NCBI RefSeq assembly: GCF_013387455.1
Contig: NZ_VWNC01000001.1
Location: 124,001-188,000, forward strand
Origin: Mariprofundus sp. NF
GTDB lineage: Bacteria; Pseudomonadota; Zetaproteobacteria; Mariprofundales; Mariprofundaceae
DNA length: 64,000 nt
Direction: 5' to 3'
In this document: piece by piece, positions 1 through 64,000 of the stretch
Numbering within the stretch: position 1 is the first letter of the stretch
Layout of the letters: each line of letters opens with the position of its first letter
Made by a program: the position numbers and the translations under genes
Notes under the pieces: model-generated
The model's database searches: none
Told to the model about the DNA's origin: nothing
The model's input: the letters and a program-made list of their open reading frames with translations, nothing else

Positions 1-639
1 CTGGCACGCCTCTCTGAAGGCCTTCAACTCTCCCTGATGGTGGGTGTCACCGTTGTCCTGTTTGGCGGCTGCGTGGGTATTTCTATCGGCATGCTGGCTG
101 GTTGGATGGGGGGCTGGATCGATGCGCTGCTGATGCGTATTGCTGATATCGTGCTCTCTTTCCCCGGCATCCTGCTGGCCATTGCACTGGCTGCGATGCT
201 CGGCCCCGGCATTGATAATCTGGTGATGGCACTGGTGGTGGTCGGCTGGGTCGGTTTTGCCCGTCTTTCGCGTGCGCAGGTACTCTCCTTTAAATCCGTA
301 CCGTTTGTTGAAGCGGCTATCGCCAATGGTTCATCGGTTCCTTACATCGCCATTCGTCATCTGCTGCCCAATATCGCCGCACCTCTACTGGTTGAAGCCA
401 GTTTCGGCCTTGCTGCCGTGATCATTGGCGAAGCAGGCCTCTCTTTCCTCGGTGTCGGTGTGCAACCGCCCGATGCATCACTCGGCACCATGATCCGTGA
501 AGGCACCCGCCTGATGCTGGTCTCCCCCGGCCTTGTCATCTGGCCCGGTCTGATCCTCTTCTCACTGGTGATGGCCGTGAACCTTCTCGGCGACGCCCTG
601 CGCGATAAACTCGATGTGCGCATGGATGTGAAATCATGA
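1..639 (+). CDS. ABC transporter inner-membrane permease, DppC/OppC family (5' end outside window)
   Basis: This is the C-terminal part of a permease subunit of a peptide/nickel-type ABC importer. The frame is open from base 1, so the real start lies upstream and the first internal ATG (37) is not the start. Several hydrophobic segments are visible. The cytoplasmic coupling loop appears as EAAIANGSSVPYIAIRHLLP, the EAA-loop pattern of BPD permeases, followed by the LSFLGVGVQPP signature typical of DppC/OppC. The C-terminus (GDALRDKLDVRM) is also typical. A dppD/dppF ATPase gene would normally follow, but a palindrome and an orphan gene come next. The TGA stop overlaps the first bases of that palindrome. 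The exact substrate cannot be told. Confidence 0.93.
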   Translation: MARLSEGLQLSLMVGVTVVLFGGCVGISIGMLAGWMGGWIDALLMRIADIVLSFPGILLAIALAAMLGPGIDNLVMALVVVGWVGFARLSRAQVLSFKSVPFVEAAIANGSSVPYIAIRHLLPNIAAPLLVEASFGLAAVIIGEAGLSFLGVGVQPPDASLGTMIREGTRLMLVSPGLVIWPGLILFSLVMAVNLLGDALRDKLDVRMDVKS

Positions 640-670
640 ATGGCTGCTTCCGACCCAAAGCAGTCATTCA
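638..670. repeat. Dispersed palindrome, copy A
   Basis: A short imperfect palindrome: left arm GAATGGCTGCTT, centre CCGACCC, right arm AAGCAGTCATTC. It overlaps the stop codon of the permease gene. It is one of seven related copies in this window (A to G). The centre matches that of copy F near 38.6 kb most closely. No long T-run follows, so it is not an ordinary terminator. Confidence 0.8.
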
Positions 671-709
671 ATTGATTGGCACTAGGCTGCTATTATTAGG
701 GGGAATACA

Positions 710-1024
710 TTGAAGAAGACCAATAATGCACTGCCTCGATTGGCTGGCATATTAATATTATCTGTCTTCTGTTCTTTCTTTATCTTGGCTTATATGTATC
801 CACTAAAGCCCCATTCATTACTTGGTTGGATTACCTTATATTTAATTTCATTACCAATAACTTACATCTTCGAAGAAGGGGGCAAGAAGCTGCTTGAGAA
901 CAAGTTCACTGCCCGGATCGGATCTGCAGGTCGTATTCTGTATGCCGTAATCTTGTTTGGTTTATTCATTGCATTGGAAGTTATGTTTATGCCAAACCTA
1001 GAACCATACTTAACTGAATGGTGA
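710..1024 (+). CDS. Small membrane protein of unknown function (palindrome-bounded orphan gene)
   Basis: A 104-residue protein with no family I recognise. It has hydrophobic stretches at about residues 10-30, 37-55 and 75-95, separated by a charged loop (EEGGKKLLENKF), so it is probably an inner-membrane protein with three spans. The start is TTG at 710, preceded by a G-rich ribosome-binding site at about 697-703; the MKKTNN start is typical. The gene is visibly richer in A+T than the permease before it. Palindrome A lies upstream and palindrome B (now split by an insertion sequence) begins two bases after its stop. This suggests it arrived as a unit. Coding status is likely but rests on composition, start signal and context only. 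Confidence 0.65.
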   Translation: MKKTNNALPRLAGILILSVFCSFFILAYMYPLKPHSLLGWITLYLISLPITYIFEEGGKKLLENKFTARIGSAGRILYAVILFGLFIALEVMFMPNLEPYLTEW

Positions 1025-1025
1025 T

Positions 1026-1036
1026 GAATGTCCGCT
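1026..1036. repeat. Left half of palindrome copy B, split by the insertion sequence
   Basis: GAATGTCCGCT begins two bases after the stop of the small membrane protein gene. Joined to the bases from 2391 on (TCTGGCCGTAAGCGGACATTC) it forms a near-perfect palindrome of the same family as the other copies. The two halves are therefore one target site interrupted by the IS110-family element. Confidence 0.75.
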
Positions 1037-1277
1037 CCTTTAATCGGGCCATTCAGTCAAGCACCCAAAATATACCGAGTAAAACTCGGTTTTGTCTCTC
1101 GTGGTGGGTCACGCTCCTTTCCGCAGTCGGGTTGGTTAAACTAACTCGCTGCACGCATAAGTCAGACAGATTGGAGAGCCAGGCTTTTGGTCGCGCTATT
1201 ATGCGCAGCAGACATTTACGGCTTCATCCAGACATTCGTCCACACGAGGGACGTTTCTGTTACTACTCTAAATCAGT
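1037..1277 (-). ncRNA. Candidate bridge/seeker RNA region of the IS110-family element
   Basis: About 240 bp of non-coding DNA inside the element, downstream of the transposase stop. In IS1111-group elements this end is known to encode the structured guide RNA that pairs with donor and target DNA. Short stems are visible: CCGAG/CTCGG around 1077-1091 and GCGC/GCGC around 1193-1206. Two segments resemble the target palindrome: AGCAGACATT (1207-1216) differs by one base from the target arm AGCGGACATT (2401-2410), and CCAGACATTC lies at 1228-1237. Strand and exact RNA ends are inferred from family precedent, not shown. Confidence 0.45.
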
Positions 1278-2312
1278 TCATAGTTTTACCTCAGTAGAGT
1301 TGTAACGGAAATCGGTCTCATCAATCCACATCCTGTGCAAGATGACAGCAAGCTTTCGTGCCACAGCAATCACTGCACGTCGGTGTCCTTTGGTTTTTGA
1401 GAGGCGCACTCCCCATGCCTTGAGATAGGTCCACTTATCGGATCGGATAACCAGTGAGTGCGCTGCCACATAAAGGGCAGAGCGAACATCGGCATCACCT
1501 GCTCTGGAGATATGACCGGGATTATCCAGCTCACCTGACTGGAACCGTCTTGGTGTTAAACCGAAGTGCGCTGCTACAGTCCGTGATCGCTTGAACCTAG
1601 ATGGATTATCCACACCAGCCTTAAAGGTTAAGGCTGTGATTGCTCCAACACCGGGCACTGTCATCAACCGCTGGCAGACCTCATCCTTTCTTGCCATCGC
1701 TGTCACTTGAGCATCCAGCTTGAGATAGGTTTGATAGAGCATAAGCCGCGCATCGAGCAAAGGGATCAGTGAATCAACCATTAAACCGTGCTCTTCGATG
1801 ATGGGTCGAACGAGATCATCAAAAGCACCATGTTTCAGCGTTCCGGGGAGTTTAATGCCAAGAAGTCGGATCAGGCCACGGATCTCATTCTCCAGATCAA
1901 CACACTTCTTCAGCACCGCTTTCCTACCTGAGAGCAGGGCTCGGGTCAGATGGCTCTCCATGCTTTTGACATACACACGGCTGTACCAACCACTACGCAG
2001 GATCTGTGCGATACCACGGGCATCATTCCTGTCCGTTTTGTTACGCATGGCTGATAAAGCAGCACTGACCTGTCTGGCTTCCATACAGATCACTTCAAAA
2101 CCTGCAGCTTGCAGACCATAGCTAAGATATTGAGTCAGTGTTCCTGCCTCAAAACCAACTGAGCAGACCTCCGGACTGAATCGTTTCAGTGCAGCAGCTA
2201 TCTCGTCCACTTCTGAAACTACTTTATCTTCAAAACAGATATTGCCATCACCATCAATAATACAGATGGAAACAGAACGCAGGGATACATCTAATGCTGT
2301 ATGGAAAACCAT
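1278..2312 (-). CDS. IS110-family transposase (DEDD recombinase)
   Basis: A full-length transposase of 344 residues from the ATG at 2312; an in-frame upstream start at 2336 adds eight residues. The N-terminal RuvC-like DEDD domain shows LDVSLRSVSI (first D), a Glu in VGFEAGT, and DRNDARGIA (the last two D). The C-terminal Tnp20 domain starts near MTVPGVGAITA and contains ISRAGDADVR, where the family's nucleophilic serine lies. The reading frame is intact and no key residue is missing, so the element may be active. It runs opposite to the flanking genes. It is the only recognisable transposase in the window. Confidence 0.93.
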   Translation of the reverse strand: MVFHTALDVSLRSVSICIIDGDGNICFEDKVVSEVDEIAAALKRFSPEVCSVGFEAGTLTQYLSYGLQAAGFEVICMEARQVSAALSAMRNKTDRNDARGIAQILRSGWYSRVYVKSMESHLTRALLSGRKAVLKKCVDLENEIRGLIRLLGIKLPGTLKHGAFDDLVRPIIEEHGLMVDSLIPLLDARLMLYQTYLKLDAQVTAMARKDEVCQRLMTVPGVGAITALTFKAGVDNPSRFKRSRTVAAHFGLTPRRFQSGELDNPGHISRAGDADVRSALYVAAHSLVIRSDKWTYLKAWGVRLSKTKGHRRAVIAVARKLAVILHRMWIDETDFRYNSTEVKL

Positions 2313-2388
2313 GATAAACCTCCTATACTCACTCACATCTGAGGGGTACTAGGAGCTTAGACGATAATCGTCAGCCCGATTGCCGATG

Positions 2389-2412
2389 CTTCTGGCCGTA
2401 AGCGGACATTCA
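2389..2412. repeat. Right half of palindrome copy B
   Basis: CTTCTGGCCGTAAGCGGACA at 2389-2408, followed by TTCA, carries the centre and right arm of copy B. The sequence resembles the reverse complement of copy C (26969-27000), which also sits just after the stop of its gene. Confidence 0.75.
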
Positions 2413-2467
2413 GAATAAAGGTTATAAGCTATGAAAAGGCCAATATTTCTGAAGGTGCGTGTTGTTG

Positions 2468-3355
2468 ATGAATGAACATCTGATTATCGGATTGCAGGGT
2501 TTACAGCTCACTGAGCAGGAGAGGGTGTGGCTGAAAGAGAAGCCACCACTCGGGGTGATTCTGTTTGCCCGTAACATTGAGAGCCCGGAGCAGGCAAAAG
2601 CACTGCTGGATGATGTGCGGGATTGTACCGGCGTGAAGACGTGGGCGGCGATTGATGAAGAGGGTGGTCGGGTCAATCGGCTGCCTTGGGCGCCGTTTAA
2701 CAATCGTCGGCATGCTGCTGAGTATGAATCTATATATAAGATGGATGAGCAGGCAGGCGTGGATGCGGTTTATGAGGATAGCCTGATCGTGGGCAGGGCG
2801 CTGGCTGAGCTTGGATTTACGCACAACTGCGCACCGGACCTTGATCTGTTTCATCCCGAGGGGCACGGCATCATCGGAAAGCGTGCCTATTCGAGTGATA
2901 TTGATGTGGTGGTTGCGCTGGGGGCAGCCTGTATGCGCGGGTTGCACGATGCGGGCATTGAAGCGGTGGGTAAACATTTCCCCGGACATGGTCGCGCCAA
3001 TGCTGATTCGCATGTGGCGGTGCCTGAGGTGGATGCTGCTCTTCCGATCCTGCTTGAGGAGAGTGAGACCTTCCGACGATTGATCAAAGAGGGGTTAAAG
3101 CATGTGATGACTGCGCATGTGATCTATACGGCAGTCAATCGCGACGTGGGTACACTGTCGCCATTCTGGATTCATCATGTGCTGCGCGAGCGCATTGGTT
3201 TCTTCGGGCAGGTGTGGAGTGATGATCTCTGTATGAAGGGCGTCGGTGACGATGTTGTGCAGGCCGCTAATGCGGCATTGGAGGTCGGTTGTGATGTTCT
3301 GCTGGTCTGTGAGCCTGAGGGTGTGGCTGAAGTCTACCGCAGCCTGGAGGGTTAG
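2468..3355 (+). CDS. nagZ: Beta-N-acetylhexosaminidase (glycoside hydrolase family 3), NagZ
   Basis: NagZ is a cytoplasmic enzyme that removes N-acetylglucosamine from anhydro-muropeptides during cell-wall recycling. The sequence shows AIDEEGGRVNRL (the D/E-EGGRVxR substrate motif), KHFPGHG, then DSH (the mobile His/Asp loop of NagZ) and VWSDDLCMKG (the nucleophile Asp region). The protein is 295 residues from ATG 2468, shorter than the roughly 340 of E. coli NagZ; the missing part is C-terminal and the catalytic parts are complete. In-frame GTG 2459 and TTG 2462/2465 lie closer to the GAAGG ribosome-binding site, so the start is uncertain by three codons. It overlaps the next gene by four bases tail to tail. 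Confidence 0.92.
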   Translation: MNEHLIIGLQGLQLTEQERVWLKEKPPLGVILFARNIESPEQAKALLDDVRDCTGVKTWAAIDEEGGRVNRLPWAPFNNRRHAAEYESIYKMDEQAGVDAVYEDSLIVGRALAELGFTHNCAPDLDLFHPEGHGIIGKRAYSSDIDVVVALGAACMRGLHDAGIEAVGKHFPGHGRANADSHVAVPEVDAALPILLEESETFRRLIKEGLKHVMTAHVIYTAVNRDVGTLSPFWIHHVLRERIGFFGQVWSDDLCMKGVGDDVVQAANAALEVGCDVLLVCEPEGVAEVYRSLEG

Positions 3356-5520
3356 CTTTTACCGATATCGAAGGTGTGGCCCAGTAGTTTTTCCGCTTTT
3401 TCCGGCGGCAGAGGCGGGCTGAACAGGTAGCCCTGAATCTGGTCGCACTCACAATCACACAGGAACTGCAGTTGTTCCACTGTTTCAACGCCTTCAGCAA
3501 CCACACCGAGCTCAAGCGCTTTGGCCAGTGAGATGATCGCTTTAGTGATGGTGGCATCCTGCTCATTCTCCGGGATGTCCATCACAAACGAGCGGTCGAC
3601 TTTGAGGATATCGATCGGGAAATGTTTGAGGTAACTCATACTGGAGTAGCCGGTACCGAAATCATCAATGGAGATTTTCAGCCCCATCTCCTTGAGCTCT
3701 TTGAGTACCCGCATGGCTGCATCAGCATCCTGCATCAGAATACTTTCGGTGATCTCAAATTCGAGATAGGCCGGATCTATGCCTGTTTCGGCCAGAATCT
3801 CTTTTACGGCGCCAACCAGTGCGTGGTCGGTGAACTGATGGCATGAGATGTTTACCGAGATGACTACTGGATCAGCACCTGTTTGGCGCCACGCCTTCTG
3901 CTGCTGACATGCTGTTTTGATAATCCATTTCCCCATTGGAATGATCAGCCCGGACTCCTCGGCAACAGGGATGAAATCGATGGGTGATACCATGCCTCTC
4001 TCCGGGTGAATCCAGCGGATGAGGGCCTCAAAACCAACCACTTTTTGGCTGACAGTATCGACTTTGGGCTGATAGAAGAGGGTCATCTCATCATTTTTCA
4101 GTGCTTTGTAGAGTTCACCTTCAAGCTGAATCCGGCACTGGCTCTGTACACGCAGATCATCATCATAAAAGAAGACACCATTTCTGCCTTTGTATTTCAC
4201 TTGATACATGGCGGCATCGGCATGCTTGAGCAGGGAGTCGATGCACTCACCATCCTCGGGATAGACCGAAATACCGATAGATGATGTTACCACCACCCGA
4301 TTGCCGCTTAACATCACCGGCTCATTCAGAGAGGCGAGAATACGTTCGGCAATCAGACTGATATGTCTGATATCCTCAATATCACTGAGCATGACAGTGA
4401 ACTCATCACCGCCAAGGCGGGCCAGAGAGTGGCCATTGCCATCATCGCGCTCTGAACCGGCCAGATCGCTGGGGCGAATGCTTCGGGTCAGGCGTTTTGA
4501 GACCTCTTCGAGAAGCTGGTCACCGGCATCATGACCGAGGCTGTCATTGATGCGTTTGAAGTTGTCCAGATCAAGGAACATCACCGCAACCTTGGTGCCG
4601 TTACGGGATGCCTGTTTGATAGCTACTTTGAGATGCTCCTTGAACAGGGTGCGGTTGGGCAGGCCGGTGATGGCATCGTAATAAGCCAGCTGGCGGATCT
4701 CCTCTTCGGTGTTCTTGCGCTCAGTGATGTCCTGAAGTGTGCCGAAGAGCTGGGATGGGGTTCCATCCGGTTTCCGTTCGGCATGCATATGGATGATGCG
4801 CAGCTCACCGTCCGGTGGTGTGATGCGAAATTCGGTATCGGCAGGGATATTTTCTTCTGCACGTTTGATCGCTTTGTCAAAAATGACTCTGTCATCGGGA
4901 TGGATGGAGGAAAGCAGCAGTTGATGAAAGATGCATGCTGAGGTGCGCGGTACGCCGAAGATGCGATAGGACTCTGTGGAGACATGAATCTCCTTGCCGC
5001 TGGTGTCCCAGCTCCAGTTGCCGAGTTTGGCAATGCGCTGTGCATCGGAGAGCAGCTTGGCGCTAAGTGTCGCCTCTTTCATGGCCCGGCTGGCGCGCAG
5101 GGTATACTGAATGCGATGGCCGATAATGGGCCAGTTGATCGGTTTGGATATAAAGTCGGTGGCACCACTGTCAAAAGCACGTTCAATTGCATCGACATCA
5201 TCCTGACCGGTCATAATGATGAGAGGGACATTGTGGCCGTTGGGTAGCTTGCGCAGCGCTTCGCAAAGTTCATAGCCGTTCATCAGTGGCATGGTGACAT
5301 CCACTAGCAGCAGATCCGGTGCGGATGCTTTAAAGAGCCCCAGCGCCTCTACGCCATTGGCCGCTTCTACGACAGTGTAATCGGAGTCGTGCAGGATCTC
5401 TGTCAGCGTCTCGCGCAGGATCTCATCATCATCGACCACCATGATGGTGGCCAGAGAGTTGAAGGGCTTGTGGTTATCAGGCTGTTGCATGGGTTCCAGT
5501 CTCAGCAAATCGTGTGCCAT
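3352..5520 (-). CDS. Response regulator with PAS, GGDEF and EAL domains (c-di-GMP turnover)
   Basis: A 722-residue cytoplasmic signalling protein with no membrane segment. Order: receiver domain about 24-145 (acidic DDD at 30-32, phospho-acceptor in LLLVDVTMP, KP near the end); PAS-like domain about 165-275 (GNWSWDTSGKEIHVS, IHPDDR); GGDEF domain about 285-455 with an intact RLGGDEF site; EAL domain about 465-715 with intact EALIRW, DDFGTGYSS and QGYLFSPPLP. Both catalytic domains look active, so it could make or degrade c-di-GMP depending on phosphorylation. No histidine kinase is adjacent, so the partner is unknown. It converges on nagZ with overlapping stops. Confidence 0.95.
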   Translation of the reverse strand: MAHDLLRLEPMQQPDNHKPFNSLATIMVVDDDEILRETLTEILHDSDYTVVEAANGVEALGLFKASAPDLLLVDVTMPLMNGYELCEALRKLPNGHNVPLIIMTGQDDVDAIERAFDSGATDFISKPINWPIIGHRIQYTLRASRAMKEATLSAKLLSDAQRIAKLGNWSWDTSGKEIHVSTESYRIFGVPRTSACIFHQLLLSSIHPDDRVIFDKAIKRAEENIPADTEFRITPPDGELRIIHMHAERKPDGTPSQLFGTLQDITERKNTEEEIRQLAYYDAITGLPNRTLFKEHLKVAIKQASRNGTKVAVMFLDLDNFKRINDSLGHDAGDQLLEEVSKRLTRSIRPSDLAGSERDDGNGHSLARLGGDEFTVMLSDIEDIRHISLIAERILASLNEPVMLSGNRVVVTSSIGISVYPEDGECIDSLLKHADAAMYQVKYKGRNGVFFYDDDLRVQSQCRIQLEGELYKALKNDEMTLFYQPKVDTVSQKVVGFEALIRWIHPERGMVSPIDFIPVAEESGLIIPMGKWIIKTACQQQKAWRQTGADPVVISVNISCHQFTDHALVGAVKEILAETGIDPAYLEFEITESILMQDADAAMRVLKELKEMGLKISIDDFGTGYSSMSYLKHFPIDILKVDRSFVMDIPENEQDATITKAIISLAKALELGVVAEGVETVEQLQFLCDCECDQIQGYLFSPPLPPEKAEKLLGHTFDIGKS

Positions 5521-5612
5521 TTCTGAATGGGTAACGGATGACTGTCAGTGTGGTTTTATTGATTGGCATAAACTACCAACTTCTTTGTTGTGACACGGAG
5601 GCTTTCAATGCT

Positions 5613-6008
5613 TCAGCGCTGCTGGCGGTCAGGATTGAAAATAAAGCCACCCTGGTGAGAGAACTCAAGCTGGGCCTGTTGTGGGTCTTCAGCGTGGTCG
5701 ACAATCAGGTTTTGCAGTCGCGGAGTACTATCGATTTTCACCGACTCAAAGCGAAGAGCTAATCCCATCGCCGTGGTTCGAATAACAACGGCTTCGGCTT
5801 CAATAGGCAGTTCATGCTGAAAATGGCCAAGCAGGATGCTGACTGTGCAGCGGGTGCCTGCTTCAAGTTTAAGGTTGGTTTTCAGAAAGGTGCCATTCAT
5901 GCTCACATCGAGCACTTCGACCTCCACTGGTTCTTGATGCTCAAGGGTTAACAGTGCTGCAACTTCAACCTGAGAGCGGGTGTATCTGCGGTGATTGCTA
6001 TTTGGCAT
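5613..6008 (-). CDS. PilZ-domain c-di-GMP-binding protein
   Basis: A 131-residue protein that is almost wholly one PilZ domain. The two c-di-GMP-binding motifs are present: RRYTR at residues 7-11 (RxxxR) and DVSMNG around 34-39 (D/NxSxxG), followed by the beta-strand pattern of the family and ALRFESV. The last 25 residues are polar and probably flexible. It lies upstream of the REC-PAS-GGDEF-EAL gene on the same strand (92-bp gap), so the receptor and the enzyme may be co-expressed. The target is unknown; PilZ proteins act on motility, polysaccharide export or transcription. Confidence 0.88.
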   Translation of the reverse strand: MPNSNHRRYTRSQVEVAALLTLEHQEPVEVEVLDVSMNGTFLKTNLKLEAGTRCTVSILLGHFQHELPIEAEAVVIRTTAMGLALRFESVKIDSTPRLQNLIVDHAEDPQQAQLEFSHQGGFIFNPDRQQR

Positions 6009-6141
6009 CGAGTCTCCCTGTTGAAGGTATTGTTCGACTTAACTATATACATGACGCTGGTTATGGCAAAGGCATGTGTGCAATTGATGGCTCGGCAGCT
6101 TATGGTTTTGCTGTTGATACTTGAAAGTGCGGGAAGGTGGG

Positions 6142-7479
6142 ATGCGAGAAAGAAGCAAAAAAATGAACATGACCAATAAAATTCTGCTCTGGATGGTTGC
6201 CGGACTGATTGTCGGAAGTCTGATCAATAATTTTGCATCTGATAACCGATGGATTCAGACCTATCTGGTTATGGGTCTATTTCATGTTGTTGGTGCAATT
6301 TTCATCAGTATGTTAAAGATGCTGGTGGTGCCACTAGTCACTTTCTCTCTGATTTGTGGTGTATGTGGCATCGGGGATATCAGCAAGCTTGGCCGTGTGG
6401 GCGGAAAAGCATTCGCTCTGTTTATGTTTACCACGGCTTTGGCCATCAGCCTCGCCATTGCCATCGCAACACTCTTTGCTCCGGGGCAGGGTTTTGAACT
6501 TGCCTCTGCAGCCACCGGCTCCTTTGCCGCCCCTGCTGCTCCACCATTGAGTCAGGTCTTTATTGATCTTGTGCCGGGCAATCCGATTGCCGCATATGCC
6601 GAAGGCAATATGCTGCAGATTATCTTTTTCACCATTCTGTTTGCTGTCTGCATTTTGATGGTTGGAGACGCAGGCAAGCCCATTATCGATATCTCCGAGC
6701 GTCTGAATATGGTGATGATGGAAGTGGTCAATGTGGTGATGCATGTGGCTCCCATCGGCGTCTTTGCCTTGATGGCTAAAACCTTCTCCTTGCAGGGCAT
6801 GGAGATGATTCTGCCCATGCTCGGTTATTTTGCAGTGCTGGTTGGAGCCCTGATCCTGCATGCAACGGGAACACTGATGATTCTGCTTAAGGTGCTTGGA
6901 CGGGTCAGTCCGCTGCAATTTCTGCGTAAAATGCGCAGTGCCCAGATATTCGCATTCAGCACCTCAAGCTCAAACGCCACGATTCCGATCACGCTGCAAT
7001 GCGTTGAAAAACGTATCGGTGTTGATAACTCCACAGCCTCTTTTGTCGTACCCTTTGGTGCCACGATCAATATGGATGGCACAGCGATCATGCAAGGCGT
7101 GGCAACAGTATTCATTGCCAATGTTTACGGTATTGATTTGGGCCTTACCGGTTATCTGACTGTGATCGCCATGTCGGTTCTGGCATCTATAGGCACAGCG
7201 GGGGTGCCCGGTGTGGGGTTAATCATGCTGGCGATGGTCTTTAATCAGGTCGGTCTGCCTGTTGAAGGCATTGCTCTGATTATTGGTGTGGATCGTTTGT
7301 TAGACATGATCCGAACCGCAGTAAATATCACGGGTGACGCAGTCATCACAACCATTGTGGCCCGCAGTGAAAACAGTATTGATATGGCGATATTTAACGA
7401 TCCGGATGCAGGCCATGCGAAAGATGTAGCACTGCCAGCAGTTCATCCCGACAGAGCAAAGGTAGCATCTAAGGTCTGA
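6142..7479 (+). CDS. Dicarboxylate/amino acid:cation symporter (DAACS family)
   Basis: A polytopic inner-membrane carrier of the GltP/GltT/DctA family that imports glutamate, aspartate or C4-dicarboxylates with H+ or Na+. Family hallmarks are the serine-rich hairpin AFSTSSSNATIP, the unwound TM7 motif NMDGTA, the second hairpin with GTAGVPG, and the TM8 motif DRLLDMIRTAVNITGD containing the substrate-binding Asp and Arg. The protein is about 445 residues. ATG 6142 has GGAAGG just upstream; ATG 6163 and TTG 6121 are alternatives. No regulator or metabolic partner is adjacent, so the substrate cannot be assigned. Confidence 0.93.
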   Translation: MRERSKKMNMTNKILLWMVAGLIVGSLINNFASDNRWIQTYLVMGLFHVVGAIFISMLKMLVVPLVTFSLICGVCGIGDISKLGRVGGKAFALFMFTTALAISLAIAIATLFAPGQGFELASAATGSFAAPAAPPLSQVFIDLVPGNPIAAYAEGNMLQIIFFTILFAVCILMVGDAGKPIIDISERLNMVMMEVVNVVMHVAPIGVFALMAKTFSLQGMEMILPMLGYFAVLVGALILHATGTLMILLKVLGRVSPLQFLRKMRSAQIFAFSTSSSNATIPITLQCVEKRIGVDNSTASFVVPFGATINMDGTAIMQGVATVFIANVYGIDLGLTGYLTVIAMSVLASIGTAGVPGVGLIMLAMVFNQVGLPVEGIALIIGVDRLLDMIRTAVNITGDAVITTIVARSENSIDMAIFNDPDAGHAKDVALPAVHPDRAKVASKV

Positions 7480-7631
7480 TAAGCGCCGCTGATCGGGTTC
7501 ATGGATGAGTTATTAAGTTATTCTCTGAATTAACTAGGAGTTGGTGTTTGCTGACCAGGTTGCATCGGCTGCGAACGAGTTGTCCTATCTATTAATAGAA
7601 GGGGCGTTAGTTCCATTGGGGATGTGGCGGA

Positions 7632-7686
7632 ATTACACTCGGTGTAATAAATATTTGCATGCATCGAAACCTGTCGCTATGGTTCG
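7632..7686 (+). promoter_or_regulatory. Structured 5' leader of rpsO (candidate S15 autoregulation region)
   Basis: The 250-bp stretch between the symporter gene and rpsO has no credible ORF but two hairpins close to rpsO: ATTACAC-TCG-GTGTAAT (7632-7648) and CGAAACC with a 9-base loop and GGTTCG (7665-7686). S15 is known to repress its own mRNA through structured leaders in several bacterial groups. Whether these stems form that element is an inference. A possible promoter (TTGCAT, 17 bases, TATGGT) overlaps the second stem, so the two ideas compete. Confidence 0.35.
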
Positions 7687-7729
7687 CCGCCCTAATGAAA
7701 AGGAAAGAAAATAAGAGGTAAGAACGTTC

Positions 7730-8002
7730 ATGTCTTTGGCGCTGGAAGAAAAAAACACAATTATTGAGAAATTTCGTCGCAGTGAAGGCGACACAGGTTC
7801 ACCAGAAGTACAGGTTGCTCTGCTGACTGAGCGTATTAACCAGCTCTCTCAGGGTCACTTTAAAGAGAACCATAAAGATCATCATTCACGTCGCGGTCTG
7901 CTTAAGATGGTCGGCCAGCGTCGTAGCTTGCTCGGTTACCTTAAAGGTAAAGACTTCGGTCGTTATCGTACCCTTATCGAAGCCTTGGGTCTGCGTAAGT
8001 AA
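7730..8002 (+). CDS. rpsO: 30S ribosomal protein S15
   Basis: S15 binds 16S rRNA early in 30S assembly and forms an intersubunit bridge. The 90-residue length matches the family. The hallmarks [17 protein letters not shown] and [19 protein letters not shown] are complete. The ATG is preceded by an AGAGG ribosome-binding site. As in many proteobacteria it lies directly before pnp, but a strong terminator separates the two here. Confidence 0.99.
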
Positions 8003-8012
8003 AACAGTTTCA

Positions 8013-8038
8013 GGCGGCCCTTTCGGGCCGCCTTTTTT
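8013..8038 (+). terminator. Rho-independent terminator after rpsO
   Basis: A perfect 8-bp GC stem, GGCGGCCC-TTTC-GGGCCGCC, is followed directly by six T. It lies ten bases after the rpsO stop, so some rpsO transcripts should end before pnp. Confidence 0.95.
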
Positions 8039-8092
8039 CTTTATACCGGTTTTAGCCACGCCAAAGACAGCGCGTTAATAAGGAAGTAATCC

Positions 8093-10195
8093 ATGTTTGA
8101 TGTAAAAACTACCCAGGCCGAAGTAGCTGGCCAAACAATCTCATTCGAAACAGGGCGTGTAGCCCGACAGGCCGGTGGTTCGGTTCTGGCTAAGGTTGGC
8201 GACGTTGTTGTTCACGTTGCTGCAACCGCTGCCAAGCAGCCACTGCAGGGCGTAGATTTCATGCCGCTGACTGTTCACTATCAGGAAAAAACATACGCAG
8301 CAGGCCGTTTTCTTGGCGGTTTCTTCAAGCGCGAAGGTCGTCCATCCGAGAAGGAGACTCTGACTTCACGTCTGATCGACCGTCCAATTCGCCCACTGTT
8401 CCCTAAAGGTTATTTCCACGAGACTCAGGTCATCGCGACTGTTATCTCTGCTGATGAAGCTACCAACCCGGACATCATCGCTATCAACGCTGTATCTGCT
8501 GCACTCTCGATCTCTGATGTTCCATTCGCTGAGCCTATTGCAGCTTCCCGCGTTGGCCTGATCAATGGCGAGTTCGTACTCAACCCGACTTATGAGCAGG
8601 TTGCAGAGTCTGATCTGGATCTGATTGTTGCCGGTACCCGCAGTGCAGTACTGATGATTGAGTCTGAGGCTAAAGAGCTCTCTGAAGAGCAGATGATCGA
8701 TGCGATCATCTTCGGTCAGGAAGGTTACCAGCCTGTACTCGATGCCATTGAAGAGCTGGTGAAACTTGCTGGTAAAGAGAAGCTGGTTGTAGAGCTGGCA
8801 GGCAACGCTGAAGTGAAGGACGCTGTTAATGCAGCATTCGAAGCTGATGTTCGCGAAGCTTATGCCATTGTCGATAAGTCTGCGCGTGCAGCCAAGATCG
8901 ATGCTTTCCGTGCAGCTGCACAGGAGAAACTGGCTGGTTCTGAAGAGAATCCGGGTCAGTTCTCATCTAACGATGTTAGCTCTGCGATGAAGAATCTTGA
9001 GAAGAGCGTTGTTCGTCGCTCTATCATTGCCGGCAACCCGCGTATTGATGGTCGTGCAACCGATCAGGTTCGCGCCATTGATTCACAGATCGGTATTCTG
9101 CCTCGTACCCATGGTTCTGCCCTGTTCACCCGTGGTGAAACTCAGGCGCTGGTTACCATTACACTCGGTACCGAGTCTGATATGCAGATGACTGAATCTC
9201 TGGAAGGCGTAGCTAAACAGCGTTTCATGCTGCACTACAACTTCCCGCCATACTCTGTTGGTGAAGCACGTCGCTTCGGCCCTCCGGGACGTCGTGAGAT
9301 CGGCCATGGCCGTCTTGCCCGTCGTGGTATTGAAGCTGTTCTGCCTGCAATGGATGATTTCGGTTATGCAATCCGCTCTGTATCCGAGATTACTGAATCT
9401 AACGGTTCATCTTCTATGGCCTCTGTATGTGGTACATCTCTGGCATTGATGGATGCTGGCGTACCTGTGAAAGCAGCTGTTGCCGGCGTTGCCATGGGTC
9501 TGATTCTTGAGTCTGACGGTTATGCAGTTCTGACCGATATTCTGGGTGATGAAGATCATCTCGGCGATATGGACTTTAAAGTGGCTGGTACCCGTGATGG
9601 CGTAACCACGCTGCAGCTGGATATCAAAATCGGCGGTCTGACCCGTGACATCATGAAGGAAGCACTCGGCCAGGCGCATGCCGGTCGTATTCACATCCTT
9701 GATGAGATGGCCAAATGCATCGAAGCACCACGCGGTTCTATTGCTGACCATGCACCTCGCATGATCACCATGAAGATCAAAGCGGACAAGATTCGCGAAG
9801 TGATCGGCGCTGGTGGTAAAGTGATTCGTGGTATCGTTGAAGCAACCGGTGCCAAGGTTGATCTCGAAGATGATGGAACCGTGAAGATCTTTGCAGTGAC
9901 CGGTGAAGCTGGTGAAGCGGCCAAGAAGATGATCGAAGATATTGTATCTGAGGTTGAAGTTGGCGCGATCTACACCGGTAAGGTTGTCAAACTGATGGAC
10001 TTCGGTGCATTCGTTCGTGTTGTTGGCGGTACTGATGGTCTGGTTCATATCTCACAGATTGCCAACCATCGTGTTGATAAAGTGGCAGATGAGCTCTCTG
10101 AAGGTCAGGAAGTTCGTGTGAAGGTACTGGATGTTGATCGTAATGGTCGTATCCGTCTCTCTATGAAGGCGCTTCTGGAAGAAACCGAGAGCTAA
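8093..10195 (+). CDS. pnp: Polyribonucleotide nucleotidyltransferase (PNPase)
   Basis: A phosphorolytic 3'-5' exoribonuclease and RNA-degradosome component. The 700 residues hold two RNase PH-like halves: the first has RFLGGFFKREGRPSEKE and RPIRPLFPKGY, the second FTRGETQALVTITLG and HYNFPPYSVGE. After these come a KH domain (about 556-616, with the GAGG loop in REVIGAGGKVIRGI) and an S1 domain (about 622-693, with MDFGAFVRV and DGLVHISQI). Length and domain order match PNPase of other proteobacteria. The start follows AGGAAG. Codon usage is that of a highly expressed gene. Confidence 0.99.
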   Translation: MFDVKTTQAEVAGQTISFETGRVARQAGGSVLAKVGDVVVHVAATAAKQPLQGVDFMPLTVHYQEKTYAAGRFLGGFFKREGRPSEKETLTSRLIDRPIRPLFPKGYFHETQVIATVISADEATNPDIIAINAVSAALSISDVPFAEPIAASRVGLINGEFVLNPTYEQVAESDLDLIVAGTRSAVLMIESEAKELSEEQMIDAIIFGQEGYQPVLDAIEELVKLAGKEKLVVELAGNAEVKDAVNAAFEADVREAYAIVDKSARAAKIDAFRAAAQEKLAGSEENPGQFSSNDVSSAMKNLEKSVVRRSIIAGNPRIDGRATDQVRAIDSQIGILPRTHGSALFTRGETQALVTITLGTESDMQMTESLEGVAKQRFMLHYNFPPYSVGEARRFGPPGRREIGHGRLARRGIEAVLPAMDDFGYAIRSVSEITESNGSSSMASVCGTSLALMDAGVPVKAAVAGVAMGLILESDGYAVLTDILGDEDHLGDMDFKVAGTRDGVTTLQLDIKIGGLTRDIMKEALGQAHAGRIHILDEMAKCIEAPRGSIADHAPRMITMKIKADKIREVIGAGGKVIRGIVEATGAKVDLEDDGTVKIFAVTGEAGEAAKKMIEDIVSEVEVGAIYTGKVVKLMDFGAFVRVVGGTDGLVHISQIANHRVDKVADELSEGQEVRVKVLDVDRNGRIRLSMKALLEETES

Positions 10196-10218
10196 TGAGG
10201 CTTAATTCAAGCTGTTCG

Positions 10219-10252
10219 GAAGAGGTGGGCTTTTGCCCGCCTCTTCTTGTTT
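10219..10252 (+). terminator. Rho-independent terminator after pnp
   Basis: A stem GAAGAGGTGGGC-TTTT-GCCCGCCTCTTC (one T-G pair) is followed by TTGTTT. The next gene starts only about 15 bases downstream, so its mRNA is made from read-through or from a promoter inside pnp. Confidence 0.85.
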
Positions 10253-10262
10253 GTGGGTGAAA

Positions 10263-11516
10263 ATGACTGAATCGTATTATCAAGAAACAGATCTGAGTGA
10301 CGGGCCGCTGGTGCTTACGCATGAGATGCCTGCTGCCCAGAGTGTGGCACTCGGCATCTATATCGATGTTGGCAGCCGTGATGAGTCTCTTTCAGAGGCT
10401 GGTATCACGCATGCGCTGGAGCATATGCTGTTTAAAGGCACCAGAGATATGGATGTGCATCAGTTGGCCGAGAAGCTTGATGAACTGGGCGGCAACGCCA
10501 ACGCATATACTTCCAGAGAGCGCACCTGCTTTCATCTGCATGTGCTGCATGAGAAGTGGCGCGAGGCACTCGATATCCTGATGGCTATGGTGCAGGAGCC
10601 TGCACTGCCTGCCGATGAGTGGCCGCGTGAGCGCGAAGTGATCTATGCCGAAATGGCCATGGTGGAAGATACGCCGGAAGAGTGGATCGTTGATCAGCAT
10701 GTGGAGGCACTCTTCCCTACAGCAGCCATCGGTAAACCTGTACTCGGAACTCATGACTCTCTGGCAGCGATTGGTGCAGAGGATCTGACCGGTTTTTTGA
10801 ATCGCTGGTATCGATCCCCTCGCATGCTGGTTACCGCGGCCGGTAATATTTCTCATCAGCAGCTTGTTGATGCTGTGGCAGAGGCAAGCTGGCGAAAGAG
10901 GGGTGAAGCGGTAGCCCGACAGCAGCCGGATGCTATGGCGACAGGCGTGCAGTCGCTAAAGCGTGAAGGCGGACAGGCACAGATCATTGTCTCGGTTGCA
11001 GGAATTCCTGCCAGCTCAGAAGAGCGGCCGGTGGCGTGGCTGGCCAATCAGGTGCTTGGTGGCGGTATGAGTTCACGACTGTTTCGTGAGGTGCGCGAGA
11101 AGCGTGGGCTGGCCTACAGTGTCGGTTCACACATGAATTCACTCAGTGATGTCGGAACCTGGAGTGTCACCTGTGGCTCAGAGCCTGAACGGGCTGCGCA
11201 GTGTGTATCTCTGCTCTCCTCGTTGATGGATGATTTTGCTGAAAGCATCACCCATGATGAGGTGGAGAGAGCTCGCCGGCAGCTGGAGGTTCAGCTGCGT
11301 ATGGGGCTGGATTCAGTGGAGGGGCAGATGCTCTATCTGGGTGGCAGGCTCGATGAGTCTGTGCTGATTTCTCCGTTGCAGTGGCTTGAACGAATCAGAT
11401 CGGTAGATGCTGATACCGTTGCACAGTGGTCTGCATCCCGCCTATCGGCTGAAAAGCTGTGGAGCATTGCCGCACCTGAGAAGGCACTTTCAGAAATCTG
11501 TGGTAGAATTCGCTGA
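10263..11516 (+). CDS. M16-family zinc metallopeptidase (insulinase/processing-peptidase type)
   Basis: A 417-residue member of the pitrilysin/M16 family. The inverted zinc-binding motif HALEH (HxxEH) lies near residue 48, followed by MLFKGT, and the third zinc ligand Glu lies in the helix near [11 protein letters not shown]. The C-terminal half-domain carries [17 protein letters not shown], the substrate-binding R/Y motif. There is no clear signal peptide, so it is likely cytoplasmic. ATG 10263 was chosen because the upstream in-frame codons fall inside the pnp terminator. It overlaps cysE by one base (TGATG), which implies translational coupling. The substrate is unknown. Confidence 0.92.
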
Positions 11517-12256
11517 TGTTTACCGCTATCAAAGAAGATATACGCACCGCATATGACCGTGACCCGGCCGTTCGTTCGGCATGGGAGGTTCTGACCTGCT
11601 ATCCGGGGCTGCATGCGATCTGGATGTATCGTCTGGCCAATGCGCTGTGGCGTCGACGCTTGTTTTGGCTTGGGCGTTTTGTATCGCATATGGCCCGTTT
11701 CTTTACCGGCATTGAGATTCATCCTGGAGCAACCATAGGTCGGCGTTTCTTTATCGATCATGGCATGGGCATTGTGGTCGGTGAAACTACCGAGATCGGG
11801 GATGATGTGACGCTCTATCACGGTGTTACCCTCGGCGGTACAACCTGGGAGAAGACCAAACGTCATCCCACGCTTCACAACGGTGTGATTGTCGGTGCAG
11901 GTGCGAAGGTGCTGGGTGCGATTACCATCGGACAGCAGTCACGCATTGGTGCCAACTCGGTGGTGTTCCGTGATGTGCCTGAGCACTCAACGGTTGTAGG
12001 TATTCCCGGCACAGTGGTGGCAACAACCGAATCACTGATTGAAGATGGTAAAATTAATCTTGATCATCATCTGCTTGCTAACCCGGTATCTGAAGCGCTC
12101 GGCCATGTGCTGAAAATGATTGAGGACGTGAATGCGCGCATTGATACCTTCCATCCCGATGCCAAAGGCAGAGAAGCAAAAGAATCCGATGATCTTGATA
12201 AGGATCGCCTGAGTGAGCAGGAGAAGCTGGAGCGCTTTCTTGGTGGCGGCATCTAG
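11516..12256 (+). CDS. cysE: Serine O-acetyltransferase
   Basis: CysE makes O-acetylserine from serine and acetyl-CoA, the first step of cysteine synthesis. The 246-residue protein begins with the short helical N-domain ([18 protein letters not shown]) typical of the shorter bacterial form. It continues with a left-handed beta-helix of hexapeptide repeats including [29 protein letters not shown], and [16 protein letters not shown]. The C-terminal tail after residue 170 is longer and more charged than in many homologues. Its position just before iscR-iscS fits a shared role: it supplies the cysteine that the desulfurase consumes. Confidence 0.96.
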
Positions 12257-12326
12257 GGATTCGTCGGGCTCCTCCCTTATTCGATTTACAGGCCATGCAT
12301 TATTTATTGATCTTAATTCAACCTTA

Positions 12327-12351
12327 ATACTTGACTAAAAGAGTCGGCTTT
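12327..12351 (+). promoter_or_regulatory. Probable IscR type 1 site overlapping the iscR promoter
   Basis: ATACTTGACTAAAAGAGTCG (12327-12346) followed by GCTTT fits the known type 1 IscR motif (ATASYYGACTRWWWYAGTCRRSTAT) with about two mismatches, including both GACT/AGTC half-sites. It overlaps a -35-like TTGACT (12331-12336); TAATAT at 12353-12358 can serve as -10. Binding of [2Fe-2S]-IscR here would repress the isc genes, the classical autoregulation. The match is visible; binding is inferred. Confidence 0.75.
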
Positions 12352-12396
12352 ATAATATCCGACCTTTTTACAGGGTTATTGTATCAGGAGGTTGAT

Positions 12397-12894
12397 ATGC
12401 GATTAACAAGTAAAGGGCGTTATGCTGTCTCTGCGATGGTAGATCTGAATAAGCAGCAGACTGAAGGTCCGGTGACACTGGCGGCCATCTCTGAACGCCA
12501 GTTTATTTCACTCTCATACCTGGAGCAGCTGTTTCGTCGTCTGCGTGAATCGGGTCTTGTTCGTTCTGTGCGGGGTCCCGGTGGCGGTTATCTTCTGGCC
12601 AAGGAGTCTGTCGATATCTCAGTTGCCGATATTATTCGTGCAGTGAATGAACCGGTACGCACCACCATGTGTGAGAATGGCGTACGCGGTTGTCATCGCG
12701 GCAACCGTTGTGATACCCATCAGTTGTGGGAGTCGCTCGGTCAGCATATCTACCGTTTCCTTGATGCGGTAAGTCTTGATCAGGTCTGCAATGAGGATGT
12801 GTTCCTTAATAATGTGGAACTGGGTGACGTTCAAAACTATATTATGCAACCTGAAGTTCACGAAGCGAAGGTGAATATTGCATCGATATCTTGA
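12397..12894 (+). CDS. iscR: Iron-sulfur cluster regulator IscR (Rrf2 family)
   Basis: IscR senses Fe-S status by holding a [2Fe-2S] cluster and represses isc genes when loaded. The start MRLTSKGRYAVSAM at 12397 is canonical and follows an AGGAGG site; the open frame upstream is not used. Winged-helix residues ISLSYLEQLFRRLR and SVRGPGGGYLLA are conserved. Cluster ligands are C92, C99 and C105 with H108; the first spacing is six residues, one more than in E. coli. The gene overlaps the desulfurase gene by 17 bp and has its own likely binding site upstream. Confidence 0.96.
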   Translation: MRLTSKGRYAVSAMVDLNKQQTEGPVTLAAISERQFISLSYLEQLFRRLRESGLVRSVRGPGGGYLLAKESVDISVADIIRAVNEPVRTTMCENGVRGCHRGNRCDTHQLWESLGQHIYRFLDAVSLDQVCNEDVFLNNVELGDVQNYIMQPEVHEAKVNIASIS

Positions 12895-14014
12895 CTGTAA
12901 CGCCACATATCCACAGCTAAAAGAGAGCCTTGAGGCCATGACCGAAGCGGCCATGGCAGCACCGGGCAACCCCTCCAGCCTGCACTGGGCAGGCAGGGCT
13001 GCGCGCCGTATTGTGGATGATGCCAGAGACCGGTTGGCCGCTTTTGTCGGTACAGAAGCCGGTAGCATTGTCTATACATCCGGCGGTACAGAGGCGAATA
13101 ACATCGCTATCCATAGTGTCCTCTCCACCAGTAAACCGGGCCGGATTATTACGACAGCTATTGAGCATCCTGCGGTTCTCAAGCCGCTGGAGTCATTTGT
13201 TGCCGGTCATCCCGAATGGGAACTGGTGAAAGTGCGTCCTGATGTAACTGGTGTGGTCAGCGTTGAGAGTTTGAAAGCGGTGATCAATGACGAGACCCGG
13301 CTGCTCTGTCTGATGTATGCCAATAACGAGAGTGGCGCGCTTCAGCAGGTTGAAGAGGTTGCTGCGATATGCCGGGAAAAGACTGTTCCGATGCTGGTGG
13401 ATGCAGTGCAGATGCTGGGTAAGAAACCGTTACGATTTAATGATCTTGGTATTGACTTTATGAGTCTCTCCGCGCACAAAATCGGTGGCCCCAAAGGTAT
13501 TGGTGCACTGCTGGTGCGCAGAGGTGTCAAACTCAGCGAGCTGACCCCCGGTGGCGGGCAGGAACGTGGCCGCCGATCAGGCACTGAGAATGTGCCGGGC
13601 ATTGCCGGTTTTTCTGCGGCATTGGGCAAAGTGGATTTCAGTGGCTGTGAAGCGGTGCGCGATCTCTTTGAATCGGAGTTGCAGAAACGTATGCCGAGGG
13701 CCGAAGTGGTTGCAGCTACAGCGCCGCGTACAGCCAACACCTCTCTGGTAATACTGCCGGGTCTTGATGGTGAAACACTGTTGATGCAGCTGGATCTGGC
13801 CGGTTTTGCCGTGGCTTCCGGTTCTGCCTGTTCGTCAGGCAAACGTGAACCTTCGCATGTGCTGCTGGCGATGGGGGCTTCCGAGTTAAAGGCGAGAAGT
13901 TCACTGCGCGTCAGTTTTGGCCCTGACAATGGCAGTGATGACGCAATCGCGCTGGTTGAAGCGCTGGTAACAGCCGATCAACGACTTAAAAAAATGGCAG
14001 GTATGGCAGCATGA
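12878..14014 (+). CDS. iscS: Cysteine desulfurase (IscS/NifS family)
   Basis: A PLP enzyme that takes sulfur from cysteine for Fe-S clusters and thiolated cofactors. PLP-binding lysine K201 lies in LSAHKIGGPKG, and the persulfide cysteine C318 in ASGSACSSGKREPSHVL, as in the IscS/NifS group. The TTG start at 12878 gives MHRYLDCNAT, which matches the usual YLDxNATTP beginning (one threonine-proline pair reads YP here). It overlaps iscR by 17 bp and iscA by four bases, so the three are one operon. No iscU scaffold gene follows, which is unusual. Confidence 0.95.
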   Translation: MHRYLDCNATYPQLKESLEAMTEAAMAAPGNPSSLHWAGRAARRIVDDARDRLAAFVGTEAGSIVYTSGGTEANNIAIHSVLSTSKPGRIITTAIEHPAVLKPLESFVAGHPEWELVKVRPDVTGVVSVESLKAVINDETRLLCLMYANNESGALQQVEEVAAICREKTVPMLVDAVQMLGKKPLRFNDLGIDFMSLSAHKIGGPKGIGALLVRRGVKLSELTPGGGQERGRRSGTENVPGIAGFSAALGKVDFSGCEAVRDLFESELQKRMPRAEVVAATAPRTANTSLVILPGLDGETLLMQLDLAGFAVASGSACSSGKREPSHVLLAMGASELKARSSLRVSFGPDNGSDDAIALVEALVTADQRLKKMAGMAA

Positions 14015-14355
14015 GTAGTAAGGCAGCAAACATGAATATTGAACTGACTGAATCGGCTGTAGCCCGGATCAGAGAGCTTGTCAGCAGTGATGGCAAACAT
14101 GGATTGCGATTGGCAGTGAAAGCGGCGGGTTGTTCCGGCCTTGAATATGTTATGGATGTGGTTGATGGCCCGGCTGCTGGTGATATTGAAAAGGCCTATG
14201 AAGGTTTTACGCTCTATGTCGATGCTGAATCCTATACCTCGGCACTTACAGGTCTGAAACTTGATTTTCAGAAAGATGCTCTCTCATCGGCATTCGTTTA
14301 TCAGAACCCGAATCAGAAAGGTGCCTGCGGATGCGGCGTCTCTTTTTCAGTCTAA
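14011..14355 (+). CDS. iscA: A-type Fe-S carrier protein (IscA/ErpA family)
   Basis: A 114-residue carrier that delivers Fe-S clusters to apo-proteins. The three conserved cysteines are present: one in KAAGCSGLEY and two in GACGCGVSFSV at the C-terminus. The start overlaps the desulfurase stop (ATGA). In-frame ATG 14032 (MNIELTESA) would give a protein closer to the usual length of about 107. IscA, ErpA and SufA cannot be separated from sequence alone; the name rests on the operon. Confidence 0.93.
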   Translation: MSSKAANMNIELTESAVARIRELVSSDGKHGLRLAVKAAGCSGLEYVMDVVDGPAAGDIEKAYEGFTLYVDAESYTSALTGLKLDFQKDALSSAFVYQNPNQKGACGCGVSFSV

Positions 14356-14425
14356 CTCACAATTCAAATTGAATTAATCCGGCAGGCCTCATAGCCTGAG
14401 TGCCTGCAAAATCAGGGGGGCACTT

Positions 14426-14959
14426 ATGTCGAATGTACTTTTATCTATCTCCGGTCACGATCGTGTGGGCATTGTACGGGATGTGGCCGAATCGATGCTG
14501 CACCTGAATGCCAATATCGAAGACTCATCCATGACTGCGCTGCGCGGTCGTTTTACGATGATGCTGATCGTAAAGCTGCCTGAAGATAGAAGTCTCGGTG
14601 AATTAAAGGCAGCCCTTGCCGAACTGGAGCAGCGCACGCGCCTGACAGTACAGTCACAGGTGATCAGTGATGAAGAGGCCTCCAGGCAAGCGATGGAGCC
14701 GGATCATGTCATTACCGTACACGGTGCGGATGCTGTAGGTATTGTGTATGCGGTTACTGATGCACTGGTGCAGTCGGGCGTCTCTATTGTGGATGTATCG
14801 ACCCAGTCACGTGAATCAGAGGGCAGCAGTGTCTACCTGATGGTGCTTGAGGTGAGTGCATCTGCGCAGAGTGAAGCAATGCTGGCGGCCATGAAAGATG
14901 TGGCGACTAAGCGGGATATCGATATTGAGATCCACGCTCTGGATGATGCCGTTCTCTAA
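14426..14959 (+). CDS. Tandem ACT-domain regulator, GcvR-like
   Basis: A 177-residue protein with two ACT domains: residues 1-75 (LLSISGHDRVGIVRDVAESM, NIEDSSMTALRGRFTMMLIV) and 92-170 (HVITVHGADAVGIVYAVTDAL, VSIVDVSTQSRE). This is the layout of GcvR, the glycine cleavage repressor partner, and of related amino-acid sensors. No DNA-binding domain is present, so it must act through a partner. A hairpin-forming stretch (GCAGGC/GCCTGC, 14383-14407) lies just before its start. The ligand is not predictable. Confidence 0.85.
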   Translation: MSNVLLSISGHDRVGIVRDVAESMLHLNANIEDSSMTALRGRFTMMLIVKLPEDRSLGELKAALAELEQRTRLTVQSQVISDEEASRQAMEPDHVITVHGADAVGIVYAVTDALVQSGVSIVDVSTQSRESEGSSVYLMVLEVSASAQSEAMLAAMKDVATKRDIDIEIHALDDAVL

Positions 14960-14975
14960 CTGACCACAGTTAGAG
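14954..14975 (+). terminator. Perfect hairpin spanning the ACT-gene stop, upstream of def
   Basis: CTCTAACTG-ACCA-CAGTTAGAG is a perfect 9-bp stem that contains the stop codon of the ACT gene and ends 15 bases before the GTG start of def. Only a broken pyrimidine stretch (CTGCTTCTATTCGTT) follows, so it is a weak terminator at best. It may instead limit translation of def. Confidence 0.4.
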
Positions 14976-14990
14976 CTGCTTCTATTCGTT

Positions 14991-15485
14991 GTGACTTTTG
15001 AAATTCTGAAAAATCCGGATGAACGGCTTCGCCGCAAGGCTGAGATTGTTGAATCCTTTGGTGATGAACTTACGCAGTTGTTTGAAAAGCTGGAGGCCAC
15101 CATGCGTGCAGGCCCCGGTGGTGTCGGCATTGCGGCACCGCAGGTGGGTGAAAACCTCAGGCTTGTCGTTGTCGATTGCAGTCAAAGTATGCGCCCATGC
15201 AAAAACCATGGCCTGCTCTATCTGGCCAACCCACAGATTGAATCCAGAGAGGGTGAATCACTGGGGCGCGAAGGCTGCCTCTCTGTTCCCGACTGGGTTG
15301 GCATGGTGCCGAGGGCAAAAAATATCATGCTCAGTTACAATGATCTGCACGGCAATCGGCAAAACCTTGAGGCGACCGGTTTTGAAGCTCGGGTGATCCA
15401 GCATGAGATTGATCACCTTGATGGTGTGCTGTTCATTGATCGCATTGTCTCAAGCAAAGGCCTGGTCAGACGTCTTCCTTCTTAA
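14991..15485 (+). CDS. def: Peptide deformylase
   Basis: An Fe/Zn hydrolase that removes the formyl group from nascent proteins. The three catalytic motifs are complete: GVGIAAPQVG (GxGxAAxQ), EGCLSVP (EGCxS, metal-binding Cys) and QHEIDHLDG (HExxH). Length is 164 residues, typical of type 1 enzymes. The start is GTG at 14991 with no good ribosome-binding site, and a hairpin sits just upstream, which suggests low or regulated initiation. Unlike the common def-fmt pairing, no fmt gene follows. Confidence 0.97.
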   Translation: MTFEILKNPDERLRRKAEIVESFGDELTQLFEKLEATMRAGPGGVGIAAPQVGENLRLVVVDCSQSMRPCKNHGLLYLANPQIESREGESLGREGCLSVPDWVGMVPRAKNIMLSYNDLHGNRQNLEATGFEARVIQHEIDHLDGVLFIDRIVSSKGLVRRLPS

Positions 15486-15531
15486 TTTCATAAGCAGCTT
15501 GCGGATTGAATATTATCTGCTTTACTAAGGT

Positions 15532-15559
15532 AAATCGCTCTGCTCGGCAGAGCGATTTT
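15532..15559 (+). terminator. Terminator after def
   Basis: A perfect 12-bp stem, AAATCGCTCTGC-TCG-GCAGAGCGATTT, ends in a short T-run. The A-tract before it would let it work in both directions. Confidence 0.8.
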
Positions 15560-15582
15560 CTAATGAATTAGGAGGGAGATAA

Positions 15583-15978
15583 ATGAAAGTCAGCATGAAA
15601 ATAGCGGCTATTGCTCTTGGGTTGGGGCTCTTGGCAGGGTGCGCATCAAGTGGTAACGAAGCTCTTAGAGATGAAACAAAGCAAACTGTTTCAAATAAAA
15701 TAATTGAAGGAACCACCACGGCGGCAGAGGTTCAGGCACAATATGGAGCAGCTACCAGCACAAGCTTTACAGGTGATGGTCTGGAGATTTGGACATATGA
15801 GTTTGAAAACACAAGTGCTGATGCCATAAGCTATGTGCCAATTGTTGGTTCTTTTGGTGGTACAGCAAGTGGAACGAAAAAACAGCTGACTATTTTGTTT
15901 AATGAAAGTCAGGTTGTAAAACGGGTTAAGTTAACAGAAGCAGCAGTGAAACATAAAACTGGATTGTTTAATAACTGA
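15583..15978 (+). CDS. Small lipoprotein, SmpA/BamE-like
   Basis: A 131-residue protein with a lipoprotein signal peptide: MKVSMK, a hydrophobic core, and lipobox LAGC, giving a lipidated Cys near residue 20. The mature part has the SmpA/OmlA pattern: an helix start (EGTTTAAEVQAQYGAATSTS), then strands with WTYEF and a final QLTILFNESQVVKRVKL. BamE proteins assist beta-barrel assembly, but many lipoproteins share this fold, so the role is unproven. A strong AGGAGGGA site precedes the ATG. The gene stands alone between two terminators and is more A+T-rich than its neighbours. Confidence 0.8.
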   Translation: MKVSMKIAAIALGLGLLAGCASSGNEALRDETKQTVSNKIIEGTTTAAEVQAQYGAATSTSFTGDGLEIWTYEFENTSADAISYVPIVGSFGGTASGTKKQLTILFNESQVVKRVKLTEAAVKHKTGLFNN

Positions 15979-16024
15979 TCGTTTGATTTAATTGATACAT
16001 GGCAGTTTTGTCATGGTACGCTGC

Positions 16025-16065
16025 AACCATCCTAGATTACATATCTAATCTAGGATGGTTTTTTT
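16025..16065 (+). terminator. Terminator after the lipoprotein gene
   Basis: A perfect 15-bp stem: AACCATCCTAGATTA, a 6-base loop, TAATCTAGGATGGTT, then a T-run. It isolates the lipoprotein gene from mutM. Confidence 0.9.
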
Positions 16066-16106
16066 GTATGGAATAATATTTATGAGCTATTTAATCAGAA
16101 GTAGAT

Positions 16107-16922
16107 ATGCCTGAACTCCCTGAAGTTGAAACAGTCCGAACCGGACTTGAACCCCTGTTAATGAATCGAACAATCAGTGCTGTAACCTGTTTTCGTCAGC
16201 AGCTTCGCTATACATTGCCTGATCTCTCTGGATTGGTTGGACAGCGCATCACAGCGGTTGCGAGAAGATCGAAGTATCTGCTATTTCAACTGGATAGTGA
16301 TCAGCTGCTGGTCTGGCATTTGGGCATGACCGGTCAGTTTCATATGTTATCAACAGCAAGTGAGAAGGGATCCCATGAACATGTGCGTATTGATCTCACT
16401 GATGGCCAGAGTCTGCGCTATCGTGATGCAAGACGCTTTGGTTATGCGGGGCTGATCCATGCAGATCAGCTGCTTTCACATCCGTGGTTTGCCAGGTTGG
16501 GGCCAGAGCCACTAAGCGTAGATTTTGATAGCAATCATCTCGCTGCCATTTGTCACGGCCGCAAGGCTCCGATCAAAACAGTCATTATGGATGCCGCCAA
16601 TGTGGTTGGTGTTGGTAACATCTATGCCGCCGAATCACTGCTTCGGGCGGGTATTCATCCTTCCAGAGCCGCAGGCAGAATCTCGAAAAAAAGATTGGCT
16701 TTGTTAACGGATTCGATCAAGCAGGTGTTGGCCGAGGCCATCGTAGCAGGTGGCAGTACGATCAGTGATTTTGTTAAAGCCGATGGCAAACCGGGTTATT
16801 TTGCGCATAGCTTTCAGGTCTATGGTCGGGAAGGGAAGGCCTGTTTGCGCTGTGATAAACAGATTAAACGAATGGTTCAAGCTGGTCGAAGCACATTTTA
16901 TTGTCCCGGCTGCCAGCATTAA
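16107..16922 (+). CDS. mutM: Formamidopyrimidine-DNA glycosylase (Fpg/MutM)
   Basis: A base-excision repair enzyme that removes 8-oxoguanine and formamidopyrimidines and nicks the strand. The N-terminus MPELPEVETV gives catalytic Pro2 and Glu3, with the conserved Lys in RRSKYLLFQL. The helix-two-turn-helix carries VGVGNIYAAESL, and the C-terminal zinc finger runs from CLRC to CPGC (about residues 246-269). The length of 271 matches the family. Nothing is missing. Confidence 0.98.
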   Translation: MPELPEVETVRTGLEPLLMNRTISAVTCFRQQLRYTLPDLSGLVGQRITAVARRSKYLLFQLDSDQLLVWHLGMTGQFHMLSTASEKGSHEHVRIDLTDGQSLRYRDARRFGYAGLIHADQLLSHPWFARLGPEPLSVDFDSNHLAAICHGRKAPIKTVIMDAANVVGVGNIYAAESLLRAGIHPSRAAGRISKKRLALLTDSIKQVLAEAIVAGGSTISDFVKADGKPGYFAHSFQVYGREGKACLRCDKQIKRMVQAGRSTFYCPGCQH

Positions 16923-17016
16923 TAGCACAAAGCTCTCCTAATCCCGTGAAAAAGATCGGCTGGGCGGTTAAGATGCGCCGACGTTATCTGAGTGATCACT
17001 CGATAAGACCGGAGGC

Positions 17017-18726
17017 ATGGTGAAACAGGCTTTAGAACAGGCATTGCAGCAGGCGTTAGAACTGTTGCTCAAGGATATAGAGGGTGCTGAAGCGCCACAG
17101 GTTCAACTGACACGCACCAAGAGCAGAGAACATGGCGATTATGCGACCAATGCGGCGATGCCGCTGGCGCGCCTGCTTAAGCGAAGCCCGCAACAGATCG
17201 CAGCATCGATTCTTGAACTGGTCGTGTGGCCGGATGCCGTTGAATCTGCTGAAATCGCAGGTCCCGGTTTTATCAATATCCGTCTGAAGCAGGCGAGTGA
17301 AGCGGGCATCCTGAAAACGATCCTGATCGCTGGTGATGATTATGGCCGTGTGCCGCTTGATGAGAAGGCAGAGAAGGTGAATCTCGAGTTTGTCTCGGCC
17401 AATCCCACTGGACCTATGCATGTGGGGCATGCCCGTGGTGCGGTTGTCGGTGATGTGCTGGGTCGCCTGCTGGCCATGTGCGGTCGCGATGTGCATCGCG
17501 AATATTATATCAACGATGCCGGTGCCCAGATAGGTGTGCTGGCCGAGTCAGTCTGGCTGCGCATGCGCGAGTTGCAGGGTGAAACGATTGAGTTGCCTGA
17601 ATCAGCCTATCCCGGTGCCTACGTCATCGAAATTGCCAAAGATATTCTCGAACATATCGATTTTCATGCCTTGATCGCCATGGATGATGAGGCGCGGGAA
17701 AAACTGCTTGGTCGCGAATCTGTAGCTGCCAATATGGCGATGATCCGTGAAGATCTTGGTGCACTGAATATCGCATTTGATCTCTACTTTCCCGAGAGCG
17801 ATCTGCATGAGTCCGGCCGTGTTCTTGAGCTGATCGAGAAGCTCAAAGCTGATGGCATTGTCTATCCCGGCACTTTGCCGCCACCAAAAGGTAAAGAGGT
17901 CACTGATTACCAGCCGGTAGAGCAGCTGCTGTTCAGAACGACCGATTTTGGTGATGACGTAGATCGGCCACTGGCCAAACAGGATGGCACGCCTACCTAT
18001 TTCGCTGCCGATATCGCTTACCACGTTGATAAATTTCAGCGCGGATTTGGGCGTATGATCGACGTTTGGGGCGCTGATCATGGTGGTTATGTCACCCGTG
18101 TTCAGGCGGCGATGAAGGCGCTAACAGGGCTTGAAGCCCAGCCGGATGTGCTGCTGGTTCAGATGGTAAATTTGACCCGTGATGGTAAACCGGTGCGTAT
18201 GTCCAAACGTTCAGGAACCTTTGTAACGCTGCGTGAAGTGGTGGATGAAGTGGGTGCGGATGCTGTTCGTTTCAACTTTATGACCCGCAGGGTGGAGAGT
18301 CAGCTCGATTTTGATCTTGAGGTGGCCAAGAAGAAGAATGATGAAAACCCTGTCTATTATGTTCAGTACGCCTATGCCCGTGTCTGCGCCATTTTGCGTA
18401 AGGCTGAGGAGGAGGGCGTTGTGCTCGGTGATGTGCAGGATGTGGACGTTTCCGTGCTCACCTCACATGAGGAGCAGCGCCTGATAGCCCATCTTCTGGC
18501 TTACCCCGAAGCGCTGAAAAAAGCGGCGGATAAGCTGGAGGCCTACCGGATTGCAACCTTCACCATGCGTCTGGCGGCAGATTTCCACAGCTTCTACCAC
18601 AAACATCGTGTGGTTACCGAGGATGCAACATTGACTGCAGCACGCCTGCTGCTGGCCAAAGCGGTTGCGCAGGTGATTCGCAATGGCTTAGCGGTACTCG
18701 GTGTTTCCGCTCCGGATCGCATGTGA
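17017..18726 (+). CDS. argS: Arginyl-tRNA synthetase
   Basis: A class I aminoacyl-tRNA synthetase of 569 residues. The N-terminal tRNA-binding Add-1 domain includes EHGDYATNAAMPLAR and AGPGFINIRL. The HIGH motif appears as TGPMHVGHARGA near residue 130, and the KMSKS equivalent as VRMSKRSG near 393. The C-terminal DALR anticodon-binding domain (YVQYAYARVCAILR, MRLAADFHSFYHKHRV) ends in PDRM, as is usual. The ATG is preceded by GGAGG. It heads a run with the SPOR-protein and sugar-kinase genes. Confidence 0.99.
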   Translation: MVKQALEQALQQALELLLKDIEGAEAPQVQLTRTKSREHGDYATNAAMPLARLLKRSPQQIAASILELVVWPDAVESAEIAGPGFINIRLKQASEAGILKTILIAGDDYGRVPLDEKAEKVNLEFVSANPTGPMHVGHARGAVVGDVLGRLLAMCGRDVHREYYINDAGAQIGVLAESVWLRMRELQGETIELPESAYPGAYVIEIAKDILEHIDFHALIAMDDEAREKLLGRESVAANMAMIREDLGALNIAFDLYFPESDLHESGRVLELIEKLKADGIVYPGTLPPPKGKEVTDYQPVEQLLFRTTDFGDDVDRPLAKQDGTPTYFAADIAYHVDKFQRGFGRMIDVWGADHGGYVTRVQAAMKALTGLEAQPDVLLVQMVNLTRDGKPVRMSKRSGTFVTLREVVDEVGADAVRFNFMTRRVESQLDFDLEVAKKKNDENPVYYVQYAYARVCAILRKAEEEGVVLGDVQDVDVSVLTSHEEQRLIAHLLAYPEALKKAADKLEAYRIATFTMRLAADFHSFYHKHRVVTEDATLTAARLLLAKAVAQVIRNGLAVLGVSAPDRM

Positions 18727-18757
18727 ATCTGTTGATGAATCATCATAGGGGCCATTA

Positions 18758-19471
18758 ATGGCTCGTGATTTTGCCAAGGTGGTTGCACCGGCACGTTCGG
18801 AAAAGAAAAAAGAGAGTGGTTCGATACTCTCTGTTCTGGGCATTGTTATCATTGCCGGACTCTGCTTTGCAGCGGGTTTCTGGTTGGGAGGCAATCAGGC
18901 GCAGCCTGTTTCAGATGGCATCTCGCGTTCTGATCTCAACAAAGTACGCAGTGAGCTGGAGAAGAAGGACTCAGAAACAGCAGTGCTGCAGGCAAAAATC
19001 GAGACTTTGCAGGATCTGGTTGAGCAGTGGAAAACCAAGGCGGGAGCCAGCGCTCACACCAAAGTCGGTGAGTTGAAGTTTTATCAGGAGCTGCCCGAAC
19101 AGTCGGTAACCCCCTCTTCAGTTCCTGATTCAACTCCGGCTGCGGCAAGGCCTATGGGGCAGACACTTGAGGTTGAAGCGCCTGAACAGGCTCCTGCGAC
19201 TTCGGTCATTGATGCCGCTGCCAGCGATCATATCACTTACCGTGTTCAGCTGGGTTCGTTTCAAACAAGGAGTGATGCAACATCACTGCAGTTAAAGCTG
19301 ATGAAGGCCGGCTTCACCGCTTTTGTACACAGCGTCAATCTGCCTGGTCGTGGCCAGTGGTTCAGGGTTTATGCCGGCCCTTATACGAACAAAGATCTGG
19401 CCAAAGATGCGGTGCGTAACATTCAGGAGAAGATGAAGATCAGAGGCCTGCTGGTTCGTGATGGCGGATAG
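18758..19471 (+). CDS. SPOR-domain membrane protein (FtsN-like)
   Basis: A 237-residue bitopic inner-membrane protein. Layout: basic cytoplasmic head (1-23), one membrane span (about 24-46), a short coiled-coil-like stretch (LNKVRSELEKKDSETAVLQAKIE), a proline-rich linker, and a C-terminal SPOR domain (about 164-237, YRVQLGSFQTRSDA through WFRVYAGPYTNKDLA). SPOR domains bind denuded glycan strands at the septum. The same layout is common for genes placed just after argS in proteobacteria. A role in division is inferred. Confidence 0.88.
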   Translation: MARDFAKVVAPARSEKKKESGSILSVLGIVIIAGLCFAAGFWLGGNQAQPVSDGISRSDLNKVRSELEKKDSETAVLQAKIETLQDLVEQWKTKAGASAHTKVGELKFYQELPEQSVTPSSVPDSTPAAARPMGQTLEVEAPEQAPATSVIDAAASDHITYRVQLGSFQTRSDATSLQLKLMKAGFTAFVHSVNLPGRGQWFRVYAGPYTNKDLAKDAVRNIQEKMKIRGLLVRDGG

Positions 19472-20441
19472 AGAATCACAACGAAAGGGTTGGTTAGAGC
19501 ACGTTCTGGGTCGTGAATATCAGATCGTACCCTTAGCCGGTGATGCATCGTTTCGCCGCTATTTCCGGGTAGAGGATAGTCAGCGCCACTATGTGTTGAT
19601 GGATGCACCACCTCCGCATGAAGATGTCTCCCTGTTTCTGGCGGTACGCAGCTGGTTTGTGCGTGCCGATATTCGTGTGTCCAAGATGTTTGCTGAGGAT
19701 CTTTCCCAGGGATTCCTGCTGATGGAAGATTTTGGGGATCTGACGTGGGCAGGTTGCTGTGAGACAAAATCTGATCTGGAACCACTGTTTAAGGATGGGC
19801 TGCGGCAGCTGCATCTTCTGCAAGCCTCTGCCCCTGAAATGGATCTGCCGTTTTTTGATATAGCGAGAATGCGACGTGAATGTGATCTCTATCTCGACTG
19901 GTACCTGCCAAAGGTCGCAGGCCTTGAACCGACAAAGGATCAGCGGCAGCAGTTTCATAACGCTTTGGCCGATACCGTGACGATCATTGCAGCGCTGCCG
20001 CAGGTGCCGGTGCATCTGGATTACCATAGCCGCAATCTGATGCTTCCCGCCGGTGAGCTGCCACTGGGCATGATTGATTATCAGGACGCCGTCATGGGGC
20101 CTGTGAGCTACGATCTGGCCTCACTGCTTTATGACTGTTATCAGGATTATCCTGAACCACAACGCAGAGTCTGGAGCCGTTATTTCTTCGATCATCTGCC
20201 GCACTCTTTGGCTGCCGGATTCTCCGGTTTTGACGACTGGCACCAGAAATTGCGCATGACAGCACTGCAGCGCCATATCAAAGCGATTGGTATCTTCGCA
20301 CGACTTGCCCACCGTGATGGCAAAAAACAGTTCCTCACTGAGATACCGCTAACCAGAAAACATCTGCTCGAAGAGTTGCAGGTTTTAGGCATGCATCAGG
20401 ATCAGTTTCCACTGCTTTACACTGAACCGTCCAACAGCTGA
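19461..20441 (+). CDS. Sugar kinase of the aminoglycoside phosphotransferase fold, AmgK-like
   Basis: A 326-residue APH-family kinase. Kinase features: nucleotide loop LAGDASFRRYFR near the N-terminus, Brenner motif HLDYHSRNLML and the metal-binding IDYQDAVMGPVSYDLASLLYD. This pattern matches AmgK, the anomeric MurNAc/GlcNAc kinase of the cell-wall recycling route that bypasses fosfomycin action. The nucleotidyltransferase partner murU, often next door, is not in this window. It overlaps the SPOR gene by 11 bases. An in-frame GTG at 19458 is an alternative start. Confidence 0.85.
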   Translation: MADRESQRKGWLEHVLGREYQIVPLAGDASFRRYFRVEDSQRHYVLMDAPPPHEDVSLFLAVRSWFVRADIRVSKMFAEDLSQGFLLMEDFGDLTWAGCCETKSDLEPLFKDGLRQLHLLQASAPEMDLPFFDIARMRRECDLYLDWYLPKVAGLEPTKDQRQQFHNALADTVTIIAALPQVPVHLDYHSRNLMLPAGELPLGMIDYQDAVMGPVSYDLASLLYDCYQDYPEPQRRVWSRYFFDHLPHSLAAGFSGFDDWHQKLRMTALQRHIKAIGIFARLAHRDGKKQFLTEIPLTRKHLLEELQVLGMHQDQFPLLYTEPSNS

Positions 20442-20531
20442 CCTTGAATGTCATTGTGCTTCGCGTAGGGTCGCGCCCCTAAAATGGGGCTGGTGGCAGA
20501 TGCAACCGGTTTTACAAGCAAGGAGATCAAC

Positions 20532-21014
20532 ATGCAGATCAGCAACAACAAAGTCGCTTCATTTCAATATACGCTAACCAATGATGCCGGAGAGACTATC
20601 GACTCATCCAGTGGTGGGGCACCGATGGTCTATCTGCATGGTGCTGAGAATATTATTCCGGGACTGGAGTCTGCGCTGGATGGCAAAGGCGCAGGCGATG
20701 CGCTGCAGGTAACCATTGAGGCTGCAGATGCCTACGGCGAATATAATGCTGCACTGACTGAAGTTGTACCTGCTGAGATGTTCCAGGGTGTAGAGAAGAT
20801 TGAGGTGGGTATGCAGTTTCAGGCACAAACCTCCGAAGGTGTTCAGGTGGTGCGTATTGCAGGGGTAGATGGTGATAAGGTCACTGTTGATGGCAATCAT
20901 CCACTGGCTGGTGAACGTCTGCATTTTGATGTGACTGTTGAAGAGGTGCGCGATGCAAGTGCCGAAGAGTTGGAGCATGGCCATGTGCATAGTGGAGATG
21001 AGAGCTGCGGCTGA
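20532..21014 (+). CDS. slyD: FKBP-type peptidyl-prolyl isomerase, SlyD family
   Basis: A 160-residue isomerase/chaperone. The FKBP core contains VSFQYTLTNDAGETIDSS-type strand order, LHGAENIIPGLESAL (typical SlyD active-site strand), then an inserted flap (IF) domain about 70-130. The C-terminus keeps a short metal-binding tail, HGHVHSGDESCG, much shorter than the His/Cys-rich tail of E. coli SlyD. ATG 20532 was chosen over the upstream in-frame start because of the AGGAG at 20520-20524 and the typical MQISNNK beginning. Confidence 0.94.
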   Translation: MQISNNKVASFQYTLTNDAGETIDSSSGGAPMVYLHGAENIIPGLESALDGKGAGDALQVTIEAADAYGEYNAALTEVVPAEMFQGVEKIEVGMQFQAQTSEGVQVVRIAGVDGDKVTVDGNHPLAGERLHFDVTVEEVRDASAEELEHGHVHSGDESCG

Positions 21015-21046
21015 TCTCCACCCATAAGGACGCTGAAGATGATAAA

Positions 21047-21076
21047 AGGGCTGCCCTCCGGGGTGGCTCTTTTTTT
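21047..21076 (+). terminator. Terminator after slyD
   Basis: The stem AGGGCTGCCC-TCCG-GGGTGGCTCT contains several G-T pairs and is followed by seven T. Confidence 0.8.
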
Positions 21077-21151
21077 GTGCAGAAGGTTTTTTCATAGTAT
21101 ATGCTTGCTTCTGTGCTACAGTCACAGGGAGATGAGACGGGGATTTCCGGC

Positions 21152-21781
21152 ATGGCAGGGTTTAAAGTGAAATGGGTCGGCAAGAAGGTTCTTATTGTCG
21201 ATGATGATGAGGTGACACGTATATTCCTTGAATATGCGTTGAATGCCCATGACTATCCCACCGTGGTTGCATCTGATTTCGACACAGCCAGAGAGGCCAT
21301 GGATGCTGACAGTTTTGCGCTGGTATTGATGGATCTGGTTTTTGTCGATTCTACCTATACCGGATTTGATATAGCTGAGTATATCCGTTCAGTGTCACCG
21401 GATACTCCGGTGGTGATTATGACCTCCTACCCAAGTACCGATTCTGCCGTGCAGGCACTGCGCTCGAATGCATCTGACTATCTGCAGAAACCTGTACATA
21501 TCGAGGAGCTTCTGAACTGTGTAGAGAAGGTGTTAACTGCAGAGGTGGAGACTAAGCCGTTTGATAGCCGACTTGCAGCCAGGCTGGGGCTCACTGAACG
21601 GGAGCAGGATGTGCTGCAGCTGCTCTATAAGGGTTGCAGTTATACCGAGATCGGAAAAGCGCTCTCCTTCACCACATCTACAGCAAAAACCTACGGTAAA
21701 CGTATCTATAAAAAACTTGATGTTCAGTCACGCGGCGAAGCGGTTTATGAGGCTGTTCAGCTTAATCTGATCCGTCACTAA
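21152..21781 (+). CDS. Two-component response regulator with LuxR-type HTH
   Basis: A NarL/FixJ-like regulator. The receiver domain has acidic VDDDE, phospho-acceptor in LVLMDLVF, the Thr/Ser switch in VVIMTSYPS, and the conserved Lys in LQKPVHIEEL. The C-terminal HTH reads LTEREQDVLQLLYKGCSYTEIGKALSFTTSTAKTYGKRIYKKL, a variant of the GerE/LuxR helix pattern in which the usual TVKxH is TAKTY. ATG 21152 has a purine-rich stretch upstream; ATG 21101 would add 17 residues but has no ribosome-binding site. No kinase gene is adjacent, so the signal is unknown. Confidence 0.88.
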   Translation: MAGFKVKWVGKKVLIVDDDEVTRIFLEYALNAHDYPTVVASDFDTAREAMDADSFALVLMDLVFVDSTYTGFDIAEYIRSVSPDTPVVIMTSYPSTDSAVQALRSNASDYLQKPVHIEELLNCVEKVLTAEVETKPFDSRLAARLGLTEREQDVLQLLYKGCSYTEIGKALSFTTSTAKTYGKRIYKKLDVQSRGEAVYEAVQLNLIRH

Positions 21782-21949
21782 TTTTTCTCGTAGTCTCAGG
21801 CCCTGTTTTCAACAACAGTGAAATACCAAAACAGAGTTTTTAGATTGTTAAATAGTTCACACATTTCTTGATACTTACTGTTATAGAATTCTCACCACGC
21901 TGAAGCCGAAGAGGCAGAGGGAACTATTGAAAGGATCAGGAGTGAAGAG
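21782..21949. other. Intergenic region before a small ORF
   Basis: About 170 bp without a gene. A weak stem, CTGTTTT/AAAACAG, with a long loop and followed by AGTTTTT (about 21803-21836) may end the response-regulator transcript. TATAGA at about 21883 could be a -10 element for the small ORF that follows; no convincing -35 is visible. Confidence 0.35.
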
Positions 21950-22078
21950 ATGAAAAAAAGTATCGCATACCCATTTCCAAGGCCTCTGTTTGAGGCACAG
22001 ACTGCAAACACTAAAAAAATTTCATCACCTGAAAGTAAAGCTCAGCAGGCCGATGATCGAGGCAGTGATCACAGGTAA
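21950..22078 (+). CDS. Possible 42-residue small protein
   Basis: An ATG after a good AGGAG ribosome-binding site opens a 42-codon frame: a basic start (MKKSIAYPFPRPLFE) followed by a polar, Lys/Ser/Asp-rich tail ending GSDHR. I do not recognise it and it has no membrane segment or signal peptide. Support comes only from the start signal and its place alone between convergent genes. It could equally be a chance frame. Confidence 0.4.
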   Translation: MKKSIAYPFPRPLFEAQTANTKKISSPESKAQQADDRGSDHR

Positions 22079-22133
22079 ATATCGACTGAGTGGGAGTTTT
22101 TGATGCGCCACTCACTGCCAATAACTGTTCACT

Positions 22134-22970
22134 TTACCCGGCTTGATAGATTCCGCCACGCAGGTGGCCGGCAAGATCAATGATCTCCTTTTTCATGGTC
22201 AGTTGAGCAGGCGTTTCAGGGAGGCCACAGGGGCCTGTTTCGACCATGATCAGCCCTTCAGGTTTCACGCGTTTAACGCCTTCATTTAGAATGATCTCTA
22301 TAAACTGCAGGCCATTGGCTTCATCAGTCAGTGCGCCGCGCGGCTCAAAATCCAGTTCCGCTGCAAGATCATCCATCTCATGTTTTGCCACATAGGGCGG
22401 GTTGGAGATGATCGCATCAAAAGGCCCATCACTCTCTTTGAGTGGTTGCAGCATGTCGCCGTGGCGAAAGGTGATACGGTCTGAGACATTCAGACTCTCC
22501 GCATTGCTGCGGGCTATGGCCAGGGCGCCTTCGGATATGTCGGTGGCGATAATATGTGCCTGGGGAAACTCGCAGGCCAGCGTGATGGCAATACAGCCGG
22601 AACCGGTGCCGATATCACAGAATTGGTAACTGCCATTTCTATCCGGGAACTGTTCCAGCACCATTTCGATCAGGTGCTCGGTTTCAGGACGGGGGATCAG
22701 CACATCCGGGCTAACCATAAACGGGCGCGACCAGAACTCTTTTTCTCCGATGATATACGCCACCGGCTCGCGTCTCTCACGGCGTTTGATCAGCATCTGG
22801 AAGGCCTGCTGGATATCTTCCGGGACTTCATCCATGGCGCGGATGATCAGATCGGTACGACTGGTCTGCCAGACGTGCATCAGCAGAATCTCAGCATCCA
22901 CCCTTGCCGATTCACAGCCTGCCTCTGCAAGCTGACTGGCCGCCAGCAGAATCATCTCGCGGATGTTCAA
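22134..22970 (-). CDS. prmC: Release-factor glutamine N5-methyltransferase
   Basis: PrmC methylates the Gln of the GGQ loop of release factors. The helical N-domain (SARVDAEILLMHVWQTSRTDLI, REPVAYIIGEKEFW) leads into a Rossmann methyltransferase domain: SAM loop FCDIGTGSGCIAITLA and catalytic ISNPPYV. It lies directly after prfA, its substrate's gene, as in most bacteria. TTG 22970 (MNIREMILLAASQL) leaves a short gap after the prfA stop; ATG 23027 would give a 53-bp overlap and an unusual N-terminal extension. Confidence 0.95.
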   Translation of the reverse strand: MNIREMILLAASQLAEAGCESARVDAEILLMHVWQTSRTDLIIRAMDEVPEDIQQAFQMLIKRRERREPVAYIIGEKEFWSRPFMVSPDVLIPRPETEHLIEMVLEQFPDRNGSYQFCDIGTGSGCIAITLACEFPQAHIIATDISEGALAIARSNAESLNVSDRITFRHGDMLQPLKESDGPFDAIISNPPYVAKHEMDDLAAELDFEPRGALTDEANGLQFIEIILNEGVKRVKPEGLIMVETGPCGLPETPAQLTMKKEIIDLAGHLRGGIYQAG

Positions 22971-22974
22971 CGGC

Positions 22975-24048
22975 TTATGAACCCTGAGCTGCGAGCAGTT
23001 CCGCCTGATGGTAGGTGAGGATGGCATCGATTAACTCACCCATTTCACCACCGATAATCTGATCCAGTTTATAGAGGGTGAGATTGATGCGGTGGTCGGT
23101 AACACGACCTTGCGGGAAGTTATAGGTGCGGATGCGTTCTGAGCGATCACCGGAACCGACCATACCCTTGCGTGCCTCAGCCCGTTCGTTATCGACTTCG
23201 GACTGCTCTTTGTCATAGATGCGTGCCTTCAGCACTTTCATCGCCTGGGCTTTGTTTTTATGCTGGCTGGCCTGATCCTGACAGGTGACTACGATGCCTG
23301 AGGGTGCGTGGGTGATACGCACGGCTGACTCGGTTTTATTAACATGCTGACCACCGGCACCGGAGGCGCGATATACATCAATACGGATATCTTCAGGGCG
23401 AATGTTGATCTCCACCTCTTCAGCAACAGGCAGAATAGCAACCGTGCAGGCAGAGGTGTGAATGCGGCCACCGGACTCGGTTTCCGGCACACGCTGAACG
23501 CGGTGCACGCCGGATTCGAATTTGAAACGGGAGAAAACACCATCACCGGTAATCTGCGCGACGATCTCTTTATAACCACCGACCTCCGACTCACTGGCGG
23601 AGAGAACCTCCACCTTGAAACCCTGTGATTCTGCATAGCGGCTGTACATACGGAACAGGCTGCCGGCAAACAGGGCAGCTTCATCACCGCCGGTACCGGC
23701 CCTGACCTCGAGAATAATATCGCGGGCATCATTCGGATCTTTAGGAAGCAGCAGAATGGAGAGCTTCTCATCGCTCTCTTGCATGGCACTTTTTATCTCA
23801 AGAATCTCTTCTTCAGCCAGTGCTTTGAGCTCAGGGTCGCACTCGGCATCTGCGATCATCTCGCGGTTATCGGCAAGCTGTTGTGCCAGCTGCAGGTAGT
23901 GCGCTGCTTCATCTGCAACGGGTTCGATTTCGGAGTATTCGCGGGAGAGCTTAATGAATCGTTTGTTATCAGATGTGACGTCAGGGTCGGAGAGCAGGAT
24001 GCCGATCTCTTCGCGACGGTGAAGGATATTATCCAGACGATTGTTCAT
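22975..24048 (-). CDS. prfA: Peptide chain release factor 1
   Basis: RF1 ends translation at UAA and UAG. The 357-residue protein has the GGQ loop in [21 protein letters not shown] (near residue 230) and the codon-recognising region with the RF1-type sequence around [22 protein letters not shown] (reading PxT as PET). It overlaps hemA by 20 bp. The order hemA-prfA-prmC is the widespread proteobacterial operon. Confidence 0.98.
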
Positions 24049-25345
24049 TCTTCCCCTTTGTGTGGGTGAGTGTGGATGGTGTTAATTCAAGGTCAAATAG
24101 CCGTTTGGCCGCGCCCATCAGCAGATCGCCTTCAATATCATCGGGAAGCACTTTCAGCGTCTGCAGGGTTGGATGCATGTAGCGCTTCATCAGCGCTTTA
24201 CTGAAGCGCTCCACCGCTTCGATCTGTGAAGCATCAAGATCTTTCATATAACGCAGCGCTTTCTCCATCTCTTCGCGGCGGCGCAGTTCCATCTGCTGCT
24301 GGATGGAGCGGATCAGTGGAACCGATTCAAGAGATTTCAGCCAGGAGAGGAAAGAGAGTGCCTCCTCCTCAATGATTTCACGTGCCTGTTCGGCCTCATG
24401 CTGACGGTGTTCAACATTGCCCTGCACAACCTGTTGCAGGTCATCAATATCGTAGAGGTAGGCACCATCAATATCACCAATGCGCGGATCGATATCACGC
24501 GGCACAGCAATATCGACCAGAAACATCGGACGCCCTTTACGTTTTTTCATCGCCTTCTGAACGGTTTCAGGCAGCAGCACAAAGGTGCTGGCACCGGTAC
24601 TGGAGAGCACAATATCGGCGGCATCGAGATAATCAGGGATCTGATCGAGTGTCAGGGCATGCCCCTCAAACTCCATCGCCAGATTCTGGGCGCGTTCCAG
24701 GGTGCGGTTGGCAACCAGAATATCTGAGCAGCCATTACCTCTGAGGTGGCGGGCAGCAAGCTCAGCCATCTCGCCTGCGCCCATAAGCAGTACTGTTTTG
24801 CCCGCCAAGTCGCCAAAGATGTGGCGGGCCAGCTCAACCGCACAGGAAGAGATATTAACCGCCTGCTTACCGATCTCAGTTTCACTGCGGGCCCGTTTGG
24901 CCGCTGCAAATGTCGATTGATACAACCTGTGCAGGACATGACCTGCAGAATTGGATGTCAGCGCGTGCTCATAGGAGGTTTTAACCTGCCCGAGAATCTG
25001 CGGCTCACCGAGTACCAGTGAATCCAGTCCTGAAGCGACACAGAAGAGATGCCGGATCGCCTCATCGGTGGTGTAGGAGTAGAGGTGCTCACACACCTGC
25101 TCCAGACTCATCTTGGCTTTTTCAGCAAACCACTCATGCACAGCAGCAATGGCGGCATCGGGATCGTGGGTTACCACGGTCATCTCAACACGGTTGCAGG
25201 TGGATAGCAGTGCTGCTTCGCGAATGGCCGGATGAGCAATGCGCTGCTTAAGAATCTCGGCAATGTCGGCTTCGGAAACAGCCAGCCTCTCCCGCAAGGC
25301 GACGGGGGCAGTTTTATGATTCAGTCCGATATGACAGATACGCAT
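24029..25345 (-). CDS. hemA: Glutamyl-tRNA reductase
   Basis: HemA reduces glutamyl-tRNA to glutamate-1-semialdehyde, the first committed step of tetrapyrrole synthesis by the C5 route. The 438 residues include catalytic Cys50 in LLSTCNRVE, the signature [18 protein letters not shown], and the NADPH site [17 protein letters not shown]. The C-terminal dimerisation helices are complete. The first gene upstream in the same direction is the degenerate JAMM-like gene, ten bases away, so they likely share a promoter. Confidence 0.98.
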
Positions 25346-25355
25346 GGGCGAAAGC

Positions 25356-25805
25356 TTAGCGGTTTGAAGATTGTGGGTACAGGTCGCTCTCTTCCAGCAT
25401 ATTCAGCGGCTGAGGTTGAGTAAGCGCCTGATCAGAAAAAAGCAGTGCATCCATACGGCCCTGGTGACCAAGATCGAGCAGTAGACAGTAGTCTGGAGCA
25501 CCGCCCAGCTGTGATTCACACAGCTTGCTTAGCGCTTCAATTAACTGCACATCAGGCTGACTGTCGGGGCTGGATGAGAGATAAATACCTCTGCTCTGGT
25601 GGTCGCTGTCTGTGCCATGTGTCAATTTGTGGACATCACTATTTACAAAATTCGTGACAGGAAGGGCCGATTCTATCATATTCTCGCCGCCTGCAAGCAA
25701 GCCGCAACACGGTTTCGGGTCTGAAACAAGGGCCTGATGAAGTAGTTGTTGCATGCAGTGGCGTTGAATAAATATCTCTTTGCCGGGTGAAATCGATGGA
25801 TTCAT
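25356..25805 (-). CDS. Degenerate JAMM/MPN-like protein of unknown function
   Basis: A 149-residue protein resembling the bacterial Mov34/JAB metalloprotease fold: QLLHQALVSDPKPCCGLLAGG matches the helix-strand start, and GIYLSSSPDSQPD lies where the GIYHSHPxSxxxPS metal motif is expected. The expected Glu (ExCGLL) reads PCCGLL, and both His of HSH read LSS, so the zinc ligands are gone. It should be inactive as a protease but may still bind a partner. It is the first gene of the hemA-prfA-prmC run. The family call is made by eye. Confidence 0.6.
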   Translation of the reverse strand: MNPSISPGKEIFIQRHCMQQLLHQALVSDPKPCCGLLAGGENMIESALPVTNFVNSDVHKLTHGTDSDHQSRGIYLSSSPDSQPDVQLIEALSKLCESQLGGAPDYCLLLDLGHQGRMDALLFSDQALTQPQPLNMLEESDLYPQSSNR

Positions 25806-25888
25806 CGGCCAAGGATAAAAGCTTAACTGAGACAGTCAATTAGAGCATTTTAGTTGACTGGTCGTTGAAGGGCGGCACTACAGGTAAG

Positions 25889-26857
25889 TTGGTAAAGCAT
25901 GGGGGCTTTTTGCAAAAACTGAAAAAACAGCTGGTCTTCTCCGCCTCTTCGACAGGTCGGATCTTTGGTGTTGTGTTCAGCCGTAAGGTTGCTGTGGCGG
26001 GAATCTCTCTGATCTCTGCTGCACTGCTGTTTGGTGGCTGGGGTGCTTATAGCCTTTCGCAAACATCTCAGTTGAAACTTGCCCTTAAACAGACACAGGT
26101 GGCACTCGATTATGCGCAGTTAAACAAAGCGCAGGAGCTGGCCTCTCTGCAGTTGAAGCTGGATGCCGATCAGCAGAAGATGGCTGTCTACGCGCGCACC
26201 TTGGGCCAGATGCAGGCACGCATCTCCCGTCTTGATCAGTTGGGCAGCAAACTTGTGGATGTTGCCTCCCTCGACAAATCCGAATTTGATTTTGGACTTG
26301 AGCCCGCTTTTGGCGGCCCCCGCGAGCAGAAGTCTGAATCGCTAAATATCGAAGCAGGTTTGCACGAAACGATGGCACAACTTGATGGCCGTCTGAGCCA
26401 GCTTGGTGCCCAGCTTACCGCTGTAGATTATATGCTTGAGAAGAAACGTGACGCACAGAGTGCCCGCCCGCATGCATGGCCAACCGAAGGTGGCTGGATC
26501 AGCTCCCATTTCGGGCCACGTATCAATCCGTTCAGTGGTAACCCTTCAAAGCACTATGGCGTGGATATTGCCAACCGTTACGGCGCTCCGATTCTGGCAG
26601 CCAGCCGTGGCGTTGTGACCTTTGCCGGTAAAATGCCCGATTTCGGTTATGTGGTGGATATTGAACATGGTCACGGTTACAAAACACGGTATGGTCATAT
26701 GGGTAGCTTGTCGGTCAAGATCGGCGATGTGGTAGAGCATAGTCATCTGCTCGGACGTATCGGCTCCACTGGTCACTCCACTGGCCCGCACCTGCATTAC
26801 GAAGTGCGCCGTCATGGCAAACTGATCAACCCCCGCTCATTCCTGCCTCGCGGCTGA
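25889..26857 (+). CDS. M23-family peptidoglycan endopeptidase (or its regulator)
   Basis: A membrane-anchored M23 protein. Layout: cytoplasmic basic head, one membrane span (VAVAGISLISAALLFGGWG), a coiled coil rich in Gln/Leu (about 60-180), and a C-terminal LytM domain. The zinc ligands are present: HYGVDIA (HxxxD) and HLHYEV (HxH), with GHMG between them, so it is probably catalytic rather than an EnvC-like activator. The start is uncertain: TTG 25889 (MVKHGGFLQK) or TTG 25865; no ATG is available. A strong terminator follows. Confidence 0.9.
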   Translation: MVKHGGFLQKLKKQLVFSASSTGRIFGVVFSRKVAVAGISLISAALLFGGWGAYSLSQTSQLKLALKQTQVALDYAQLNKAQELASLQLKLDADQQKMAVYARTLGQMQARISRLDQLGSKLVDVASLDKSEFDFGLEPAFGGPREQKSESLNIEAGLHETMAQLDGRLSQLGAQLTAVDYMLEKKRDAQSARPHAWPTEGGWISSHFGPRINPFSGNPSKHYGVDIANRYGAPILAASRGVVTFAGKMPDFGYVVDIEHGHGYKTRYGHMGSLSVKIGDVVEHSHLLGRIGSTGHSTGPHLHYEVRRHGKLINPRSFLPRG

Positions 26858-26880
26858 ATATCTAACTAAGCATTTATAAT

Positions 26881-26916
26881 AAAGCGGCCACATCTTGTGA
26901 TGGGCCGCTTTTTTTG
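26881..26916 (+). terminator. Terminator after the M23 peptidase gene
   Basis: The stem AAAGCGGCC/GGCCGCTTT holds a 13-base loop (ACATCTTGTGATG) and is followed by a T-run. Its loop is nearly the same as that of the maeB terminator at 27728-27766. Confidence 0.92.
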
Positions 26917-26968
26917 TGTGTTAGATGAGAAGGGCACATCAGCAAAAATGGTCTACACTCACCTAAAT

Positions 26969-27000
26969 GAGAGTCTGCTTCCGGCCACAAGCGGTCATTC
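26969..27000. repeat. Dispersed palindrome, copy C
   Basis: Arms GAGAGTCTGCTT and AAGCGGTCATTC around CCGGCCAC. Read on the minus strand (GAATGACCGCTT...) it lies 14 bases after the stop of the orphan gene at 27015-27635 and is closely like copy B. Confidence 0.75.
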
Positions 27001-27014
27001 AAAGCATTATAAAT

Positions 27015-27635
27015 CTAGCACTCCGTACTTTTTATTGAGTTGGCAACATATTGATCCATCTTATCCACAAACTCCACTGGAAGCTTAGTATTACCAGTCA
27101 AGATAGCTACCTCCACTCCTGCAAGTAGGGCCATTGAATTCACAAACCCTGCAATTTGGATGACGTCATTGTCACTATAATTTGGCTCTATATATTCATC
27201 AGTCACTCGCCGGGATAGTTGGTTGAAGCCTGAGTGAGTAAAGCTGCATAACAATGACCAACCTGAAGCTTTTACAGTTGATAGCACGCCTTCAGAATAA
27301 CCATCCAGTTCCTCAACATCTGATATTAACTTACCCAAACTGGGATTTAGTGTTTCATTCATAAACTTTCTAAACTGGTCATCAGAAGCACATTTATTTA
27401 GCCATATTCCCCTGATGTATGCTTCAAATGCAGATCGAGCCAGCACAAAGGCCGACCCGTACAGCTTATTATCAATCAGGATTGTGAAAGCCTGCTGGTG
27501 TTCAAAGACAACATCAAAACAGCTCGCGGAAGCTCTGCCTTTCTCATGCCCAGGTACTGATAAACCATCAATCTTATTATGAAGCCAACTTGCTATCTCT
27601 TTAGATTCGGCAACTATTTCACTTTTAATCATCAC
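27015..27635 (-). CDS. Helical orphan protein, DUF6988/DUF5677-like (palindrome-bounded)
   Basis: A 206-residue soluble protein. The segment HQQAFTILIDNKLYGSAFVLARSAFEAYIRGIWL (residues about 46-79) matches by eye the helical pattern of small DUF5677/DUF6988-type proteins, which are mostly seen in variable or mobile genome parts. No signal peptide or membrane span is clear. The start is GTG 27635 or ATG 27632 after AAGG. The gene is A+T-richer than its neighbours, sits between two terminators and is bounded by palindromes C and D, so it looks acquired. Function is unknown. Confidence 0.75.
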   Translation of the reverse strand: MMIKSEIVAESKEIASWLHNKIDGLSVPGHEKGRASASCFDVVFEHQQAFTILIDNKLYGSAFVLARSAFEAYIRGIWLNKCASDDQFRKFMNETLNPSLGKLISDVEELDGYSEGVLSTVKASGWSLLCSFTHSGFNQLSRRVTDEYIEPNYSDNDVIQIAGFVNSMALLAGVEVAILTGNTKLPVEFVDKMDQYVANSIKSTEC

Positions 27636-27675
27636 AAAACCTTACCGAATTCATTAGATAAAGTCCTCTGATATG

Positions 27676-27707
27676 GAACGTCCGCTTGTGGCCGTTAGCA
27701 GCTATTC
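27676..27707. repeat. Dispersed palindrome, copy D
   Basis: GAACGTCCGCTTGTGGCCG followed by TTAGCAGCTATTC. Read on the minus strand it carries CTGCTAACGGC, the same string as copy E, and like copy E it lies upstream (5') of its orphan gene. The palindrome is less perfect than in copies A, B and E. Confidence 0.65.
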
Positions 27708-27727
27708 GCTAAGCTTCTGCACTGAAT

Positions 27728-27766
27728 AAAAAAGGCGACCACATCTTGCGTTGGGTCGCCTTTTTT
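27728..27766 (-). terminator. Terminator after maeB
   Basis: The stem AAAAAAGGCGACC/GGTCGCCTTTTTT has A- and T-tracts on both sides and can act in both directions. The loop ACATCTTGCGTTG differs by only two bases from that of the M23 terminator. Confidence 0.92.
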
Positions 27767-27787
27767 ATGTGGTTGTTACTGAGCCGC

Positions 27788-30058
27788 TTAAGCGTCGTCA
27801 GCTTCGCGGGCGGCGGCGATTGCAGCCATATGGACAATATCATCCACGCTGGCACCGGTCTGCAGTACATGCGCCTGATAGGGCAGGCCAAGCAGGATAG
27901 GGCCGATAGCGGTACCGCCACCAAGTTCTCGTAGCAGTTTATAGGAGATATTACCTGCCTGCATGGTCGGGAATACCAGAATATTGGCTGGTTCTTTAAG
28001 TTTGCTGAACGGATAATGTTTCATAATCGCTGCATTAACAGCGGTATCAGCCTGCATTTCACCATCAACAACCAGATCAGGGCAGCGCTCATGTAGAATG
28101 CGCGTGGCCTCTGCAACCTTGAGGGTTTCGGGATGTTCAGCACTGCCGAAGTTGGAGAATGAGAGCATGCCGACGCGCGCCTCACAGCCCAGAGAAACCG
28201 CGGTTTCAGCGGCCAGTTCGGCGAGTCTGGCCAGCTGTTCGGCATCCATATCCACATTGACCGTGCAGTCAGCCATGAAGTAGGCACCGTTCTCCATGAT
28301 CATGATATACATGCCATAGACATGATGATGGTGACCTGTGGTGTCGTGCCCGAGCACCTTCAGCAGCGGGCGCAGTACCGCAGGGTAGTGGGCAGTACGA
28401 CCGGAGAGCATGCCGTCTGCAAAACCCTGACGCACCAGCATGGAGCCGAAGATGTTGATATCACCACGTAGTGTTATGGCTGCATCATCATGAAGAATGC
28501 CGTGGCGTTTGCGATCAAAATAGTAGGCATCAGCAAGATTTGAGAAGCGGGCATCCTCAACAAGAGGATCGATCACCTCAATGCCATCGAGATCGAGCTG
28601 CGCATGCTGGCAGAGCGCATCCATCTGTGTTTTACGACCAATCAGAATCGGCGTGGCGATGCCAAGCTCTTGCATCTCAATAGCCGCGCGTACGATGGTC
28701 TCATCTTCGCCTTCAGGCAGGACAAGACGAAGTGGGTTGGCTCTGGCTTTATCCATAATCATACGCATAAACAGGCGTGAAGAGTCAATGCGGCCAGCCA
28801 GCTCCTGGGCATAAGCTGCCGGATCTGTCAGCGGCTTGCGGGCCACACCGGTTTCGGTGGCTGCCAGGGCCACTGCGACAGGCACGACTTCGATCAGGCG
28901 GGGATCAAACGGCTTGGGAAGAATATATTCAGGGCCAAAGCGTAGCTCTTTGACACCATAAGCTTTAAGCACGGATGCAGGCACATCCTGACGGGCAAGA
29001 TCAGCCAGCGCACGCACGGCTGCCATCTTCATCTCTTCGTTAAAAGCGGTGGCTCTGGCATCCAGTGCGCCACGGAAGAGGAAAGGGAAACCCAGTACAT
29101 TATTCACCTGATTCGGATGATCGGAGCGGCCGGTGGCCATAATCAGATCTTTGCGGGCACTCATGGCAAGATCGTAATCAATCTCAGGATCGGGATTGGC
29201 CATGGCAAATACAATCGGTTTGGCGGCCATCGACTGAAGCATTTCAACCGTCACCATATTGCCCTGTGAGAGGCCGACAAAGGCATCGGCACCACTCATC
29301 GCCTCTTCCAGTGTGCGCTCGGCCCGTTCTGAAGCGAAATAGGCTTTGTGCGGCGGTAGATCTTCGTCACGGTCTTTAGTGATGACACCTTTACGATCGA
29401 GAAAGAGGATGTTTTCGCGTTTGGCACCGAGCTGCTCGATCAGCTTCATGCAGGCAAAACCGGCAGCGCCGGCACCGAGGCAGACGATCTTCACATCTTC
29501 GATGGCTTTGTTTTGCAGGATCAGGGCGTTGAGGAAGGCGGCAGCAGTGATTACCGCTGTGCCGTGCTGATCATCATGCAGAACAGGGATGTTCATGCGT
29601 TTCTTCAGCTCTTCTTCAATAATGAAACACTCAGGTGCTTTGATATCTTCAAGGTTGATGCCGCCGAAGGTGGGCTCCATGCGTGCCACGGTATCGACAA
29701 ACTTCTGTGGGTCGAGTTCATCCAGCTCAATATCGAAGACATCGATATCAGCAAAACGTTTGAACAGTACGCCCTTACCTTCCATTACCGGTTTACCGGC
29801 CAGTGCGCCGATATTACCCAGCCCCAGTACAGCGGTGCCGTTACTGATCACACCAACGAGGTTGGCACGCGATGTATACTCATCGGCCAGTTCAGGGTTA
29901 TCTGCAATAGCCAGGCAGGGTTCTGCCACGCCCGGGCTATAGGCCAGCGCCAGATCACGCTGGGTCAGGCACGGTTTGGTCGGTTTTACACATATTTTTC
30001 CGGGAGTGGGCGAGCGATGATACTCTAAGGCTTCTTTTTTCATCGCATCTTTTGGCAT
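27788..30058 (-). CDS. maeB: NADP-dependent malic enzyme with phosphotransacetylase-like C-terminus
   Basis: MaeB converts malate to pyruvate and CO2 with NADP+. The 756-residue protein has the usual two-part layout: malic enzyme domain (1 to about 425), with [25 protein letters not shown], and the dinucleotide loop [15 protein letters not shown]; and a phosphotransacetylase-like domain (about 430-756), with [13 protein letters not shown] and [18 protein letters not shown]. The second domain is known to be regulatory (acetyl-CoA sensing), not catalytic. ATG 30058 follows AGGAG; the upstream frame to 30097 is not needed. Confidence 0.97.
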
Positions 30059-30117
30059 GGTGGGCTCCTGTGGTGTAATCTCGTTGCAGTGCGGCATTAT
30101 AGCGGCGGATTGAGAAG

Positions 30118-30226
30118 GAATCGCTGAATAAATTCAGCGATTCTGTGCGGTTCATGGACGAACCGCCAAACCGAAAACGCAAGTGGCCGGTTTGTAAGCA
30201 GAAACAAAACGACGTTTTATTTCTGC
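30118..30226. other. Cluster of four consecutive hairpins between maeB and panE
   Basis: Four inverted repeats follow each other almost without gaps in the divergent maeB/panE spacer. They are: 30118-30143, perfect 12-bp arms GAATCGCTGAAT/ATTCAGCGATTC; 30147-30166, GCGGTTC/GAACCGC; 30167-30194, CAAACCG/CGGTTTG; 30198-30226, GCAGAAACAAAAC/GTTTTATTTCTGC with one mismatch. None has a clean T-tract. The cluster could be a structured leader of panE, a small RNA or operators for the divergent pair. No known element is recognised. Confidence 0.6.
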
Positions 30227-30286
30227 GGCTTGATTTTTGGCATGATGCCATAAATCAACATCTCATTAAACAGTCATGGAGGGAGT

Positions 30287-31195
30287 TTGAGAGTTGTCTT
30301 TGCAGGAGCCGGGGCAGTGGGTTGTCACTACGGTAGTCGGCTACAACAGGCTGGAAACAGTGTGCGTTTTCTGGCCCGTGGTGCTCACCTGAATGCGCTG
30401 CAGCAGCACGGTCTGCTGCATGAATCAGAAGGGAAATCAGTACGCTTGCATGTAGAGACCATTGATCATGGCGCTGAAATTGCTGATACGGATGTGTTGA
30501 TCTTATGCTGTAAAATGACTGCGCTCATGCCGATGCTTGAAAGTCTGAGCGGGAAAATCGGAGCTGAGACGCTGCTTGTCACATTGCAGAATGGTGTGGA
30601 GGCCGTGGACTGGGTCGCCAGAGGGTTTCCGAAGCATGCGGTAGCTGCCGGCACGGCCTTTATTGGTGCAAGGCTTGAAGCGCCGGGCCATGTGATCCAC
30701 TCGGCAGCCGGAGGCGTTCGCTTGGGATTGTGGCAAGCAGGTGCGGGGGAGCGGTTTCTGCCTGAATTGATTGCGCAGTTTAAGGCTGGTGGTGTGCCTG
30801 CGCGTCTGGAGGCTGATCCTGCGCTGATGCTGTGGCGCAAATTGCTCTGGAATACGGGTTTTAATGCCATCACTGCGATCAACCGACGCTTTGCCAGCCA
30901 GATGTGTGAGCAGCCCGAAACGCTCTCTATTGTGCGCGCTGCCATGCAGGAGACGGTGGCGGTGGCTCAGGCTGAAGGGATCAAGCTTGGTGAGGAGGAT
31001 ATTCAGGGCCATGTCGATGTGACGCTCTCCATGGGGCCTGTCAAAACCAGTATGTGGCAGGATATTGAGGCGGGTCATACAACCGAGGTGGAGTATCTCA
31101 ATGGCCTTGTTGTGCGCCTTGGTAAGCTACACGGCATCGCCACACCGGTGAATCGTATGCTTGTCGCGCAGATCCATGCCATCGAATCTGCATGA
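30287..31195 (+). CDS. panE: 2-dehydropantoate 2-reductase family oxidoreductase
   Basis: PanE reduces ketopantoate to pantoate with NADPH in coenzyme A synthesis. The 302-residue protein has the N-terminal dinucleotide fold GAGAVGCHYGSRL, ARGAHLNAL after the second strand, the hinge VTLQNGVEA, and the C-terminal ketopantoate reductase domain with WRKLLWNTGFNAITAINR (catalytic Lys and binding Asn) and SMWQDIEAGHTTEVEYLNG (conserved Ser/Asp/Glu). The start is TTG after GGAGGGAG. Many paralogues share this fold, so the assignment is family-level. Confidence 0.88.
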   Translation: MRVVFAGAGAVGCHYGSRLQQAGNSVRFLARGAHLNALQQHGLLHESEGKSVRLHVETIDHGAEIADTDVLILCCKMTALMPMLESLSGKIGAETLLVTLQNGVEAVDWVARGFPKHAVAAGTAFIGARLEAPGHVIHSAAGGVRLGLWQAGAGERFLPELIAQFKAGGVPARLEADPALMLWRKLLWNTGFNAITAINRRFASQMCEQPETLSIVRAAMQETVAVAQAEGIKLGEEDIQGHVDVTLSMGPVKTSMWQDIEAGHTTEVEYLNGLVVRLGKLHGIATPVNRMLVAQIHAIESA

Positions 31196-31201
31196 GAGCC
31201 C

Positions 31202-33133
31202 CTATGCCAGTGCTGTTGGTGCCTCAAACAGGTAACCCTGCATGGCATTGATGCCGAGACTCTGCAGTGACTCCCGATCTGCATCGGACTCCACATGTTC
31301 AGCAATCACCTGAATATCCAGGCCGTGTGCGATATCGATGATGGTTTGCAGGAAGAATCGGTTATCGCTGTTCTCTGAGATATTGCGCACATAACTGCCA
31401 TCGAGTTTGATATAATCGAGTTTCAGCTGACTTAAGGTCTGGAAGGCGCTGAGTTTGCGTCCGAAATGCTCCATCACCACTTTACCGCCAGCAGCATGGA
31501 TCAGACCGATCAGCTGCTCGCTGATATCGAGTCGCTCCAGCATGGCATGTTCACTGATCTCGAAAAGCATGTTTGATGCTGCAGTGGGGTGCGCTTGCAG
31601 GTGTGACTCAAGCCAGCCTATAAATGCACGATGGTGTACCGAGCGGGTGGAGAGGTTGATGGCCAGAGGTTGGGTCTGTCTGCCTGATTCAAGCAGATCA
31701 GTAACCCGCTTAATCACGTGGCAATCCAGATCCCTGTTGAGCGCCAGCCGATCCGCCATGGCGGCAAATGTTCCCGGCGCAATCTCCTGTCCACCCTCAT
31801 CCTGAATTCTGATCACCGTTTCCCGATACAGAGGCGAGTTATCACTGTTCATAATGGGCTGACTTAACAGGCGGATAGTGTTGTTCTCCATAGCGCTGTT
31901 GATCAGTCTCTCCCACGCTTGGCTACTGCCAGCATCGCTATCGTTGGCACTACAGAAATAGCTATTAAGCCCCTGGTGCAGCGCCGATGCCAGTGCTGTA
32001 TCAGCATGAGAGAGAAGTGAAGGGATCGACTCATCATGTTGAAAGGGAACCAGGCCGATATGTGCGATGCCATCAACACCAAGCGAGGCTGAAAGCTCTG
32101 TCAGAGCACTGCTGCACTGCTCTGCGAATTCGACGGCGTCTTCTGTGATGGCCATTGGCAGCATCACACTGAATTCAGCGCCTTTGCTGCGCGCTGTCGT
32201 GGCATTGAGGTAGGGGGCAGAGAGGGTGTTGATCAGTGATGCTACCGCAATCAACAGATCATCACCGCCCTGAAATCCGTGCTGTTTGTTGTAATCGGAG
32301 AAATGGCTAAGGCGGATCAACAGCAGTGCCCCGCAGCCTGTATGTTCCCTGTCTTTGAGATTGTGTTCGAGTGAAGCAAGGAACCCCCGGCGGTTCATCA
32401 ATCCGGTTAGATCATCGAAGTTCGCCTCTCTGCGCATGATTTCGGCACGCTCTGTCAGGCTGTTGATACTGCTTTTCACCTTGATTGATAAACGATTCAT
32501 CGCTTCGACAACACGTCGCAATTCGCGCGTGCCGGGAACCCGCTCTACGATAGGGAATTCACGATTACATATGGCATCAGCTTGCCGCTCCACATCATCC
32601 AGCGGTTTCAGGATGGTGCGGAGAATCAGAGTCGTGCCGATCAGGGCGATCATGAAAGCGATCATCGACCACCAGAAAATCTCAAGCGTGGTTTGCCACA
32701 GCTTCTGATAGGCAAAACCGGGATGTGCGACCAGCTGCAGTCGTCCTGCCTGACTCCAGCCTGTGGTGATCATGGTCTCTGCTGAAGCGGCCTGCAGAGG
32801 CAGTCGGTTGATAAACCACTCGGGGACACCGGCGATCATGCGGTTGTTCTGGCGCTGAATCAGAACTTCTCCGGAGATTGAAGTGATGCTGAGCGACTGG
32901 TAGTAACCACTGTCAAACAGGGCATTGACCATGGTATTCATGGTTGCGATATCCTTTTTCTTCATATGCGGAATCAGCGAAACGCCCAGTGAGCTGGCAC
33001 TGTTCTGAGTCTGAGTGGCGAGTTGATCCATCAGATAGGAGCGGGTGTTCTCCACGCTTATCCAGAAGGTTCCCGAGAAGATAAGTAGAAATACAGTCAG
33101 AATCAGTGTGATAAGTTGGCGTGATAGTGTCAT
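31202..33133 (-). CDS. lapD: LapD-type c-di-GMP receptor (degenerate GGDEF-EAL) of the inner membrane
   Basis: LapD binds c-di-GMP and sequesters the periplasmic protease LapG, keeping adhesins on the cell surface. The 643-residue protein has a first membrane span (about 7-27), a periplasmic LapD/MoxY-type domain (28-150), a second span (about 152-175), a HAMP region, and GGDEF and EAL domains. Both sites are degenerate: GGDEF reads KGAEF and EAL reads ETV, as expected for a receptor without enzyme activity. It overlaps lapG by four bases. The large adhesin and its exporter are not in this window. Confidence 0.92.
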   Translation of the reverse strand: MTLSRQLITLILTVFLLIFSGTFWISVENTRSYLMDQLATQTQNSASSLGVSLIPHMKKKDIATMNTMVNALFDSGYYQSLSITSISGEVLIQRQNNRMIAGVPEWFINRLPLQAASAETMITTGWSQAGRLQLVAHPGFAYQKLWQTTLEIFWWSMIAFMIALIGTTLILRTILKPLDDVERQADAICNREFPIVERVPGTRELRRVVEAMNRLSIKVKSSINSLTERAEIMRREANFDDLTGLMNRRGFLASLEHNLKDREHTGCGALLLIRLSHFSDYNKQHGFQGGDDLLIAVASLINTLSAPYLNATTARSKGAEFSVMLPMAITEDAVEFAEQCSSALTELSASLGVDGIAHIGLVPFQHDESIPSLLSHADTALASALHQGLNSYFCSANDSDAGSSQAWERLINSAMENNTIRLLSQPIMNSDNSPLYRETVIRIQDEGGQEIAPGTFAAMADRLALNRDLDCHVIKRVTDLLESGRQTQPLAINLSTRSVHHRAFIGWLESHLQAHPTAASNMLFEISEHAMLERLDISEQLIGLIHAAGGKVVMEHFGRKLSAFQTLSQLKLDYIKLDGSYVRNISENSDNRFFLQTIIDIAHGLDIQVIAEHVESDADRESLQSLGINAMQGYLFEAPTALA

Positions 33134-33828
33134 GGGACACTCCTTTGTAGCGTTGGACTGGTTTCAGTATCGCGGCCGTATTCCCGCTCCTGCCGGATGC
33201 GGATATTTAGGTCGCGCCAGAGATTAATGCGCTGTGAACCACCGAGAATGCCACGGCCACGCTCTTTGGACATCCAGAGGTAGTTACCGTTAAAGCTGTA
33301 GACAGGAATCAGATCAGAACGTTGCGAAGCAGGTTTTATTTTATCGATCAGATTATCGAGGATCAGGGGTTCACTTTCAGGGGTTTCGTAGTAGGCCAGC
33401 ACCATGTGCGCCTGATTCAGTTCAACTGCCGTGACATAGGTGATACGAAGTTTTTCATCGGGGATGCCCAGTTCACGAAGCGTGAAATATTTGGCGATGG
33501 AGAAATCTTCGCAATCACCGCCATTGGTTGAGAGCATCTCAACCGGTGTAGCCCAGAAATCACGATCTCCCCAGTGCTGTTCATCGGAGATAAAACGGAT
33601 GCGGTTAAAGAACCGGTTTACCTTGCGCAACGTCTGCCTGTCACTCTGCTCCGTATGTTCTTCAATCAGTGCCTGCCAGTTGATGACCCGCGTTTTGGCC
33701 TCAGTGCCAAACTGTTGGGCTATCTTGTTGAGAAATTCGGGGGAAAAACCGACGTTCCCTGCTACGGTCAGGGTAACCGCAAACATGATCCAGATCAGCA
33801 GTGGCAGCTTGATGACGGCAGGTTTCAG
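33130..33828 (-). CDS. lapG: LapG-type periplasmic cysteine protease (transglutaminase-like)
   Basis: LapG cleaves the N-terminal retention module of LapA-type adhesins when c-di-GMP is low. The catalytic triad is visible: Cys in NGGDCEDFSIAKYF, His in NQAHMVLAYY and Asp in LILDNLIDK. A hydrophobic signal segment (LPLLIWIMFAVTLTVAG) leads the protein to the periplasm. The start is odd: the open frame reaches TTG 33906, but that codon abuts the flgE terminator. CTG 33828 has AGGAG six bases upstream and gives an ideal signal peptide (MKPAVIKLPLL); ATG 33786 would cut into the signal. I chose CTG with limited confidence. Confidence 0.88.
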   Translation of the reverse strand: MKPAVIKLPLLIWIMFAVTLTVAGNVGFSPEFLNKIAQQFGTEAKTRVINWQALIEEHTEQSDRQTLRKVNRFFNRIRFISDEQHWGDRDFWATPVEMLSTNGGDCEDFSIAKYFTLRELGIPDEKLRITYVTAVELNQAHMVLAYYETPESEPLILDNLIDKIKPASQRSDLIPVYSFNGNYLWMSKERGRGILGGSQRINLWRDLNIRIRQEREYGRDTETSPTLQRSVP

Positions 33829-33907
33829 CAGGGGCTCCTTGTATGCATGAATAGTAGTGAGAGCCAAGCACGAAACAGGCCATTTGACCAGTATTTCAAC
33901 AGGCAAT

Positions 33908-33941
33908 AAAAAAGGCAGGAGAGAAACTCTCCTGCCTTTTT
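33908..33941 (-). terminator. Terminator after flgE
   Basis: The perfect 13-bp stem AAAGGCAGGAGAG-AAA-CTCTCCTGCCTTT, flanked by A- and T-tracts, lies between the flgE stop and lapG. It separates the hook operon from lapGD. Confidence 0.95.
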
Positions 33942-33959
33942 GAGGATGCTATTTAGCGA

Positions 33960-35333
33960 TTAACGCTTAACCTGCATCAGTGATGAGAGCATCTGATCCG
34001 TGGTGAGAATGGTTTTTGAGTTGGCCTCATAACCACGCTGTACAATGATCAGTTTTACGAACTCATTGGCCAGATCCACGTTGGACTGCTCAAGTGCGTA
34101 TGGCGAGATGGTTCCCATACCACCTGATCCGGGCAGACTCAGTACAGGTGAACCCGATGAGATGGTCTCAGCCAACTGGTTGGCACCCACGTGGCTAAGT
34201 ACCGCATCATTGGGGAACTTGGCTAGTGCAACCTGATAGATGGCACGGCGCTGACCGTTGGTGAATACGCCGAAGATTTTACCGGCTGAGTCGGTCTCCA
34301 GTTTATCCAGGAAGCCGGCAGGGAAACCGTCACGGGTCATCTGACGGGTAGCAAATGCACCTGCCATCTGCACAGTGCCATCCAGACCTGTACCGGTAAT
34401 GCCCTGCGCATCGGTTGTGGTTGCATTACCATAGTTAATGCTGATTACACTTGGGGCTGCGTTTGCCCAGCTGATCGTTAGATTTGGTGAGACCTCTGTT
34501 ATCAGTTCACCGGTTGAACCAAACACGATGGACTGTGTGCCTGGAACCCAGGCTCCTGCTACTAATGTTGAAGCTGTAGGTGCACTGACCTCAGTAGGCG
34601 TGCCCGGGGTACCAACGGTGAGTTCGCCACCATCAACAGAGGCGTGCCAGTCCCAGACGATGTTGCCGGTTGCATCCAGTCCCATCTTGGTGAACTGCAA
34701 ACTGACTGGGTGTGTCTGGCCGAGGGCATCAAAAACATTCACCTCGGCTTTATAGTGGAATGTGGCTGGATCGGCCGGGTCGAAGACTGTTCCTGTTGCC
34801 AGAACCGTGGAGTTGGAATCGAGTGTGATACCCGCAGTAACGCCCGTAGTTGCCTGAGCCTGAGCTGCCAGATTGGCGAAGGTGATGTCGGTAACATTAC
34901 CGATCGCTCGACCGGTCACATCATCAACGGCAAAACCCTGCACCACATTACCCTGCGCATTGATGAGATTAAAATCCTTATCGAGAATGAATGCGCCGGC
35001 ACGTGAGTAGACCAGTGAGTCGGTGGCCGGATCGCGCATGGCGAACAGGCCGTTACCGTTGATGGCCATATCGGTCGGACTGGTGGTGTTCTGCAACGAA
35101 CCCTGAGCCTGATCTCGAATGATCGAGCCGATACGTACACCGTTACCTACCTGGTTGGCGATGTTGGATCGGGTCACACCCACGGTTTGTGAGAGTACAT
35201 CCGAAAAGTTTACGTTCTGACTTTTAAAGCCGAGTGAGTTGACGTTGGCGATGTTGTCACCAACCACACGTACAGCCTCACCGAATGATGAAAGACCGGA
35301 GGCGCCGATGAAAAGTGCATTATAAATACCCAT
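33960..35333 (-). CDS. flgE: Flagellar hook protein FlgE
   Basis: FlgE polymerises to form the hook. The 457-residue protein starts with the flagellar rod/hook N-terminal motif (ALFIGASGLSSFGEAVRVVG, DNIANVNSLGFK) and ends with the matching C-terminal helix (QSNVDLANEFVKLIIVQRGYEANSKTILTTDQML). The middle contains FlgE-type domains, including PVSLQFTKMG and DGELTVG-like strands. It is last in fliK-flgD-flgE and is followed by a strong terminator. Confidence 0.97.
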   Translation of the reverse strand: MGIYNALFIGASGLSSFGEAVRVVGDNIANVNSLGFKSQNVNFSDVLSQTVGVTRSNIANQVGNGVRIGSIIRDQAQGSLQNTTSPTDMAINGNGLFAMRDPATDSLVYSRAGAFILDKDFNLINAQGNVVQGFAVDDVTGRAIGNVTDITFANLAAQAQATTGVTAGITLDSNSTVLATGTVFDPADPATFHYKAEVNVFDALGQTHPVSLQFTKMGLDATGNIVWDWHASVDGGELTVGTPGTPTEVSAPTASTLVAGAWVPGTQSIVFGSTGELITEVSPNLTISWANAAPSVISINYGNATTTDAQGITGTGLDGTVQMAGAFATRQMTRDGFPAGFLDKLETDSAGKIFGVFTNGQRRAIYQVALAKFPNDAVLSHVGANQLAETISSGSPVLSLPGSGGMGTISPYALEQSNVDLANEFVKLIIVQRGYEANSKTILTTDQMLSSLMQVKR

Positions 35334-35368
35334 GTTATTTCTCCTTTAATTCTTTTGTTTTTTGCCGC

Positions 35369-36046
35369 TTAGATGCGGAGTTCTATGACGTCTGCGAGCG
35401 GTACTGCTTTACCACCCACGATTAATTCTGTGCCACCAGCGCCGAACCGGACGCCTTCAACAAGACCTGAAAGTTGAACTGAAGATCCAACCTCGTTGCC
35501 ACTAACATCAAGTGCACTGACACCTATTAAATAGCTGCCTGCCGAGGCTTTCGCGCCGGAATCGCTCATGCCATCCCAGGTGAGAGCGTTGTCGCCAGCA
35601 TTCAGGTTGCCCTGCATGGTGCGAACCACGTTGCCGTTGGTGTCGTAGATGAAGACGAGTGAATCAGTGGCTGTGGCATCCATAGCGACATTAAATTTCT
35701 GCGTAGTTACGCCGTCGAAGTTGATGGTGCTCTGATCCACAGTTACCGTGTGTCCCAGATAACCGGCCGCGCTTGCAGTGCTTACTGCGCCGCTGCTACC
35801 ACTACCGTTGGCATCTACCAGCTGTTGTAGCAGTTTGTTGGTGCTGGTCTGTTGTTCGACCATATTAAACTGCGCTAACTGCTGCGACATAGCCGTGGCA
35901 TCCTGCGGTTTCATCGGATCCTGGTACTGCATCTGGGCAACCAGAAGTTTGAGGAAGATGTCCTTCTGACCGATATCGCTATTAGAGGCTGGAGCCTTAT
36001 ATGCTGCAGTGTTGACGGTTGAGGCATCTGTTGTTGTTAAAGCCAT
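35369..36046 (-). CDS. flgD: Flagellar hook-assembly scaffolding protein FlgD
   Basis: FlgD caps the growing hook and is later removed. The N-terminal signature DIFLKLLVAQMQYQDPMKPQD and the MSQQLAQFNMVEQQ helix are plain. The C-terminal half (about 110-205) has the FlgD Ig-like/tudor pattern VVRTMQGNLNAGDNALTWDG. Length is 225 residues, as usual. It sits between fliK and flgE, the standard order. Confidence 0.96.
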   Translation of the reverse strand: MALTTTDASTVNTAAYKAPASNSDIGQKDIFLKLLVAQMQYQDPMKPQDATAMSQQLAQFNMVEQQTSTNKLLQQLVDANGSGSSGAVSTASAAGYLGHTVTVDQSTINFDGVTTQKFNVAMDATATDSLVFIYDTNGNVVRTMQGNLNAGDNALTWDGMSDSGAKASAGSYLIGVSALDVSGNEVGSSVQLSGLVEGVRFGAGGTELIVGGKAVPLADVIELRI

Positions 36047-36055
36047 AGTATCCTC

Positions 36056-37687
36056 CTAAACCCGAATGCTCAGGCCGCTTTCTGCGGTGCGAACTGACTG
36101 CTGCATCGATTGGGCGGTCTGGGTCTCTTTGTCGCTATTTTCACCAGCTTTGGCAAACGTGTTTCCGGAACCACTCTCTCCGGAGCCAAAACCACTCTCC
36201 TGACTTTGTGAGCCCATGGAGAAGCCGGATAGATCAAAGCCTTGCTGTGCAAGGGCTGCCCTCAAGGCTGGCAACTGCTGGTCGATTGCTGCACGAGTGG
36301 TGCCCTGATCGACAACCATATGAACCTGTAGCTGTTTGCTGGCGTCGGTCTGCAGAGTGATCTGAATTTTTCCGAGATGAGCGGGATCGAGTTGAATTTC
36401 CAGTTTTGTCTGACCATTGCTGGCTGACTGGGCAATATGTTGCATGCTGTCAAACACGGTCATGACCGGGGCAGATTTGCCGGTCAGGTAGCTCTGAAAC
36501 TGTGTGTTACCAGTTGAAGAGGTTGCACCGGAACGGGTGTCGCCACTCATGGCTGACATGGCACGGCCATCTTGCGCGCCCCTGTCTGATGCGTGGTTAC
36601 CGGCATCAGAGGTGGATGCGTCGGATATGGTGCTCTGTGCAACTGTGGCGGTAGCACTGGCTTGAGCTGCGGTCTGTTGAGGCTGTCCATGCGCATTTTT
36701 GCCCTGCATGTGGTTTTGTACAGCGGCAGCAAATGCAGCGCCATTCGTAGTTTTACCTAAAGCTGGCTCTTTGGCCTCAGTTTTCATTGCTGTGGCTACA
36801 TTGGTGGCGATGGTTTTTGCATCACTACCTGCGGCAACGTTAGCGGCAGCTTTTTGCCTTGATAGCTGACCATCTTTCATTAAACCTGAAACAGCCGCTT
36901 CCGCTTTTGCCGAGTTCAGATCTTTTGTCAGCTGGGCCGCTACCTCTGGCTTGGCAATGCTGAACTCCGCCTTCTCACCTTTGCTAAGCTGAGCCGATGT
37001 CTCTGGTTTGGCGATGCTGAACTCTGCCTTCTCACCTTTGCTCAGCTGAGCCGATGTCTCTGGCTTGGCGATGCTGAACTCCGCCTTCTCACCTTTGCTC
37101 AGCTGAGCCGATGTCTCTGGCTTGGCGATGCTGAACTCCGCCTTCTCACCTTTGGTCAGCTGAGCCGATGCATCTGGCTTGCCGATAGTGAACTCTGCCT
37201 TCTCACCTTTGCTCAGCTGAGCCGATGCATCTGGTTTACCTATGCTGAACTCTGCCTTCTCACCTTTGCTCAGCTGGGCTGAAACATCTGGCTTGCCAAT
37301 GGTGAACTGTGTCTGCTCGCCTTTTTTCTTCTGAGTCGATGCTTCCGGATTGCCGATGATGAACTCTGCCTTCTCACCTTTGACAAGTTTGGTCGCAGCT
37401 TCAACTTTTTCACCTGCAAACAGGACAGTGGCGACAGGTGTGCCACTTTCCGCTGCTTTCTTTTTAGTGAGAGGATCCTGTTCGGCCATTTTGGCTACGA
37501 ACTTACCTTTCTTGAGTGCCAGCGCGTCTGGTTCCGTGGCAGTAAACAGCCCTTTGCCTTTGCCCTGACCCTGCTTATCCAGCATTGCCATCAGCTTGGC
37601 GAAGAGGCCACCTTTTGCCGACTTCCCTGATTTCCCTAAGATGCCGGATAGGCCGGTTCCATTTATTTGTTCGATCATGCCAACCAT
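36056..37687 (-). CDS. fliK: Flagellar hook-length control protein FliK with a 19-residue repeat array
   Basis: FliK measures hook length and switches export specificity. The C-terminal FliK domain is recognisable: GQTKLEIQLDPAHLGKIQI (about 417-435) followed by VHMVVDQGTTRAAIDQQLPALRAALAQQGF. The N-terminal half contains eight tandem repeats of about 19 residues (residues 99-250, consensus AQLSKGEKAEFSIAKPETS); see the separate repeat entry. The rest is Ala/Gln/Thr-rich and low in complexity, as usual for FliK. The protein is 543 residues; ATG 37678 (MIEQING) is an alternative start. Confidence 0.92.
   Translation of the reverse strand: MVGMIEQINGTGLSGILGKSGKSAKGGLFAKLMAMLDKQGQGKGKGLFTATEPDALALKKGKFVAKMAEQDPLTKKKAAESGTPVATVLFAGEKVEAATKLVKGEKAEFIIGNPEASTQKKKGEQTQFTIGKPDVSAQLSKGEKAEFSIGKPDASAQLSKGEKAEFTIGKPDASAQLTKGEKAEFSIAKPETSAQLSKGEKAEFSIAKPETSAQLSKGEKAEFSIAKPETSAQLSKGEKAEFSIAKPEVAAQLTKDLNSAKAEAAVSGLMKDGQLSRQKAAANVAAGSDAKTIATNVATAMKTEAKEPALGKTTNGAAFAAAVQNHMQGKNAHGQPQQTAAQASATATVAQSTISDASTSDAGNHASDRGAQDGRAMSAMSGDTRSGATSSTGNTQFQSYLTGKSAPVMTVFDSMQHIAQSASNGQTKLEIQLDPAHLGKIQITLQTDASKQLQVHMVVDQGTTRAAIDQQLPALRAALAQQGFDLSGFSMGSQSQESGFGSGESGSGNTFAKAGENSDKETQTAQSMQQSVRTAESGLSIRV
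36938..37393 (-). repeat. Tandem 57-bp coding repeat inside fliK (8 copies)
   Basis: Eight in-frame copies of a 57-bp unit encode AQLSKGEKAEFSIAKPETS and variants. The promoter-distal copies (encoding IAKPETS) are nearly identical at the DNA level; the two copies nearest the start (IIGNPEAS, TIGKPDVS) have diverged. This suggests recent expansion at one end. Each copy adds 19 residues to a protein whose length is known to set hook length. Confidence 0.9.
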
Positions 37688-37696
37688 TGAGCATTT

Positions 37697-37912
37697 TTGA
37701 GGCCAGATAGAAAACTGTTTAAAAACAGATGTTTAGGTGTGGTGTGGAAGTTTTGTCCGGGCAATGTTTGCCTGTTGCTGGAAAAACTTTCCTTATGCCG
37801 CAGAGGCGGCGGCAATCTTTCCCAGCCTCAGATGTTGATCAAAAACTATCTCCAGGCTGCCCATTGCGAGGCATGTGAATCCTGTCGTTTATCTGAATAC
37901 CGGAAAGTTTGA
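37697..37912 (+). CDS. Doubtful small Cys-rich ORF
   Basis: A 71-codon frame (TTG start at 37697, or GTG near 37740) lies in the fliK upstream region. It encodes a C-terminal part with several cysteines (HCEACESCRLSEYRK) and a GGGNLSQPQ stretch that looks protein-like. There is no good ribosome-binding site, no recognised family, and the region should also hold the fliK promoter. It ends nine bases before palindrome E. It may be a real gene or chance. Confidence 0.3.
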   Translation: MRPDRKLFKNRCLGVVWKFCPGNVCLLLEKLSLCRRGGGNLSQPQMLIKNYLQAAHCEACESCRLSEYRKV

Positions 37913-37920
37913 TCATCCGG

Positions 37921-37954
37921 GAACGTCTGCTAACGGCGCCAAAAGCGGACATTC
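37921..37954. repeat. Dispersed palindrome, copy E
   Basis: Arms GAACGTCTGCT and AGCGGACATTC around AACGGCGCCAAA. It marks the 5' side of the orphan genes at 38.0-38.6 kb and shares CTGCTAACGGC with the reverse complement of copy D. Confidence 0.8.
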
Positions 37955-38033
37955 GGATTCACTTTCTTTGCCCTCCAAGTGAGAGTTGGAAGAATAATTC
38001 CTCATCTAATGTTACGGTTTAATATTTCTTGTC

Positions 38034-38039
38034 TATAAT
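38034..38039 (+). promoter_or_regulatory. Candidate -10 element of the orphan gene unit
   Basis: A perfect TATAAT lies 13 bases before the leader ORF start; the best -35 (TTACGG, 16 bases upstream) is weak. If used, the unit brings its own promoter and does not rely on the flagellar genes, which run the other way. Confidence 0.4.
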
Positions 38040-38051
38040 GACAGTCGGGGG

Positions 38052-38129
38052 ATGAACAGCACGGACAAGTTAGAAACAATCAAAAGCCTGAGCGTTGAAT
38101 TTGTAGTTCTGTTCGCAGTGAAATCATGA
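38052..38129 (+). CDS. Possible 25-residue leader peptide coupled to the next gene
   Basis: An ATG after GGGGG opens a 25-codon frame (MNSTDKLETIKSLSVEFVVL then FAVKS). Its stop overlaps the start of the next gene as ATGA, a classic translational coupling. The downstream gene has no separate ribosome-binding site of note. The peptide itself resembles nothing I know. Confidence 0.4.
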   Translation: MNSTDKLETIKSLSVEFVVLFAVKS

Positions 38130-38620
38130 GTTACCACTTTTTCTTATTTTCACTCTTAATGTATTCAGTGAGCTTAGCTCTTAAATATGAGGCCTGTCGG
38201 CCAGGCTTGGAATACCGACCAAGCTTCAATGAAGTTCGGGCATATCGTATTAAAGATGAAAAAGAACGAAGAAATGCAAGAGCATTTAAAATTCTAGCTA
38301 TATTTCTTGCCGTCTTTGCAACTATAGCTTTGCCCTTAAACCCTAGTCTCCCAAATCTATTAAATGATAGAGAATTTGTATCTGTATTGCTGCGAATGAT
38401 TTTAGGTTTTATTCTGTTTTCTAATTTTTTCGCTCGGAACACTCTCTATAAAGAAGAGTACTCGGAAGGATTGATGTATTCTTTCCCATTGATGGGGATT
38501 CTTGATGTTTATATAAAAACTGGATGGTTCGTAAAAGGCTCGGACTTCATCTCGTTGGTGGTAAATTTAACCACTGCAATGGCGATAAGTGGGGTGGTGT
38601 TATTTCTATATTACATTTGA
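38126..38620 (+). CDS. Orphan multi-span membrane protein of unknown function (palindrome-bounded)
   Basis: A 164-residue protein with four or five hydrophobic segments (about 3-20, 53-74, 85-103, 117-133, 142-163) and a charged cytoplasmic-type loop (RIKDEKERRNARAFK). No family is recognised. It is clearly A+T-rich compared with the flagellar genes around it and runs against them. Palindrome E lies upstream and palindrome F starts five bases after its stop. The start overlaps the leader ORF. It is best described as an acquired single-gene unit. Confidence 0.7.
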   Translation: MSYHFFLFSLLMYSVSLALKYEACRPGLEYRPSFNEVRAYRIKDEKERRNARAFKILAIFLAVFATIALPLNPSLPNLLNDREFVSVLLRMILGFILFSNFFARNTLYKEEYSEGLMYSFPLMGILDVYIKTGWFVKGSDFISLVVNLTTAMAISGVVLFLYYI

Positions 38621-38624
38621 CCGC

Positions 38625-38672
38625 GAATGACTGCTTCCGACCGTTTGAACCGAAGACCCAAAGCAGACATTC
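38625..38672. repeat. Dispersed palindrome, copy F (long loop)
   Basis: Arms GAATGACTGCTT and AAGCAGACATTC with a longer centre (CCGACCGTTTGAACCGAAGA then CCCA). The centre contains a second small inverted repeat. It shares GCTTCCGACC and GACCCAAAGCAG with copy A. It separates two neighbouring orphan units. Confidence 0.8.
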
Positions 38673-38714
38673 AGATTTTGCTATAATTCTTTCTCAATGG
38701 AGGGGGAGTTAACG

Positions 38715-38858
38715 GTGTTAGAGTCAGTTGTTCATAATCTATTCGGAGCAACAATCAGCTTCTTTCTGATTTTCAGACCTTTGTCTGTTGCTGGATTCAT
38801 GGGCTATATTTACTGGCAAATGTTAAACTCACCCCCATGGGTGGCAATGAAGAGATGA
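38715..38858 (+). CDS. Possible 47-residue membrane peptide, first of an overlapping pair
   Basis: A GTG start after GGGGGAG (about 38702-38708) opens a 47-residue frame with one hydrophobic segment (FGATISFFLIFRPLSVAGFM). The stop overlaps the start of the next tiny ORF (ATGA). The pair fills the space between palindromes F and G exactly, which favours real genes. It could also be one gene with a frameshift. Confidence 0.45.
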   Translation: MLESVVHNLFGATISFFLIFRPLSVAGFMGYIYWQMLNSPPWVAMKR

Positions 38859-38953
38859 AAAATCATTTCTTTGGAACAAACCCATTTTGGTTCAGGTTGC
38901 TAGGCGTAATGTATGCGGTACTTTGGCTATATCCATTGGTAGTTGCTGAATGA
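38855..38953 (+). CDS. Possible 32-residue membrane peptide, second of an overlapping pair
   Basis: The frame starts inside the preceding stop (ATGA) and encodes MKNHFFGTNPFWFRLLGVMY and a hydrophobic end (LWLYPLVVAE). Its TGA stop lies inside the left arm of palindrome G, the same stop-in-repeat arrangement seen for the permease gene and palindrome A. No family is known. Confidence 0.45.
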   Translation: MKNHFFGTNPFWFRLLGVMYAVLWLYPLVVAE

Positions 38954-38975
38954 CCGCCGCCGAAAGCGGACATTC
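38948..38975. repeat. Dispersed palindrome, copy G
   Basis: GAATGACCGCCGCCGAAAGC followed by GGACATTC. The right arm is exact; the left arm is imperfect. It closes the 3' side of the pair of tiny ORFs, and its first bases contain their stop codon. Confidence 0.75.
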
Positions 38976-39102
38976 GATGAGTTGCTTCAGTTAGCGTTTA
39001 TAGGTTGTGATTGAATGAAAAGTGGCCACGAGTTTTGCAACTGGCGGCCACGGGTTGGGCAGTTTAATGCAAGTGGCTTGCACGTAGCGATAACATGGTT
39101 AG

Positions 39103-41961
39103 TTAATCGTCTTTGTGTTCACCAATCAGAATCAGTTCGGCAATGTTATGATTGAACTTGGTCCATGAGTAGCGGGAGACCGGATTTCCGAATGGGTTGA
39201 GAATGATCTGGTGCTGACGAAGACAGGCGTAGTCCTCTTCACGCGGGAAGAGTTTGCGGATGGTGTTCTGCAGAGGATCATTCCATATAAAACTCTCTTT
39301 CAGGCGATAGCCAATCCAGACGTAACCATCAGCCAGCAGACTGGCAAACAGCGCTTCAGCATCTTCCGGCAGCGGTGCAGTCACAGTCAGGGTCAGGATA
39401 TCCATCTCATCAACATCACCGACATCACCCATCAGGTCATCAATGGTGTGGCGCAGGGTGCGCTGCAGTTCATAAGCAGCAGGGTTTTCAGAGCGATACA
39501 TGTGGTAACTCGTGTGTGCAACATAGGTGCCATAAAAGGCATTCGGCACGGTGACGTGAATCTCGTGTGGCAGATTGAAACGTTCCAGCTCCTCCTGCAG
39601 TAGCAATGCCTGGTCACGATTCTCAAGCACAGGGTAGATATCAGGATGGACACCCAGCTCATTCACGATAGTGACCAGATGTGAGAGTACTGTGGCGATA
39701 CTGGCATAGGGGTGCGCTTTCAGATGAGGGGCACGTGAAAGCAGGATTTTATCGGCATCTTTCACATAGGGGCGCAGGAAATTCATGTTGGCATAATTCC
39801 AGCGAACCAGATCAATACTGATTTGATTATCATCACTGCCGGTGCGGCGTTGCAGGTAGGCCAACTGATCTGCGCACTCCTCTTTGCTCATATCATCAAT
39901 CAGGGTGACATGGATGCTGTCAAAATCATCGAGCAGGCGTTTGAGCAGCAGTGGCAGGCTGCCGACCCATCCGGTGATCAGAAGATTAAGATCTTTCTTG
40001 AGTTTGGTTTTGATCAGTCCCTGAGGGGGTTCAGCCAATACCGGGCATGGTCTGTCATGTAGGCGTTTGATGGCAAACAGTGTTTCAGAATAGAGTGCAT
40101 TAGGGCTGATGGAGATGCCCAGAATGGATGGGATCTGCATCGGCAGCTCTAGTGCGTCAGCCTTATAGAGCGGGTGTGCACGTCCCGATGCATCGGTCAG
40201 GCCAAGGAGTGTAACCCCGCGCATCAATAACTGGGCAGCAAGCCTGTTCAGTGGCATCGACTGCTTGTTATCGGGCAGGCTAAGCGTGAGTTCACCATCT
40301 TCAAGCTGCAGTGTGCCGTCCCATTCAGAGATCTGCAGAGAGGAGTCCTCTGTGCGATCAGGGATCATCAACCGTTCCATCACCTGATCAAAATCTTTAT
40401 AGACCAGAATGTTGCGGAATAGATTGGCGCGAACGTCTGCCTGTGAAAGGACGACGGTCGGTTTATTATAAAAGCCGGACGTATCCCAACCCACCTGCAA
40501 CATATGCTGATGAGAGTCCAGATGCGGGGTTGCCATGCCGGGCGTGGAGACATTGATATAAATTTCCGGATTGACCCGGCGCACGGCAATCAGGGAGTAG
40601 GTGGCATGGGCCAGATCATCAGCGCCAGTGTGACCATCGGGAAGATTGATCACCGCCTGTCTGGCGTGGCCCAGATTGATGCGCTGCAGCGATTTTGTCT
40701 CTTCCACTTCACCCCAACGGTAGGATACCCAGCTGTGTTCGATGAGTGAATCAGGCATCTTTTCACTGTTGTTGAGGATCACCAGTTTTAATTTGGAGAA
40801 GTTGCGTTCTGATACGACTTTCAGCTGTTCAACGATAAATGGTGCAACTTTAGACCATCCCAGCATCACCATGTGGTTGGTAATGTTCAGACGTTCGTTA
40901 CGTAGTTTGGCCATCAGGCCGGAGACGATGTGGGCACCGATACCGATGAAGAAGGCGAAGATGAATACGCCGACGATGACTGCCAGTACCGAGAAGACGA
41001 CAATTGAGGTCTCCTCGGGATAGGTCACGGTATTGCCGGGATCGGTAAACATGCGGAAGGCGAACCAGATGGGGGCAAACATGCCTTGATCCTGTGCATT
41101 GACCACGCCATCCTGGCTGTAGTCGAAATTAGGGAAGGAGTAGTGGCCGATAACGCCGCCACCGATGGAGAGTACAGCCAGCAAGAGCACGATCAGATTG
41201 ATCTCCTGCATGAACTGACCTTCGCGCATCACCTCTTTGAGGTTTCTGATAATGACCATCCACGGGCGCAACAGGCGCACCAGTCGCAACATACGTAGCG
41301 CGCCACCATAAGGAATGAAGGCAAAGGCAGGGATCATCACAATCGTGGCAATGGTATCGATCCACCAGTAAGTCCATTCAGCTATTTTGTCTTTTCGCGA
41401 TTCATAATTCATGTGTCGCATAATCAGCAGGCGAATCGCCAGCTCGACAGCGAAGAAGATAATGATAATCCACATCAGGGTGTCTTCGGCAAAGAACGAG
41501 AGCAGAATAATCAGTGAGATCAACATGCCATAGGTCGGTGAATACATGGCACTCTGCAGGTCCAGATAGCGGAACATGCGCAGTGTACGCAGCAGGTAGA
41601 AGGCACGAATCAGACGGGCTGCCGCAGCGTTTTCGGCATCAATGGGGATATCAAATACGGTAATCAGCAGAGAGAGGATGCCGATGACATCCAGTACTAA
41701 AAAGAGCGCGTCAATTTTTTGATTCAGAGAGGAGCGATAGGGGTTGGTTTGGCGTTTGTTGATCATGATGGCAAGACGCATGGAGAGCTCGCCGACAAAG
41801 AATATAAAAAGAACTGCAGCCAGAATTTGACTATGGGTGAAGGAGAGTGCAATCAGTGCCATCATCAGGAAACCAAAACGTGGATGCATCAGGATCCACT
41901 CCATGTGATGGTAGAAAAGCGGCCGGTCACTGAATACCGATTGCATATTATTATTCTTCAT
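39103..41961 (-). CDS. CASTOR/POLLUX-like ion channel with duplicated voltage-sensor-like module
   Basis: A 952-residue membrane channel. The N-terminal 245 residues hold two similar four-helix modules: LFIFFVGELSMRLAIM (50-65) parallels IIFFAVELAIRLLIM (167-181), and two Arg-rich S4-like helices follow (RLIRAFYLLRTLRMFR, 116-131; LRMLRLVRLLR, 222-232). A pore region comes next (about 252-345; WFAFRMFTDPGNTVTYPEE), without a TVGYG filter but like the DPGN pore of CASTOR/DMI1 channels. The remaining 600 residues are two RCK/TrkA-like cytosolic halves (MVMLGWSKVAPFIVEQL; NLLITGWVGSLPLLLKRL). Ion selectivity is unknown. It follows the MotE-like gene, within the flagellar cluster. Confidence 0.85.
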   Translation of the reverse strand: MKNNNMQSVFSDRPLFYHHMEWILMHPRFGFLMMALIALSFTHSQILAAVLFIFFVGELSMRLAIMINKRQTNPYRSSLNQKIDALFLVLDVIGILSLLITVFDIPIDAENAAAARLIRAFYLLRTLRMFRYLDLQSAMYSPTYGMLISLIILLSFFAEDTLMWIIIIFFAVELAIRLLIMRHMNYESRKDKIAEWTYWWIDTIATIVMIPAFAFIPYGGALRMLRLVRLLRPWMVIIRNLKEVMREGQFMQEINLIVLLLAVLSIGGGVIGHYSFPNFDYSQDGVVNAQDQGMFAPIWFAFRMFTDPGNTVTYPEETSIVVFSVLAVIVGVFIFAFFIGIGAHIVSGLMAKLRNERLNITNHMVMLGWSKVAPFIVEQLKVVSERNFSKLKLVILNNSEKMPDSLIEHSWVSYRWGEVEETKSLQRINLGHARQAVINLPDGHTGADDLAHATYSLIAVRRVNPEIYINVSTPGMATPHLDSHQHMLQVGWDTSGFYNKPTVVLSQADVRANLFRNILVYKDFDQVMERLMIPDRTEDSSLQISEWDGTLQLEDGELTLSLPDNKQSMPLNRLAAQLLMRGVTLLGLTDASGRAHPLYKADALELPMQIPSILGISISPNALYSETLFAIKRLHDRPCPVLAEPPQGLIKTKLKKDLNLLITGWVGSLPLLLKRLLDDFDSIHVTLIDDMSKEECADQLAYLQRRTGSDDNQISIDLVRWNYANMNFLRPYVKDADKILLSRAPHLKAHPYASIATVLSHLVTIVNELGVHPDIYPVLENRDQALLLQEELERFNLPHEIHVTVPNAFYGTYVAHTSYHMYRSENPAAYELQRTLRHTIDDLMGDVGDVDEMDILTLTVTAPLPEDAEALFASLLADGYVWIGYRLKESFIWNDPLQNTIRKLFPREEDYACLRQHQIILNPFGNPVSRYSWTKFNHNIAELILIGEHKDD

Positions 41962-42020
41962 GGTTCAGGCTCACTGTTGTGTGTAGTGGTGAAATAGTAT
42001 CAATGCCAAATCGAGGTGTC

Positions 42021-42698
42021 TCATTTTACTGTGCTGATCTGGCGGGTCAGCGCCTGACTGATGGTCACTGCCTTATCCGCCGGCATAAACGAGAGAATCT
42101 TACCTACCTTCTTCTCATCCATGAGCAGAAATACTTTGATAACATCTGCAAGCTCCATCTTGGCAATCACCGGTGCCGCCTTCTCGGGTTTCATGCCTTC
42201 AAATACAGCCGTCAGTCGTTTTACCTTTTTGCTCTTGATCTTCTTCTCATCATCAAGGCGCTGTTTGATGCTGGTCTCAAGCTGTTCCAGCTCGGTGATT
42301 CTCCGCCGTACCTGCTCATCGGCCTCATTGATCGATTTTTCCCGCTCATCGAGTTGTTTGGCGCGGCTGTCCAGGTTCTCTTTGTAGGACCTTAGCTCAG
42401 AGAGTGTCTCATCATCGTGACGGGAAGAGGAGCCGCTTCTCGCGGCTTGAGCGGGAGCGGCTGCTTCAGCCCGGGGGATAATATAGGCCTCAAGCATGGC
42501 CAGCGACTGGTCGATCGTTGGCTGTTCAGCTGGTCCGCTGGCAGGAATGCTTGGTGTCACAGTCGTTTCAGATGCAGTTGCTGTGTAGATGGCGGCATCG
42601 GTAGTTGAGGTGGCAGGCCATAGTGTAAAGCCGAGCTTGCCGCCGAGTAGAATGCCGATAACGATAAAGATTCGAATAGATAGTTTATGGGGTGTCAT
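42021..42698 (-). CDS. MotE-like flagellar protein (membrane span, coiled coil, MgtE-N-like end)
   Basis: A 225-residue protein with one N-terminal membrane span (IRIFIVIGILLGGKLGFTLW), a linker, a long coiled coil (about 95-165) and a C-terminal helical domain (FEGMKPEKAAPVIAKMELADVIKVFLLMDEKKVGKILSFMPADKA). That last domain resembles the MgtE N-terminal/FliG-like fold. This is the layout of MotE, a periplasmic chaperone for the stator protein MotC in Sinorhizobium, and of proteins placed after fliJ in many species. ATG 42698 follows the fliJ stop directly; the upstream frame is inside fliJ. Confidence 0.75.
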   Translation of the reverse strand: MTPHKLSIRIFIVIGILLGGKLGFTLWPATSTTDAAIYTATASETTVTPSIPASGPAEQPTIDQSLAMLEAYIIPRAEAAAPAQAARSGSSSRHDDETLSELRSYKENLDSRAKQLDEREKSINEADEQVRRRITELEQLETSIKQRLDDEKKIKSKKVKRLTAVFEGMKPEKAAPVIAKMELADVIKVFLLMDEKKVGKILSFMPADKAVTISQALTRQISTVK

Positions 42699-42702
42699 AG
42701 TG

Positions 42703-43143
42703 TCATACCGATGAGGAGGATCTTCTGGATGCAACCATATCATCCATCTGACGCTGAGCTTTCAGGTCATCCTTCCTGTTCTGTTTTTTTGTCTCTTTCT
42801 GATGCATGCTGTCGTAGGTGTAGTGGGTGCGCTGGGCCTTGGCCAGCCGCTCGAATATATCCTTCTTCTCCACTTCCATGGCTTTGATGCCAGCCTTGAT
42901 TGAGGTGAGTCTGTTCTGCTGCTCGCGAAATGCGGTATCAAAGACCTGCAGCAGCGATGCGGAGTGACGCTTACGCATGGCCTGGTCACGCTGCTGGTTC
43001 AACTGCTTGATATGTGCTTCAGAATTGAGGAACTGCTGTTCTAGCGTATGTTTGCGATCATTGAGCTCTGCCAGTTGCGTTTCAACCTTATTGCGCTCTT
43101 GCTCGCTGAGCCGCGTTAAAAGTTTGGACGTTTCTAGTTTCAT
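42703..43143 (-). CDS. fliJ: Flagellar export chaperone/ATPase stalk protein FliJ
   Basis: A 146-residue, almost fully coiled-coil protein (Glu/Lys/Gln-rich, few hydrophobics), as for FliJ, which links the FliI ATPase ring to the export gate. The beginning MKLETSKLLTRLSEQERNKVE matches the family. It overlaps the fliI 3' end by 56 bp, longer than usual. The C-terminus is Ser-rich. Confidence 0.9.
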   Translation of the reverse strand: MKLETSKLLTRLSEQERNKVETQLAELNDRKHTLEQQFLNSEAHIKQLNQQRDQAMRKRHSASLLQVFDTAFREQQNRLTSIKAGIKAMEVEKKDIFERLAKAQRTHYTYDSMHQKETKKQNRKDDLKAQRQMDDMVASRRSSSSV

Positions 43144-44515
43144 TCAGGCTCTCCTCATTGGTCATGCTACTAACCAGCTGTAGCAATCCCTGTGCCGATT
43201 CTTCACGACGGCTTGAAGATTTGAGTTCCTGCTGTAAAAAACTGCGAATTGCTGGAATAACTTCGATCACCTGATCGAGTTCCGGGTTGGTTCCCGACTC
43301 ATAAGCACCGATAGAGATCATGTCCTCCATATGCTCGTACTGGGACATTTTCTTACGGAAAGCACGCACAGCCTTCATCTGAACGCTGCTCAGTAGCTGG
43401 TTATCCAGACGGCTGACACTTCTTAATACATTGATGGCAGGAAAGTGCCCCTGCTCAGCAAGTTTGCGATCCAGAATGACATGGCCATCGAGAATGGCCA
43501 TGGCGGCATCGGCAACCGGGTCTGCTTGCAGATCGTCACCTTCAATCAGTACCGTATAAAAAGCACTGATATCACCCTTCTTGACGCCCGGACCAGAACG
43601 TTCAAGCAGTTCAGCCATGAGTGAAAAGCATGACGGTGTATAACCTTTACTGGCTGGTGGCTCACCCAGCATCAGCCCGATCTCACGCTGGGCCTGGGCA
43701 ATACGGGTCAGACTGTCGACCATCAGCAGGACATCTTTGCCATCTTCCCGGAATGACTCGGCAATGGTGGTGGCAATATAGGCAGCCCTTACCCTGAGTA
43801 CCGGCGGCATATCTGAGGTGACCACCACCACGACACTGTTTTGCAGCGCTTCAGCACCGAGTGAGACATCAAGAAACTCACGCACTTCACGACTGCGCTC
43901 GCCAATCAGGGCGATAACATTGATTTCGGCATCCGAGTTTCGGGCCAGCATGCCCATCAGCGAGCTTTTACCGATACCGGCTCCGGCAAACAGTCCCATG
44001 CGCTGGCCCCAGCCCATAGGCAGACAGGCATCCATCGCCTTGACTCCCAGCTGCATCGGCCTGTCAATGATATGACGATCAAAGGGGTTGAGTTTAATGC
44101 CCTGAATATTGCGTACTCTGCCTGTAGCGGGTAGTGGTTTGTTATCCATCGGTTTGCCCATGCCATCAAGTACGCGGCCCAGCAGATGATTGCCGACGCG
44201 AATGCTGGGAAGTCCTGAGAGGGGGCGAATCGGGTCACCCGGGGCAATGCCTACAGTTCGGCCTACCGGCATCAGCAGGGTATATTCGGCCCGAAATCCG
44301 ACCACTTCAGCCTCAAGCGTATGACCGGTAGCGCAGTTGATTTCACAGACATGGCCGACACTTGATTTGAGTCCGGTCGCTTCAAGCATGGGGCCAAGCA
44401 CCTTGTAGACCTTGCCACGCACCGGGAAAACATTGTGGCACTGCTGCTCAGAAAGAACCTCTTCTCTCTGCTTTTTATCCCAGAGTGGTATGGAGGTTTT
44501 AGGCTTGGGGTCCAT
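43088..44515 (-). CDS. fliI: Flagellum-specific ATPase FliI
   Basis: The ATPase of the flagellar type III export apparatus, related to F1-beta. It shows Walker A GAGIGKSSLMG, Walker B VLLMVDSLTRIAQAQREIGL, and PPASKGYTPSCFSLMAELLER. The 475-residue length exceeds that of many homologues because of a C-terminal tail (about 20 residues) that overlaps fliJ. It overlaps fliH by 17 bp, so the genes are co-translated. Confidence 0.97.
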   Translation of the reverse strand: MDPKPKTSIPLWDKKQREEVLSEQQCHNVFPVRGKVYKVLGPMLEATGLKSSVGHVCEINCATGHTLEAEVVGFRAEYTLLMPVGRTVGIAPGDPIRPLSGLPSIRVGNHLLGRVLDGMGKPMDNKPLPATGRVRNIQGIKLNPFDRHIIDRPMQLGVKAMDACLPMGWGQRMGLFAGAGIGKSSLMGMLARNSDAEINVIALIGERSREVREFLDVSLGAEALQNSVVVVVTSDMPPVLRVRAAYIATTIAESFREDGKDVLLMVDSLTRIAQAQREIGLMLGEPPASKGYTPSCFSLMAELLERSGPGVKKGDISAFYTVLIEGDDLQADPVADAAMAILDGHVILDRKLAEQGHFPAINVLRSVSRLDNQLLSSVQMKAVRAFRKKMSQYEHMEDMISIGAYESGTNPELDQVIEVIPAIRSFLQQELKSSSRREESAQGLLQLVSSMTNEESLNETRNVQTFNAAQRARAQ

Positions 44516-45209
44516 CGTTGCTTTCCGGTGTAACTACTGTTTCGGTGAGCAGTTCAGGGCGCAACTGATCCATATAGTTGGCTACCGCAGCGACAGGATC
44601 AATCAGGATATCCTCTTGAATGGAGATGATGCGGCATGTTGCAGGTTGAATGGCATCATCACTGGTAAGTATGGCCATCAATTCGCTCTCATCGAGCAGC
44701 CGTTTAAAGATGGCGTGATCTGCGGGTGCGACAGCGATGCGAAGTCCACTGGTGTCGGGAAGATGTTCTGCAGCCTGCTCTGCAATTTGCCAGAGTTTTG
44801 ATCTGTCGGTATCCAGTGTTTCAGCGATAATCTTCTCGGCAATATGCTGGGCAACATCCAGTGCTGTTTCGGCAAAGGCCAACTTGACCTCATCAATCGA
44901 CTTTTCAGCGCCCTGGAGTGTCTCCTGAATCGATTCAAGGAGTTGTTCAGCCCTCTTCTGTCCCAGTGCCATGCCTGCCTTCTCTCCGGCGAGATAAGCG
45001 TTGTCATAGGCCTCTTTCTCGATCACCTCAGCTCTGCCTTGCGCCTCCTGCAGCATCTTCTCCAGCTGCTTCATGCGATCAACACCAGCCAGCGGCTGTG
45101 CCTCTGCAGCTCGACCCGTATCGGTTACTGTTCTGTAGGGGAAAGCCCCCTTGTCGGTGATGTTCGGGTTAATCTCTTCCCGGAAAGAGAGCGGATTGAT
45201 CGTATTCAT
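44499..45209 (-). CDS. fliH: Flagellar assembly protein FliH
   Basis: FliH holds FliI at the export gate and limits its ATPase activity. The 236-residue protein has a variable N-terminus, a coiled central region (MKQLEKMLQEAQGRAEVIEKEAYDNAYLAGEKAGMALGQKRAEQL) containing the expected Gly/Ala-spaced helix, and a C-terminal V-ATPase-E-like domain (VAQHIAEKIIAETLDTD; EDILIDPVAAVANYM). Position between fliG and fliI is standard. Confidence 0.93.
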   Translation of the reverse strand: MNTINPLSFREEINPNITDKGAFPYRTVTDTGRAAEAQPLAGVDRMKQLEKMLQEAQGRAEVIEKEAYDNAYLAGEKAGMALGQKRAEQLLESIQETLQGAEKSIDEVKLAFAETALDVAQHIAEKIIAETLDTDRSKLWQIAEQAAEHLPDTSGLRIAVAPADHAIFKRLLDESELMAILTSDDAIQPATCRIISIQEDILIDPVAAVANYMDQLRPELLTETVVTPESNDGPQA

Positions 45210-45214
45210 GGGGA

Positions 45215-46216
45215 TCAGACCATGTCATCGGCTGTGCTGAGTGCAATAGCACCATCATCATCGAGCTTGCGGATCACCTTGAGTACGCCCTGCTGAGCCT
45301 CTTCAACATCCGAGAGCTTCATTGGCCCCATCACCTCCATGTCCTCGCGCATGATCTCAGCAGCACGCTGTGACATATTGCCAAAGAAACGCTCACCAAT
45401 TTCATCAGAGGCACCCTTGAGTGCTTTGACCAGATCATCAGAGGAGATATGTTTGAGAATGGTCTGGATATCACGGTCGGAGAGATCTTTCAGATCTTCA
45501 AAGACAAGCAGCATACGGTCCACCTGGGTAAACAGATCCTCATCTTTATCGCGCAACTGATCGAGAATCGGACGTGCCACCTCTTTCTCCAGCCCTTTGA
45601 GAATATCCACCACACTGATCATACCATCAAAGCTGATGCCGGAGTCACCCTGCATATCCGCCAACTCTTTCTCGAGTGTCTCCTCAATATCTTTAACCAG
45701 CTCTCTGGGCACACTTTCAATCTTGGACATGCGCATGACCACTGAGAGCTGCATCTCCTCCGGCAGCAGTGCAATAACACGACTGGCGACCGAGGAGTCG
45801 ATGTTGCCCAGAATCAGCGCGATCGTCTGCGGATGTTCATCCTTAATATAGGAGGCGATCATGTCGGGTTTCAGACGTGAAAGTTTTTCCCAGATATCAA
45901 GCGACTTGGGTGCCGAGAGTTCATTGAGAAGACGGTCTGCCCGCTCATGTTCAATGGCATAACGAAACAGTGAAACGACATCTTTCTGGGAGGAGCGCAT
46001 GAGCGGATCTTCAGAGCGGTGCAGTTCCAGATACTCTTTGGTTACAGCATCGAGAACTTCTGTATCAATCTTACCCAGTTCCGCCATTCTTCGGCCCAGA
46101 CGACTGAGTGTTTTGTCATCCATATGCTGTACAAGCGGAGCTGATGCTTCCGGCCCAAGGGCAAACAGAAGAATGGCAGCTTTATCTTCACCGCTTAGCT
46201 GAGTTTTCCCCTTCAT
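45215..46216 (-). CDS. fliG: Flagellar motor switch protein FliG
   Basis: FliG couples the stator to the rotor and sets rotation direction. The 333 residues contain the N-domain (SGEDKAAILLFALGPEASAPLV), middle domain with the EHPQT site (IKDEHPQTIALIL), and the C-terminal torque helix with charged residues (FEDLKDLSDRDIQTILKHISSDDLVKAL; MREDMEVMGPMKLSDVEEAQ). ATG 46216 overlaps the fliF stop as ATGA; the upstream ATG 46231 would give a 19-bp overlap. Confidence 0.97.
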   Translation of the reverse strand: MKGKTQLSGEDKAAILLFALGPEASAPLVQHMDDKTLSRLGRRMAELGKIDTEVLDAVTKEYLELHRSEDPLMRSSQKDVVSLFRYAIEHERADRLLNELSAPKSLDIWEKLSRLKPDMIASYIKDEHPQTIALILGNIDSSVASRVIALLPEEMQLSVVMRMSKIESVPRELVKDIEETLEKELADMQGDSGISFDGMISVVDILKGLEKEVARPILDQLRDKDEDLFTQVDRMLLVFEDLKDLSDRDIQTILKHISSDDLVKALKGASDEIGERFFGNMSQRAAEIMREDMEVMGPMKLSDVEEAQQGVLKVIRKLDDDGAIALSTADDMV

Positions 46217-47856
46217 ACCGGATCCACCCATTCGCGCATGACTTTATTGGCTCGATCAGGCTCTGTTACCACGCTCTGCCTGACCTGTTCCATATTGGCC
46301 AGACGCGCATAGGCTTCGCCGGACAGCTGATGCTGACCAAGCACACCTTCAGGGCCTTTTCTGGCCGCCTGCTGTTGCTCTGCAGACTCCTGAATACGGC
46401 GGGCAAGAGGTCTGAGTACAAACCATCCGAGCAGTAACAGCGCCAGCCCGGCAAGGCTGTAGCGCACAATCTGCATGTAGAAGACTCTGTTTTCGGATGA
46501 GGCGAGCGCCTCACCATCAACAACGCTGGAGATATCGATCAGTGGCATGCTCTGCACATCAACTGAATCACCACGATCTTCATTGAAGCCCATGGCACGT
46601 TCAACCAGCGCCTGGATGCTGGATAACTCCTCTTTGCTGCGTGGGGCGAAGCTCGTTTCACCATTTTCACCGGTCTGGGTTGCACCGCCGACAATGACGG
46701 CTACGGAGAGTTTGTTGATGCTGCCAAAGGGCACAATGCGATGCTCATTGATGGTGCTGATTTCGTAGTTGTTTACATCCTCATTACGGCTTGCGCTGTC
46801 ACTGGGTTGTGCCCCTGTAGTGCCGGTTGCCGGATTGGCACCGGGGGTATTAGAGGCCAGACCGGGAACGCCGAGGGCAGCACCCTCATTGGACTGGCGA
46901 TTCTCCGAAATGCTCTTGCGACTGCGCAGTACCTGTTCATCAGGGTTATAACGGGTGTTTTTCTGTTCGATAAACTCGCGGTTGATGTCGGCTGAGACAC
47001 GAACAACAGCCTGGCTTACACCAACAATCTGCTCAAGCATACCTGTCAGTCGCTCTTCCATGCGCTGCTCAAGTTTACCCTGATACTCCTGCAGCGTTTG
47101 ACCCTCGCTCATCGGAGCCTCTTTTTCGTTGGCTGAGAGTAGTGAACCTGATGCATCGACAACGGTGACATCACTCTGGTCCATCTCAGCCACACTGGCG
47201 GCAACCAGATTCTGAATCGCAATGACTGATCTCTTGGGCAGACGCTGTCCACCGGAGAGTTGCAACATCACCGAAGCTGTAGCTTTGCGGTCACGATCTG
47301 CAAATGCTGACTCTTTCGGCAGTACCAGATGTATACGTGCGGCGCTGATTTGCGGCATCACTTCAATGGTGCGTGCAAGCTCACCCTGCAGCGCACGTTG
47401 CAGATTGATTTTGCGGGTGAAATCACTAAGGCCGAACTCGTTGCTTTGATCAAAAATTTCAAAGCCGGTTTTACCCGAAGGGGTAACACCCTGACCGGCC
47501 AGATTCAGGCGAACCTGATAAACCTGATCCTCTGGAACCATGACGGTACCACCGCCCTCCAGACGGTAGGGGATATGCTCTTTCTGAAGCATTTCTACCA
47601 CTGTAGCGGCATCTTTTTCCGCCATGCCGGCATAAATGGCCCGATATGGTTTCTCTGATGACCAGAGAACAAGGCCAAGAAAACCGGTCAGCATCAGACT
47701 TGCTGCGGCAAAGAGAAGAATTTTTCTGTATTTTGCCAGCACCTGTGGAACCTGGATTGTGGCGCCCGGCGCCGTTGCACCTGCCTCCTGCGAGGTGGCA
47801 TCAATGGGATTGGTCGCCATGTTCATCGGTGTCTGCGGCATCAGTGAGTCAGCCAT
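46213..47856 (-). CDS. fliF: Flagellar MS-ring protein FliF
   Basis: FliF forms the MS ring in the inner membrane, the base for the C ring and export gate. The 547 residues have two spans (about 47-66 and 448-466), the YscJ/FliF domain (YRAIYAGMAEKDAATVVEML, VMVPEDQVYQVRLNLAGQG) and the beta-collar domain. A low-complexity Gly/Ala/Pro stretch lies at about 310-340. The C-terminal cytoplasmic tail (NKVMREWVDPV) is the FliG-binding end. Confidence 0.97.
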   Translation of the reverse strand: MADSLMPQTPMNMATNPIDATSQEAGATAPGATIQVPQVLAKYRKILLFAAASLMLTGFLGLVLWSSEKPYRAIYAGMAEKDAATVVEMLQKEHIPYRLEGGGTVMVPEDQVYQVRLNLAGQGVTPSGKTGFEIFDQSNEFGLSDFTRKINLQRALQGELARTIEVMPQISAARIHLVLPKESAFADRDRKATASVMLQLSGGQRLPKRSVIAIQNLVAASVAEMDQSDVTVVDASGSLLSANEKEAPMSEGQTLQEYQGKLEQRMEERLTGMLEQIVGVSQAVVRVSADINREFIEQKNTRYNPDEQVLRSRKSISENRQSNEGAALGVPGLASNTPGANPATGTTGAQPSDSASRNEDVNNYEISTINEHRIVPFGSINKLSVAVIVGGATQTGENGETSFAPRSKEELSSIQALVERAMGFNEDRGDSVDVQSMPLIDISSVVDGEALASSENRVFYMQIVRYSLAGLALLLLGWFVLRPLARRIQESAEQQQAARKGPEGVLGQHQLSGEAYARLANMEQVRQSVVTEPDRANKVMREWVDPV

Positions 47857-47868
47857 GATTTAAATCCC

Positions 47869-48174
47869 CTATACCTGCATGCGGATGATTTCGCGGTATG
47901 CATCCACCAGTTTATTGCGTACGCCAAGCATCATCTGAAACGAAAGGTCAGCCTTCTGAATGGCCATAAGGGTTTCGGAGGTGTTGACACTTTCACCTGT
48001 CGCCAGTGCCACCGATGCGCTGGCTGCAGCTTTTTTATCATGGTTCATCTGCTCGGTGTATGCCTTGAGCATTTCGCCGAAATTATCTGCTTTGCCGGCG
48101 GTTGATCTGTCACCAACCTGCAGACTGTTGCTGCCGGTAAGGCCAGTTGTGGGTCCAATGCCTTGAATACTCAT
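47869..48174 (-). CDS. fliE: Flagellar hook-basal body protein FliE
   Basis: FliE connects the MS ring to the rod. The 101-residue protein ends with the family signature: ETLMAIQKADLSFQMMLGVRNKLVDAYREIIRMQV. Its place between flgC and fliF is standard. Confidence 0.96.
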   Translation of the reverse strand: MSIQGIGPTTGLTGSNSLQVGDRSTAGKADNFGEMLKAYTEQMNHDKKAAASASVALATGESVNTSETLMAIQKADLSFQMMLGVRNKLVDAYREIIRMQV

Positions 48175-48183
48175 GACAATCTC

Positions 48184-48630
48184 CTATTTCAGCAGTTCGA
48201 GTGATTTAAGAAACATCCGTTTGGATGCCTCCATGGTGGATACATTGGCTTCAAAACTTCTTGCCGCCGAATTCATGTCCACCATCTCTTCCACCGGATT
48301 TACATTCGGCATGCGCACGACACCTTTGCCATCGGCATCAGGATGCGAGGGATCAAAAACCTCACGAAACGGGGTGGGATCCTGCGCTACATGCGAAGCT
48401 CTTACCGATTGATGGCGATCTTTTGCAAAACTGCTGTTAAATACATTTGAGAATGACTGGGTTGCAGGTGTGGCCTCAAAAACAGCCTGTCTGCGACGGT
48501 AGGGGCCACCATCAGGGGTGCGGGTTGATTCGGCATTGGCGATATTTTCCGCCACAATGTCCATGCGAGAGCGCTGTGCAGTCATGCCTGCTGCACTGAT
48601 GTGCATGGAGGAGAGAAGATCATTAGCCAT
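48184..48630 (-). CDS. flgC: Flagellar proximal rod protein FlgC
   Basis: A 148-residue rod subunit. It has the rod N-terminal motif (SAAGMTAQRSRMDIVAENIANAESTRT), the FlgC-specific PYRRRQAVFE and the C-terminal helix VDMNSAARSFEANVSTMEASKRMFLKSLEL. The start overlaps the flgB stop by one base. Confidence 0.97.
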   Translation of the reverse strand: MANDLLSSMHISAAGMTAQRSRMDIVAENIANAESTRTPDGGPYRRRQAVFEATPATQSFSNVFNSSFAKDRHQSVRASHVAQDPTPFREVFDPSHPDADGKGVVRMPNVNPVEEMVDMNSAARSFEANVSTMEASKRMFLKSLELLK

Positions 48631-49037
48631 TAGCGATTACCCTCCTTGATGGCATTGAGCAGTCCGCTGATGCGACCTTTGGCCAGTCGCATGGAGAGCT
48701 CATGCATCAGCTGGTTTTCACTCATGCGCGCCATCTCTTTCTGAATATCCACAGTGTTGCCATCCATTCTGCGGGCCGGACTGTAATCGAAAACGGAGCT
48801 GCTGCTCAAACGTCCACTGCCACTATCACTGATATGGCCGGCGTGTGTGGCGGCAGGTTTGCCTGCCCCTTTGTGTTGTTGCCTTTCGCTGAGGAAGTCA
48901 GCAAACGAGCGGTTGTCCGCCCGATAGTTAGGTGTGTCGGCATTGGCAATGTTGCTGGAGGTGACGCTCTGCGCTTTTTCTCTGGCGATCAGAGAGGATT
49001 CAATGCGCTGGAATCCGTCGCCTAACATATCAATCAT
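48630..49037 (-). CDS. flgB: Flagellar proximal rod protein FlgB
   Basis: A 135-residue rod subunit with the FlgB patterns AQSVTSSNIANADTPNYRADNRSF and NTVDIQKEMARMSENQLMHE. It is the first gene of the long run flgB-flgC-fliE-fliF-fliG-fliH-fliI-fliJ-motE. A strong AGGAGG precedes its ATG, and a sigma54-like promoter lies upstream inside the end of the regulator gene. Confidence 0.96.
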   Translation of the reverse strand: MIDMLGDGFQRIESSLIAREKAQSVTSSNIANADTPNYRADNRSFADFLSERQQHKGAGKPAATHAGHISDSGSGRLSSSSVFDYSPARRMDGNTVDIQKEMARMSENQLMHELSMRLAKGRISGLLNAIKEGNR

Positions 49038-49088
49038 GATTTACACCTCCTCTTGCCTTAGCCGCCAATTATTTATCACAGGTAAGAA

Positions 49089-50453
49089 CTACCCAGCAAG
49101 TGACATGCCAGACTCATAACCCTGCAGCTTGTTGCGTAGTGTGCGGATGCTGATGCCTAGCAGTTGGGCGGCCTCGGTACGGTTGCCCTGCACATGCACA
49201 AGCGTTTTCTCGATCAGTGTGCGTTCCATGTCACGGATGGTGACACCCGCCTGCATCGCATCCTCGCCGCTCTCTGTATTTGCACCCATGTTTGCAGGGG
49301 CAGGATCGAGAAAGAGATGTTCAGGATGAATGGTATCACCCTCAGCCATGAGGAAGGCGCGATGCATGCAGTTTTCAAGTTCACGTGCATTACCTGGCCA
49401 CGGGTGTGATGTAAGGTGGTGAACGGTTGGCCCGGTCAGTTTTGGTGCCGGTTTGCTGTACATGGTGCTGAAGCGACCAAGGAAGTGAATGGCCAGCGGC
49501 AAAATGTCACCCTTACGTTCTCTGAGTGGGGGAAGCTGAATCGTAACGACATTCAGGCGGTAGTAGAGGTCCTGACGAAAATCGCCATTTTGAACTGCAT
49601 GGACGATGTCCCTGTTGCTGGTAGCAATAACCCGAACATCAATTTTCACAGGTTTGCTGCCACCAAGCCGGTCTACTTCACCCTCCTGTAGAACACGAAG
49701 CAACTTGGCCTGCAGATGCACCGGCATTTCGGTGATCTCATCCAGTAGAAGTGTGCCCTCATGGGCCAGCTCAAATTTTCCCGGACGGGCTGAAGTGGCG
49801 CCGGTAAATGCACCTTTCTCATGGCCGAACAGCTCCGCTTCAAGAACCCCTTCCGGAATCGCAGCGCAGTTGATGGCGATAAAATTATTGTCACGGCGGT
49901 TGGAGCAGGCATGAACGTAACGGGAGAGGCGCTCTTTACCGGTGCCTGACTCGCCAATGACCAGTACAGATGCACAGCTCGGAGCCACCAGTGCTACACG
50001 ATCAAGCAGGCGACGTGTCTCAACATCCTCAGTGACAAAAATATCCTGCTGTTTCATGCGGGCCGGACGTTGTTGTTCGCTGGCCTGTTGTGCCAGTGCA
50101 CTCTGGTGGCCGCTTTTACGAATATATATTTCGAGAATATCGTCAGGCAGAGGTATCAGGCGGTAATCAATGATGCCCATATGCATCAGATCGGCTGCAC
50201 GGTCGGCCTGACCGTTGTTAGTAAGGATAACCAGGTTGGCCTGTGGATTGTGGTCAAACAGACGTCGGACAATCGAAGGTGAAGTGACCGTGTCCCAGAT
50301 AAAAACAAGGGCATCATTGTCACACACGTACTCATGGGTCTGGCTGGGTATCGATTCGATAGCGGTTTGCGGCAGTAGCCTGCCAAGCTGAACGCGTAGC
50401 TCAGCCTCTTCGTGCTGAGGAAATCCAACCAGTGCTACATTGGAAAGGCTCAT
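49089..50453 (-). CDS. Sigma54-dependent flagellar transcription activator (FlbD/FlrC/FleQ-like)
   Basis: A 454-residue activator. The N-terminal domain (1-115) resembles a receiver but lacks the acidic pocket and phospho-Asp, as in FlbD and FleQ. The AAA+ domain (about 140-370) has Walker A GESGTGKERLS, the sigma54-contact loop GAFTGA, and Walker B TLLLDEITEM. The C-terminal Fis-type HTH reads RTEAAQLLGISIRTLRNKL. Lying directly upstream of flgB and just behind a TPR gene, it probably controls the rod/basal-body operon. Because a FliX-like gene is also present, FlbD is the preferred comparison. Confidence 0.9.
   Translation of the reverse strand: MSLSNVALVGFPQHEEAELRVQLGRLLPQTAIESIPSQTHEYVCDNDALVFIWDTVTSPSIVRRLFDHNPQANLVILTNNGQADRAADLMHMGIIDYRLIPLPDDILEIYIRKSGHQSALAQQASEQQRPARMKQQDIFVTEDVETRRLLDRVALVAPSCASVLVIGESGTGKERLSRYVHACSNRRDNNFIAINCAAIPEGVLEAELFGHEKGAFTGATSARPGKFELAHEGTLLLDEITEMPVHLQAKLLRVLQEGEVDRLGGSKPVKIDVRVIATSNRDIVHAVQNGDFRQDLYYRLNVVTIQLPPLRERKGDILPLAIHFLGRFSTMYSKPAPKLTGPTVHHLTSHPWPGNARELENCMHRAFLMAEGDTIHPEHLFLDPAPANMGANTESGEDAMQAGVTIRDMERTLIEKTLVHVQGNRTEAAQLLGISIRTLRNKLQGYESGMSLAG
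49096..49110 (-). promoter_or_regulatory. Sigma54-like promoter of the flgB operon
   Basis: On the minus strand, TGGCATGTCACTTGC fits the sigma54 consensus TGGCACG-N4-TTGC at 10 of 11 fixed positions with exact spacing. The start site would lie about 47 bases before flgB. The element is inside the 3' end of the sigma54-activator gene. The activator encoded there is the natural candidate to drive it. Confidence 0.75.
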
Positions 50454-52429
50454 TGTTTTTCCCCCAATAGCTGTCCCGCCTGCTGATCTGCCAGTGCCAG
50501 TTTGGCCAGTGCAGCATAGGTTCCTGCATCTTTTCTTAGTGTCAGTGCCTGCAGACGCTGCTCGCCCTGTTGGGTTTCACCGCTATGGATCTGACAGACG
50601 CCTACATAGTATTCCCATGCGCCATCACGATCCTCTTCAGGTGTCTCCATATAGAGTTTTCGGGCCTGTGCGTATTCACGGGCAGTAAACAGGCTCTTGG
50701 CTTGATTAAGCAGGCCCATGCGGGCATTGGCACCCTGACTCAGCCGGTAGTTACCCCAGGCCTTGGCAGCAGTGTGCCACTGCCCAAGCGTTGCGGAGAC
50801 CTCTGCACTGGTGAGCCAGAAGTTGGCTCGGGACTCCAGGGCCAGGTCTGAGGCGCGCACTGCATTGAGTGTCTGACGTGCCGCTTGCGCCTGTTTCTGA
50901 TTGATCTGCATGCGCGCGACTACAGCGAGAATCTCCGGGCGATAGATAGTGAACTCATTGCGGTTAAGCCAGCGCATCACTTTTTCTACGCCATCGGAGT
51001 CCTGACGATCCATCCACAGCTTGGAGAGTTCAACCATAACGCGCTGGCCGCGAATGCTGGCCTTGTTGCGCTTATAGAGATCAGTGAGCAGTTTTTCTGC
51101 GCCATCAAAGAGCATCAGCAGGCGCATGGCGTGGCCAATGCCCAGTCGAAGCTCCTGCGACAACCTGAGTTTGGGGCGAAGCTGGGGATACTGTTTCCAG
51201 ATTGTCACCGCTTTCAACCACTGCTCCTGCTTGAGCATGGTGTTAAGGCTTGCCTGCAGCCATACCGCCCCCTCTTTCTGTGCCCGTTGAGCAATGCGTC
51301 GATCTGCTGACGTTGCTGCCCTGGCATAGGCGTGCAGAGCAGGGGAGTCTGCTCGTCCTTCGCCACTCTCTTTTTCTGCGGCCAGAGAGGTCTGCTCAAT
51401 GCGTGCCCAGAATCGCGCAAGCCCCAGCATGGCCTCATCTTCGATAAGAGAGAGTTGATTGGAGTCGGCAATTTTTTTCAGTGAGACCATGGCGGGAAGA
51501 AGTTTCTCTTTCTCCGTTTCATCTTTGAATTCCAGCATCAGTTTGCGGATGAATGCCTTGCGCCCGATGGTGGTTTCAGCCTGGTTGGCGGCCAGGATGC
51601 CGTACTCTTTTATGGCCGCAGCTGTTTTGTTGTTGTCAGCAATGATGTCGGCATGGATCAGGCGCACAGCGGGAGCCTGGATGGTTCTGATATAACGACG
51701 GATAAAATCTTCTGAAAGCTGAAGTGTCTTGTTGTTTCCATTCTCATGCAGCAACTGAATAAAGTTGGCATAGAGAATCGGTTCATCCGTGATGATCTCC
51801 GGCCAGTTTTTGTGTACGCCCTGTAGGCTTTTGTAGGCAACTTCAGGGCGTTTTTCTCCCTGATCGACAATGCCCATCCATGCCATGCCTATGGCCTGTC
51901 GGTAGCTGTCGCTGCCAATTTGCAGGCTGTATTGAAGCAGGTCACTGCGGGCATAGGCAAACTGCTCCTGCTCAATGTGGATGCGCGCCATCAGCAGCCA
52001 TGCCCGACGCAGGTTTTGCGGCTGTTGATCTTTGGTGATGATTTCACGCGCGGCTGTCACTGCTTTTTTGTCATCTCCTGCTTTCCAGCGTAACCATGCC
52101 TTTTGCCAGCGCAGTTCGGAGGCTTGCGGGTTTTCAGGGAACTCTTTCAGGGATGCATCAATGGCACGAACTGCCAGCGAGATGTTTTCAAAATGTTTAT
52201 GTGTGGCACGCATGATTTCTGCATCGGCGATCAGGTTTAAGAGCTCTTGACGCTCATCGCGTGTGACCTTCTGACTCTTGAGTACTTTCTCGGCTGTACG
52301 TACCGCCTGCACCGGATTGCCGTTGTTCAGGAAGATGCGCACGGTGCGCACGCGCTCGCTTTCCAGCGCGTAGCTGGCAGAAGGTATGACCAGGATAAGT
52401 GCAATGACGATGATGATAGAGCGGAGCAT
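50450..52429 (-). CDS. Large exported TPR-type repeat protein of unknown function
   Basis: A 659-residue protein with an N-terminal signal segment (MLRSIIIVIALILVIPSASYA, cut likely after ALE or SYA) and then helical repeats of the tetratricopeptide type through nearly the whole length (for example SEWRWQKAWLRWKAGDDKKA-like units and the C-terminal AREYAQARKLYMETPEEDRDGAWEYYVGVCQIHSGETQQGEQRLQAL). It is presumably periplasmic. It overlaps the sigma54-activator gene by four bases, so the two are co-expressed. A role in flagellar assembly or polar placement is possible but not shown. Confidence 0.8.
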   Translation of the reverse strand: MLRSIIIVIALILVIPSASYALESERVRTVRIFLNNGNPVQAVRTAEKVLKSQKVTRDERQELLNLIADAEIMRATHKHFENISLAVRAIDASLKEFPENPQASELRWQKAWLRWKAGDDKKAVTAAREIITKDQQPQNLRRAWLLMARIHIEQEQFAYARSDLLQYSLQIGSDSYRQAIGMAWMGIVDQGEKRPEVAYKSLQGVHKNWPEIITDEPILYANFIQLLHENGNNKTLQLSEDFIRRYIRTIQAPAVRLIHADIIADNNKTAAAIKEYGILAANQAETTIGRKAFIRKLMLEFKDETEKEKLLPAMVSLKKIADSNQLSLIEDEAMLGLARFWARIEQTSLAAEKESGEGRADSPALHAYARAATSADRRIAQRAQKEGAVWLQASLNTMLKQEQWLKAVTIWKQYPQLRPKLRLSQELRLGIGHAMRLLMLFDGAEKLLTDLYKRNKASIRGQRVMVELSKLWMDRQDSDGVEKVMRWLNRNEFTIYRPEILAVVARMQINQKQAQAARQTLNAVRASDLALESRANFWLTSAEVSATLGQWHTAAKAWGNYRLSQGANARMGLLNQAKSLFTAREYAQARKLYMETPEEDRDGAWEYYVGVCQIHSGETQQGEQRLQALTLRKDAGTYAALAKLALADQQAGQLLGEKQ

Positions 52430-52605
52430 GTCCCGTTATCGCAAGATTCATGCCGAAGAGGACAGGGCTGGTTTTTTTCTGCCTATGGATTGGAAAAGTA
52501 CTGTCTAAACATGGCTTTGGATGACATTAATAGTCACCGTTGCAGGTGCTGCGGGATTGCATATGAGGGGATTTCTGACGGCTGTCAGCTGAGTGTCAGA
52601 GTCGC

Positions 52606-54000
52606 TTAGCTTTCAGCGGGCTGTAACCCCTTCTTTTTGATTTTTTCGACCAGCGTTGTCCGGTTCATAGCCAAAAAATTGGCAGCACGGTTTTTGTTCC
52701 AGTTGAAACGTTTCAGGGCTGAGAGGATCAGGTGGCTTTCAAACTCGTCCACTGTGGCCTTCAGATCGATCTGCTCTGCGGCTGTCACATCCATCTGGAA
52801 GCTCTGCAGTACGCGCTCTTTGTCGCTGATCATGCGCGAGGGAAGATCTTCGACTTCAACGATGCCATCACGTTTGAGTGTGGTGACCCGCTCGATCAGG
52901 TTTTGCAGTTCGCGGACATTACCTGGCCAAGCGTAAGAGAGCATAGAGCGTTTGGCTTCATCTGAAAAGCCGGTGATAGAGGACTCTTTTTCTTTGTTGA
53001 AGTGCGAAATAAAGTGATCAGCAAGCAGCAGAATATCATCGCCGCGATCCTTAAGTGGTGCCAGATAGAGTGGAATGACATTGAGCCTGTAGTAGAGGTC
53101 TTCTCTGAAACGGCCGGCCATGATCTCTTCTTCAAGATCGCGATGGGTTGCTGCAATAACACGCACATCAACATGGATGCTCTGCTGGCTTCCTACCGGT
53201 TCAAAGCAGCGCTCCTGAAGGACGCGCAGAAGTTTAACCTGCAGTTTCGGGCTCATATCGCCTATCTCATCAAGAAAGATAGTGCCGCCATTGGCGATCT
53301 CGAAGCGGCCCGGGCGGGCCCGAATGGCACCGGTAAATGCGCCCTTTACGTGGCCGAACAGTTCAGATTCAAGGAGCTCTTCAGGGATGGCGCCACAGTT
53401 GATGGAGACCATCGGCTTACCGGAGCGGGAGCCTGATTTATGCAGTGCTTTGGCCAGCACCTCTTTGCCACAGCCGGACTCGCCGCTGATAAGTACCGTA
53501 CTGTCAGAATTGGCCAGCAGTTTAATGGTCTCCTGGAGTTTGCGAATCGACTCACAGTGACCAATCAGCCCCTCTCTGCTGGTTTGGCTGCGGATCTGCT
53601 CGCGCAGGGAGAGGTTATCTTTTTTCAGCTGCCTGGTTTTCATCAGTTCGCTGATACGCACCAGCATCTCATCAATGTCGAATGGTTTTTTCAGAAAATC
53701 ATTGGCGCCAAGGCGGACTGCATCGACAGCAGTGTCTACTTCGGCGTAGCCAGTCATGATAATAATGCCCATGTCAGGGTCGGACTGACGGAATTCACGC
53801 ATTAGCTCAATGCCGTTACCATCGGGGAGGCGAACGTCGAGGATAGTCAGATCAAATTTGCCAATAGACATCGCCTCCTGTGCACGGGTGGCATTGGCTG
53901 CTGCGGTTACATGATAACCTGTGGCTTCAAGCGCCTCCTGCAGGATGCATCTGAAGTCATCGTTATCTTCAACCAGCAGGATAAATGCAGATTGTTTCAC
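52606..54000 (-). CDS. NtrC-family sigma54-dependent response regulator
   Basis: A 464-residue regulator with an intact receiver domain (LLVEDNDDFR, phospho-acceptor in LTILDVRLPDGNG, KKPF), an AAA+ domain with Walker A GESGCGKEVLAK, GAFTGA and IFLDEIGDM, and a Fis-type HTH (NRAANFLAMNRTTLVEKI). It resembles FlrC/FleR or other NtrC-like factors. GTG 54000 was chosen: GGGGAG lies upstream and the receiver begins ten residues later, while the frame up to 54078 adds an unlikely Cys-rich stretch. No kinase gene is adjacent. Confidence 0.93.
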   Translation of the reverse strand: MKQSAFILLVEDNDDFRCILQEALEATGYHVTAAANATRAQEAMSIGKFDLTILDVRLPDGNGIELMREFRQSDPDMGIIIMTGYAEVDTAVDAVRLGANDFLKKPFDIDEMLVRISELMKTRQLKKDNLSLREQIRSQTSREGLIGHCESIRKLQETIKLLANSDSTVLISGESGCGKEVLAKALHKSGSRSGKPMVSINCGAIPEELLESELFGHVKGAFTGAIRARPGRFEIANGGTIFLDEIGDMSPKLQVKLLRVLQERCFEPVGSQQSIHVDVRVIAATHRDLEEEIMAGRFREDLYYRLNVIPLYLAPLKDRGDDILLLADHFISHFNKEKESSITGFSDEAKRSMLSYAWPGNVRELQNLIERVTTLKRDGIVEVEDLPSRMISDKERVLQSFQMDVTAAEQIDLKATVDEFESHLILSALKRFNWNKNRAANFLAMNRTTLVEKIKKKGLQPAES

Positions 54001-54351
54001 GGTTTTTGCTCCCCTTTTTGCGGCGCCGTCATTGATCAAAGTCAAAATAATGACGGGGCAACAGGTAAAAGCAAGCATTCTCTGTTTCCATATTGGGTTG
54101 TCGGGGTGGATTTGGGACGGACGTAGTCAAAAAACCACGGTTTGGTTGTTGTGTTGTCGTGAGAAAGTTTCTTAACCTGCTTAATTGTAAGGGGAAATAT
54201 TACAATAATAGTGGCTGGTATTGACTGTTTTTGAGCCGATTTATTTTTGACGTTTATGGATTGTTAAAGTTGCGAACAGATTGCCCGATATGTACTGATG
54301 TACTGGTAATGTCTGCCTGCAGATCATGTGCAGCAGAGGAGGTGAGGTCAC
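54001..54351. other. Divergent intergenic region between two signalling operons
   Basis: About 350 bp without a credible gene. It separates the minus-strand NtrC-type regulator from the plus-strand small protein/response-regulator operon and must hold both promoters. It is A+T-rich in the middle (54180-54270), with TTGACT at 54221-54226. I found no sigma54 element with correct spacing here and no repeat of the dispersed family. Confidence 0.5.
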
Positions 54352-54612
54352 ATGGCGATGAATGTTCAGCCCGTAGATGGTTTAATCCACAGGCTTCTTC
54401 AGCAGAATGCCAAGCCCTCTTCTGTCCCGGATCGGCAGCAGGGTGGCGCGAAACCAACGACCGATCGTGTCAGCCTCTCTTCTGATGCGCAGCCCTCTCA
54501 TGCCGGGCACTCAGCGTTACCACAGCCGGAGCTTCCGGCAAGGCCCGGAGAAAAAGCATTGGAATCACACTTGCTAAACCTTTATCGTTCGAATGATAAG
54601 TTTGGAGGGTAA
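54352..54612 (+). CDS. Small polar protein of unknown function leading the signalling operon
   Basis: An 86-residue protein with a very strong ribosome-binding site (AGGAGGTGA). It is short of hydrophobic residues and probably largely disordered: a helix-like start (NVQPVDGLIHRLLQQN), a Pro/Ser/Gln-rich middle containing TDRVSLSSDAQ, and a helical end (EKALESHLLNLYRSND). The VSLSxxA string recalls FlgM and other flagellar regulators, but the anti-sigma C-terminal helices are missing. It is two bases from the response-regulator gene, so the two are co-translated. Confidence 0.65.
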   Translation: MAMNVQPVDGLIHRLLQQNAKPSSVPDRQQGGAKPTTDRVSLSSDAQPSHAGHSALPQPELPARPGEKALESHLLNLYRSNDKFGG

Positions 54613-54614
54613 GT

Positions 54615-55103
54615 GTGAAACGCCCCAGGTTGTTGCTGGCCGAAGACGATGAGGCTTTGGCTTCACTATTAGAAGAGTATCTACTCGAAGCGAATTACGA
54701 TGTAACCCTGCATCGTCGTGGCGATACGGCATTGGAGGCGTTAAAACAGGATCGCTTCGATCTTGTGCTTACCGACATCGTCATGCCTGGCGCCGATGGT
54801 TTGACCCTTCTTCGTCATGTCGTTCATGATGAGCTTAGCGATACCCTTGTTATCCTGATGACCGGTTACTCCGGAATCGAAAATGCCCTGCATGCCGTTG
54901 AGCAGGGCGCCTATGACTTTGTAAGTAAACCTTTCCAACTTCCTGAAATCCGTGTTCGACTCGACAACGCCTCCCGTTATCAGCAGCTGCTGCGCAGTTG
55001 GAATGAGATCACTGGCGAAAACAGTGCAGCTGGTGAGGCTGTGCAGCCTTCAGGTCATGCCGTGGTCAAGGCCTATGGCCAAAGCTTAAAGGGTGGTTAC
55101 TGA
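54615..55103 (+). CDS. Single-domain response regulator with C-terminal tail
   Basis: A 162-residue CheY-like receiver. Acidic pocket AEDDE, phospho-acceptor in LVLTDIVMPGADG, switch Thr in VILMTGYSG and Lys in VSKPFQLPE are all present. The last 35 residues are a low-complexity tail without a known output domain. The start is GTG after GGAGGG. It overlaps the HD-GYP gene by one base. It may act by protein contact on the downstream c-di-GMP module. Confidence 0.9.
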   Translation: MKRPRLLLAEDDEALASLLEEYLLEANYDVTLHRRGDTALEALKQDRFDLVLTDIVMPGADGLTLLRHVVHDELSDTLVILMTGYSGIENALHAVEQGAYDFVSKPFQLPEIRVRLDNASRYQQLLRSWNEITGENSAAGEAVQPSGHAVVKAYGQSLKGGY

Positions 55104-56683
55104 TGTTGAACCTTCTTATTATTGAAGATCAGCCTGCTGTGCGCGAGGTGGTCGCTGAAATTGCCGGTGAATTAAGTGAAGAGGTAAGAGTTGCTCAGGT
55201 TGGTAGCCTTGAAGAGGCTAGGGCTGTGTTGGTTTCTGAAGAGTGGAACGGCCTTATCACTGATATGAGTCTTGGTGATGGCAATGCACTTGAACTGATT
55301 GCATCACTCAAAGAGGAGGGCGTGAAGATGCCCCCAACCATTCTGATGAGTGGCTTTTTGACATCAGCCAGAATGGCGCAGGCGCTGCAGCTGGGCATCG
55401 AACATGTGCTGGCCAAGCCCTTTGCACCGGATGTGCTGCTTGATTGTCTGGAGAAGATGCTCAGCAGAGATGATGAGCATACCCCGGCTGCAGACAAGCC
55501 AAAGCGTCAGAAGCGCACCTCTGATCGTCTGCTTCCAGAAATGTTTGAGATGGATCGTCGCCTGGGCCTTGTCTATCGCATGTTCGATGAGATCCCCGCT
55601 CAGCACGATGTCTCATCTGTCTGCGCCAGCGCTTTGAATCTTGCCGTTGAAGTGGTGCATGCCAAGGGTGGTTACCTTGCATTCTTTGAGCGCAGGCACC
55701 ACAAGCTTGTCATGGTCTCCTCTCAGGGTATGGGGGAAGTCGCGCCATCCTGTACGCTTGATGAGACCTCTTTTCAGCCTCTGGTTGCTGGCGATGAAGA
55801 GCTTATTCAATCCTTCCCTGATGCTCCGGGCATCTGCTGGCCGGGGGTGGAAGAGCCTCATCATGTCGCCATTCCTGTTCGTCTGCAGGGTGTTTCGATG
55901 GGTGTGTTATGCCTGCTTGATCCGGCATCGAGTGAGCCTCTGAAGAGTGAGACCCGTCAGATGCTGGGGTTGCTGGTCAAAGAGCTGGATACCCTGCTGG
56001 ATAATCGTGCCGTGCATGCGGCACTGGCTGATAATATGCGTGAGACTTTGATTGCGCTGGTGCGCTCGCTTGAGGCGCGTGACCGTTATACCCGGGACCA
56101 CTCCGGGCGGGTGGGTTCACTTTCTGCCGTGCTGGCTGAGGATATGGGGCTGGATCAGGATCGTGTCGATCTCATTCGCACCGGTGGGCTGCTGCATGAT
56201 ATCGGCAAGTGTGGTATTCCTGATGCGGTTCTGCTTAAACCAGACCGGTATACTGAGAATGAGTTCGCCATCATGAAGGCGCATCCTGCGATCGGGGACA
56301 ATATCCTGAAGAACATGGATACCATGATCAGGGAGCGGCTGATGCTACGTCACCATCACGAACGTTTTGATGGCCTTGGTTACCCGGACCAACTGGCCGG
56401 TGAGGATATTCCTCTTGAAGCACGTATCGTCTGCGTGGCTGATGCCATTGATGCGATGACCACGCATCGTGTTTATCGTATGGCAAGGCCCCTCTCTTTC
56501 TGTGTTGAGCAGCTGAAGGCAGGTTCTGGCACGCAATTTGATCCAGAGGTAGTCAAGGTAGCCCTTGCCGCGATAGAGCGCGGGGCGGTTAGTACGCAGG
56601 CAGATGAGCAACAGAACATTGAAGGTGTTATGCCCCTGTCAGCCCTGATATCTGTAAAAACTGAGGTTCGTAACTATGGCTGA
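55103..56683 (+). CDS. Response regulator with GAF-like and HD-GYP domains (c-di-GMP phosphodiesterase)
   Basis: A 526-residue cytoplasmic protein. Receiver (1-120): IIEDQ, phospho-acceptor in GLITDMSLGDG, KPFAPD. A GAF-like sensor domain follows (about 165-300; HVAIPVRLQGVSMGVLCLLD). The HD-GYP domain (about 305-495) has LLHDIGKCGIPD and HHERFDGLGYP, the complete metal and GYP motifs, then DAIDAMTTHRVYR. It should hydrolyse c-di-GMP. The 3' end overlaps the PilZ gene by 8 bp. Confidence 0.94.
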   Translation: MLNLLIIEDQPAVREVVAEIAGELSEEVRVAQVGSLEEARAVLVSEEWNGLITDMSLGDGNALELIASLKEEGVKMPPTILMSGFLTSARMAQALQLGIEHVLAKPFAPDVLLDCLEKMLSRDDEHTPAADKPKRQKRTSDRLLPEMFEMDRRLGLVYRMFDEIPAQHDVSSVCASALNLAVEVVHAKGGYLAFFERRHHKLVMVSSQGMGEVAPSCTLDETSFQPLVAGDEELIQSFPDAPGICWPGVEEPHHVAIPVRLQGVSMGVLCLLDPASSEPLKSETRQMLGLLVKELDTLLDNRAVHAALADNMRETLIALVRSLEARDRYTRDHSGRVGSLSAVLAEDMGLDQDRVDLIRTGGLLHDIGKCGIPDAVLLKPDRYTENEFAIMKAHPAIGDNILKNMDTMIRERLMLRHHHERFDGLGYPDQLAGEDIPLEARIVCVADAIDAMTTHRVYRMARPLSFCVEQLKAGSGTQFDPEVVKVALAAIERGAVSTQADEQQNIEGVMPLSALISVKTEVRNYG

Positions 56684-57254
56684 AGCGAAAAATGATCATG
56701 GAAGGCAGGATTTTCGTGTCAACGATATGATCCCTATTAGCGACGAAAAAATGACGCAGGAAGCTTTCGAGATCAATAAAACCAAGGTAGGGATCAAGTC
56801 CCGGCAGAGTAGCATGCTGCAGGATATGGTCGGCCGTGATGTCTTCGCAGGTGAAGCCCATGAGGGCATGAACCCTGATGTTGCCAATATGTTGGAGTCA
56901 CTTGATGCCAAACTGAACTATCTGATCGGTGTCAACGTGCTCAATGATGCCAGCCATAGTGAGCTGGAGGAGCGGGCTGTGAATTTGAGTGTGACAGGTG
57001 TGAGTTTTATCACCTCCAATCAATACTCCCCTGGTGATAACACAAAAATTATCTTGATGTTGCCATCATTTCCGCCTTCTACGCTGGAGTTGCTTGGCAC
57101 TGTGCGAAGGGTGGAGTCCAGAGATGGCAAGCGCATCTGGATCGGTGTCCAGTTCTATTATCGCTGTGATGAAGAGGAGGATTCGATCTCAAAGTATGTT
57201 TATCGCAGGCATCGTGAAACGATCCGATCACGCAGCAGAAACAGAGATGGTTAA
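56676..57254 (+). CDS. PilZ-domain protein
   Basis: A 192-residue protein. RQDFR (residues 10-14) and a second conserved part, NLSVTGVSF (about 108-116, NxSxxG), form a split PilZ signature, followed by beta strands (TKIILMLPSFPPSTLELLGTVRRVE, IGVQFYYR). Between them is an inserted helical segment (about 15-100), so the RxxxR motif is far from the barrel; whether it still binds c-di-GMP is uncertain. Overlap with the HD-GYP gene suggests that enzyme and receptor act together. Confidence 0.78.
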   Translation: MAEAKNDHGRQDFRVNDMIPISDEKMTQEAFEINKTKVGIKSRQSSMLQDMVGRDVFAGEAHEGMNPDVANMLESLDAKLNYLIGVNVLNDASHSELEERAVNLSVTGVSFITSNQYSPGDNTKIILMLPSFPPSTLELLGTVRRVESRDGKRIWIGVQFYYRCDEEEDSISKYVYRRHRETIRSRSRNRDG

Positions 57255-57282
57255 TCTATTGCTGTAACAACAGATTTTATTG

Positions 57283-57312
57283 AAGAGGGCTGATTCAGCC
57301 CTCTTTTTTTAT
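57283..57312. terminator. Bidirectional terminator between PilZ and GGDEF genes
   Basis: AAGAGGGCTGA and TCAGCCCTCTT form a stem with a tiny loop, followed by a T-run on the plus strand. It serves the PilZ operon; on the minus strand it overlaps the stop of the cyclase gene. Confidence 0.9.
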
Positions 57313-58544
57313 GCCTGTTGGGAGACTGTGATCTGATTGCGGCCGTTTCTTTTGGACTGGTAGAGCGCCTCATCGGCGGCTTTGAAGGTGTTGGCGTGGT
57401 CTGTGTTTGGCTGGTGTTCAGCGATACCGATGCTGGCAGTGATATCGATCATGCCAGCTGTAGTTCTGAATGATTTCATCTCAATGGAGTGGCGCAGTGT
57501 TTCAGCCAGATGGGTGCTGTTCTCCAGGTCTGTGTCGGGAAAGATGACGCAGAACTCTTCGCCGCCTACACGTGCGGCCAGGTCTGTGCTGCGTGTGCAT
57601 GCATCCAGCATTTGCGCCATCTGCTGCAGCACCTCATCCCCGACATCGTGGCCATGGGTATCATTGATTTTTTTGAAGTGATCAATATCGACAACCAGAA
57701 AGCAGAATTTGGACTGGCCAAGTGTTTTCAAGTATTCCGCCAGGCGTCTGCGATTGGCCAGGCCTGTTAGCGGATCATTGCGGGCTTCAGACTCTGCCTC
57801 TTCGAGCTGTTTGGAGAGTGTTGATAGTTTTTCGACGTTGAGCTGGATCGATTCATGCAGCTTTTCACTGGCGCTGCTCAATTTGTTGCCGGCTGAAAGT
57901 ATGCCCAAGCGCGCTTGTTGCAATACAGCTCGGGCCTGTTCAATGTCGTCAGGGAGCTCCTGCTCCAACAGCAGTTTGGCCTGTTTTAGCTCATCGGACT
58001 CTTCGCCTGCCTCTTCCAGTACATTTGAGATTGCCTGCAGGGAGGGGGCGATGGCATCGACCAGCTGCTCCAGCTCAGTACGCAGTGCCACATCGTGTTG
58101 CAGGTGCTTCTGCAGCAGCTGTTGCAGGTGGCGGGCAGCACGCTGCAGAGAGTCGCTTTTGGGCGCCTTTTCACCAATCATGCCGCTGGTGCTGTCGAGA
58201 AGGGCCCGGGTGACCGGGATATCCTGCAGGGCATGCATAATAAGCGCCTGCCTCTGTTCCACCTGAGCCTCTACTGCCGCTTTGGCATCGTCAGAGATCG
58301 TGCCGCTGTGGTTAGGGCGAAGCAGTGGGCCATGCTGAGCATCCAATAGCTTTGCAAACTGCTGGATGGCCCAGAGGTGAGTGTTGTTCGGAATGCCGGG
58401 GCTCTGCCTGATCTGCTCAAGGGCGGCGATCATGCGCCGCGTGGTTGCGCGAAGCTCGATATCATCGGGCATGGCGGCAAGGACAACAGGGCGAACCACG
58501 TCCATGTCATCGAGAAGTTTGTTGAGTAGTTCGACCTGGCTCAT
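57309..58544 (-). CDS. Diguanylate cyclase with long helical N-terminus
   Basis: A 411-residue protein without membrane segments. The N-terminal 240 residues are helical, Gln/Leu-rich and end in a coiled coil (LSTLSKQLEEAESEARNDPLTGLANRRR). The GGDEF domain (about 245-411) has an intact active site, RVGGEEF, and the preceding VDIDHFKKINDTHGHDVGD, so it should make c-di-GMP. No RxxD inhibitory site is obvious before the site. ATG 58544 (MSQVELLN) follows the FliX-like gene by four bases. The N-terminus resembles no named sensor. Confidence 0.9.
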   Translation of the reverse strand: MSQVELLNKLLDDMDVVRPVVLAAMPDDIELRATTRRMIAALEQIRQSPGIPNNTHLWAIQQFAKLLDAQHGPLLRPNHSGTISDDAKAAVEAQVEQRQALIMHALQDIPVTRALLDSTSGMIGEKAPKSDSLQRAARHLQQLLQKHLQHDVALRTELEQLVDAIAPSLQAISNVLEEAGEESDELKQAKLLLEQELPDDIEQARAVLQQARLGILSAGNKLSSASEKLHESIQLNVEKLSTLSKQLEEAESEARNDPLTGLANRRRLAEYLKTLGQSKFCFLVVDIDHFKKINDTHGHDVGDEVLQQMAQMLDACTRSTDLAARVGGEEFCVIFPDTDLENSTHLAETLRHSIEMKSFRTTAGMIDITASIGIAEHQPNTDHANTFKAADEALYQSKRNGRNQITVSQQA

Positions 58545-58548
58545 TGAA

Positions 58549-58929
58549 TCAGGATTGCAGCGAGCGAATGCGTTCGGCTTCAACGGCAAGCAAGGTGTCA
58601 GCCTCTCGAAGCTCTTTGTTCTGGGTGTTGGCTGAAAGGTGCTGTTGAACCTGACCTCTCAGCTGCTCAATGTCTGAGATCATCTGAGCTGTAGGTGCGT
58701 TCCCGGATTCCAGGCACTGCATGGCCTGATCCAGCAGGATGACGCTTTCGTTCAGAGCCTGCCAGGCTCGCTTTTCAGGTTCATGCGTAGCTGCCTGATC
58801 TGCATTTTCAATCTCATGGCTATCTGAAACTTCAGCGTCAAACAGGGTCTGGAACACACCGGTTGCACTACTCTGTTTTGTTTTTCGAGTCGTTTGGCCG
58901 GATACCGGTAGGTTATTATGAATCTTCAT
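58549..58929 (-). CDS. FliX-like flagellar regulator candidate
   Basis: A 126-residue protein. MKIHNN and a Ser/Thr-rich N-terminus, FQTLFDAEV, then a helical block (NESVILLDQAMQCLESGNAPTAQMISDIEQLRGQV) and a C-terminal helix (DTLLAVEAERIRSL) resemble the FliX family, whose Caulobacter member links flagellar assembly to FlbD activity. The similarity is judged by eye and is modest. A sigma54-like promoter lies 50 bases upstream and an FlbD-like activator is encoded in the window, which supports the idea. It is followed by the diguanylate cyclase gene in one unit. Confidence 0.5.
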   Translation of the reverse strand: MKIHNNLPVSGQTTRKTKQSSATGVFQTLFDAEVSDSHEIENADQAATHEPEKRAWQALNESVILLDQAMQCLESGNAPTAQMISDIEQLRGQVQQHLSANTQNKELREADTLLAVEAERIRSLQS

Positions 58930-58976
58930 CACGGGCTCCGTACTGGTTCATTGTTTCTATCATCAGAAAACAGCTC

Positions 58977-58991
58977 GCAAGAATCGGGCCA
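58977..58991 (-). promoter_or_regulatory. Sigma54-like promoter of the FliX-like/cyclase pair
   Basis: TGGCCCGATTCTTGC on the minus strand fits TGGCACG-N4-TTGC at 10 of 11 fixed positions with exact spacing. The predicted start site is about 35 bases before the FliX-like ATG. It is the second strong match in the window, the other being upstream of flgB. Confidence 0.75.
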
Positions 58992-59017
58992 GATGTAGAG
59001 GTATGCACAAGCTGTTA

Positions 59018-59287
59018 TCAGCTTGTGGTTGCTTCAGTCCTGATGCTGACAGCATGGATGGTGGCAGGGAAAAGAGGTTTTAAGGCCTGCATTACTTTTC
59101 TGTGGCTCTGCATGCGTGACAGACCATTGAAGCTGCTGGACTTTATCTGAACAGTGAAGTGTCCGCCGCCGCTCTCTTTTGCAGCTGCATGGCCTGCATG
59201 CTTCCAGGACTCATCTTCGATCTTTATCGACTCAGGGTTGAATTCGGCCTCAAGCGTACGCTGGATAAGTTCTGCCTTCTGACTCAA
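59018..59287 (-). CDS. bolA: BolA-family protein
   Basis: An 89-residue BolA protein. It has WKHAGHAAA, GGGHFTVQI (conserved His used with monothiol glutaredoxin to bind Fe-S) and the SHRKVMQAL helix. BolA proteins work in Fe-S trafficking and stress response. It overlaps the yhbY gene by four bases and so is co-translated with it. Confidence 0.92.
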   Translation of the reverse strand: MSQKAELIQRTLEAEFNPESIKIEDESWKHAGHAAAKESGGGHFTVQIKSSSFNGLSRMQSHRKVMQALKPLFPATIHAVSIRTEATTS

Positions 59288-59562
59288 GAATCGGATTCCC
59301 GTTTGCGATAGAGGGTGCAGATTTTTCCGATATAGTTAACAATTTCTGCCCCTGTTTTTGCCGCCAGCGTTTCGCCTGCGGCCTTGCGTACGCTGCGGTC
59401 ATCTTCGGCAATATGAACTTTAATCAGCTCGTGAATATTGAGCGCCAGTTCGGTCTCTGCAATGAGATTTTCAGTGATGCCTTTCTGACCGATTCTGATG
59501 ACTGGCTTTAAGGGGTGGGCTTTGGTTTTCAGTGCTGCGATCTGTTTGTTATTAAGGGGCAT
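59284..59562 (-). CDS. yhbY: CRM-domain RNA-binding protein YhbY
   Basis: A 92-residue single CRM domain that associates with pre-50S ribosomes. The pattern LNNKQIAALKTKAHPLKPVIRIGQKGIT (GxxG loop) and ELIKVHIAEDDR, with the final VNYIGKICTLYRKRE, is that of YhbY. ATG 59562 is preceded by GGAGA; the frame upstream encodes an Arg run and is not used. It is divergent from the Rossmann-GGDEF gene. Confidence 0.95.
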   Translation of the reverse strand: MPLNNKQIAALKTKAHPLKPVIRIGQKGITENLIAETELALNIHELIKVHIAEDDRSVRKAAGETLAAKTGAEIVNYIGKICTLYRKRESDS

Positions 59563-59640
59563 ATATATTCTCCGGCGGCGCATACTAGGGGTTGTTTGTG
59601 GATATGAAAATCAAACTCTTCATGCGCATGGGCAGAGCAG

Positions 59641-59656
59641 CGGCAAGCTGTTTGCA
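59641..59656 (+). promoter_or_regulatory. Weak sigma54-like site upstream of the Rossmann-GGDEF gene
   Basis: CGGCAAGCTGTTTGCA has the invariant GG and GC at the right distance but only 9 of 11 consensus bases. The gene starts about 75 bases downstream. It is plausible only because two better sites lie nearby. Confidence 0.3.
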
Positions 59657-59731
59657 GATCATACGGAGAAGGGGTTACAAAAGTTCTTTGTGACGCTTTT
59701 TTTATCTCATTTTTTGGGTAGGGTGGCAGTT

Positions 59732-60643
59732 ATGACGAATGTACTGAAAGAAGATCCGCACCGTGCCGTGATCCTTGGTGCCAGCAGCGGAGGCACTGCT
59801 ATTCTTGAGATGCTGCTGGAAGAGGATCTGGTTGAAGTGATTGCCGTGGTGGATCGCAATGCGGATGCGCCGGGTCTGGCGCTGGCCAGAGAGCATGGCA
59901 TCACTGTCTTCTCTGATCTGGAGGAGGCGCTGAAAAACAGCGTGCCGTGCGTGGTCTTTAACATGACCAACAATGAGATGGTTGAGGCGGTGGCCTCAGA
60001 GATTCTCGGCGCCGGTGGTGTGATTGGCGGCATGGAAGCCAAGCTGATTCTGCGTATTATCAATAATATGAAAAAGGCCAAGGCGGAGCTCCATTTTCAG
60101 GCCAGCCATGATCTGTTGACCGGTCTTTATAATCGCCGTTATATGATGGATCAGTTGCATCAGGGTGTATCGCAGGCGATTCGTTACCAACACAGTTATG
60201 CCGTTGCGATGATCGATCTGGATCACTTTAAACAGGTGAACGATCTGCACGGCCACGCGGCAGGTGATCTGGTGCTCTCACATATGGCGCGGGTGCTCAG
60301 GGAGTGCGTGCGTGAGTCCGATGTTCCCGGCCGTTGGGGTGGCGAAGAGTTTATCGTGCTGCTGCCGCACACCACGCTGCGAGGTGCCAAAAAGGCGGCG
60401 GATACCTGGCTGAATCATCTGAACGAATCTCCTGTTCGTCTGGAGAGCGGAGAGATTGTTACGGTTGGTTTCTCTGCCGGCATTGCCATGCTTGAAGGCA
60501 ATGAAAAGGCTGATGTGAACACGCTGGTCAACCGCCTTCTGCATGTTGCCGATGGGCGCATGTACAGGGCTAAAGATCAGGGCCGCAACAGAGTTATGAT
60601 TGAAGGTGATATCCCCGATGCCGTTCACAGTGAGGGCTCCTGA
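59732..60643 (+). CDS. Diguanylate cyclase with N-terminal Rossmann-like sensor domain
   Basis: A 303-residue cytoplasmic protein. The N-terminal 125 residues look like a dinucleotide- or CoA-binding fold: HRAVILGASSGGTAILEMLL (Gly-rich loop after a strand), VIAVVDRNADAPGLALAREHGI (acidic end of the second strand), VVFNMTNNEMVEAV. The GGDEF domain (about 140-300) has VAMIDLDHFKQVNDLHGHAAGD and intact RWGGEEF. So c-di-GMP synthesis may respond to a bound nucleotide cofactor. ATG 59732 was chosen because the frame upstream is hydrophobic and overlaps yhbY's promoter region. Confidence 0.87.
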   Translation: MTNVLKEDPHRAVILGASSGGTAILEMLLEEDLVEVIAVVDRNADAPGLALAREHGITVFSDLEEALKNSVPCVVFNMTNNEMVEAVASEILGAGGVIGGMEAKLILRIINNMKKAKAELHFQASHDLLTGLYNRRYMMDQLHQGVSQAIRYQHSYAVAMIDLDHFKQVNDLHGHAAGDLVLSHMARVLRECVRESDVPGRWGGEEFIVLLPHTTLRGAKKAADTWLNHLNESPVRLESGEIVTVGFSAGIAMLEGNEKADVNTLVNRLLHVADGRMYRAKDQGRNRVMIEGDIPDAVHSEGS

Positions 60644-60705
60644 GGCCTCGAGTAAGGACTCTTTTCCAGCGTTGCTCCAATAGGGCGTTTGGATAGAGTG
60701 GAGCT

Positions 60706-62205
60706 GTGCAGACGGATGATTTAAACCCGCAGAAAACTTATCGAATCAGAGCTGAGTCCCTCATGGATGCAGTCAAAACCTATGTGCCACGTATTCCGAT
60801 TCGCTGGCGATGGACGATGCTCGTTGGTTTTACCGTAGCGCTGGTCGTTGTTTTTCTTTTCTTTGTTATTCTGGATATTGAGCGCGATGCATGGCTTGAG
60901 AGTCAGGCAGCGCAGGCTGAACTGCAGGTGGATCGACTGACTGATGAGTTGAAGCTGCCTATGCTCTCGGGCAGTAGTGCCGAGACCGATCTTGTTGTGC
61001 AGGGGTTTCTGGAAAAGGTTCCGACAGTGCTCGGTATCTTGCTCAGGAAGTCCGATGGTAAAATTCATTCTTATGGCGATGTTGGCAGCAGTGGTGGTCC
61101 GATTGCGGCGATATCGGTGGCTAACAGTGTGAGCCGTCTGCCGGTGGAGGCGCTCTGGTATAGCAAAGGCGTGTTGTATGCAGATACGTCGCTGGGTGCA
61201 GTGGGCGTGCGTTTTTCCGAGCAGGCGTGGCAGGATATTGCCGGTAAGCTGGGGCAGAAGATATCGATTGCTGCGGTCATTGTTGTTCTCTTTTCAGCCC
61301 TGTGGGTCTACTGGCTTGCCGGACGCATGAGTAAACCTCTTGAGATGCTGGCTGATGCCGCCCGACAGGTGGCATCGGGTGATTACCATGTGGATATGCA
61401 GGTCTCCGGTAATGATGAGATTTCTGATGCGGTATCTCAGTTTAATGTGATGGCACGGGAGCTTGCCCATAAAGAGAAGCTGCGGGAAGAGTTTGGCCGT
61501 TATCTCAATCCAAAACTTGTAACCGATATGTTTGATGGCGGCTCGACCCGATTGGAGAATCATCGGCAGGAGGTCACGGTTCTGTTCGCTGATATGGTTC
61601 ACTTCACCTCCTTCTCTGAATCCACCGATACCAGCGAAGTGGTCAATGTCCTTAATACCCATTTTGAGGTGTTTAACAGGATTATCGCTTACTATGGTGG
61701 CCATGTGGATAAATATATTGGTGATGCAGTGATGGCGGTATTTAATCACCCTTTTGCGGATAAGGATCATGCCCGGCATGCTGCCAAGGCGGGGCTGGCT
61801 ATTGCCATTGCCTGCCAGGAGCTGGCTATAAAACGTTCAGATGGTGATCCGATCAGTTTCCGCATAGGCATGAACTGTGGTCAGGCGATTGCCGGTAATA
61901 TCGGCGCTGCCAAACGGCTGGAGTATACTGTTATTGGTGATGCGGTGAATGTGGCATCACGCATGTCCGGCATCGGGCAGGGTGGTACGTTGGTGATGCC
62001 TCGGGCCACCTTTGAATCTCTGGGTCAGGGTTTTGTCTTTGAGAGTATCGGAGAGCGGGATATTAAGGGTGTGACTGTAGAGCTTGAACTGGGTGTGGTA
62101 AGTATAAAGAGCAAGCAGGTGGCACGAAATATCGAACATGTCGTTGGTCTGGCATTTGATCTTGATCTTCCCGAGGATGTGCGTCAGATGGCAGGGGAGA
62201 TATAA
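60706..62205 (+). CDS. Class III adenylate/guanylate cyclase with HAMP domain
   Basis: A 499-residue inner-membrane cyclase. Two spans (about 36-57 and 188-207) enclose a periplasmic sensor domain (58-187); HAMP follows (about 208-262). The cyclase domain (about 285-460) has both metal-binding Asp (LFADMVHFTSF; KYIGDAVMAVF), the purine-selecting Lys in DKYIGD, and the transition-state Asn/Arg in YTVIGDAVNVASRM. It should be catalytically active, probably as a homodimer. The Lys favours ATP as substrate. The start is GTG. Confidence 0.93.
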   Translation: MQTDDLNPQKTYRIRAESLMDAVKTYVPRIPIRWRWTMLVGFTVALVVVFLFFVILDIERDAWLESQAAQAELQVDRLTDELKLPMLSGSSAETDLVVQGFLEKVPTVLGILLRKSDGKIHSYGDVGSSGGPIAAISVANSVSRLPVEALWYSKGVLYADTSLGAVGVRFSEQAWQDIAGKLGQKISIAAVIVVLFSALWVYWLAGRMSKPLEMLADAARQVASGDYHVDMQVSGNDEISDAVSQFNVMARELAHKEKLREEFGRYLNPKLVTDMFDGGSTRLENHRQEVTVLFADMVHFTSFSESTDTSEVVNVLNTHFEVFNRIIAYYGGHVDKYIGDAVMAVFNHPFADKDHARHAAKAGLAIAIACQELAIKRSDGDPISFRIGMNCGQAIAGNIGAAKRLEYTVIGDAVNVASRMSGIGQGGTLVMPRATFESLGQGFVFESIGERDIKGVTVELELGVVSIKSKQVARNIEHVVGLAFDLDLPEDVRQMAGEI

Positions 62206-62209
62206 GCCG

Positions 62210-63334
62210 ATGAAACGTCTTCTGCTATTTGCCCTGCTGGCTCTGCTTCTCTCTGCCTGTGCTGCCACCAAAAGCAGTATGTTTGAAAAAGGTATGCGCT
62301 TCCAGGTGATGAATCCTTATGTGGAGATCAAGTATGATTTCGAGCGGGGCCGAATCATGCAGGCCCGGCTGCGGGTGCTGGCTCTGGATAAGAAGCATCA
62401 GGATTATGCTGTAGCACACAGGTATTTGAAAAAGACCATCGAACCGGCCCGCAGACGACTTTTTGTTCACTATCTGCGCACTGCCAAGCGGTTGGAGAGG
62501 GCGAAGCGCTGGGCTGATGCGATGGAGGCTTATGCTCAGGCCAAGTCGGTGACCATCAAACCTGAGGTGATGGAGAAAAAACGCTCTGAGATGGAGTTCA
62601 GGATGCGCCAGCTGCGTCTGGATCGGCTGCTGAAATTGCGCCGCAACGAGGATTCAGTATGGCTGGGTAACCTGCCGGCATATGAACCACCACATGGCTT
62701 GAGTGGCAAAGATGATGTCTATCAGCACCAGCGGGAGGTCTACCTTGAGGGGTTGGATGAACGTGCTGATGCCGCATATCAGGGCGCTAAATTCTATCTG
62801 CGCAGAGATCAGCCTGAAATTGCCTATGTCGAGGTCGAATCCCATCTGAGATTGCAGCCCGACTCAGGGCGAGGCAAAAGGATGTTGGCTGAGATCAGCA
62901 AAGAGATGCCGAAACAGATAACCATCCATGGTAATATCTATAAAAAGAGAACGAATAACAGCAGTAAGCGTGCTTCAACAGCCACAGCCGCTACAGCCGA
63001 GCAGATTCAAACAGCCATGAAGCGCGGTGATCTGCTGGAGGCGAGACGGCTGGCGCATAGCTATCGCCGTGGTGATGGCAAGGATGCAGAGAAGCTGTTG
63101 AGTCAGGTGCAGAAGAAGATCGAGGCGAAAGCGGCCGAAAAATTCACCGCAGGTAGCCAGGCCTTCCGCAAAGAGAAGCTGGATGAGGCGATCAGTTACT
63201 GGAGTGATAGTGTTGCCCTGATGCCGGAGCAGGCGGAATATGTCGAAGCGCTGCACCGCGTTCGGCAGTTGAAAGAGCGCTTGAACCTGCTTCGTGAGCA
63301 GAAAGATTCCGACCCGGTTCCAGAAGAGGAGTAA
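62210..63334 (+). CDS. TPR-type lipoprotein of unknown function
   Basis: A 374-residue lipoprotein: [17 protein letters not shown] gives a lipobox with Cys17. The mature protein has helical TPR-like repeats ([76 protein letters not shown]), a low-complexity linker (about 250-265) and an acidic end (SDPVPEEE). ATG 62210 is the start; the frame before it is inside the cyclase gene. Two bases separate its stop from ispG. Its partner proteins are unknown. Confidence 0.82.
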
Positions 63335-63335
63335 G

Positions 63336-64000
63336 ATGCGCGATCAGATCGTAGCGAGCAGAAGAAAAACCAGAGAAATTGATGTTGGCGGTGTAAAGGT
63401 TGGTGGTGATGCACCGATCGCTGTGCAGTCGATGACCAATACACTGACCACTGATATTGATGCCACCGTGGCGCAGGTGCAGCGGCTGGAGAGTGCAGGT
63501 GCGGACATTGTGCGCATCTCTGTGCCCGATCCTGAGTCGGCCGCAGCGATGCCGGAGATTCTGTCCCAGACGAGTGTGCCGATCATCGCCGATATCCACT
63601 TCAGTTATAAGATGGCACTGGCCTCTCTGGAAGCTGGCGTGCATGGCCTGCGTCTGAATCCGGGCAATATCGGTTCACGTGATCGCGTGGAGCGGGTGGT
63701 GAAAGCTGCTGCTGAACGTAATATCTCGATTCGTATCGGAGTGAATGCCGGTTCGCTTGAGAAAGAGTTGAATGAGAAATATGGCGAGCCGTGTGCTGAT
63801 GCCATGGTCGAATCTGCTCTGCGCCATATTCATATTCTTGAGGAGATGAACTTCTCCGATATCAAGGTCTCTCTGAAAGCGAGTAACATCCCGATGACCG
63901 TTGCGGCGTATCGTAAACTGGCAGCGCAGGTGGATTATCCACTGCATCTGGGCATCACTGAATCTGGCAGCCTGTTTGGCGGCACAGTGAAATCTTCAGT
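63336..64000 (+). CDS. ispG: 4-hydroxy-3-methylbut-2-enyl diphosphate synthase IspG (3' end outside window)
   Basis: IspG (GcpE) makes HMBPP in the MEP isoprenoid pathway using a [4Fe-4S] cluster. The first 221 residues are present: [68 protein letters not shown] and HLGITESG. The cluster-binding Cys lie later, beyond the window. ATG 63336 follows AGGAG at the end of the lipoprotein gene. The gene runs off the right edge. Confidence 0.98.

Follow-up and report, generated by a model that had tools for sequence, protein, structure and literature searches.

We analyzed a 64,000-nucleotide stretch of the Mariprofundus sp. NF genome (the window), in which a gene for a putative ion channel lies within a flagellar gene cluster (Table 1). 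Its reading frame starts with ATG, closes with a single stop and encodes 952 residues without an internal stop. The gene is present in one copy in the 2.53-Mb host genome (99.8% complete), and the closest named relative, from Mariprofundus sp. KV, is 89% identical at the protein level. Gene order across the locus is flgB-flgC-fliE-fliF-fliG-fliH-fliI-fliJ-motE-channel-(opposite ORF)-fliK-flgD-flgE. The initial annotation had placed the channel gene between motE and fliK; a motE-like gene and fliK indeed flank it, with an oppositely oriented 164-aa ORF intervening before fliK. A promoter and terminator scan of positions 38500-43200 gave no excess over shuffled sequences.

Table 1 Features of the channel gene and its neighborhood (positions within the window)
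Feature	Position	Strand	Basis
Whole channel gene, 952 aa	39103..41961	(-)	ORF reading; orthologues 59-89% identity
Voltage-sensor-like module 1, residues 27-132 (S1-S4)	41566..41883	(-)	Modelled helices, conservation, profile homology
S4-like helix of module 1, residues 112-132	41566..41628	(-)	Conservation, AlphaFold2 model
Voltage-sensor-like module 2, residues 142-235	41257..41538	(-)	Conservation, profile homology, model, KvAP-type match
S4-like helix of module 2, residues 220-235	41257..41304	(-)	Conservation, AlphaFold2 model
S5, residues 250-275	41137..41214	(-)	AlphaFold2 models
EF-hand/dockerin-like loop, S5-pore linker, residues 280-291 (DYSQDGVVNAQD)	41089..41124	(-)	Conservation, pattern counts
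Selectivity-filter motif TDPGN, residues 306-310	41032..41046	(-)	Conservation; CASTOR filter comparison
S6 and cytoplasmic extension, residues 318-356	40894..41010	(-)	AlphaFold2 models
Double RCK gating-ring subunit, residues 361-949	39115..40881	(-)	Foldseek, VIA
motE-like gene (MgtE_N domain), upstream, 59 bp gap to channel	42021..42743	(-)	ORF list, Pfam
fliJ, fliI, fliH, fliG, fliF, fliE, flgC, flgB, upstream	42703..49037	(-)	fliJ, flgB and flgC named by position
164-aa ORF between channel and fliK	38126-38620	Opposite	ORF list
fliK, downstream	36056..37687	(-)	Flg_hook E 3.8e-21
flgE and flgD, downstream	33960..36046	(-)	Neighbor annotation

Searching Pfam, NCBIfam and PDB sequences with the single window protein gave no informative match, and remote matches required a family profile (A2) instead of the single sequence. 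Conservation was assessed on profile-covering matches above 300 bits only; 127 matches reduced to 59 distinct sequences, comprising 47 short and 12 long forms by tree placement (the contig-truncated long form L099 counted as long), with identity to the window protein as low as 22%. No full-length relative was found outside the Zetaproteobacteria, either in the rest of the 398 sampled Pseudomonadota genomes or in a peptide-pattern scan of 84,980 species. The latter, which detects near relatives only, returned 16 loci that are zetaproteobacterial by title (one only as "uncultured proteobacterium"). The idea of a phage or plasmid passenger was rejected, as no relative was found among the viral contigs or plasmids searched.

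The N-terminal part of the protein contains two voltage-sensor-like modules. In voltage sensors, the FxxE motif of S2 and an Asp in S3 serve as charge-transfer partners. Module 1 carries F55-x-x-E58-x3-R62 in S2, D91 in S3 and R116/R119/(Y122)/R125/R128/R131 in S4, and module 2 carries F170-x-x-E173-x3-R177, D202 and R223/R226/R229/R232. The stretches aligned by eye in the initial annotation correspond to residues 52-66 and 167-181, and the two S4-like runs it reported (R116-R131 and R223-R232) are present, one in each module, with Arg at every third position and the first charges conserved. Across all 59 sequences, F55, E58, R62, D91, R116, R119, Y122 and R128 of module 1 and E173, R177, D202, R223 and R226 of module 2 are invariant. 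Position 125 is Arg in 57/59 and Lys in 2/59, R131 is retained in 56/59 and F170 in 47/59. R229 and R232 are less conserved (Arg in 47/59 and 46/59, respectively), indicating that the second S4 is weaker, chiefly in the long forms.

Profiles of module 1 (residues 14-136) and module 2 (residues 137-249), each built from the 59 relatives, were homologous by hhalign (probability 97.6, E 4e-12, score 69.5). The best of 40 column shuffles scored 20.1, and the modules scored 12.0 and 16.0 against the pore, 34.3 and 41.2 against bacterial NaV sensors, and 23.1-38.0 against two single Kv sensors. The two modules are thus nearer each other (69.5) than either is to the sampled ordinary sensors (23-41), which favors an origin by duplication within the gene, with the caveat that both profiles were drawn from one species set. 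The family profile also matched a KvAP-type chain weakly over residues 136-342 (E 0.033). The Pfam Ion_trans model (PF00520) did not match the window protein; it may miss the modules through excessive divergence.

AlphaFold2 models were generated for the full chain with 14 close orthologues and for residues 1-367 with 15, leaving out diverse homologues. Both contain ten helices of transmembrane (TM) length, including S5 and S6, plus a pore helix (residues 295-306), at low mean confidence (pLDDT 56.3 and 54.5, respectively). Four helices are drawn in each module, but at this confidence (pLDDT 54-56) the four-helix sensor fold remains unsettled. Foldseek with the membrane-part model returned nothing below E 0.1. 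With the same low-confidence model, VIA aligned residues 12-137 to CavAb (Z 8.8, rmsd 3.1, 105 aligned) and residues 138-238 to TRPV2 (Z 9.0, rmsd 3.0, 91 aligned). Talin and the 5-HT3 receptor scored 9.6, no worse than the sensors (~9), so the S1-S4 fold of the modules is unproven. The talin, 5-HT3 and AUX1 matches were set aside as generic helical matches.

The modules are followed by a single pore. Within its TDPGN motif, G309 is invariant (59/59), and D307 and P308 are each conserved in 53/59. In the remaining six sequences, which make up a single clade, AAGN replaces DPGN, and none of the fetched copies of this clade is linked to motility genes. A TVGYG-type K+ filter is absent from the window protein. 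According to the accessible part of the CASTOR report (PMC6697748), CASTOR is a Ca2+-selective channel with the filter AD(S/A)GNHA and four TM helices, the last two of which form the pore, and its D265N mutant gives no current. The Asp, Gly and Asn of the window motif are common to this filter, whereas the flanking residues differ.

For the cytoplasmic part, Foldseek returned the LjCASTOR gating ring as the best match (E 1e-14), followed by Slo2.2 and Slo1. VIA aligned residues 361-949 to residues 320-852 of CASTOR chain 6o7a_B (Z 16.9, rmsd 16.4, 440 aligned) and, for residues 504-950, gave Z 16.6 and rmsd 4.1 over 344 aligned; confidence in this part of the model is uneven (ten-residue pLDDT means 23-89). 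The two tandem RCK domains of the CASTOR gating ring are present. Both the single pore with two RCK halves and the tandem sensor ahead of a CASTOR/POLLUX-like pore, as initially annotated, are supported, and sequence comparison supports a subunit order of two sensor-like modules, one pore and a double RCK ring. The best profile match outside the class, among the rest of the 398 sampled genomes, was a 635-aa DPG-motif protein (L137, genome G377; E 1.5e-9, residues 288-450). This protein is clearly homologous to CASTOR (E 6.5e-66; Castor_Poll_mid E 1.1e-28), which points to descent of the pore and ring from the CASTOR/POLLUX side. Pfam Castor_Poll_mid (PF06241) matched L137 and L139 but not the window protein, which also fails the CASTOR TM layout and is therefore not classed as a CASTOR/POLLUX/DMI1 member.

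We compared this architecture with known channels. The Ca2+ channels of the plant nucleus, CASTOR/POLLUX/DMI1, and their bacterial relatives, L137 among them, share with it a same-fold double RCK ring and, flanking residues aside, the D-x-G-N pore motif, and the profile matches the pore-RCK1 part of the bacterial members. Their N-terminal TM part is short, whereas the window channel has two sensor modules before the pore (ten helices plus a pore helix in the low-pLDDT models, versus four), an EF-like loop, no Castor_Poll_mid, and a setting in flagellar or chemotaxis operons. Slo1/Slo2 (BK, Slack) share the sensor-pore-RCK1-RCK2 order, and model residues ~133-951 align to several Slo chains, which puts module 2 in the usual sensor place and leaves module 1 surplus; the window channel differs from them in this extra N-terminal module and in lacking a K+ filter. 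KvAP and NaV-type bacterial channels have the S2 Glu, S3 Asp and S4 Arg pattern seen in both modules, but one sensor per pore and other filters, and NaV channels have no RCK ring. Two-pore channels (TPC) contain two sensors in one chain, each with its own pore, whereas here both sensors precede one pore. To our knowledge, two voltage sensors ahead of one pore are known in no described channel. Our literature search, which left most subscription papers and all preprints outside its scope, found no account of a channel in which a tandem or duplicated voltage sensor precedes a single pore, and within the same limits nothing on prokaryotic CASTOR homologues, flagellar-linked channels of Zetaproteobacteria or chemotaxis-operon channels matching the family.

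Between S5 and the pore helix lies DYSQDGVVNAQD (residues 280-291), which matches the residue order of an EF-hand/dockerin loop. EF-hand loops follow the pattern D-x-[DNS]-x-[DNS]-G-x-[ILV]-x3-[DE]. D280 is conserved in 59/59 sequences, and three further loop positions carry D/N/S/T (282, 59/59), D or N (284, 53/59) and D or E (291, 58/59). A relaxed EF-loop pattern occurs at the site in 57/59 sequences and elsewhere only 3 times in 26,371 positions; a strict PROSITE-like pattern occurs at the site in 17/59 and elsewhere 0 times. The loop is clearly degenerate in four sequences of a short-form clade (B clade), and Pfam gave no significant match for 40-aa loop pieces, with one Dockerin_1 hit at E 0.14 (the frame of seven locus pieces is unverified). 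Counting four, four and two helices, the loop is predicted to be periplasmic and the RCK ring to lie inside. That the loop senses a divalent ion at the periplasmic side is the inference in which we place least confidence, and binding is inferred from the motif alone.

In a rival reading, the modules do not sense voltage. As in many TRP channels, they could instead have a structural role or serve to bind a lipid or another ligand, in a ligand- or divalent-gated channel whose pore is gated by the RCK ring and the periplasmic loop. Consistent with this, TRPM8, TRPM5 and TRPV2 are among the VIA matches of the two modules, the second S4 of most long forms is reduced to two Arg, and the match of the ring to CASTOR/Slo is strong. 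However, module 1 retains five S4 Arg together with the S2 Glu and S3 Asp partners at 22% identity, seemingly beyond structural need; we consider such a channel unlikely, but it is the alternative that survives best.

Next, we examined gene neighborhoods across the family. Among 58 short copies (excluding fragments and the 3.6-kb contig G006:C72), same-strand genes within 6 kb were flagellar in 29, related to chemotaxis in 6, of both kinds in 1 and of neither kind in 22, giving flagellar neighbors in 30/58, chemotaxis neighbors in 7/58 and either in 36/58. The copy with both (L174) reads MotE-channel-CheY-CheA-CheW; one of the six chemotaxis-only copies (G061) has only an MCP, and 7 of the 22 unlinked copies have 6 kb readable on both sides. 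The flagellar gene order of the window is repeated in relatives, including two other families (L086, L095), so that the linkage, for which synteny in relatives had been proposed as a check, is shared by several genera from three families of the Zetaproteobacteria. The short form was present in 43/51 FliG-positive and 5/27 FliG-negative genomes (Fisher p 1.6e-8, hand count); neither these nor the linkage counts were corrected for relatedness. Two of the eight FliG-positive genomes without a short form are single-contig assemblies (G007, G011) that carry flagellar genes but lack the channel, and the FliG of these two shares only 45% identity with the window's.

The long forms (~1,100-1,700 aa; 22-24% identity over the sampled membrane-RCK1 part) constitute one clade (SH-aLRT 100). 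In the single operon whose neighbors were named by Pfam (L102), MCP, channel, response regulator, CheA with a receiver, CheW, CheB and CheR follow one another, and tblastn, used for the other loci, found the order MCP-CHAN-CheY-CheA-CheW-CheB-CheR repeated in the other readable long-form loci. CheA (PF02895) lay within 8 kb of 29/45 long copies, in all cases downstream on the same strand (short-form fragments having been excluded from 60 places); 15 of the remaining 16 lie on contigs that break off no more than 2.7 kb from the conserved part, and the sixteenth is G050:C89. As a yardstick, CheA was within 8.5 kb at 3 of the 63 listed single-sensor Ion_trans places in the class. The stop codon of the long form overlaps the start of the CheY-like gene (ATGA) in 28/29 complete cases, L102 being the exception; as read from the sequence alone, this is a translational-coupling layout. 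The B clade of short forms occupies channel-CheY-CheA-CheW-MCP operons. Three clades are thus tied to motility genes, each in a different manner, and the motility link raised in the initial annotation is stronger than could be seen there, because two further clades are built into chemotaxis operons.

The C-terminal tails also differ between clades. An xWxxF motif is the C-terminal tether for CheR/CheB. The DDVWEEF-like tails of the MCPs in B-clade operons fit this tether; the B-clade channels end in D-x-DVELF-like tails and the long forms in YVMEEERxVLRxEL; the window's clade has none of these tails. That the channel tails dock a partner is a guess.

A general ion-homeostasis or osmotic channel, near motility genes by chance or co-expression only, would be in keeping with the 22/58 short copies located elsewhere and with the channel in 5/27 genomes without a FliG match. 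Against it stand the three clades with their different motility links, the ATGA coupling to the CheY-like gene in 28/29 cases and the rarity of nearby CheA for other channels (3/63), and we regard it as improbable. More improbable still is a Slo/MthK-type K+ channel setting the membrane potential for the motor: despite a ring resembling Slo1/Slo2 and MthK, the protein has no TVGYG and its TDPGN filter carries the Asp essential in CASTOR.

We also surveyed chemosensory genes in the window's species. CheA (PF02895) and MCP (PF00015) models had no match in three genomes (G000, G002, which holds the PV-1 contig, and G074), all of which have FliG. The idea that the host genome lacks a chemosensory kinase altogether was rejected, since contig G000:C7 encodes an 810-aa Hpt-HATPase-CheW-REC kinase, a CheA-like enzyme of a different type; its neighbors are CheW and, by eye, an MCP-like protein and a PilB-like ATPase. 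The accessible part of the PV-1 genome paper reports very few MCPs and leaves motility coordination unexplained (PMC3179512).

Taken together, we think it probable that the gene encodes a tetrameric inner-membrane cation channel (sensor 1-sensor 2-pore-RCK1-RCK2) coupling membrane potential to flagellar control. What sequence comparison shows is the domain architecture with its duplicated module, the conserved charges, the kinship of the ring, the loop motif and the linkage of the genes; the tetrameric state, gating by voltage, Ca2+ permeation and any effect on motility are inferences. Weighing against this reading are the 22/58 short copies away from motility genes, the AAGN clade, the eight FliG-positive genomes lacking the short form, the poor membrane models with their unspecific VIA matches, and a loop that is degenerate in four sequences and has no significant Pfam match. 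Our confidence in the inferences falls from a cation channel, through a motility role, voltage sensing by at least one module and divalent permeation, to periplasmic divalent sensing. In this proposed channel, module 2, at the Slo sensor position, would drive the pore via the S4-S5 linker, with module 1, the putative product of duplication, as an additional sensor outside it. Given the CASTOR-like D-x-G-N filter, divalent (Ca2+) permeation is the likeliest guess; the EF-hand-like loop may sense or concentrate a divalent ion at the periplasmic mouth, and the RCK ring may sense a cytoplasmic ligand. A change in membrane potential would then lead to ion entry and to altered flagellar switching or speed, the flagellar-operon copy acting directly at the motor and the chemotaxis-operon copies through CheY/CheA. 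For an Fe(II) oxidizer in opposed O2/Fe(II) gradients, this could serve as a read-out of its own energy state.

NaVBP is a Na+ channel with a single sensor. In the alkaliphile Bacillus pseudofirmus, this voltage-gated channel is reported to have a role in motility and chemotaxis (Ito et al. 2004, as cited in PMC4225499). The window family differs in its second sensor, and we have no evidence here of operon linkage for NaVBP.

More tentatively, and with doubts that outweigh our confidence, twin-sensor channels may constitute an electrical arm of chemotaxis in Zetaproteobacteria. They would act as receptors for membrane potential and ion flux, translationally coupled to a dedicated CheY-like regulator in the chemotaxis operon or placed beside motE in the flagellar operon, and steer cells by energy state; the flagellar-operon channel would be a main motor input where standard CheA and MCP are unmatched, as in the window's species. 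New here are the EF-hand-like loop in the S5-pore linker and the recognition of this channel family as a motility family. A twin-sensor channel would let biophysicists see, in a natural protein, what a second sensor contributes, and it is a concrete candidate for the motility coordination left unexplained in the accessible text on PV-1 (PMC3179512). If true, the coupling of such a channel to CheY and to flagellar genes would tie membrane potential to bacterial steering directly at the genetic level, and a twin-sensor family linked to both flagellar and chemotaxis genes suggests that these iron-oxidizing marine bacteria steer by electrical signal.

Two arrangements were found in relatives carrying more than one copy of the twin-sensor channel. 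The flagellar cluster of one sampled genome (G048) is divided between two contigs (L079 and L093), each half with one channel copy: MotE–channel lies on one contig and channel–FliK–FlgD–FlgE on the other. Another genome (G032) carries a pair of short-form channel genes in tandem, from which mixed tetramers could form. In one paralogue clade (L092, L037, L039, L040, L041 and L042), AAGN replaces DPGN, possibly reflecting a different ion or a dead pore; no motility genes occur near the fetched copies of this clade. Long forms of the channel bear repetitive C-terminal stretches (e.g., ETEAETE) right before contig ends (L044 and several other long-form contigs), and these repeats may have caused many of the assembly breaks there.

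Beside the window channel, the opposite-strand membrane-like ORF showed only weak SLATT similarity (E = 0.0033, short of the cut-off), and tblastn of 47 related loci returned no matches to it.

Coordinates of the features discussed (L, fetched loci; G, sampled genomes)
Feature	Location	Strand	Remarks
Membrane-like ORF, 164 aa	window 38126–38620	+	between channel and fliK, opposite strand
FliK	window 36056–37687	−	N-terminal half contains a KGEKAEFSIAKPE-like repeat several times over (translation)
Chemosensory cluster, window's own genome, contig C7	L237:7903–14541	−	
Tandem short-form channel genes (G032)	L170:7254–13167	same strand	
Single-sensor K+ channel	L226:8236–9159	−	TVGYGD filter
Further copies	L227:7789–8835; L087:11604–12647		TVGYGD filter

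The chemosensory cluster in the window's own genome comprises a PilB-like ATPase with a receiver, CheW, an MCP-like protein and a CheA-like kinase. The MCP-like and PilB-like calls were made by eye; the former protein has no Pfam match, and the kinase lacks PF02895. In B-type che operons, the MCPs end in (D)DxWEEF-like tails (L087, L088, L172, L226, L227 and L232), closely resembling the acidic DVELF tails of the adjacent channels.

The single-sensor K+ channel (L226, L227 and L087) carries a zinc ribbon at its C-terminus, together with a DD-x-x-LF tail. CheY–CheA–CheW–MCP lies immediately downstream of it in G085, and it is also close to che operons in G052 and G001. At che operons, this channel may take the slot of the twin-sensor channel.
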